DNA of 23,263 nt. Source: a virus. Below are positions 1-23,263 of the stretch, piece by piece (within the stretch, counting starts at the first letter, position 1; every line of letters begins with the position of its first letter). The notes under the pieces were generated by a model that ran no database searches, was not told where the DNA came from, and was given only the letters and a program-made list of their open reading frames with translations. The position numbers were made by a program, and so were the translations under genes. The stretch is taken from positions 1 to 23,263 of IMG/VR virus record IMGVR_UViG_3300028735_000271; one strand, 5' to 3'.

Positions 1-502
1 TTAAACTCCAGTAGGGTAGGCCCACGGATTTTCTTATCCAATTGGTGACACTATTCATCCATTGGCTGAATTCATAAGCAAAGCTACCAAATTTACAAAG
101 CCACTCTGCTGTTTGAACCAAACTGTCAACTTGATCTCCATGTGTGACCCAACACTTTTTGCCATTGGACAAAACATATTCATAATCCAAATGAAAGTCT
201 ATACCACCCATTTGGAATGTTACAAACTGACGTAAAAAGTCATCATGATTGCCGGGTATGTAATGAATCTGTGCACCGTGGCGGCTTTTGCGTAAAAGTT
301 TTTGTATTACAGTGTTGTGTTCTTCGGGCCAATAGGGTCGAGCTTTAAGTCGCCAAAAGTCAATGATGTCGCCCACTAAAAATACTGTTTTGGCTTCATA
401 GAGTTTTAGAAATTGTAGTAGCAAATCAGCCTTACAACTTCTGGTTCCAAGATGGATATCCGAAATCCATATGGTTCTATACGGAAATGTCAAAAGTATC
501 AC
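1..502 (-). CDS. Metallophosphoesterase, LpxH-like (3' end cut by window)
   Basis: The minus strand from about 502 is open to the window edge. The reading frame carries the metal-binding motifs of calcineurin-like phosphoesterases in order: WISDIHLG (D-x-H), VGDIIDFW (GD), IPGNHDD (GNHD) and THGDQVD (GH-type). The spacing and the GDIIDFW wording are like the UDP-2,3-diacylglucosamine hydrolase group (COG2908), which would act on lipid A precursors. A phage enzyme could have another phosphoester substrate. The start is uncertain: GTG at 502 or TTG at 493, the latter with AAAGG at about eight bases. It overlaps the end of the 29-aa membrane ORF, suggesting translational coupling. The C-terminus lies outside the window. 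Confidence 0.8.
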   Translation of the reverse strand, partial: MILLTFPYRTIWISDIHLGTRSCKADLLLQFLKLYEAKTVFLVGDIIDFWRLKARPYWPEEHNTVIQKLLRKSRHGAQIHYIPGNHDDFLRQFVTFQMGGIDFHLDYEYVLSNGKKCWVTHGDQVDSLVQTAEWLCKFGSFAYEFSQWMNSVTNWIRKSVGLPYWSL

Positions 503-566
503 CTTTCTCTAAAGCAAATTTATATCCAACTTCTATAAGTGAAAAAATAAGAACCAAAAATCCCAT
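477..566 (-). CDS. 29-aa small membrane protein
   Basis: A short ORF with an ATG at 566 and an AGGTGG Shine-Dalgarno about eight bases upstream. The product begins MGFLVLIFSLIEVGYKF, one hydrophobic segment followed by a charged tail. Its end overlaps the start of the phosphoesterase gene by about 25 bases, as expected for two coupled cistrons. No function is recognisable. The good ribosome site and the overlap are the only support. Confidence 0.45.
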   Translation of the reverse strand: MGFLVLIFSLIEVGYKFALEKGDTFDISV

Positions 567-637
567 ATTACCGCCACCTGTAAATTGCATTGAACCCTAA
601 ATACGTCATTGGCAACGCCATAGTCAATATACAAGCC

Positions 638-1012
638 CTATAAAATAAATTCAAAAGCGGGGATTACAACAGGCGGTTGATTTGTAGCCATAAAAGGAAT
701 GTCAACGACGCTTTTGTTCATAAAAATTTGTATGAATCTTTGGTTAACTGAGTCAAGTCTAAGAATACGCAGATTTACGAGAAAAAAACAAATATAATTT
801 GATAGGATTGCTATTTCTCCATTTCCTACATTATACGATACATTTAATGGCAATGATCCAACCGTAGTATCAAAGGCTGTTGAGCTGTTTGATGGTAAAA
901 AAGTTGAAGTGTTAGCGTGGTCGCGCGTGTAACGATATAATATTGCGGTTGGTGGCAATCCTGCTGCGAGTTCAGAGAGGCAGATGGCTCCGGGAACAAC
1001 CAAAATTATCAT
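638..1012 (-). CDS. Hypothetical phage protein, late-promoter driven
   Basis: A 124-aa protein from ATG at 1012, with a TTG one codon upstream as an alternative. A GATAAATA box at 1027-1020 puts the expected transcription start near 1014, so the ATG would be read from a nearly leaderless mRNA. The N-terminus (MIILVVPGAICLSELAAG) is hydrophobic and may be a signal or anchor. The rest is beta-rich, with many Ser, Thr and Asn, like small virion accessory proteins. I do not recognise a family. The late promoter suggests a structural or lysis-stage role. Confidence 0.6.
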   Translation of the reverse strand: MIILVVPGAICLSELAAGLPPTAILYRYTRDHANTSTFLPSNSSTAFDTTVGSLPLNVSYNVGNGEIAILSNYICFFLVNLRILRLDSVNQRFIQIFMNKSVVDIPFMATNQPPVVIPAFEFIL

Positions 1013-1019
1013 CAAATAT

Positions 1020-1027
1020 TATTTATC
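1020..1027 (-). promoter_or_regulatory. T4-type late promoter GATAAATA
   Basis: GATAAATA on the minus strand, 7 bases before ATG 1012. With T4 geometry the transcript starts about 6 bases after the box, within two bases of the start codon. Confidence 0.6.
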
Positions 1028-1032
1028 TTTTT

Positions 1033-1224
1033 CTAGTCTAAAAACAATAAAAGTCTATCACTACCTGCACGTTGACATACATTCACTGAAATTACATTGC
1101 CGTTTTGAAGCCAAACATTTGCTGGTTTGCATTTGCGATCGGTGCCAATGACATAATAAGCGGCGAGAGTTGATACTAGAACAACGGCAAACATAATGAC
1201 AAATTTGATTAATAGGTTTTTCAT
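1033..1224 (-). CDS. Small single-span membrane protein
   Basis: A 63-aa product from ATG 1224: MKNLLIKFVIMFAVVLVS is a positively charged N-terminus followed by a long hydrophobic segment (signal peptide or anchor). It is followed by a short domain with two cysteines (RKCKPANVW and VNVCQRAG) that could form a disulfide outside the membrane. An upstream TTG at 1239 is in frame but would add a hydrophilic leader before the signal, so ATG 1224 is preferred. It is divergent from the exported vWA gene, with overlapping promoter boxes between them, so both may act at the envelope. Confidence 0.55.
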   Translation of the reverse strand: MKNLLIKFVIMFAVVLVSTLAAYYVIGTDRKCKPANVWLQNGNVISVNVCQRAGSDRLLLFLD

Positions 1225-1237
1225 ATTAACATCAACC

Positions 1238-1245
1238 AATTTATA
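1238..1245 (-). promoter_or_regulatory. Possible late promoter TATAAATT
   Basis: TATAAATT on the minus strand, 13 bases before ATG 1224 and back-to-back with the plus-strand GATAAATA at 1248-1255. A TGTAAATA at 1261-1254 is an alternative for the same gene. Confidence 0.35.
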
Positions 1246-1247
1246 CC

Positions 1248-1255
1248 GATAAATA
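1248..1255 (+). promoter_or_regulatory. T4-type late promoter, leaderless geometry
   Basis: GATAAATA followed by exactly five bases (TTTAC) and the ATG at 1261. In T4 late promoters the +1 is the sixth base after the box, which here is the A of the ATG. Confidence 0.7.
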
Positions 1256-1260
1256 TTTAC

Positions 1261-1863
1261 ATGATCAAAGTTTTGAGTTTTCTGCTATTTTTAGCTCTAA
1301 TTCCTATTCAGTGCCATGCAAGAATTCAAGTAATATTTCTCATTGACGCATCTGCTTCAGTGGATGATAGAGAATACGCCCAAATTCATTTGGCATTGAG
1401 AAGCATACAACTACCTGAAAATATCAAAAATGGTACAGTGCATTTTGTTGAATGGAGCACGAGCCCATTGCCAGTAGCCAACGGTGAATTGAAAAATTTT
1501 CAGCAGGTAGTGCAACAATATTGGGAAAAAGGCAGACAAATGAGCGGGTCCACTGCGGTTGGACATGTACTTAACTTTGTGATGCAAGAAGTATATGATC
1601 CTGCTGCATCATCACACTATGTGATACTAATCACAGATGGTGATAATAATTCGGGCCCATCGCCTTTGGAAACCAATTATAGAACTTGGAGTATCATCAA
1701 CAAAGTCAACACCAGTGTTATTGTAATTGATGATTTGGATTTTTTAGTAAGGTATTATGAGCCATTGAGAATTGGATTCAAGTCATTAATCGTGCATGCC
1801 AAAACATACGATCAATTGGAGTCTGCACTACAATTGCTTGTGAATTCAATTTTTACAAAATAA
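1261..1863 (+). CDS. Exported von Willebrand factor A domain protein (DUF1194-like)
   Basis: A 200-aa protein with an apparent signal peptide (MIKVLSFLLFLALIPIQCHA, cleavage near residue 20), then a vWA fold. The MIDAS metal site is visible: DASAS (D-x-S-x-S) at about residues 29-33, a Thr in GSTAVGHV, and ITDGDNN for the last Asp. An EWS motif after the second strand is typical of the DUF1194 group. vWA domains bind protein partners through a divalent metal; an exported phage version would act in the periplasm or at the cell surface. It is transcribed alone and divergently from a small membrane protein, with a late promoter touching its start codon. The partner and role (adsorption block, lysis control) are unknown. 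Confidence 0.8.
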   Translation: MIKVLSFLLFLALIPIQCHARIQVIFLIDASASVDDREYAQIHLALRSIQLPENIKNGTVHFVEWSTSPLPVANGELKNFQQVVQQYWEKGRQMSGSTAVGHVLNFVMQEVYDPAASSHYVILITDGDNNSGPSPLETNYRTWSIINKVNTSVIVIDDLDFLVRYYEPLRIGFKSLIVHAKTYDQLESALQLLVNSIFTK

Positions 1864-1873
1864 CAAATTTTTA

Positions 1874-2410
1874 TTAACGGCCTCGCATTTGAGTCCAAAG
1901 CATCAAGTCAAAATCTGCTGGAGATATTTTGCGTTTTTGTGCTTGCGTCAAAAACTCCCGTTCCATTTCTTCATAACTTGCTGTCGCTGGTAAGTTGGTG
2001 TTTTTCAACAACCAACGTTTGATATGAACATCAATCGCTGCCAAATTTTGATTGGGCCTTGAGTGTATCAAAAAAAAGCGAGCAGTTTTTGGTCCAATAC
2101 CCTTTACTGCCAAGAATTTTTCCAAAGGATCCTGTTTCAAATCCAAATCCAAAACAGCCTCATAAGCTTTGGAAATTCTAGTGTATTGGCCAATACCCGC
2201 TGACTTTAAATTGTTAATCAAAGTTTGATTTTTGATCATTGATCTTACTTTAGCAAACGGCGTTTTGGCTCTGCTAAGTTTCAAAAATCGTTCCAAAGCA
2301 GCAGCAGTGGTAGTGGCATTTTTACCAGCAACCGCAATAGCAAACAATAAGAATTCTTCCAATTCCGCTTGACTTCTTTTGAAGTTGGTAATTTGATATG
2401 GATCAATCAT
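1874..2410 (-). CDS. HhH-GPD DNA glycosylase, endonuclease III-like
   Basis: A 178-aa base-excision repair enzyme. The helix-hairpin-helix motif is VKGIGPKTARFFL, whose Lys is at the position of the catalytic Lys of endonuclease III (GVGRKTA). The catalytic Asp follows in AAIDVHIKRWL, matching the family pattern (V/I)D-x-H-x-x-R. Keeping both Lys and Asp suggests a bifunctional glycosylase/AP-lyase. The C-terminal four-cysteine iron-sulfur loop of bacterial Nth is absent; the protein ends shortly after MLWTQMRGR. It is the last gene of a minus-strand series (3137 to 1874) and starts 9 bases after the previous stop. Substrate (oxidised pyrimidine, 8-oxoG or a phage-modified base) cannot be told. 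Confidence 0.8.
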   Translation of the reverse strand: MIDPYQITNFKRSQAELEEFLLFAIAVAGKNATTTAAALERFLKLSRAKTPFAKVRSMIKNQTLINNLKSAGIGQYTRISKAYEAVLDLDLKQDPLEKFLAVKGIGPKTARFFLIHSRPNQNLAAIDVHIKRWLLKNTNLPATASYEEMEREFLTQAQKRKISPADFDLMLWTQMRGR

Positions 2411-2419
2411 AACAAAATC

Positions 2420-2728
2420 TCATACTATAATTTTACCGCCCATTATATTATATTTTATAGTTTCAGGATATGTGTTTTTGAAAAAATGTTCAAACAAATC
2501 ACAATCCACAGGATCGGCAAAATAGATCCAAAGATCTTTTTTATAATCCAAAGCATAGTTCCAAGGATAATTCAATGAATTAAAAAAATCAGCGGTTTTG
2601 TAATTTTTAAAAGCCAAACTATATCTATAATAGGGGTCAACCACTAAATTTTTCCCCACATTGATTTTGTGTGGGAAAAACAAATCCAAGAATAGTTTTT
2701 TAAGCACTTCAATCAACCTGCCTTGCAA
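2420..2728 (-). CDS. Hypothetical protein in the repair gene cluster
   Basis: An open frame of up to 102 aa, rich in Tyr, Phe, Trp and Lys (for example DPYYRYSLAF, KDLWIYFADP). No catalytic motif or family recognised. The longest form starts at TTG 2728 and overlaps the 2H phosphoesterase gene by 20 bases. A GTG a few codons in, behind an AAGGCAGG purine run, is an equally good start. Its position between the phosphoesterase and glycosylase genes on the same strand supports it as a real coupled cistron. Confidence 0.6.
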   Translation of the reverse strand: MQGRLIEVLKKLFLDLFFPHKINVGKNLVVDPYYRYSLAFKNYKTADFFNSLNYPWNYALDYKKDLWIYFADPVDCDLFEHFFKNTYPETIKYNIMGGKIIV

Positions 2729-3137
2729 CAGTTATATGATAGGGATGCGGTTTTGTCAAGCCCAATGTTTTTCTAATATTATCTAATTGCTGACTTTTTA
2801 CTGGTAGGTAGAAGAATTTCCAATGTTGTTGTATGTCTGGCGAGTATTCAAAGTTTACCCTGTTGCCATCCAATGATTCCAAAATTTTTTCCTGATTGGC
2901 GTTGAGTGGAATTCTTCCATCCAACACAGTTATATGGCCACCCCACATTGGTAGTTGCAATTTTACAGCATTGGGGTCCCAGGGTGGACCAATTTTTTTT
3001 TGAATCCAATGATGATAGTATTCCACTATTCCGCGTGGCATTTTTACGATTAACCAATAGTTATTGATTCTCTTTTTACCACCGGGTCGCGGGGGAGAAT
3101 GTTGCAAAATACCTGAAGCTTGAATCCAATTGCTCAT
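2709..3137 (-). CDS. 2H phosphoesterase superfamily protein
   Basis: A 142-aa protein with the two H-x-T signatures of the 2H phosphoesterases: GGHITVLDG near residue 67 and PYHITVARQ near the C-terminus, about 65 residues apart. Family members (LigT/ThpR, CPDases, the phage anti-CBASS Acb1 group) hydrolyse 2',3'-cyclic phosphates or cyclic oligonucleotides. It could therefore heal RNA ends or degrade a defence second messenger; the sequence does not decide. A GATAAATA late-type promoter ends five bases before the ATG, so the mRNA would be leaderless. It heads the minus-strand series with the hypothetical and the DNA glycosylase. Confidence 0.75.
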   Translation of the reverse strand: MSNWIQASGILQHSPPRPGGKKRINNYWLIVKMPRGIVEYYHHWIQKKIGPPWDPNAVKLQLPMWGGHITVLDGRIPLNANQEKILESLDGNRVNFEYSPDIQQHWKFFYLPVKSQQLDNIRKTLGLTKPHPYHITVARQVD

Positions 3138-3142
3138 AAAAA

Positions 3143-3150
3143 TATTTATC
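3143..3150 (-). promoter_or_regulatory. T4-type late promoter, leaderless geometry
   Basis: GATAAATA on the minus strand, then TTTTT and ATG 3137. The spacer is five bases, as at 1248. The TGA stop of the 40-aa ORF (3151-3149) overlaps the box. Confidence 0.7.
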
Positions 3151-3271
3151 AGAAAGAATCGATCAACATTATGTCGTCGCCTTCAGTTTTTCCAACTGGG
3201 ACGAATTTTCCAAACTTTAATTTGAATTCTGTTTCATCCAATTTTGACATATCCGATACATAGATTTTCAT
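3149..3271 (-). CDS. 40-aa hypothetical protein
   Basis: A small ORF from ATG 3271 to TGA 3149; the product starts MKIYVSDMSKLDETEFKL and is charged, with no membrane segment. An ACTAAATC box followed by five bases precedes the ATG, a one-base variant of the late-promoter arrangement of neighbouring genes. It lies between the first repeat element and the 2H phosphoesterase gene. No family recognised. Confidence 0.5.
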   Translation of the reverse strand: MKIYVSDMSKLDETEFKLKFGKFVPVGKTEGDDIMLIDSF

Positions 3272-3319
3272 TGAATGATTTAGTATGAAATCAAAGGGCA
3301 CATGTCTAGCTAAAAGCTA

Positions 3320-3346
3320 ACGTTTGACATCAGCGATGTCAAACGT
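3320..3346. other. Perfect 12-bp hairpin
   Basis: ACGTTTGACATC and GATGTCAAACGT form a perfect 12-bp stem around the loop AGC. There is no T tract on the plus strand. On the minus strand it is followed by TAGCTTTTAGC, so a weak terminator for transcripts leaving the gp13-like gene is possible. Confidence 0.6.
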
Positions 3347-3368
3347 CTGAGATTACAATTCTATGAAG

Positions 3369-3655
3369 TGAACTACCAAGCTCTTAAAAGAACTTGGCTT
3401 ACGAAATCTAAATATCTAAGAATTTTTCACGATTCACAACAGTATCACCAATCACGTCATGTGTTGTGATCCCTCGAGCAGCGTCTCCCCGCACTTGAAT
3501 TTGCTCTGTTCCGGAACTATTTGATTTTTTAATTAACTGCTTTACATTTATATCAGATGATGTAATATGGGAAAACGCATAAAAGAATAGGCTAACGTCT
3601 CCCAATGTCCACGCCCTCGAAGGCATGTGGTTTTAGGAAGACGATTCCATTATAA
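3369..3655 (+). ncRNA. HEARO/omega-RNA-like repeat element, copy 1 (diverged)
   Basis: The most diverged of four related non-coding elements. It begins at a GTGAAC junction with TGAACTACCAAG, whose CCAAG pairs with CTTGG to form the first hairpin. It then shares blocks with the other copies: TTTTTCACGATTCAC, AATCACGT, GCGTCTCCCCG, TGTTCCGG, ATTTATAT, AGATGATGTAAT and the end block GGTTTTAGGAAGACGATT. The right end falls about four bases before the stop codon of the gp13-like gene on the other strand. HEARO RNAs are known to begin at ATGA/GTGA and to accompany IscB nucleases, hence the call. No nuclease ORF is present. The repeat itself is certain; the RNA family is an inference. Confidence 0.6.
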
Positions 3656-3658
3656 AAG

Positions 3659-4435
3659 TCAACCAATAATAAATCCATACCCTATTCTTTGTTCTGTCTG
3701 TGTGGCCAATTCTGCATCCAAAGCATCCATTTTGGCTTGTGCTTCCTGTTTCATTTCACTGCCATTCAGTGAACTGCCGCCCTGCGGACCAGGAATGTTA
3801 GCAAATTTTGCGCGAGCTTCACCAACAATATATTTGGCTTTGGCATGAGCATAATCACGAATCCATGCTTTTGAATATGGATCAGCGAGCAAAACAAAAT
3901 CTGGTTTATAATTATAAACCCAAAGTAAAATTTGTTCTTTGGCTACGGGTCGACGCATGATTGTTAGTTTGTGTAGAGCGGGTTCCCAAGCAAAATTAAT
4001 ATCTCTGCCAAACATTCTACCCAAAAGTTCTTGATATTGCATATAAAAGTCATAGGTAGCCAAACCACCCATGCTACCAGAAGATAGATTCAACAAATAA
4101 GCATTAGTATAAGCCAGTGAGAAAGGATCAATGAATGCACCCCCTGTGACGCCCCCTGAAACACCACGACGATATAAGCTTCTAACTTCCACAATTTCTG
4201 TAGGTAAGAAGTAAACATTTTGATCTGGTTGCAGTTCCATAAAAACATAGCTTTCTTCCACGGAATTGGAACTACGTTGGCGATATCTTTCAAAGGCGTT
4301 ATTGATTGCTTCATTGTAATGTTCGGGATCCAGCTCAATGTCAATGATTCCGCCACCCAACAAAAGATGGATTTCATCGATCAAACTTTGTCTAGCTTCT
4401 TGATTGGATTTGGCTTCGTCTGAAATTTGGTTCAT
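3659..4435 (-). CDS. 13: Neck protein, T4 gp13-like
   Basis: A 258-aa head-completion/neck protein (T4 gp13 is about 309 aa). The N-terminal pattern IDEIHLLLGGGIIDIELDPE, then NNAFERYRQR, parallels the T4 gp13 opening (a helix, LGAPIINVELTPDQ, a second helix). The C-terminus (WIRDYAHAKAKYI, then a Gly-rich loop, SEMKQEAQAKMDAL, and a final GYGFIIG) parallels the T4 ending with WVKDYATALAKE and PFGILVG. It would join gp14 at the portal to accept the tail. It lies on the strand opposite to the gp14- and gp15-like genes, between two repeat elements. ATG 4435 has an AAAAAAGG ribosome site and a GCTAAATA late promoter, so this mRNA has a normal short leader. Confidence 0.82.
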   Translation of the reverse strand: MNQISDEAKSNQEARQSLIDEIHLLLGGGIIDIELDPEHYNEAINNAFERYRQRSSNSVEESYVFMELQPDQNVYFLPTEIVEVRSLYRRGVSGGVTGGAFIDPFSLAYTNAYLLNLSSGSMGGLATYDFYMQYQELLGRMFGRDINFAWEPALHKLTIMRRPVAKEQILLWVYNYKPDFVLLADPYSKAWIRDYAHAKAKYIVGEARAKFANIPGPQGGSSLNGSEMKQEAQAKMDALDAELATQTEQRIGYGFIIG

Positions 4436-4454
4436 CTGTGGATACCTTTTTTGT

Positions 4455-4462
4455 TATTTAGC
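4455..4462 (-). promoter_or_regulatory. Late promoter GCTAAATA for the gp13-like gene
   Basis: GCTAAATA on the minus strand, 19 bases before ATG 4435. The predicted leader of about 14 bases holds an AAAAAAGG ribosome site, unlike the leaderless genes. Confidence 0.55.
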
Positions 4463-4473
4463 CCAAAAACCAT

Positions 4474-4503
4474 TTGACAATCTTGGTGTTCACGTGCTAA
4501 ATT
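4474..4503 (+). promoter_or_regulatory. Sigma70-like promoter TTGACA-18-TAAATT
   Basis: TTGACA at 4474-4479 and TAAATT at 4498-4503. The expected start is near 4510, two bases before ATG 4512. GCTAAATT here could alternatively be a variant late box. Confidence 0.45.
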
Positions 4504-4511
4504 GATTACAA

Positions 4512-4685
4512 ATGAACAACGCTAAAGAACTGGCATCTGCTGCCCTGTTGTTTTTGGAAACTGCCAATGGTTGTTTAACTGAAATCCATTATGATCATTT
4601 GCAAGATGCCATCTGCCAGCATTTGGGAGATGATGCGGTAGAAGCTATGTTGTTTCAAAAACTAAGTAAACTATCAAGAGTCTAA
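4512..4685 (+). CDS. 57-aa hypothetical protein
   Basis: A short gene, product MNNAKELASAALLFLETANG followed by an acidic helical stretch (DHLQDAICQHLGDDAVEA). It is probably an all-helical soluble protein and has no known family that I can name. A TTGACA/TAAATT promoter ends just before the ATG and there is no ribosome site, the same tight architecture as at 14165 and 21761. It is divergent from the gp13-like gene. Its stop is followed five bases later by the inverted left-end remnant of the repeat family. Confidence 0.55.
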   Translation: MNNAKELASAALLFLETANGCLTEIHYDHLQDAICQHLGDDAVEAMLFQKLSKLSRV

Positions 4686-4689
4686 GAAC

Positions 4690-4703
4690 CCTTGGTAGTT
4701 CAC
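4690..4703 (-). repeat. Inverted left-end remnant of the repeat family
   Basis: CCTTGGTAGTTCAC is the exact reverse complement of GTGAACTACCAAGG, the first 14 bases of the elements. It lies 59 bases before copy 2 and in the opposite orientation. Only the left end is recognisable. Confidence 0.65.
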
Positions 4704-4763
4704 AAAGTTAATCAGGACGTTAAACGATCAAATCTCACTATTACAAGCCAAGCAACTATGTGG

Positions 4764-5034
4764 TGAACTACCAAGTGTCTAAAAAAACCCTTGGCTTCAA
4801 GAGCCCCCATGCTCAAGAACTTTTCACGCTTCACAGACGCATCATTAGATGAATCACGTAATTCAACCACGCAAGCGGTGTCTCTCCGTGCTTTAATTCG
4901 GGTTGTTCCGGCCCTATCTTTTATATTTATATTGAAGATGATGTGATACAAAAATGTATACAAAAACAGAGGTAAAGTCACTTTGGATCTCAGCCACTAA
5001 AGATCACTGGGTTTTTAGATGACAATTTATATAA
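4764..5034 (+). ncRNA. HEARO/omega-RNA-like repeat element, copy 2
   Basis: A well-preserved copy. After the GTGAAC junction it shows hairpin 1 (CCAAG...CTTGG), hairpin 2 (GAGC...GCTC in GAGCCCCCATGCTC), hairpin 3 (TGAAT...ATTCA, 4852-4865), and a terminal hairpin GGGTTG-TTC-CGGCCC (4900-4914). TATTTATATT, a GATGATGTGATA block, ACAAAAACAGAGGTAAA and the right-end block AAAGATCACTGGGTTTTTAG follow. There is no ORF longer than about 22 codons and no IscB/TnpB gene. It lies in the intergenic region before the gp14-like gene, and the last bases (ATTTATATAA) match the other copies' ends. The 5' flank would supply the guide if it works like an IscB omega-RNA. Confidence 0.65.
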
Positions 5035-5150
5035 AGCCATCAAAACCCAAACACTACTAAAACTAAGTCATATCTGCTTCTTTGTTATAGAATAGCCCTC
5101 AAGAAATCACGGCACCTGATAAGTAAAAAGTAATCAGGAGTTGTGTGAAT

Positions 5151-6326
5151 ATGCCACGTTTGAGTATGTGGGACGTTCGAAAAAGAAACGATTTTAAGTT
5201 TTTTGATCGTCAAAGTAGGGAATATTTTTATATAGGCGGCACTGCCGTATATGTTCACAAATACACTGGACCCCGAGCATCATCGGATGTTGACACTGAT
5301 ATTCGCCCCGCCGGTGACTGCTCGCAACCCAATTATGCCAGCTCTGATCTAACATCCGAATTGCAAATTCAAGATTTGTTTTTCTTGGAAAACAGAGATA
5401 GAACCTACGATCCCAACATCTATGAATTGCGTGGCATTTATACTGTCAACGACAATGATTTTGATCTTCGCCAGTTTGGTATCTTTTTGAGCAATGATAT
5501 TCTATTCATTCATTTTCACTACAACGACATGTTGGATAGGATGGGACGCAAACTGATGAGCGGTGATGTTTTGGAACTGCCTCACATCAGAGAAAACGCT
5601 TTTCTAGATCCCAACACACCTGCTATCAACAAATATTATGTGATTGAAGACGCCAGCAGAGCTGCTGAAGGGTTTTCAATGACTTGGTATAATCACGTTT
5701 GGCGAGTGAGAGCCAAGCCCATTCAAAATCAGCAAGAATTTTTCGATATTCTCAATTCACAGCCCACTGACGCCGCCGGCAACACGCCATTGGATACCAA
5801 TGTGGGCAACCCCAATGGCACGACCATTGGTGAGGCAGCCATTGGACCCAACAACGATCAAGCAATTTCAGATGCTGTTGATGCACAAGCATCTTCTCAG
5901 ATACCCTATCGAAACTACATACACGGTCATTTGTATCTGTTTCCCTGCACTGACACTTTCAAATACCCTCCCACTCTAGCATTTGGCGATGGCATGATAC
6001 CCAATGGCGCTTATCCAGTGGGACGAGGAATGACATTCCCTCTTGAGCCAGAAGAAGGTGAATATTTCTTGCGCATTGACTATGAACCTTATGTGCTTTT
6101 TCAACGCAAACGCAATATGTGGAAACGCATTGAATTTGCTTGGAACAAGCCCTGGAGTCCAGCCAATCGCGTGTTGGAAACTTTCATCAACAACAACAAT
6201 CAGCATACGGATTCATATAACAATCCATATCCTGAAAAACAATACCTTTCCAAAACTGTTACACCGAAAGAGGATTTTGGAACAGCGTATCCCAATAATG
6301 ACCCCAACGGAGATTGTAAACCATGA
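5151..6326 (+). CDS. 14: Neck protein, T4 gp14-like
   Basis: A 392-aa protein from ATG 5151 with AGGAG ten bases upstream; an in-frame GTG at 5145 is too close to that site. The central part carries the gp14 pattern: FDRQSREYFYIGGTAVYVHK, then DLTSELQIQDLFFLENRDR, DNDFDLRQFGIFLSND, and GRKLMSGDVLELPHIRE. In T4, gp14 forms the neck with gp13 and seals the portal before tail joining. T4 gp14 is 256 aa; this one is longer, with a Gln/Asn-rich insert (about residues 200-245) and a Pro/Asn-rich tail. It is the first gene of an overlapping operon: its TGA overlaps the lysozyme ATG (ATGA). Confidence 0.75.
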   Translation: MPRLSMWDVRKRNDFKFFDRQSREYFYIGGTAVYVHKYTGPRASSDVDTDIRPAGDCSQPNYASSDLTSELQIQDLFFLENRDRTYDPNIYELRGIYTVNDNDFDLRQFGIFLSNDILFIHFHYNDMLDRMGRKLMSGDVLELPHIRENAFLDPNTPAINKYYVIEDASRAAEGFSMTWYNHVWRVRAKPIQNQQEFFDILNSQPTDAAGNTPLDTNVGNPNGTTIGEAAIGPNNDQAISDAVDAQASSQIPYRNYIHGHLYLFPCTDTFKYPPTLAFGDGMIPNGAYPVGRGMTFPLEPEEGEYFLRIDYEPYVLFQRKRNMWKRIEFAWNKPWSPANRVLETFINNNNQHTDSYNNPYPEKQYLSKTVTPKEDFGTAYPNNDPNGDCKP

Positions 6327-6826
6327 GAACATCACAACAAGGACTGCAATTCATTGCTGCTCATGAGGGCAGTGTGAAAAAAAATGGACTACATTGGATC
6401 TATGACGATCACACTGGAAGACCCATCAACGACTATAACGCCCGAGGATTTGCCACTATTGGTTATGGGCATTTGATCACTGAAGCAGAAAAACAGCAGG
6501 GATTATTTCTAAACGGTATAAATGAAGAACAAGCTTTGGACCTTTTATCACGCGACTTGGGCATAGCCGAAGGCGCAGTGCTTCGAGCAGTAAAGGTATC
6601 TCTAACTCAAAATGAATTTGATGCTTTGGTGTCATTTACATTCAATGTGGGTGCCGGAAATCTAAATTCGTCAACCCTACTGCAATTACTGAATGCAGGA
6701 AACAAGAGAGATGTTCCTGCACAATTCCTACGCTGGAACAGAAGCAAAGGTGTGGTATTGCCGGGATTGGAACGTCGTCGTAGAGACGAGGCAATGCTGT
6801 TCGAACACGGGATTTATAATCACTAA
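6323..6826 (+). CDS. GH24 lysozyme (T4 lysozyme type)
   Basis: A 167-aa endolysin of the T4 lysozyme family that cleaves the N-acetylmuramic acid to N-acetylglucosamine bond. The catalytic Glu is in IAAHEGSVK (residue 15), followed by the ARGFATIGYGHLI block that carries the conserved Thr and Gly-His, and the C-terminal FTFNVGAGNLNSSTLL and GLERRRRDEAMLF motifs of the family. There is no signal peptide, so release would need a holin, or the protein is virion-associated. The start overlaps the gp14 stop (ATGA) and its stop overlaps the gp15 start (TAATG). Translation is therefore coupled to neck proteins, which is an unusual place for an endolysin. Confidence 0.93.
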   Translation: MRTSQQGLQFIAAHEGSVKKNGLHWIYDDHTGRPINDYNARGFATIGYGHLITEAEKQQGLFLNGINEEQALDLLSRDLGIAEGAVLRAVKVSLTQNEFDALVSFTFNVGAGNLNSSTLLQLLNAGNKRDVPAQFLRWNRSKGVVLPGLERRRRDEAMLFEHGIYNH

Positions 6827-8190
6827 TGACCCAAAAACTCGACTTTTGGTATGATGCGCAGATAAGACGTCATCTCATGCAATTCACACGAGTATTCTCT
6901 GTGTTTTCATATGCGGCGGGTACGAACCCTGACGGATCTTTGAGACTATTGCCCATTCCCGCAAGATATGCATCCACTGACAGAATGGTTGCTTCTATTC
7001 AAAGAAACAACTCTGAAAACAGCATGCTAAGTGTTCCTATGATCACCATTTATCTTAGTGATGTGGAAATTGATAGAAGCAGAACTCAAGTGGATGAGTA
7101 CGTGGAAAAACGTCAAGTGTATGAAAGAGAATTTGACGAAGAACAAAACACGTATAATTCCAATGTGGGAAATACATTCACATTGGAACGTCGCATGCCA
7201 GTACCCATAACATTGAAAATCAATGTGGATATTTGGACTTCCAACATGGAACAAAAATTGCAAATATTTGAGCAGTTGATGCCTCTATTCAATCCTGCAA
7301 TGGATTTGCAACACTCCAACAACGTGTTTGATTGGTGTGCCCTAACCATAATCGAACCACAAAGCATCAACTGGAGTTCACGCAGCGTTCCCGTTGGCAC
7401 TGATTCAGAAATAGACATACTAACTTTGGCGTTCTCTGCTCCCATTTGGATTTCACCACCTGCCAAACTCAAACCACAAAAAATCATTCATCAAATTGTC
7501 ACAAACATTTCTGACATTTACAATATGGAAGGCATCAATTGCGGCGAAGGTTTGAATTGGGACAGCCAAGATCTAATGGCAAGAGCCATACACACACCCC
7601 AAAACTATCAATTGAGAGTGGAAGGCAACACGCTCACTTTGCTTACATCAGGCGGCAATGAAACTATGAGCAATGGCGATGTGCCCACTTGGCGCGCGCT
7701 ACTGGATGATTATGGAAGAGTTCGTCAGGGCATTTCAGAAATTCGCTTGAGATATATTGAAAATTTAGAAGATCCATCAAAGGATATTCGTGGAAATATT
7801 TATTTCCTGCCCGAGCCCAACAAACTCAACTGGAGCATTGATCCCACAACATTGCCCGTTAACACCCTCGACAATATAAATGGTGTGATCAATCCACATA
7901 GTGTGTTTCCTGGAAACGGACTTCCGCTGCCAGTGAATGGACAGCGTTATTTGCTCACTGACGATTTGAGACCCATCTCCGAGGGTTGGGGCAACATCAC
8001 TGCCAAACGCAATGATATAATTCAATATCTTGGAAGCAGTTGGGTGGTAGCATTTAATTCTTCTGGCAGTTTTGAACAACAAACGGTTTTGAATTTGGCA
8101 TCCATAAAGCAATTGAGATGGACTGGTCAAAAATGGATTTTGGCCGTAGACGGTGACTGGTTACCCGGAACTTGGAGAATATACATCTAA
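6826..8190 (+). CDS. 15: Tail sheath stabiliser, T4 gp15-like, with extra C-terminal domain
   Basis: A 454-aa protein. Residues 1-230 follow T4 gp15: FWYDAQIRRHLMQFTRVFS, a strand with PARYASTDR, VPMITIYLSDVEIDRSRTQ, MPVPITLKINVDIWTSN, EQKLQIFEQLMPLFNP and LTLAFSAPIWISPPA. gp15 caps the tail tube and sheath and docks to the neck. T4 gp15 is about 272 aa, so the last 180-220 residues are extra. They hold beta-rich sequence (QRYLLTDDLRPISEGWGNIT, QYLGSSWVVAFNSSG, WTGQKWILAVDGDW) resembling a small repeated barrel or decoration domain. It is the last gene of the gp14-lysozyme-gp15 operon. Confidence 0.85.
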   Translation: MTQKLDFWYDAQIRRHLMQFTRVFSVFSYAAGTNPDGSLRLLPIPARYASTDRMVASIQRNNSENSMLSVPMITIYLSDVEIDRSRTQVDEYVEKRQVYEREFDEEQNTYNSNVGNTFTLERRMPVPITLKINVDIWTSNMEQKLQIFEQLMPLFNPAMDLQHSNNVFDWCALTIIEPQSINWSSRSVPVGTDSEIDILTLAFSAPIWISPPAKLKPQKIIHQIVTNISDIYNMEGINCGEGLNWDSQDLMARAIHTPQNYQLRVEGNTLTLLTSGGNETMSNGDVPTWRALLDDYGRVRQGISEIRLRYIENLEDPSKDIRGNIYFLPEPNKLNWSIDPTTLPVNTLDNINGVINPHSVFPGNGLPLPVNGQRYLLTDDLRPISEGWGNITAKRNDIIQYLGSSWVVAFNSSGSFEQQTVLNLASIKQLRWTGQKWILAVDGDWLPGTWRIYI

Positions 8191-8229
8191 AAATAGTTGA
8201 CAAATCACCAAGATAATATTAAGTATATT

Positions 8230-8709
8230 ATGAAAATCAACGAATTGGAAACAGACTACAAAATCTATATGGACTTGGATGGGGTTCTTTGTGACTTCGA
8301 AAAGAAGGTTCATGAAATTTTTGGCAAGGAACCAAAAGAAATACCACTAAAAATCATGTGGCGTCGTCTTGCACAGGAGAAGAACTTTTATGGAGGTTTG
8401 GACTGGATGCCAGGTGGTAAAAAAATTTGGAATTATGTTCGCAAATATGATCCCGAAGTTCTAACTGGTGTACCAATGGGCAATTGGGCCCCGGAACAAA
8501 AAAGATCATGGTGTGTTCACCACTTGGGCAAGGATGTCATCGTTCACACGGTATTTGCACGTGACAAGAAAAATTTTGCTGCACCCAATCATATTTTGAT
8601 TGACGACACCGAACGTAACATCAGACAGTGGCAAGAAGCCGGCGGCATTGCAATCCATTACAAAAATGCCGAGCAGGCTATAGCAGAGTTGCAAAAACTT
8701 GGTCTATAA
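8230..8709 (+). CDS. 5'(3')-deoxyribonucleotidase, HAD superfamily
   Basis: A 159-aa HAD phosphatase from ATG 8230; a TTG-initiated longer form would begin inside the upstream TTGACA. Motif I is MDLDGVLCDF (nucleophile D and acid D), motif II the Thr in VLTGVPMG, motif III a Lys in RDKKNFA, and motif IV LIDDTERN. This is the NT5C type, which removes phosphate from dNMPs and could adjust nucleotide pools or salvage host DNA. The N-terminus MKINELETD resembles that of the kinase at 17807 (MKINEI). No ribosome site is visible. Confidence 0.88.
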   Translation: MKINELETDYKIYMDLDGVLCDFEKKVHEIFGKEPKEIPLKIMWRRLAQEKNFYGGLDWMPGGKKIWNYVRKYDPEVLTGVPMGNWAPEQKRSWCVHHLGKDVIVHTVFARDKKNFAAPNHILIDDTERNIRQWQEAGGIAIHYKNAEQAIAELQKLGL

Positions 8710-8748
8710 CAATGGCGATGGGCCCTATAATTTCAAGTGAAAAAAAAA

Positions 8749-9948
8749 ATGAAGATCACTAATCCATACGAAAGCGACCAATCCATTCTATTGAGCTTGA
8801 TTCCGCCTAAAATTTTAAACGACTTGAAGCAAATACGTCAGGCTTTTGAATCAGAAGGCGAGACTGTTCGCTTGGTTGGCGGATCAGTGAGAGACATGCT
8901 TTTGGGTAAAAGCCCAAAAGACTATGACATGGCCACAACTGCCACGCCGGAACAGATGCTGGAGATTAGTAAAAAACATCAACTCAAAACAATTGCTAAT
9001 GGCACCAAGCACGGCGTCATCACATTCAACGTCAATGATGAAAATTATGAAATCACCACATTAAGAACCCAAAGCAATTTCACTGGAAGGCATGCCGATT
9101 TGAAATGGACCGATGATTGGACAAAAGATGCAGAATGTCGAGACTTAACCATCAATGCCATGAGTTTGGGATTGGATGGCAAACTTTATGATTACTTCAA
9201 TGGTCAACAACATTTGAAAAGCGGAGCGATACAATTCGTGGGAGACGCTACTCTTCGTATTGAAGAAGACCACCTGAGAATTCTGCGCTATTTTAGATTT
9301 TTGGGAAAAATCAGCGATCCCAAATTAGATAGAAAAACACTGGATGTTATCAATCAAAATTTGGATGGATTGGAAAAAATATCAGGTGAAAGAATTTGGA
9401 GTGAAGTCAAACAAATACTATTGTCTCCCAATGCAGTAAATGCACTCAGGATCATGTGCAAAACAGAACTGCCACTGTTTTTGGAAATTAAATGTGAAAA
9501 AATCAATCGATTCGCGCAGTTGAGGAAATATACGAATAATCCTGCAACATTGTATGCTATTCTAACTTTGGGTGTTGGAAACATTAACGATTTCAACGCT
9601 TCCAACGAAGAAAAAGCCCTTATCAATTTCATAGATACCAGACGTCAACAGAGAATAACACTGCGGGATTTGAAACTGGGTATGGCTCTAGGTAAGATCT
9701 CTCCAGAGCTGGCTATTGAATCCAGCATAGCTCTAGGATTAACACAAGATGCACAAAATCTTCGCAACTGGGAAATTCCAAAAATTCCAGTGAGTGGCGC
9801 TGACTTGCTGGCCTCAGGGATGAAACCCGGTAAACAAGTGGGAGCAATGTTGAAAAACATCTATAAAACATGGGCCAATTACAATTTCAACCTAACCAAA
9901 GATCAGCTGCTGGAGAAACACAGTTTTGATATATCAACAACTAAATAA
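8749..9948 (+). CDS. cca: CCA-adding enzyme / tRNA nucleotidyltransferase (class II)
   Basis: A 399-aa class II nucleotidyltransferase. Motif A is RLVGGSVRDMLLGK followed by the metal-binding DYDMATTATPE. Then come CRDLTINAMSLGLDG (motif B), GDATLRIEEDHLRILRYFRF (motifs C and D, with the E-D-x-x-R-x-x-R nucleotide template), and a helical tRNA-binding C-terminus. It builds or repairs the 3'-CCA of tRNAs; poly(A) polymerase I shares the fold, but the length and motif D favour CCA addition. ATG 8749 follows a nine-A run; a GTG four codons upstream is an alternative. A TATAAT at 8726-8731 may be its promoter. No tRNA gene is in the window. Confidence 0.88.
   Translation: MKITNPYESDQSILLSLIPPKILNDLKQIRQAFESEGETVRLVGGSVRDMLLGKSPKDYDMATTATPEQMLEISKKHQLKTIANGTKHGVITFNVNDENYEITTLRTQSNFTGRHADLKWTDDWTKDAECRDLTINAMSLGLDGKLYDYFNGQQHLKSGAIQFVGDATLRIEEDHLRILRYFRFLGKISDPKLDRKTLDVINQNLDGLEKISGERIWSEVKQILLSPNAVNALRIMCKTELPLFLEIKCEKINRFAQLRKYTNNPATLYAILTLGVGNINDFNASNEEKALINFIDTRRQQRITLRDLKLGMALGKISPELAIESSIALGLTQDAQNLRNWEIPKIPVSGADLLASGMKPGKQVGAMLKNIYKTWANYNFNLTKDQLLEKHSFDISTTK
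9940..9947 (+). promoter_or_regulatory. Late promoter ACTAAATA
   Basis: ACTAAATA formed by the last codons and TAA stop of the CCA gene. A predicted leader of about 20 bases contains AGGA (9963-9966) before ATG 9973. Confidence 0.5.
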
Positions 9949-9972
9949 TTAAAATATTTTATAGGATAGCAC

Positions 9973-11046
9973 ATGCAGTCATATGAACTCAAAAGCCTAC
10001 TTTTTGAAAATATCAAACCAGACTTTCAAAAACTACAACCTGGATCTGGTTATGATCTTCAACTAATTACATTGCAAAATTGGGTCAACGACAACATCGA
10101 ACCCAAAGATCTCAAAAATGCCCTAGTGGCATGGCTTATGGATCAAAATCGAGATCAAGAAGCCGAACAAGTTAAAATGCTAAAGGACTGGCAAACCAAA
10201 ACTGCCGGCATTTACGCTTATATGGCTCTGCAAGGAGCTAAGCTTTCTGATAGAACACTACAGTTTTTAAACAAAAAAATCAGCGAAGCATTGGCCCGAT
10301 TCAGCAGCAGCATTGATGAGCCCGAAATGGACGCTGAACCTGAAATGACCAAAAGCCAAAAAGACCAAGATCAATATCAACGTCTTCAGGCTATTTTGAA
10401 GCAATATGTGAGATTGGGTACACCCAGTTGGAATCAAATCACCGATTACGTTAAAAAAATGACGCCATCGCCGATGGCAGTTCGAGAAGTAATCAGGGAT
10501 CTTCGTGAAATTGCCGCATCAGCAAAAGCAGCAGGTGATAGGGAACAAATCAAAAAACTCAATCAAATTGCCAACCTACTCAAAGGGTTAGGTGCAAAGA
10601 AAATCGCGATGAACACAGATCGCAAAGTCAAAATCAAAAGAGACGATGGGTCTGTTGATTCTCGTGCATCCAAGGCTGCCACAAAATCCATCAGTCAAGT
10701 CAACTATTTACCCTACTCATCAAAATATAACCTAACATCAATCAAACCTGAAAAAATCATTGGAGCCAAAGCCGCTTTAACATTCGATGAAGACAGTAGA
10801 TTATTGAACTTGTTTGTGGCATCAGACGATACAGGATTGCAATTCAAAGGCCCGAAACTTCGTGGATGGACTGTAGATGCGGGATCTGTCACACGTAGAC
10901 TGAGAAAGCCAGAGAGAGATTTGGAAAAAATGATATCGGGTGGACTGGCAAGAATTCAGCGCATTATGAATCAAAATTTAAAAGGCGCAAAAGGTATTCC
11001 TCGCCCAACATTAAAACCAACAACATTAATTTTAAAGGCGTATTAA
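9973..11046 (+). CDS. Conserved T4-like phage protein, unknown function
   Basis: A 357-aa protein with an AGGA ribosome site. Residues 1-230 are helical, rich in Gln and Lys, with a likely coiled coil. The C-terminal third (residues 240-340) has a pattern I associate from memory with hypothetical proteins of T4-like cyanophages and marine relatives: YNLTSIKPEKIIGAKAALTF, a short strand pair, LQFKGPKLRGW and RRLRKPERDLEKM. This would make it a conserved virion or morphogenesis protein, but I cannot name it. The late promoter at the previous stop agrees with late expression. Confidence 0.7.
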   Translation: MQSYELKSLLFENIKPDFQKLQPGSGYDLQLITLQNWVNDNIEPKDLKNALVAWLMDQNRDQEAEQVKMLKDWQTKTAGIYAYMALQGAKLSDRTLQFLNKKISEALARFSSSIDEPEMDAEPEMTKSQKDQDQYQRLQAILKQYVRLGTPSWNQITDYVKKMTPSPMAVREVIRDLREIAASAKAAGDREQIKKLNQIANLLKGLGAKKIAMNTDRKVKIKRDDGSVDSRASKAATKSISQVNYLPYSSKYNLTSIKPEKIIGAKAALTFDEDSRLLNLFVASDDTGLQFKGPKLRGWTVDAGSVTRRLRKPERDLEKMISGGLARIQRIMNQNLKGAKGIPRPTLKPTTLILKAY

Positions 11047-11108
11047 CCCCCTTTAAAACATTTCTGTGTAAATATCTTTGAGCAGCAAGTTAACTATGGT
11101 AAACGAAA

Positions 11109-11402
11109 ATGAAAATAGTAGAATTGCCACTTGCTCGCTTGAGAAACAAAACAGATAAACTGGACCTATTGGTCAGTAAAGTTAATCCAGAAAATCATTC
11201 TCCACTGTATGGTCCATGGAAATTCACATGCGTGGATTGTGGGCGTCAAACATCATTACAAACATCTGGTCTAATACTAAGAAACTTGGAATTCTTTTGT
11301 GTAGGGTGTGGTAGTCCTTGGAGAGTCAGCAACCCCGCAATGCATGGCAAAACACAACCCGCTGAAATTATTAAATTGACAAAGAGTGGCAAAAATACAT
11401 AA
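11109..11402 (+). CDS. Small zinc-ribbon protein
   Basis: A 97-aa protein with two knuckles, FTCVDCGRQ and FFCVGCGSP, 26 residues apart: a C-x2-C...C-x2-C zinc ribbon. The rest is basic and without other motifs. Such phage ribbons bind nucleic acid or RNA polymerase. It begins a run of three closely spaced small genes (8 to 9 bases apart) with the MazG-like gene. A TGTAAATA at 11067-11074 may be its promoter. No clear ribosome site. Confidence 0.65.
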   Translation: MKIVELPLARLRNKTDKLDLLVSKVNPENHSPLYGPWKFTCVDCGRQTSLQTSGLILRNLEFFCVGCGSPWRVSNPAMHGKTQPAEIIKLTKSGKNT

Positions 11403-11410
11403 ATTAACTT

Positions 11411-11791
11411 ATGGAATACAAAAATTTTGTCATTGACCTTTTAAGCAACCCCAACAAATCAGAAAAGCACCTTGCCGCAAGATTATTTGACCTGGAAAAT
11501 CAGAATGTCAAAGCAGCACAACTTTTGGGCGCTGTTTTGGGGTTAAGTGGCGAAACTGGAGAAGTCGTGGACCTTGTGAAAAAAGTTGTGATGCAAGGCA
11601 AGCCATTCAGTGATGATATACAAAATAAACTTGTTGAAGAAGCTGGAGATATTCTGTTTTATTTAACGATGCTGTGTGATGCACTGGACATTGATCTTGC
11701 ACAAGTTCAAAAACTAAATCAACAGAAACTTTCCAAACGTTATAATTCAGGCTCATTTTCTGTCGTGGAATCTGAAAACAGAAGCGTATAA
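11411..11791 (+). CDS. MazG-like nucleotide pyrophosphohydrolase
   Basis: A 126-aa all-alpha NTP pyrophosphatase. The metal site is GLSGETGEVVDLVKKVVMQ (the E-x-x-E half) followed about 25 residues later by KLVEEAGDILFYLTMLCDAL (the E-x-x-D half), then a C-terminal QKLSKRYNSG typical of the single-domain phage MazG group. These hydrolyse dNTPs, non-canonical NTPs or possibly (p)ppGpp, and are common in marine and freshwater T4-like phages. It forms a nucleotide-pool set with the deoxyribonucleotidase at 8230. Confidence 0.85.
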   Translation: MEYKNFVIDLLSNPNKSEKHLAARLFDLENQNVKAAQLLGAVLGLSGETGEVVDLVKKVVMQGKPFSDDIQNKLVEEAGDILFYLTMLCDALDIDLAQVQKLNQQKLSKRYNSGSFSVVESENRSV

Positions 11792-11800
11792 GTAATACAA

Positions 11801-12079
11801 ATGTTAAACGCTGGTTTAAGAAATTTTGATCCTACCAAATTATCTGATGAAGATTTATATGGTCGCATCTCTGAATTGGAGCATCGTATAGTTTCTTTTC
11901 ACGTTTCTATGAAAAACCAAGATTATATGAATTCTCTAAAACAAGCTTTGGAGGAACTCAAAGAAGAACAAAGTCGACGCTTCAATAAAAAAGACCATAA
12001 AAGTGGTGTTGTTGTTGAAACAGATCCTTCAATGAAAGATATACCATTTAAACCTTGGCCAAATCAAGTCAGAAAATAA
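11801..12079 (+). CDS. Small coiled-coil hypothetical protein
   Basis: A 92-aa protein. The middle (KLSDEDLYGRISELEHRI to ALEELKEEQSRRF) is strongly helical with heptad-like Leu/Ile spacing, and the tail is basic and Pro-rich. No family recognised. It starts 9 bases after the MazG stop and is probably co-transcribed. It is the last intact gene before the decayed 12.1-12.7 kb region. Confidence 0.6.
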   Translation: MLNAGLRNFDPTKLSDEDLYGRISELEHRIVSFHVSMKNQDYMNSLKQALEELKEEQSRRFNKKDHKSGVVVETDPSMKDIPFKPWPNQVRK

Positions 12080-12096
12080 CCGATTTTCATATATCA

Positions 12097-12104
12097 GCTA
12101 AATA
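12097..12104 (+). promoter_or_regulatory. Late promoter with leaderless geometry, before a decayed gene
   Basis: GCTAAATA followed by five bases and GTG 12110, the same arrangement as the intact leaderless genes. The frame from that GTG stops after 20 codons. Confidence 0.5.
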
Positions 12105-12175
12105 TTATTGTGGCATTTGATTTTAGCTGCTCAAAAGATGCCATAACAAGACCGGCCGGTCAATTATTTTAACAC

Positions 12176-12198
12176 TTCACAAATTGTATATTTGTGAA
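12176..12198. other. Perfect 9-bp hairpin
   Basis: TTCACAAAT and ATTTGTGAA pair around TGTAT. There is no T tract, so it is not an obvious terminator; it lies in decayed sequence. Confidence 0.5.
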
Positions 12199-12427
12199 TA
12201 CAAAAGTCTTTAAATGACATTTGTGCCGGATTTTCAAGCTTTCTTTAACACCGAATTTTCAGCCATACACTGCGTGAACAAAATCATGTTGGCATCTCAT
12301 TAGACCATTCAAACGCAATTGCTCTTGTCTGACGAAACCTATTCAACAATGTTTGAATATGCCATCAAAAAATCAGCTTTTGGGTGGAAAGTTTCTTACA
12401 CCATTCCATTATATTTGATATGAACTA

Positions 12428-12454
12428 ATACACGACTAAAGATCGTGTATTTTT
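12428..12454 (+). terminator. Rho-independent terminator-like hairpin
   Basis: ATACACGA and TCGTGTAT form an 8-bp stem with loop CTAAAGA, followed by TTTTT. The same loop and flanking CGA/TCG occur in the 3' end of repeat copy 3 (19300-19325). Just upstream is ATGAACTA, the element start motif. Confidence 0.6.
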
Positions 12455-12743
12455 CCTCGCTTGACTATCATTATAAAAATTTCATCCAATTCCGACAGTG
12501 GTGTAAGTTATGTTTATTATGGCACTGGTATTGAAAAACTACCTGCCAGAGAAAATTAGTTCAAAGGCGGTTTGCTCATTTGAAACCTTGGTGGGAAAGA
12601 CCAGATACCATAACATGTGATGCCGAAGTGGATGCAAAGATTTCACCACAAACTCATCCTCTGTTTGACGAATTCTTTAAGAAAAGTAGACACAGTGCCC
12701 CTTCCGGTGCTAAGATAATAAAAGGAGATTTTAAGGGGAAGCC

Positions 12744-13289
12744 TTGATTAACGTTTACAAAAATCAAATCATAGATGCAAATGGCGTTTGCTTTAGAACC
12801 AGTGACCAGTGTTTAGAATCTCTATACCAAGGATTGTCTTTGGATGGCATGTGGTTAAGAGATTCAGACGTGGAAAAATACAATCAAACCATTGACGCAA
12901 TGGATTTGAAATGGCAGCCTTTAAAAACTCAAACACCACAAACACAAACTGATATCAATTTGATAAAAACCCTACAAAATTATTGGCTGATCCCCCAACA
13001 TTACCAACAATTCGACATTGAATCTTACGTTTTGAGTCTATGCGAAACTGATGAAGAAGTAAGCCGCGTAAATATGGAATTGGAATCTTTTAAAAAAATG
13101 AATTGGATTCCAGTGCTACAAACTCTAAAATACATTGTGGATGTGATGCGAGAAAATAGTGTGACTTGGGGTGTGGGTCGAGGATCATCAGTGGCATCAT
13201 ACGTACTGTTTCTCATTGGAGTTCACAAAATCAATTCCATACATTATCAATTGGATTTTAAAGAGTTTGCCAAAACACAAGATAAATAA
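12744..13289 (+). CDS. DnaE-like (C-family) DNA polymerase III alpha fragment
   Basis: A 181-aa protein from TTG 12744 with an AGGGG ribosome site six bases upstream; the TTG overlaps the previous TGA. Residues 137-175 match a conserved block of bacterial replicative polymerase alpha: VTWGVGRGSSVASYVLFLIG, followed by HKINSIHYQLDFKEFAK. This parallels the GPGRGSAAGSLVAY...GITDIDPL.Y.L.FERF block of DnaE. A full DnaE has over 1000 residues; PHP, fingers, the catalytic aspartates and the tail are all missing here. It cannot polymerise alone. It may be a domesticated fragment with a binding role, or a relic. Confidence 0.65.
   Translation: MINVYKNQIIDANGVCFRTSDQCLESLYQGLSLDGMWLRDSDVEKYNQTIDAMDLKWQPLKTQTPQTQTDINLIKTLQNYWLIPQHYQQFDIESYVLSLCETDEEVSRVNMELESFKKMNWIPVLQTLKYIVDVMRENSVTWGVGRGSSVASYVLFLIGVHKINSIHYQLDFKEFAKTQDK
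13281..13288 (+). promoter_or_regulatory. Late promoter GATAAATA overlapping a stop codon
   Basis: GATAAATA formed by the last two codons and TAA of the polymerase-like gene. The predicted leader of about 20 bases carries AAGAGG (13299-13304), nine bases before ATG 13314. Confidence 0.6.
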
Positions 13290-13313
13290 TACTTTAATAA
13301 GAGGTTATATAAA

Positions 13314-13772
13314 ATGGTGAGAAGTTTAAAAGGTAAAAATGTGGATTTCAATGCCATGTTGGCACGAGAAGAAAAAACAATTGCTGTCACTGGCGGTGGA
13401 GATAGAATGAATGCCCGGGGTGATCTAATTGATCGTTCTGGAAAAATTCTAAAAACCAAGGAAGAGCTGGAAAAGCAATACAGTAAGTCGGAAGCTGCTG
13501 TAAAAAATGTCAGCTTGTCTGACCGACAACTCAACAACAAAATGGAGCGTATCATACCTGGCACCGAAAAACCCAAAACACAAGCAAAAACAGTGTCGGT
13601 TACACCTGCACCTGTATCCCAAACTTCACAACAAAAGTCAATTTCTTCCAAGCCCGCATACATGGCACCTGAACCCATTCAATTAGAAGATGAAGAATTT
13701 GAAGAGATCGCACCAAGAAAAACAAAAACTAGAAGATTGATTGATCCCAAAGAATCAGGAGATGGAATCTAA
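13314..13772 (+). CDS. Conserved phage protein upstream of the co-chaperonin
   Basis: A 152-aa protein with an AAGAGG ribosome site. The N-terminal half has MVRSLKGKNVDFNAMLA and NARGDLIDRSGKILKTKEEL; the C-terminal half is low-complexity (Pro, Thr, Gln, Glu), acidic in LEDEEFEEIA and then basic in RKTKTRRL. It is probably a partly disordered virion or assembly protein. I recall similar short proteins in T4-like phages of aquatic bacteria but cannot name a function. It starts a late operon with the GroES-like gene two bases downstream. Confidence 0.65.
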   Translation: MVRSLKGKNVDFNAMLAREEKTIAVTGGGDRMNARGDLIDRSGKILKTKEELEKQYSKSEAAVKNVSLSDRQLNNKMERIIPGTEKPKTQAKTVSVTPAPVSQTSQQKSISSKPAYMAPEPIQLEDEEFEEIAPRKTKTRRLIDPKESGDGI

Positions 13773-13774
13773 AA

Positions 13775-14134
13775 ATGACTATCAGAGTTATTAATCCACA
13801 AAAAATAGAAGACATCAGAGCTATAAAAGACCACGTATTGGTCAAAAACATTGAACGTGGCTTGGAAAAAACCCATGGCGGAATTATCATTCCCGATGAT
13901 AATTTGAAAGATCATGGTATAAAACCACGCTGGGGCGAAGTTTATGCCGTGGGTCCCGAACAACAAGATGTGAAACCCGGAGATTTTGTTCTTATAGAAC
14001 ATGCTAGATGGACCCGAGGTTTGCCTGTGGAAACTGCAAAAGGAGATACCTTTTACATTCACAAAGTGGAAAACCACAGCATACTTTTGGTTTCCAATGA
14101 AGACCCTAGACGTCGACAAACACAATTTGACTGA
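13775..14134 (+). CDS. GroES-like co-chaperonin (T4 gp31 analogue)
   Basis: A 119-aa Cpn10 fold protein. AIKDHVLVKNIERG is the first strand (as IRPLHDRVIVKR in GroES), GLEKTHGGIIIPDDN is the mobile loop ending in the GGI-I-P motif that binds GroEL, and GEVYAVGPEQQDVKPGDFVL matches GKVIAVG...VKVGD in GroES. A C-terminal strand (HSILLVSN) closes the barrel. In T4, gp31 replaces GroES so that host GroEL can fold the large capsid protein. The stop overlaps the -35 box of the next promoter. Confidence 0.88.
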   Translation: MTIRVINPQKIEDIRAIKDHVLVKNIERGLEKTHGGIIIPDDNLKDHGIKPRWGEVYAVGPEQQDVKPGDFVLIEHARWTRGLPVETAKGDTFYIHKVENHSILLVSNEDPRRRQTQFD

Positions 14135-14154
14135 TAATAAAGTCGCGTTATAGT
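14127..14154 (+). promoter_or_regulatory. Sigma70-like promoter TTGACT-16-TATAGT
   Basis: TTGACT at 14127-14132 and TATAGT at 14149-14154 predict a start near 14161, about four bases before ATG 14165. No ribosome site fits. This implies host-polymerase (early or middle) expression with an ultra-short leader. Confidence 0.6.
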
Positions 14155-14164
14155 AATTAATATT

Positions 14165-14605
14165 ATGAGATACTTGACAAAACAAGGCGATCTTTTCGCC
14201 ACAAACGACGATCTAATAGCACATGGCGTAAATTGTCAAGGTGTAATGGGGGCAGGTGTGGCAAAAATAATAAAAGAACGTTTTCCTCAGGCATTTAATG
14301 ACTACCGACGTGCCTGTCAAGTGGGTAAAAAATTGGGAGATATTGAAGTTTCCGAATTGGAACCCACAAAGATCGCTCACTTGTTTACTCAACAAAACTA
14401 TGGCACAGACGGCGCCAAATATGTAAGCTATGAAGCAGTGCGTTCCTGCTTTAAAAAACTCAACTACTATTGCTCCAGATACAATGTCAAAACTGTTGCC
14501 ATGCCAAAAATCGGCGCAGGGCTAGGTGGCGGACACTGGCCCACAATTGAACGCATCCTAATTGAAGAATTTACATACCCACAAATCACCGTTTGGTATT
14601 TGTGA
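14165..14605 (+). CDS. Macro domain protein (ADP-ribose binding/hydrolase)
   Basis: A 146-aa stand-alone macro domain. The ADP-ribose pocket is HGVNCQGVMGAGVAKII near residue 19 and AMPKIGAGLGGGHWPTIERI near residue 117. Gly-Ala-Gly-Val and GAGLGG are as in the ALC1/TARG1-like macro domains, which remove ADP-ribose from proteins or from DNA; DarG antitoxins use the same fold. In a phage it may reverse ADP-ribosylation laid down by a host defence such as DarT, or handle NAD-derived metabolites. It has its own sigma70-like promoter and a terminator right behind it, so it is a monocistronic, probably early gene. Confidence 0.87.
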   Translation: MRYLTKQGDLFATNDDLIAHGVNCQGVMGAGVAKIIKERFPQAFNDYRRACQVGKKLGDIEVSELEPTKIAHLFTQQNYGTDGAKYVSYEAVRSCFKKLNYYCSRYNVKTVAMPKIGAGLGGGHWPTIERILIEEFTYPQITVWYL

Positions 14606-14622
14606 ACTGATTGCAATAACCC

Positions 14623-14650
14623 AAGCTCTCGGGACAACCGCGAGCTTTTC
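14623..14650 (+). terminator. Rho-independent terminator of the macro domain gene
   Basis: AAGCTC and GAGCTT, with inner CGG/CCG and one mismatch, form a hairpin around GACAA, ending in TTTTC. Confidence 0.75.
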
Positions 14651-14680
14651 TATCATCATGATTTAAAAAGGAGAAATGAA

Positions 14681-14848
14681 ATGGAAACGTTAAAAGTTGA
14701 AATAAGAGCCGAAAAAGGGGGCAGGCAGCATGGACACAAACATCAAAACTCTTGTAGATTGTTGAACATACTCGCTGGTATAATACAAACATATCCCAAA
14801 CTCGTTCCAGATAAAATTTCTATCAACAAACGTATGATGCCATTTTAA
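14681..14848 (+). CDS. 55-aa ORF with strong ribosome site (possibly truncated gene)
   Basis: ATG 14681 is preceded by AAGGAG at the ideal six bases, among the best ribosome sites in the window. The product starts METLKVEIRAEKGGRQHGHK and ends after 55 residues. Coding-like sequence continues beyond it in another frame to 15075, so this may be the 5' part of a gene broken by a frameshift near 14815-14848. No family recognised. Confidence 0.45.
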   Translation: METLKVEIRAEKGGRQHGHKHQNSCRLLNILAGIIQTYPKLVPDKISINKRMMPF

Positions 14849-15075
14849 AACAATTAAAACAAAAAAGAAATCAATCATTCCATTTTCAAATCGGCAATCA
14901 AAGAGACAAAGCTATAGGCGATGTTAATTGAGGTGACAAGATCATAACACTTCAATTTCAAAATGATCAAATTACACATCACATCAACAACAAAAGAATA
15001 AGTGCTACAAAATATATGAAAGGCCATATGTATGAGTTATGCCATATGTATGAGTTATGTGGCTATAACATTTGA
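14815..15075 (+). pseudogene. Frameshifted continuation of the 14681 ORF
   Basis: From 14815 a second frame reads like protein (YDAILKQLKQKRNQSFHFQI; IGNQRDKAIGDVN), meets TGA at 14929, and continues in the same frame (GDKIITLQFQNDQITHHINN; ISATKYMKGHMYEL) to TGA at 15073-15075. No start codon or ribosome site begins it. The simplest reading is one former gene (14681-15075) with a frameshift and a nonsense mutation. Confidence 0.4.
15023..15058 (+). repeat. Tandem 18-bp duplication
   Basis: GCCATATGTATGAGTTAT occurs twice in direct succession, an in-frame six-codon duplication within the decayed frame. Confidence 0.85.
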
Positions 15076-15080
15076 CATCA

Positions 15081-16607
15081 ATGAAAAATATGCTAAAATA
15101 CAGACAAAAGAAAGGTATCACATTCATGCTTTATGGTTACACACAAAATTCCAGGACTTTGGTTATTGCGGCTGCTGACACCTATGAGGAAATGCTGGAA
15201 TTCTCAAACACCTTGGGACAGTTTCCTGGTAGCCGTCAAACATCATTTGTGGATCACCTAAAGTCAGAATTCAAAGACTACCGAAAGCCAGTTTTCATTA
15301 TCCCATTTGGCAGCGACAAGCAACTTCATCAGTGGTGCGAAGGCCAAGTGGAGTTGGTGAATGCCAAAAGATGTGTGGAAATTCACCAAGCCATGATTGA
15401 AGACCTTGTGGACAACGAGGAGGACGACCGTAAGCCTCTGGAGGACGTTTTTGCTTTGAAAGATGAGGACCCCTGGGATCTTCGCAGTGAGGAACAAAAA
15501 GCTGCCGAAGCCCAAGCTGCGGCTGCTAACAAAAAGATTTCTGATCAAGTTTCCAAGAACATCAGCGGATCATCATTTGGCGGCAACAAGAGCAGAGATG
15601 TGGAAGAAACGCTTCGCATTGAAGATATCCAAAAGATCAATGAAAGTGCCATTGCAGTATCGGCTACTAAGCAATCCAAGCGTAGCAACGAAAAAATTGA
15701 AACCATTGAGGACCTGCTGACATTGGCTTCAGAATATGAAGTTGCCATGGATGCTGCTAATCCATTGCAGGGATTGGATGCTGCTACAAAGATCGAAGAG
15801 TTGGATGAAGCCCTTCAAAAATCCGCCATTGACGTCTTTAGAGAAGTCAAAATCAAAATCGTTGCTAAGAAAATTGTTGAAGAGTTCCGAGGGGAGAATT
15901 TCATCTATGCTTGGAACGACTTGTTGAGCGAGAACCCCGCAGTGGGTGGCAACTATCCCGTCTTTGAAGCACAAAGCGTTGCTGAAGGTGTTTCAGTAAG
16001 TGAGCTAAACGAAATTCTCCCGGCTATTGACAAGAGAATTGAAACAATCAGCGGAGGCATTTTTGTTTTCAAGGGAGACAGAAACGTTTGCGATGCAATT
16101 CTGCAAAAACATGGCTTGAAGCAAGTTAAAGAAATTGTTCACAAGTGGGCTAAGAGAGATGCAATTCCCGATGACATGGAAATCACACCCAAAGATTTCG
16201 CCCGAGCACTGGCAGGGGATGGCACGTCAACCATGGCCATAACTGGATCATGGGGCAAAGAAAAAGTCAGCAAAACAGTTGACGAGTATGATTTGGAAAA
16301 TGCCTTTGAAATTGATCTCACAACGTTGGCTTTGACCTCAATCACCAAAGATCAACTGGCAGCACCTCACAAAGTCAGTTTGGAGAACATTGATATTGAA
16401 TTGGATCTATGGTCCGCAACCGTATCAGTGCCACAGAACAACATCTTGCTCAAGAGCAACAAGCGTATCACAGTGATTTCCACTGAAGATCTACAACACC
16501 ATCGCAAGGTCAATGGCGGACACATTATTGTGGGCCACAAAAACGGTAGCTCTATCTTCGTAAATCACGACAAGAAGCTAGTGGAAATCAAAGTCAAATA
16601 TGACTGA
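15081..16607 (+). CDS. Large unknown phage protein
   Basis: About 508 aa from ATG 15081. ATG 15126, behind GAAAGG, is another good start, giving MLYGYTQNSRTLVIAAADTY. Regions: an N-terminal alpha/beta part to residue 120; an acidic, Ala-rich linker (DNEEDDRKPLEDVFALKDED; EEQKAAEAQAAAANKK) likely coiled coil or disordered; helical segments to 260; an alpha/beta part with SVSELNEILPAIDKRIETIS; and a C-terminal beta part ending GGHIIVGHKNGSSIFVNHDK. No known family or catalytic motif. It uses GAG, AAG and GAC codons more than its AT-rich neighbours, suggesting high expression or a different origin. Confidence 0.75.
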   Translation: MKNMLKYRQKKGITFMLYGYTQNSRTLVIAAADTYEEMLEFSNTLGQFPGSRQTSFVDHLKSEFKDYRKPVFIIPFGSDKQLHQWCEGQVELVNAKRCVEIHQAMIEDLVDNEEDDRKPLEDVFALKDEDPWDLRSEEQKAAEAQAAAANKKISDQVSKNISGSSFGGNKSRDVEETLRIEDIQKINESAIAVSATKQSKRSNEKIETIEDLLTLASEYEVAMDAANPLQGLDAATKIEELDEALQKSAIDVFREVKIKIVAKKIVEEFRGENFIYAWNDLLSENPAVGGNYPVFEAQSVAEGVSVSELNEILPAIDKRIETISGGIFVFKGDRNVCDAILQKHGLKQVKEIVHKWAKRDAIPDDMEITPKDFARALAGDGTSTMAITGSWGKEKVSKTVDEYDLENAFEIDLTTLALTSITKDQLAAPHKVSLENIDIELDLWSATVSVPQNNILLKSNKRITVISTEDLQHHRKVNGGHIIVGHKNGSSIFVNHDKKLVEIKVKYD

Positions 16608-16844
16608 TCCAGATGTCAAATGGGCCGGAGTTGTGAACCTATATCATGAATTGACAATAAAATTTGAATCCTATGAAAGCTAGATTAAAAAAATCATACC
16701 ACCTGCATTGGCATACCTATTCAACACCCAAACGTATGTTCTTAACCTAGTTTCCCAATGACTTAGAAAACCAATGACATTGAAATTGAAAACCAAACAA
16801 CCTGCTCACTTCATAGAATATGATATGAAAAATTAAGTATTGTC

Positions 16845-16852
16845 AGTAAATA
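16845..16852 (+). promoter_or_regulatory. Late promoter AGTAAATA
   Basis: AGTAAATA, then four bases and ATG 16857. The predicted +1 falls within one base of the start codon. Confidence 0.6.
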
Positions 16853-16856
16853 TGGT

Positions 16857-17399
16857 ATGAGCATTTTCTTACCGGATAACGTAGTCATACCAGAAACAGC
16901 TGATGACAATCTATATTTTCTCAATGGCATTGGACATGTTTGGCCATTTGAACTAACGGACAACAATTCTGTTGTGTTTGAAATAGGTGGATATGAGTTT
17001 AATGTTCTACAAAAAAGACTTTGGACTATTCATCCTGGAATTGATTTAAGTCAGTTTTGGAACCCCAAACAATTTTTAAGATTGACACTTTGGCTCACTG
17101 AAGAAGCATGGACCCCGCCGGAATTGAGTTTTAGAAATGGATTAAAGAGATTGCCAGTGGAATGGCGAACAAGAATCAGAGTTGCAGGACCAAATTACGT
17201 CCCCGATCCTGTGCTAAACAATTCAATCTATTGCAGACCAGGCAACACAAACCAAGCTTGGAATGAACATTTGATAATTGTGAAAAGTTCTGGAGAATAT
17301 TTTTTGAATATTGAAAACAATTTAGCTTACAAATATCCAGTGGACTATGATTATTGGGGCGGCATATGGTATCAATTGGTGACAAATTATGACTTCTAG
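16857..17399 (+). CDS. Structural-looking protein, paralogue of the next gene
   Basis: A 180-aa beta-rich protein, rich in Trp, Asn and Pro. It shares a layout with the 138-aa product of the next gene: an early strand block (FEIGGYEFNVLQKR), a LRLTLWLTEEAWTPPELSF block matching LSLKLWISEMPWNKPPAFQF there, and GEYFLNIENNLAYK matching GKYYVNIQNLENK. Two tandem jelly-roll-like virion or fibre accessory proteins are a reasonable reading; the family is not recognised. It has a late promoter with near-leaderless geometry. It overlaps the next gene by 11 bases. Confidence 0.7.
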   Translation: MSIFLPDNVVIPETADDNLYFLNGIGHVWPFELTDNNSVVFEIGGYEFNVLQKRLWTIHPGIDLSQFWNPKQFLRLTLWLTEEAWTPPELSFRNGLKRLPVEWRTRIRVAGPNYVPDPVLNNSIYCRPGNTNQAWNEHLIIVKSSGEYFLNIENNLAYKYPVDYDYWGGIWYQLVTNYDF

Positions 17400-17805
17400 T
17401 TGGCCCTCTAACGTATTTCCATCAGAATTCTCTTTCAATCAAATAATTGTGATTGATCCTGATAAAGGTGAGATTGGCACTTTCTTTCCCATTGAAATTC
17501 ATCCCACATCCTATTTGGAAATTTCTGCACAACAAAGGCCGGGACCCCAGGACTTGAGTTTGAAACTTTGGATCAGCGAAATGCCCTGGAACAAGCCACC
17601 CGCTTTTCAATTTCCTCCAAAGGATAAATTCTTTGATATATCTAAAACTCCATTAAATTTGAGAATAGGATTTTTTGCTCTGCCACTGCCTGAAGTTAAC
17701 AAATACCGATACATCAAACTCATACCCGGAAAGTATTATGTAAATATTCAAAACTTGGAAAACAAAGTTAACAGAGCTCGAGTGATAATCAAAACAGGAA
17801 CATGA
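17389..17805 (+). CDS. Structural-looking protein, shorter paralogue
   Basis: A 138-aa protein whose ATG lies inside the last codons of the preceding gene. The shared blocks (PGPQDLSLKLWISEMPW; PGKYYVNIQNLENK) show a duplication. The N-terminal block has GEIGTFFPIEIHPTSYLEIS, typical of a beta-sandwich. No known function; probably a virion component translated with its neighbour. The kinase gene follows one base after its stop. Confidence 0.7.
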   Translation: MTSSWPSNVFPSEFSFNQIIVIDPDKGEIGTFFPIEIHPTSYLEISAQQRPGPQDLSLKLWISEMPWNKPPAFQFPPKDKFFDISKTPLNLRIGFFALPLPEVNKYRYIKLIPGKYYVNIQNLENKVNRARVIIKTGT

Positions 17806-17806
17806 T

Positions 17807-18313
17807 ATGAAAATAAATGAAATTAAAAAGCCACTGAGAAGCATTATGCTTGTTGGTTTGCCAGGCAGCGGCAAAAGCACATGGATTAAAAATTTCATGA
17901 GCGATAAAAACCCGTCTCAATGGGTAATTGCTTCCACTGATGACATTTTAGAAAAATGGGGCAAAGAAAAGGGCTTGAATTACAATCAAGCATTTCAACA
18001 GCTGAATTTCAAAGCAGTGGCGGCACAAATGAATCAAGACATTCAAGATGCCGTAAAAAATGGCAAAAATATCATTTTTGATCAAACCAATATGAATCAA
18101 AAAAGCCGTAGAAGCAAGCTACAAATGCTTCCTGCTACCTATACCCGAGAAGCTGTGGTGTTTTCTATTCCTGATGCGGAACTCAAAGCCAGATTATACA
18201 AACGAGAAAAAGAAACTGGCAAAAAGATTCCGTCTAATGTTATCGACTCCATGGCTCGCAGCTATGAAGCGCCTACCAAAGCGGAATTTGATAAAATCAC
18301 ATATGTAAAATAA
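17807..18313 (+). CDS. P-loop polynucleotide kinase-like ATPase
   Basis: A 168-aa P-loop kinase of the AAA_33/polynucleotide-kinase group. Walker A is MLVGLPGSGKSTWI (residues 14-27), the substrate-side acidic motif is VIASTDDILEKWG, and a Walker B-like strand is NIIFDQTNMNQKSRR, a pattern seen in the T4 Pnk kinase domain (STDD...; D-x-T-N). A lid region has RLYKREKETGKKIPSNVI. The C-terminal HAD phosphatase of T4 Pnk is missing. It may phosphorylate 5' ends of RNA or DNA. It is followed by a strong terminator. Confidence 0.82.
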   Translation: MKINEIKKPLRSIMLVGLPGSGKSTWIKNFMSDKNPSQWVIASTDDILEKWGKEKGLNYNQAFQQLNFKAVAAQMNQDIQDAVKNGKNIIFDQTNMNQKSRRSKLQMLPATYTREAVVFSIPDAELKARLYKREKETGKKIPSNVIDSMARSYEAPTKAEFDKITYVK

Positions 18314-18319
18314 AAAATA

Positions 18320-18342
18320 GGGCATTGTTGCCCCATTTTTTT
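18320..18342 (+). terminator. Bidirectional rho-independent terminator
   Basis: GGGCA-TTGT-TGCCC followed by CATTTTTTT on the plus strand. On the minus strand the same stem is followed by TATTTTTTATTTT. It ends the kinase gene and the convergent small membrane gene. Confidence 0.8.
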
Positions 18343-18455
18343 CACATTCCCAGTTTGCTTTTTAAGCCTTCAACTTTATCCTTAACCCATGCTGGCTGAG
18401 GAAGAAAATTCCAACCAATAACAAGACCAGTTGCTAATCCAAGTAGAAACCACAT
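18342..18455 (-). CDS. 37-aa small membrane protein
   Basis: ATG 18455 is preceded by GGAAAAGGAAT, a good ribosome site. The product MWFLLGLATGLVIGWNFLPQ is one hydrophobic span with GxxxG-like glycines, followed by a basic, soluble tail (AWVKDKVEGLKSKLGM). Tiny proteins of this form (hydrophobic start, then WNxLPQPxWV) occur in T4-like phages as I remember; function unknown. It shares a bidirectional terminator with the kinase gene. Confidence 0.65.
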   Translation of the reverse strand: MWFLLGLATGLVIGWNFLPQPAWVKDKVEGLKSKLGM

Positions 18456-18514
18456 ATTCCTTTTCCTTTACAAATACTATTTTAATAGCAAGTTCACTGA
18501 AATTTGTCAATTTC

Positions 18515-18522
18515 AGTAAATA
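18515..18522 (+). promoter_or_regulatory. Late promoter, leaderless geometry with GTG
   Basis: AGTAAATA, five bases (TTTAT), then GTG 18528. An overlapping ATG at 18526 is out of frame. Confidence 0.6.
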
Positions 18523-18527
18523 TTTAT

Positions 18528-19082
18528 GTGGCCATTAAAAATATAACTCCAAAACTTTTTTATAAATCATTTCCCTATAAAGTGGTTTTAAAGCGTGGCA
18601 ATAATACAGTTCAACAAATTGAAAAAGATTTAATTGCAACTCACCTTCCCTGGAAAAGAGTCAAAGCTTGGGGAGAACCCATAGACCGTTGGTATATGAG
18701 CGATGTGAGTCAACGCGATCACGTGGTTAATAACTATGCTAAATTTGTTTTGGAAATGAGTTCACCGCATTCTGAAGGCCATTTGCAGGCAATGATTGAA
18801 GGTGAGACCAGTATCTTTCGTGATCACAAATATTTCTCCACTTACAAATACGCCATAAAATTCTCCAATATCAAAGGATGGAATGCACATGGTGAAAAAA
18901 GCTGCTGGTTGTTGAAAACTTTATGCGGGCAAGGACTACATCCCGGCGTTGACTATGAGCTTCGTCGTAGGGTTCATTTGATTCTATACACCAATCAAGA
19001 CGACTTGGTAGTGTTACTAAAACTTTATCACAGTGATTCCATTTTGGAAATCATAACAGTCAAACAACCAAGCGACTTTTGA
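18528..19082 (+). CDS. Unknown phage protein
   Basis: A 184-aa protein. The frame is open upstream (TTG at 18504), but the late promoter lies inside that extension and its predicted +1 coincides with GTG 18528, so that start is chosen. The sequence is basic and beta/alpha mixed: KLFYKSFPYKVVLKRGNN, DRWYMSDVSQRDHVVNNY, an RDHKYFSTYKYAIKFS block, and LRRRVHLILYTNQDDLVVLL. No family recognised. Its stop codon TGA is immediately followed by the TGAAC start of repeat copy 3. Confidence 0.65.
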   Translation: MAIKNITPKLFYKSFPYKVVLKRGNNTVQQIEKDLIATHLPWKRVKAWGEPIDRWYMSDVSQRDHVVNNYAKFVLEMSSPHSEGHLQAMIEGETSIFRDHKYFSTYKYAIKFSNIKGWNAHGEKSCWLLKTLCGQGLHPGVDYELRRRVHLILYTNQDDLVVLLKLYHSDSILEIITVKQPSDF

Positions 19083-19343
19083 TGAACTACCAAAGATCAA
19101 AAACCCTTGACTTCAAGAGCCCGCGTGCTCAAGAACTTTTCACGCTTCACAGACGCATCACTAACGGAATCACGTAATTCAACCACGCAAGCGGCGTCTT
19201 CCCGTGCTTTAATTAGGGGCTGTTACAGCCCTATTTTTCATATTTATATTCAATACGAAAACGCATACAAAAACAGGGGTAAAAGTCACCGTGTATCCAA
19301 GCGACTAAAGATCGCTGGGTTTTTTAGGTGACGATTTTGATAA
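19083..19343 (+). ncRNA. HEARO/omega-RNA-like repeat element, copy 3
   Basis: It begins at an ATGAAC junction. Nearly the same as copy 2 through hairpin 2 (GAGCCCGCGTGCTC), TTTTCACGCTTCACAGACGC, AATCACGTAATTCAACCACG and GGCGTCTTCCCGTGC. Its terminal hairpin GGGCTG-TTA-CAGCCC (19217-19231) differs from copy 2 by changes on both sides that keep pairing. TATTTATATT and ACAAAAACAGGGGTAAA follow. The 3' part ends in a terminator-like hairpin, AGCGA-CTAAAGA-TCGCT then GGGTTTTTT (19300-19325). It fills the space between one gene's stop codon and the next gene's late promoter. Its last bases overlap that promoter. No ORF inside. Confidence 0.67.
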
Positions 19344-19346
19344 ATA
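19339..19346 (+). promoter_or_regulatory. Late promoter GATAAATA at the element's right end
   Basis: GATAAATA, seven bases, then ATG 19354; predicted +1 near 19352. The box overlaps the last conserved bases of repeat copy 3. Confidence 0.6.
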
Positions 19347-19353
19347 TTTGGTT

Positions 19354-21720
19354 ATGGAAACAGCGTCTTTTATCAATTGGATCACCCCACCCGGGTTACT
19401 AATTTCTGCATTAGCGGGTGAATTTGTTGATCTTCAATTACAAATTGAAACCGACGGTAAAGACGTAACATTTACTATCATCGACGGCATATGCCCGGCA
19501 CCATTTTTTAGTGACGGTAAGATTTCAGGTCCGTTGCAATCAGTTAATCAATCAATAGAATTTAATTTCACAGTAAGAGCACAGTCCACAAATATAATAT
19601 CGGACAGAAGTTTTTCCATATTTGTTACTTTTGTTAATGCTCCGCCCAAATGGTTGAACGAATTAAATCTCGGAAATTTGTTTGTGGATCAAAATTTTTA
19701 TCTAGCATTTTCCGTTGAATCGTCACTGCCAGTTTCATATACAGTAACAACAACATTACCCACCGGATTGTTTTTATCAGGTGCCACTATACAGGGCTCA
19801 CTATCAAATGCAAATCCAGAAGGAGCAGGGTCATTTCAAGTTGTAGCCAACAATGGAACATTCTCAACGCCTGCTACATTCACATATAGAATTATCAAAC
19901 AAAATCTACCTCCACAATGGCAAACTGCCCCATATCTTGGATTTTTCACACAGGGACAAAACGTAAATCTAAAATTGATAGCCAATGATCCCAATGGCAA
20001 CCCCATTAGATATCGTATGCCATTTGGACAAGGTTGTAGATTGCGTGCAGCGATTGTCGATGGCGAAGTGTTGACACTTACGATTCTAAACCCAGGTCAA
20101 GATTATGTGAACACTCCCCCCAATCAAGTGAATTTCTATTCAGGAACTCCAGCACAAGCAACCGCAGCACTTGATATGATGGGGGAGGTTGATGAGCTGA
20201 TCATAACAAATCCAGGATCCAATTATTCTCAACCCCCCAATGTAATACTATCAGGCGGTGGAGGATTAGGAGCCGAATTTAAAGCCATTATATCGGGCGG
20301 GAGAGTAGTAGCATTTGAAAAAATATCAGGCGGCAGTGGTTATGTTTCTCCGCCCACGGTAACATTTACAACTTTTCTAAATCCCGCAGTGGCAACGGCT
20401 ACTGCTTTGGAAGGACGAATTGTATCAACTACTCTTTCATCACCCGGCGATGCTTACTTGTTTCCTCCCACTGTGACGGTGGAATCACCCCAACCCCCCT
20501 TGGGCGGAGGGGCATTGCCTTTGGGATTGCGTGTTACTATCAACGGTGAGATTGTGGGTTCCATATCAATGGAAGCCGAGCCCAAAACCTATAACTTTGT
20601 GGTTACAGCCAGTGATGGCGTCAACCCACCAGTAGCAAGAACATTCTCACTGGACGTGTTACCATATCAATCATTCACATTCAATAATGTGAACATTTCC
20701 TGGAACACACCATCTGGGTCATTGGGTAGCATCTTTGAAAGGTATCCCAGTTATTTCCAAATTTCAGCAGATACTAGCTCACCAAATCCCATTGAATATA
20801 CACTAGCACCTGGATCCAATCCACTGCCTCCTGGTATTGAATTGGACTTGTATTCCGGATCTCTAACTGGATGGTTCCAACCCACTGGTGTTGAAACCAC
20901 TTACTCTTTCACTGTAAGAGCTCAGGTTCAGAATCTACCCTCTGTGTTTACTGATAGAATCTTTGAGATCACAGTATTGCCCAGATTTACTGTTAATTCA
21001 GAAAACTATTGGAGCCTTGTCACTGGTTCATTGAAACTTGATATAGCCAATGATATTTTTTCAGTGATACAAGCCAAAGATATATTTGGATTCTTCAATG
21101 ACGACTTCGGAATAATAAAAACACCTAGACTATTGGTAGCCGGTGGGTGTGTCGTCAAAACCGATGCACAAACTTGGAATTTTATAAAACGTCAGGAAGA
21201 CGAGTTTGGAAACCCCATTCCATTATCCACATACCACACACCGTTGCAATTGGTATTGGGAAATTTAAAAATTGTCCCCACATTTGCACCAAATAGCACC
21301 ACGCCATTTGCAGACGCAATAGTTGCGGAAGTGATTGATCCAGGTGAAGTTAAAAGAAACGAATTTGTATTCGGCGCGGGAGGATGGGTGGGTAATGTCA
21401 ATGTGGGCGTTGAAACAAATAATCCTCTTGCTCCCATGATCTATCCCAACACATTAAGCAATATTCGTCTGGCATTTCAAAATCAAATTGGCTATGCTGG
21501 TACACAATTTCTGCCCTGGTATATGTTGAGAACGGGATACCAACCATCATTTGAAATACTTTATGTAAATCCAGGCAGAGGATCATTTGTATTGGAACAA
21601 CTGTTGCCCATTTGGAATCAAAAATACCGAGGACAACCTTTGATCCTTGATCGCTATTACAAAACCACTAGCACCAACGAAAACATCCGCATATTCAACT
21701 TTGATGTTGATGCCAAATAG
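19354..21720 (+). CDS. Large Ig-like/GSGY-repeat virion protein (tail fibre or baseplate)
   Basis: A 788- to 790-residue protein from ATG 19354 (TTG 19348 also in frame). Residues 1-200 and 400-550 hold cadherin/putative-Ig type modules: LPTGLFLSGATIQGSLS and LPPGIELDLYSGSLTGWF are typical He_PIG 'PxGL...G.I.G' strands. Residues 230-390 carry repeats of the form NPGQDYVNTPPNQVNF, NPGSNYSQPPNVILSGGGG, GGSGYVSPPTVTF and SPGDAYLFPPTVTV, found in phage fibre and baseplate adhesins. The C-terminal 230 residues are a separate domain ending TTSTNENIRIFNFDVDAK. It is probably a surface-binding virion component, expressed late. Confidence 0.8.
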   Translation: METASFINWITPPGLLISALAGEFVDLQLQIETDGKDVTFTIIDGICPAPFFSDGKISGPLQSVNQSIEFNFTVRAQSTNIISDRSFSIFVTFVNAPPKWLNELNLGNLFVDQNFYLAFSVESSLPVSYTVTTTLPTGLFLSGATIQGSLSNANPEGAGSFQVVANNGTFSTPATFTYRIIKQNLPPQWQTAPYLGFFTQGQNVNLKLIANDPNGNPIRYRMPFGQGCRLRAAIVDGEVLTLTILNPGQDYVNTPPNQVNFYSGTPAQATAALDMMGEVDELIITNPGSNYSQPPNVILSGGGGLGAEFKAIISGGRVVAFEKISGGSGYVSPPTVTFTTFLNPAVATATALEGRIVSTTLSSPGDAYLFPPTVTVESPQPPLGGGALPLGLRVTINGEIVGSISMEAEPKTYNFVVTASDGVNPPVARTFSLDVLPYQSFTFNNVNISWNTPSGSLGSIFERYPSYFQISADTSSPNPIEYTLAPGSNPLPPGIELDLYSGSLTGWFQPTGVETTYSFTVRAQVQNLPSVFTDRIFEITVLPRFTVNSENYWSLVTGSLKLDIANDIFSVIQAKDIFGFFNDDFGIIKTPRLLVAGGCVVKTDAQTWNFIKRQEDEFGNPIPLSTYHTPLQLVLGNLKIVPTFAPNSTTPFADAIVAEVIDPGEVKRNEFVFGAGGWVGNVNVGVETNNPLAPMIYPNTLSNIRLAFQNQIGYAGTQFLPWYMLRTGYQPSFEILYVNPGRGSFVLEQLLPIWNQKYRGQPLILDRYYKTTSTNENIRIFNFDVDAK

Positions 21721-21723
21721 ATA

Positions 21724-21752
21724 TTGACACAATCGCTATATCAATATATTAT
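21724..21752 (+). promoter_or_regulatory. Sigma70-like promoter TTGACA-17-TATTAT
   Basis: TTGACA at 21724-21729 and TATTAT at 21747-21752 with the ideal 17-base spacer. The expected start is near 21759, two bases before ATG 21761. Confidence 0.65.
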
Positions 21753-21760
21753 TAGTGTAA

Positions 21761-22390
21761 ATGAAATTACAGCACATCATCATTCGCCATAAAAAAACTC
21801 AGGAATACTATCATCCCAAAACCAAAAAATGGCTGAAAGAAGAGCCCAAGGATTGCTTGAATTCCATAAACAAATTATACTTGGATTATGATCCCAAAAC
21901 CAAAAGAAACATTTCCAAAACATTTAAAACAGTTCCTTTGAAAGATTTGGAAATTATACAAAGAAAATATGTGATAATACAGAAAACGGACAGGAACATA
22001 GATGCTGAGGACATATTTCAAAGTCGCCTGACGTTTCAAAATTATCAGAATAAATTTGGTTATATGTTGCCTGACTTTATCAAAGACTTACACGCTAAAA
22101 ATTTAATGAACGATTATAAATTTATTGCTAGACTTTCTAATCAAGAAAGAAATTACATAACTGGAAACAACTGTGTTTGGTTAAACAGTGAAACCGCTAG
22201 AATCATACTGACTAAACTCAAATATCAAGGTATCAAAAAAACTGAAGTGAAATTTAGAAATCCTTTGATAGCTTTGAAAGATGTCAATCAATTACTCACA
22301 TTAAAATTAGCGGTCGGGGAGCACGTTTATTGCTATGATGAACTCAAACCTATATATGATGTTTGGTTGAAAATGAATCTACTAAAATGA
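21761..22390 (+). CDS. Unknown, probably early phage protein
   Basis: A 209-aa basic protein (MKLQHIIIRHKKTQEYYHPK at the start; many Lys, Tyr and Asn), no membrane segment, cysteine cluster or known catalytic motif. It has its own sigma70-like promoter just before the ATG and no ribosome site. It points at the convergent gene ending at 22393, two bases away, with no terminator between them. Role unknown; the basic character suggests nucleic-acid binding. Confidence 0.65.
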   Translation: MKLQHIIIRHKKTQEYYHPKTKKWLKEEPKDCLNSINKLYLDYDPKTKRNISKTFKTVPLKDLEIIQRKYVIIQKTDRNIDAEDIFQSRLTFQNYQNKFGYMLPDFIKDLHAKNLMNDYKFIARLSNQERNYITGNNCVWLNSETARIILTKLKYQGIKKTEVKFRNPLIALKDVNQLLTLKLAVGEHVYCYDELKPIYDVWLKMNLLK

Positions 22391-22392
22391 AA

Positions 22393-22704
22393 TCAAAAGT
22401 TGGGAATATTTCTAGACTTAGCTCCGCCTGCGCGTTTGATAGCACGCAAATCGCTGTAAGCGTTGTTGACAGCATCAACCATACTCAACAAAATGCCGTT
22501 TTCCAACATCAACTTAGCTTTTTTGAAATTATCAGGACCTCCCACTTTGGTGAGATCAGCCAGTTGCTGAAATTTCTCAGCAACTGACTGTTCCAGCGTT
22601 TGGAGAGACAAACGACCATAGCCTTGAACTAAAACTTCGGACTGCTTATAATCTTCTTTATCCAATTGATAAAGCATTTCCAAAATCTTTTTTAAATCTT
22701 TCAT
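22393..22704 (-). CDS. Small helical phage protein
   Basis: A 103-aa all-helical protein: MKDLKKILEMLYQLDKED, then LSLQTLEQSVAEKFQQLADL and MLENGILLSMVDAVNNAYSD. No family I can name. An AATAAATA late promoter lies five bases before the ATG, so leaderless. Repeat copy 4 begins about 25 bases upstream of that promoter, with its opposite-strand TATAAATA also pointing into this gene. Confidence 0.65.
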   Translation of the reverse strand: MKDLKKILEMLYQLDKEDYKQSEVLVQGYGRLSLQTLEQSVAEKFQQLADLTKVGGPDNFKKAKLMLENGILLSMVDAVNNAYSDLRAIKRAGGAKSRNIPNF

Positions 22705-22709
22705 AAATC

Positions 22710-22717
22710 TATTTATT
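22710..22717 (-). promoter_or_regulatory. Late promoter AATAAATA, leaderless geometry
   Basis: AATAAATA on the minus strand, spacer GATTT (five bases), then ATG 22704. Confidence 0.65.
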
Positions 22718-22742
22718 ACTTCTATGATTTATTATCACAGCG

Positions 22743-23024
22743 TGAACTACCAAAGGTCTAAAGAATCCTTGGCTTCAAAAGCCAGTGTGCTCAAGAACTT
22801 TTCACGATTCAAAGATCAATCCCGTGAGCGGAATCACTGACAGAATCAAATGATTCAACCCCGTGCGCAGTGCCTCCGTATACTTAAATTCCAGCTGTTC
22901 CTGCTTCGCTTTTCATATTTATATTTAAGATGATGTGATAAAAAACATATACAAAAACGGAGGCAAATTTACTTTGCGTTCCATCAATCAAAGATCACTG
23001 GGTTTTCGGAAAACGATTTGGATA
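22743..23024 (+). ncRNA. HEARO/omega-RNA-like repeat element, copy 4
   Basis: It begins at GTGAAC. Hairpin 1 is CCAAAGG...CCTTGG (bulged A), hairpin 2 AGC...GCT, hairpin 3 GAATC-AAAT-GATTC, and the terminal hairpin retains the TGTTCC loop. An extra 10-15 bases with CCCGTGAGCGGAATCACTG precede hairpin 3. TATTTATATTTAAGATGATG, ACAAAAACGGAGGCAAA and the end block AAAGATCACTGGGTTTT match copy 2. No nuclease gene lies upstream or downstream; 23025-23127 is AT-rich without an ORF. Confidence 0.63.
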
Positions 23025-23127
23025 AATGGAAGCAATCAATTAAAATTTTTTTAAATTTAATATTCATTTCCTATTGTTTTTCAAAAATCATGGCGATTCT
23101 AAAATAATATACACCATATATCAAAAA

Positions 23128-23256
23128 TTAAAATATTTTCATCCAAAGGTATTTACCTGCATCCCAAATCCAATCAAACCCCAATTCCTGAGTAAGCTCA
23201 CGTTCGGTTTTAGACAAATCCACTTCCGGATAGCGCTCTTTGATTCGGTTTTTCAT
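23128..23256 (-). CDS. 42-aa hypothetical protein
   Basis: ATG 23256 to TAA 23128; product starts MKNRIKERYPEVDLSKTERE and ends with a Trp-rich segment (FDWIWDAGKYLWMKIF). The frame stays open to the window edge upstream of the ATG, so a longer protein entering from outside is possible. Basic, soluble-looking, no family recognised. Confidence 0.5.
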   Translation of the reverse strand: MKNRIKERYPEVDLSKTERELTQELGFDWIWDAGKYLWMKIF

Positions 23257-23263
23257 AAAATAT

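Follow-up and report, generated by a model that had tools for sequence, protein, structure and literature searches.

Intergenic repeats in a phage contig are probable non-autonomous IS200/IS605 elements carrying the 3′ end of tnpB

Four related intergenic repeats are present in the window, by which we mean the whole stretch of DNA analysed, a 23,263-base linear viral contig that is an entire record and itself a fragment. Each repeat is very probably a non-autonomous, PATE-like IS200/IS605 element that arose by deletion of most of a tnpB-bearing element. At the level of sequence, the copies form one family with defined ends, a common target motif, homology to the 3′ end of tnpB and a covarying RNA structure; the nuclease gene has been lost, and its remnant is free of coding constraint. 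Mobilisation in trans by a TnpA is most likely, and use of the transcripts as trans guides for a TnpB is possible.

Location, extent and relatedness of the copies

The original prediction placed four plus-strand elements at 3369, 4764, 19083 and 22743. Matches of the window to itself (blastn, E 1e-20 to 1e-72, far above chance) confirmed a repeat family at these places, but neither the exact extents nor the strand could be upheld. We defined the extent of each copy by a TTTAT motif at one end and a conserved end at the other (Table 1). Three of the window copies are 67–81% identical to one another (blastn), and W3369 is more diverged. All four contain common ordered blocks and begin on the plus strand with GTGAAC or ATGAAC, as had been reported; the closing block AAAGATC-CTGGGTTTT, attributed to every copy, was found in three and is absent from the copy at 3369. 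Directly after each copy the plus strand reads ATAAA, which is TTTAT on the element strand.

Table 1. Coordinates of the repeat copies and their parts (window positions unless a contig is named)
Feature	Position	Strand	Remarks
W3369	3368..3651	minus	284 nt, most diverged copy; TTTAT at 3652-3656
W4764	4763..5030	minus	268 nt, focus of the original prediction; very probably a complete non-autonomous IS200/IS605 element
W19083	19082..19339	minus	258 nt; TTTAT at 19340-19344; end is TTCAT
W22743	22742..23021	minus	280 nt; TTTAT at 23022-23026
TTTAT target/TAM motif at left end of W4764	5031..5035	minus	motif common to all left ends seen
W4764 right end	4763..4807	minus	tnpB stop region, terminal hairpin CCAAG..CTTGG, end TAGTTCAC
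W4764 putative omega-RNA (reRNA) scaffold region	4764..4912	minus	overlaps tnpB 3′ relic; region of covariance model R1
Complete sister copy	G006:22576-22845		
Sister copies cut by contig ends	G006:6-199 and G001:5-136		
Left-end-only piece	G006:14417-14518		

Two further IMG/VR contigs from the same metagenome (3300028735), G006 (35.9 kb) and G001 (15.5 kb), the pair of records IMGVR_UViG_3300028735_000018 and IMGVR_UViG_3300028735_000056, carry at least four more copies. One is complete, two are cut by contig ends and one consists of a left end only. That assemblies break at copies suggests that the genome contains many more of them. The four window copies share one DNA strand, and so do the three on G006, amid genes that face both ways. 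Such an orientation is easier to reconcile with single-strand, replication-linked transposition than with a transcriptional role.

Two observations concern the surroundings of the copies. A near-perfect palindrome, GTAAACTATCAAG...CTTGGTAGTTCAC, at 4666-4703 on the plus strand resembles the right-end hairpin in opposite sense; it lies 60 nt from W4764, at the end of a 57-aa plus-strand ORF (4512-4685), and is possibly a relic of a right end. The right-end flanks of W4764 (4743-4762) and W19083 (19064-19081) are alike (AGTYGCTTGGYT..) and also resemble an arm of the left-end hairpin, which may reflect nested insertion or similar target sites.

Anatomy of the element and its relationship to tnpB

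The informative strand is the minus strand and not the plus strand. On it, the alignment of seven copies starts 5′ with TTTAT, after which the element opens with NNAAATCGTC..TAAAAACCCAGTGATCTTTAGTCGCTTGG and an AT-rich stretch; its 3′ part contains, in order, GGAACAGCCCAATTAAAGCACGGGGAGACGCC, TCTGTGAAGCGTGAAAAGTTCTTGAGC...GCTCTTGAA, GCCAAGGGTTCTTTAGACCCTTGG and TAGTTCAC, where the element stops. The parts of the element are thus a TTTAT target, a left end whose TnpA-type hairpin has the loop TCTTTAG, approximately 60–90 nt of AT-rich left-end sequence, the last 110–130 nt or so of tnpB, two hairpins, and GGTAGTTCAC abutting the flank. Left (CCCAGTGA-TCTTTAG-TCGCTTGG) and right (CCAAGGGT-TCTTTAG-ACCCTTGG) hairpins are sub-terminal and imperfect. 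The left hairpin has decayed in W22743; both ends and the terminal hairpin are complete in all four window copies. TTTAT was found at each of the six left ends seen, the right flanks are all different with none beginning TTTAT, and there is no target duplication. Nor are there terminal inverted repeats, the ends TTTAT and TTCAC being unrelated by inversion.

The shared hairpin loops, fixed TTTAT, TTCAC end and lack of target duplication together indicate an IS200/IS605 layout, in which hairpins are sub-terminal, terminal inverted repeats are absent and a fixed target is used without duplication. Members of that family also encode a Y1 TnpA and/or TnpB. The repeats hold only a relic of the tnpB 3′ end, and we therefore file them as non-autonomous derivatives. 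PATEs, as defined in PMC3119063 and PMC7290912, have near-terminal palindromes like IS605-type ends, no transposase gene and fused terminal sequences, and all of these features are present; the terminal inverted repeats and target duplication of MITEs in the strict sense are absent. The tetranucleotides at the hairpin feet, TAAA before the left and TGAA before the right hairpin, could pair with TTTA and TTCA respectively. In our reading such pairing could fit the guide-sequence scheme for TnpA site choice set out in PMC7290912. The ATGA/GTGA start, which had been equated with the junction of HEARO RNAs, is the IS200/IS605 right end, TTCAT/TTCAC, read in reverse complement.

A minus-strand reading frame runs through the 3′ half of the element (for example, ...APIKARGDAAHGVEARDSVSDASVNREKFLSMGALEAKG..), with a stop codon in or beside the terminal hairpin in several copies. 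The frame is open in W4764, G6b and W3369, and is interrupted by stops within the relic in W19083 and W22743. Substitutions are distributed about equally over the three codon positions (0.187/0.178/0.144), indicating that the relic is not a maintained protein. The RNA structure of the right end covaries. Among 23 sequences, both partners change in 24 of the 36 pairs, and 91.6% of cells are paired, against 30–43% when the pairing is slid, figures that lean towards the model because the alignment was fitted to the model's own structure. In the terminal stem alone, several positions show at least four pair types. Folding of whole single elements on either strand was no better than folding of shuffled sequences, and the structure is visible only in the alignment. 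The conserved region spans the tnpB 3′ end and the right end and stops at the element boundary, which is the layout of a reRNA.

DNA patterns and a covariance model connected the repeats to TnpB. Scanning IMG/VR for the right end together with SVK(Q/R)E codons led to the intact TnpB genes L010, L011 and L012, in which the stop codon TAG lies inside GGTAGTTCAC. A protein search then identified L048-L052, related TnpB loci that form a cluster and have in common the stretch beyond the final conserved domain, the terminal hairpin and GGTAGTTCAC or a sequence close to it, with TTTAT at the left boundary in four of the five. An nhmmer search with the seven copies matched tnpB 3′ ends (L049, 9.2e-5; L048, 2.1e-4). 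The covariance model R1, built from the seven copies only, performs better: it matches 3′ ends of tnpB that close at TTCA, namely L049 (3.6e-7) and L048 and L010 (1.2e-6), further matches being L051 (1.6e-5), L050 (3.5e-5), L052 (2.4e-4) and, weakly, L042. Matches to L048-L052 are always on the tnpB strand. W4764 itself, as a training member, scores 158.6 bits at 4764-4912.

Among the matches listed, the strongest outside match to R1 is L147 (87.1 bits, E 4.4e-16, all 148 model positions), a locus fetched because of its hairpin-end pattern, which supplies part of that score. This locus covers the end of an intact TnpB, about 409 aa long, which scores 290.6 bits with NCBIfam guided_TnpB and has the Pfam domains OrfB_IS605, TNB and HTH. 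Its element of 1,384 nt, preceded by TTTAT and ending in GGTAGTTCAC, lies at L197:1820-3203 in contig G012 (IMGVR_UViG_3300031566_000011). The C-terminus of the L147 TnpB, NRQKFQSNMSLEAK followed by the stop, aligns with the relic, NREKFLSMGALEAK; the left-end hairpin has a loop of the same kind (TTCTTTAGA), and the stretch AGTGATCTTTAGTCGCTTGG in its right-end hairpin has exactly the sequence of the left-end hairpin in the G6b copy. Judged by these alignments, the G012 element is of the parent type for the window copies. The same contig contains an IS607-type serine recombinase gene (L197:5243-5701) 2 kb downstream of the tnpB element.

Searches with the relic or the element itself were negative: the short translated relic had no matches in Pfam, NCBIfam or PDB, the 38-aa relic none by tblastn among phages and plasmids, and the element none by blastn among phages. 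The pattern AAGAAYTTTTCACGNTTCA also gave chance matches (L022-L025, L027), and two matches in genome_contigs (L020, L021) look like chance.

Host phage and right ends in other viral contigs

Structural genes in the window resemble those of Agrobacterium phage Atu_ph07 (490 kb) and Sinorhizobium phage Phosso (469 kb). The phage is a relative of Atu_ph07. Genomes of its cultured relatives measure 469–490 kb, and the window probably represents a few per cent of the phage genome. Neither the TnpB (PF07282) nor the Y1 transposase (PF01797) profile matched the window or its two sister contigs, all of them fragments, and the IscB N-terminal domain RRXRR (PF14239) had none in G000, G001 and G006, likewise fragments. 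The earlier statement that the window lacks a Y1 transposase agrees with these searches. That the phage is without any IscB or TnpB is an unsupported extension of it, since a 23,263-base fragment does not allow the absence of TnpB or TnpA from the phage to be judged. In Atu_ph07 and Phosso, the closest cultured phages, PF07282 matched nothing, and R1 nothing below E 0.6. The homologous gap between gp143 and gp142 of Atu_ph07, which lies upstream of the tail genes, measures 68 nt and contains no element. No element-free sites or close relatives of the insertion sites were found in IMG/VR. Nor did any of the three contigs have a TTTAT-adjacent target for the putative guides, the best agreement being 11 of 16.

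Other genes in these contigs deserve mention. Deoxyribonucleotidase and tRNA nucleotidyltransferase-like genes lie among phage structural genes at 8197-9948 of the window. A repeat-rich homing endonuclease gene family (phrog_3339, DUF7487) is represented at 23128-23263 of the window (minus strand), where a C-terminal piece reaches the window end, and at G006:22906-24963, 4865-5642 and 34129-34906; one of these genes adjoins an element copy in G006. Contig G003 (IMGVR_UViG_3300031998_000006, 215 kb) has 13 PF07282 matches above the family cut-off and a single Y1 transposase.

Viral contigs often contain right ends of this type. R1 finds five places in G018 (IMGVR_UViG_3300042332_001447, 95.8 kb; loci L198, L199, L200 and L201 are involved): one closes an intact tnpB that scores 418 bits against a TnpB profile, a further two are certain orphans, and contig ends cut the remaining two. 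Each certain orphan has more than 1.6 kb of upstream DNA, and its right end, or omega-RNA, is nearly the same as that of the intact tnpB. Another orphan right-end RNA lies in an unrelated short viral contig (L009:1680-1771, R1 E 1e-4); its right end is the same, and its terminal stem is fully paired but different in sequence. Scanning for TCTTTAG-N3-9-GGTAGTTCAC gave, among the matches listed, 83 sites, 33 of them with TnpB upstream; many of the other 50 are chance or coding matches, and we claim no orphan frequency from them. Five viral contigs among the matches listed (L080, L094, L096, L100 and L122) contain possible minimal elements of about 45–50 nt, consisting of TTTAT, 10–20 nt, one hairpin with a TCTTTAG loop, and GGTAGTTCAC, as if the left end were fused to the right-end hairpin.

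Mechanism, alternatives and comparison with known systems

In the mechanism we propose, a TnpA from another element, elsewhere in the phage, in a co-infecting phage or in the host, would excise the element as a single-strand circle and paste it 3′ of TTTAT. Transcripts continuing past the right end would serve as TnpB guide RNAs, each with a guide of 16–20 nt derived from the flanking phage DNA. A matching TnpB acting in trans could then cut element-free sites, helping the element to spread or persist.

Whether the copies still do anything is a separate matter, and that they are dead relics, old insertions no longer moved or transcribed, is a serious possibility, though we lean against it. It is compatible with the IS200/IS605 identity, and divergence of 11–33% among copies, decay of the W22743 left hairpin, the relic stops in W19083 and W22743 and the left-end-only piece of G006 all speak for it; the 67–89% identity of the copies gives no sign of recent movement. 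Against it, all four window copies are whole at both ends and in the terminal hairpin, and the stems still pair while their sequence changes. Copies kept as working guides, whose RNAs a phage or host TnpB or a nuclease-dead TldR would load in trans to cut rivals or silence genes, would account for a scaffold that is conserved and covarying throughout beside an unconstrained protein relic. TnpB-like guides acting in trans have been suggested for TldR loci (PMC13418256), and G018 has an intact tnpB together with two certain orphans of nearly the same right end. We nevertheless think this unlikely: each copy has a different flank as its would-be guide, none of these flanks has a match on the contigs, no nuclease was found on the contig fragments, and the conservation is also expected if ancestry under TnpA and TnpB alone had shaped the ends. 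More improbable still is a dispersed array, in which dozens of omega-RNA-only mini-elements, each guiding to its own site, would serve one trans-acting TnpB, cutting insertion-free co-infecting phages and driving the set through the population.

Other readings set the IS200/IS605 identity aside, and we give them very little credence. A conserved minus-strand protein of 65–89 aa would be in keeping with the frame open through W4764, G6b and W3369, but it is scarcely credible given the stops in the other two window copies and the even codon-position substitutions, and because its sequence is that of a TnpB tail without the catalytic parts. Terminators or promoters with no relation to a transposon would explain why every copy is intergenic and has hairpins; the homology to transposon ends and an orientation that follows the DNA strand whichever way the neighbouring genes run make this highly improbable. 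The original prediction itself, of HEARO RNAs, the omega-RNAs of IscB, on the plus strand and guiding an IscB encoded elsewhere, is now close to untenable. It drew on the GTGAAC/ATGAAC start. HEARO RNAs are likewise OMEGA RNAs of IS200/IS605-superfamily elements, and the prediction was right as to kind, in that the copies are orphan guide-RNA-bearing pieces of that superfamily, probably moved in trans. Family and strand were wrong, however: the check it proposed, a search with RF02033, gave no match at E ≤ 10 on either strand of the window and the two sister contigs, no RRXRR domain was found, the plus-strand fold is no better than shuffled sequence (z = −0.67), and the full tnpB and right-end identity lies on the other strand and with another nuclease.

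The non-autonomous IS200/IS605 elements described here closely resemble published ones. A PATE-like element described in Halanaerobium hydrogeniformans, which retains the final 58 nt of tnpB and the whole right end (PMC7290912), and the PATEs of Haloquadratum walsbyi (PMC3119063) likewise combine a left end, no tnpA, the last part of tnpB and a whole right end; they too have near-terminal palindromes without terminal inverted repeats, are too short for a transposase and are presumed to be moved in trans. Those elements reside in a bacterial and an archaeal chromosome, whereas the window copies belong to a phage contig, where they recur at intervals of roughly 6 kb. With the G012 element the window copies have in common TTTAT, a left hairpin with a TCTTTAG-type loop, the right end GGTAGTTCAC, the omega-RNA region (R1, 87 bits) and the TnpB C-terminus, but they measure 258–284 nt and lack its full TnpB. 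The reRNA of ISDra2 comprises the tnpB 3′ end, the right end and about 16 nt of flank (PMC8612924). The 3′ half of our elements corresponds to this guide RNA, and in both cases the target motif equals the insertion-site motif. ISDra2 differs in being a full IS with tnpA and tnpB, in its TAM, TTGAT as against TTTAT, and in that the function of its RNA has been demonstrated, that of the window copies being putative.

Transposase-less leftovers of this kind are already known; what is new is their location in a giant phage, their copy number, the retention of the whole guide-RNA part and a testable pairing of tnpB with orphans. Correcting the HEARO/IscB assignment to TnpB also shows that GTGAAC starts on a plus strand can mirror an IS200/IS605 right end. 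The window adds a multi-copy, phage-borne set of elements consisting of the TnpB guide-RNA part only, and G018 is a second phage contig in which such elements occur beside a matching intact tnpB. This pairing makes it testable, within one genome, whether non-autonomous elements use TnpB in trans for their persistence.
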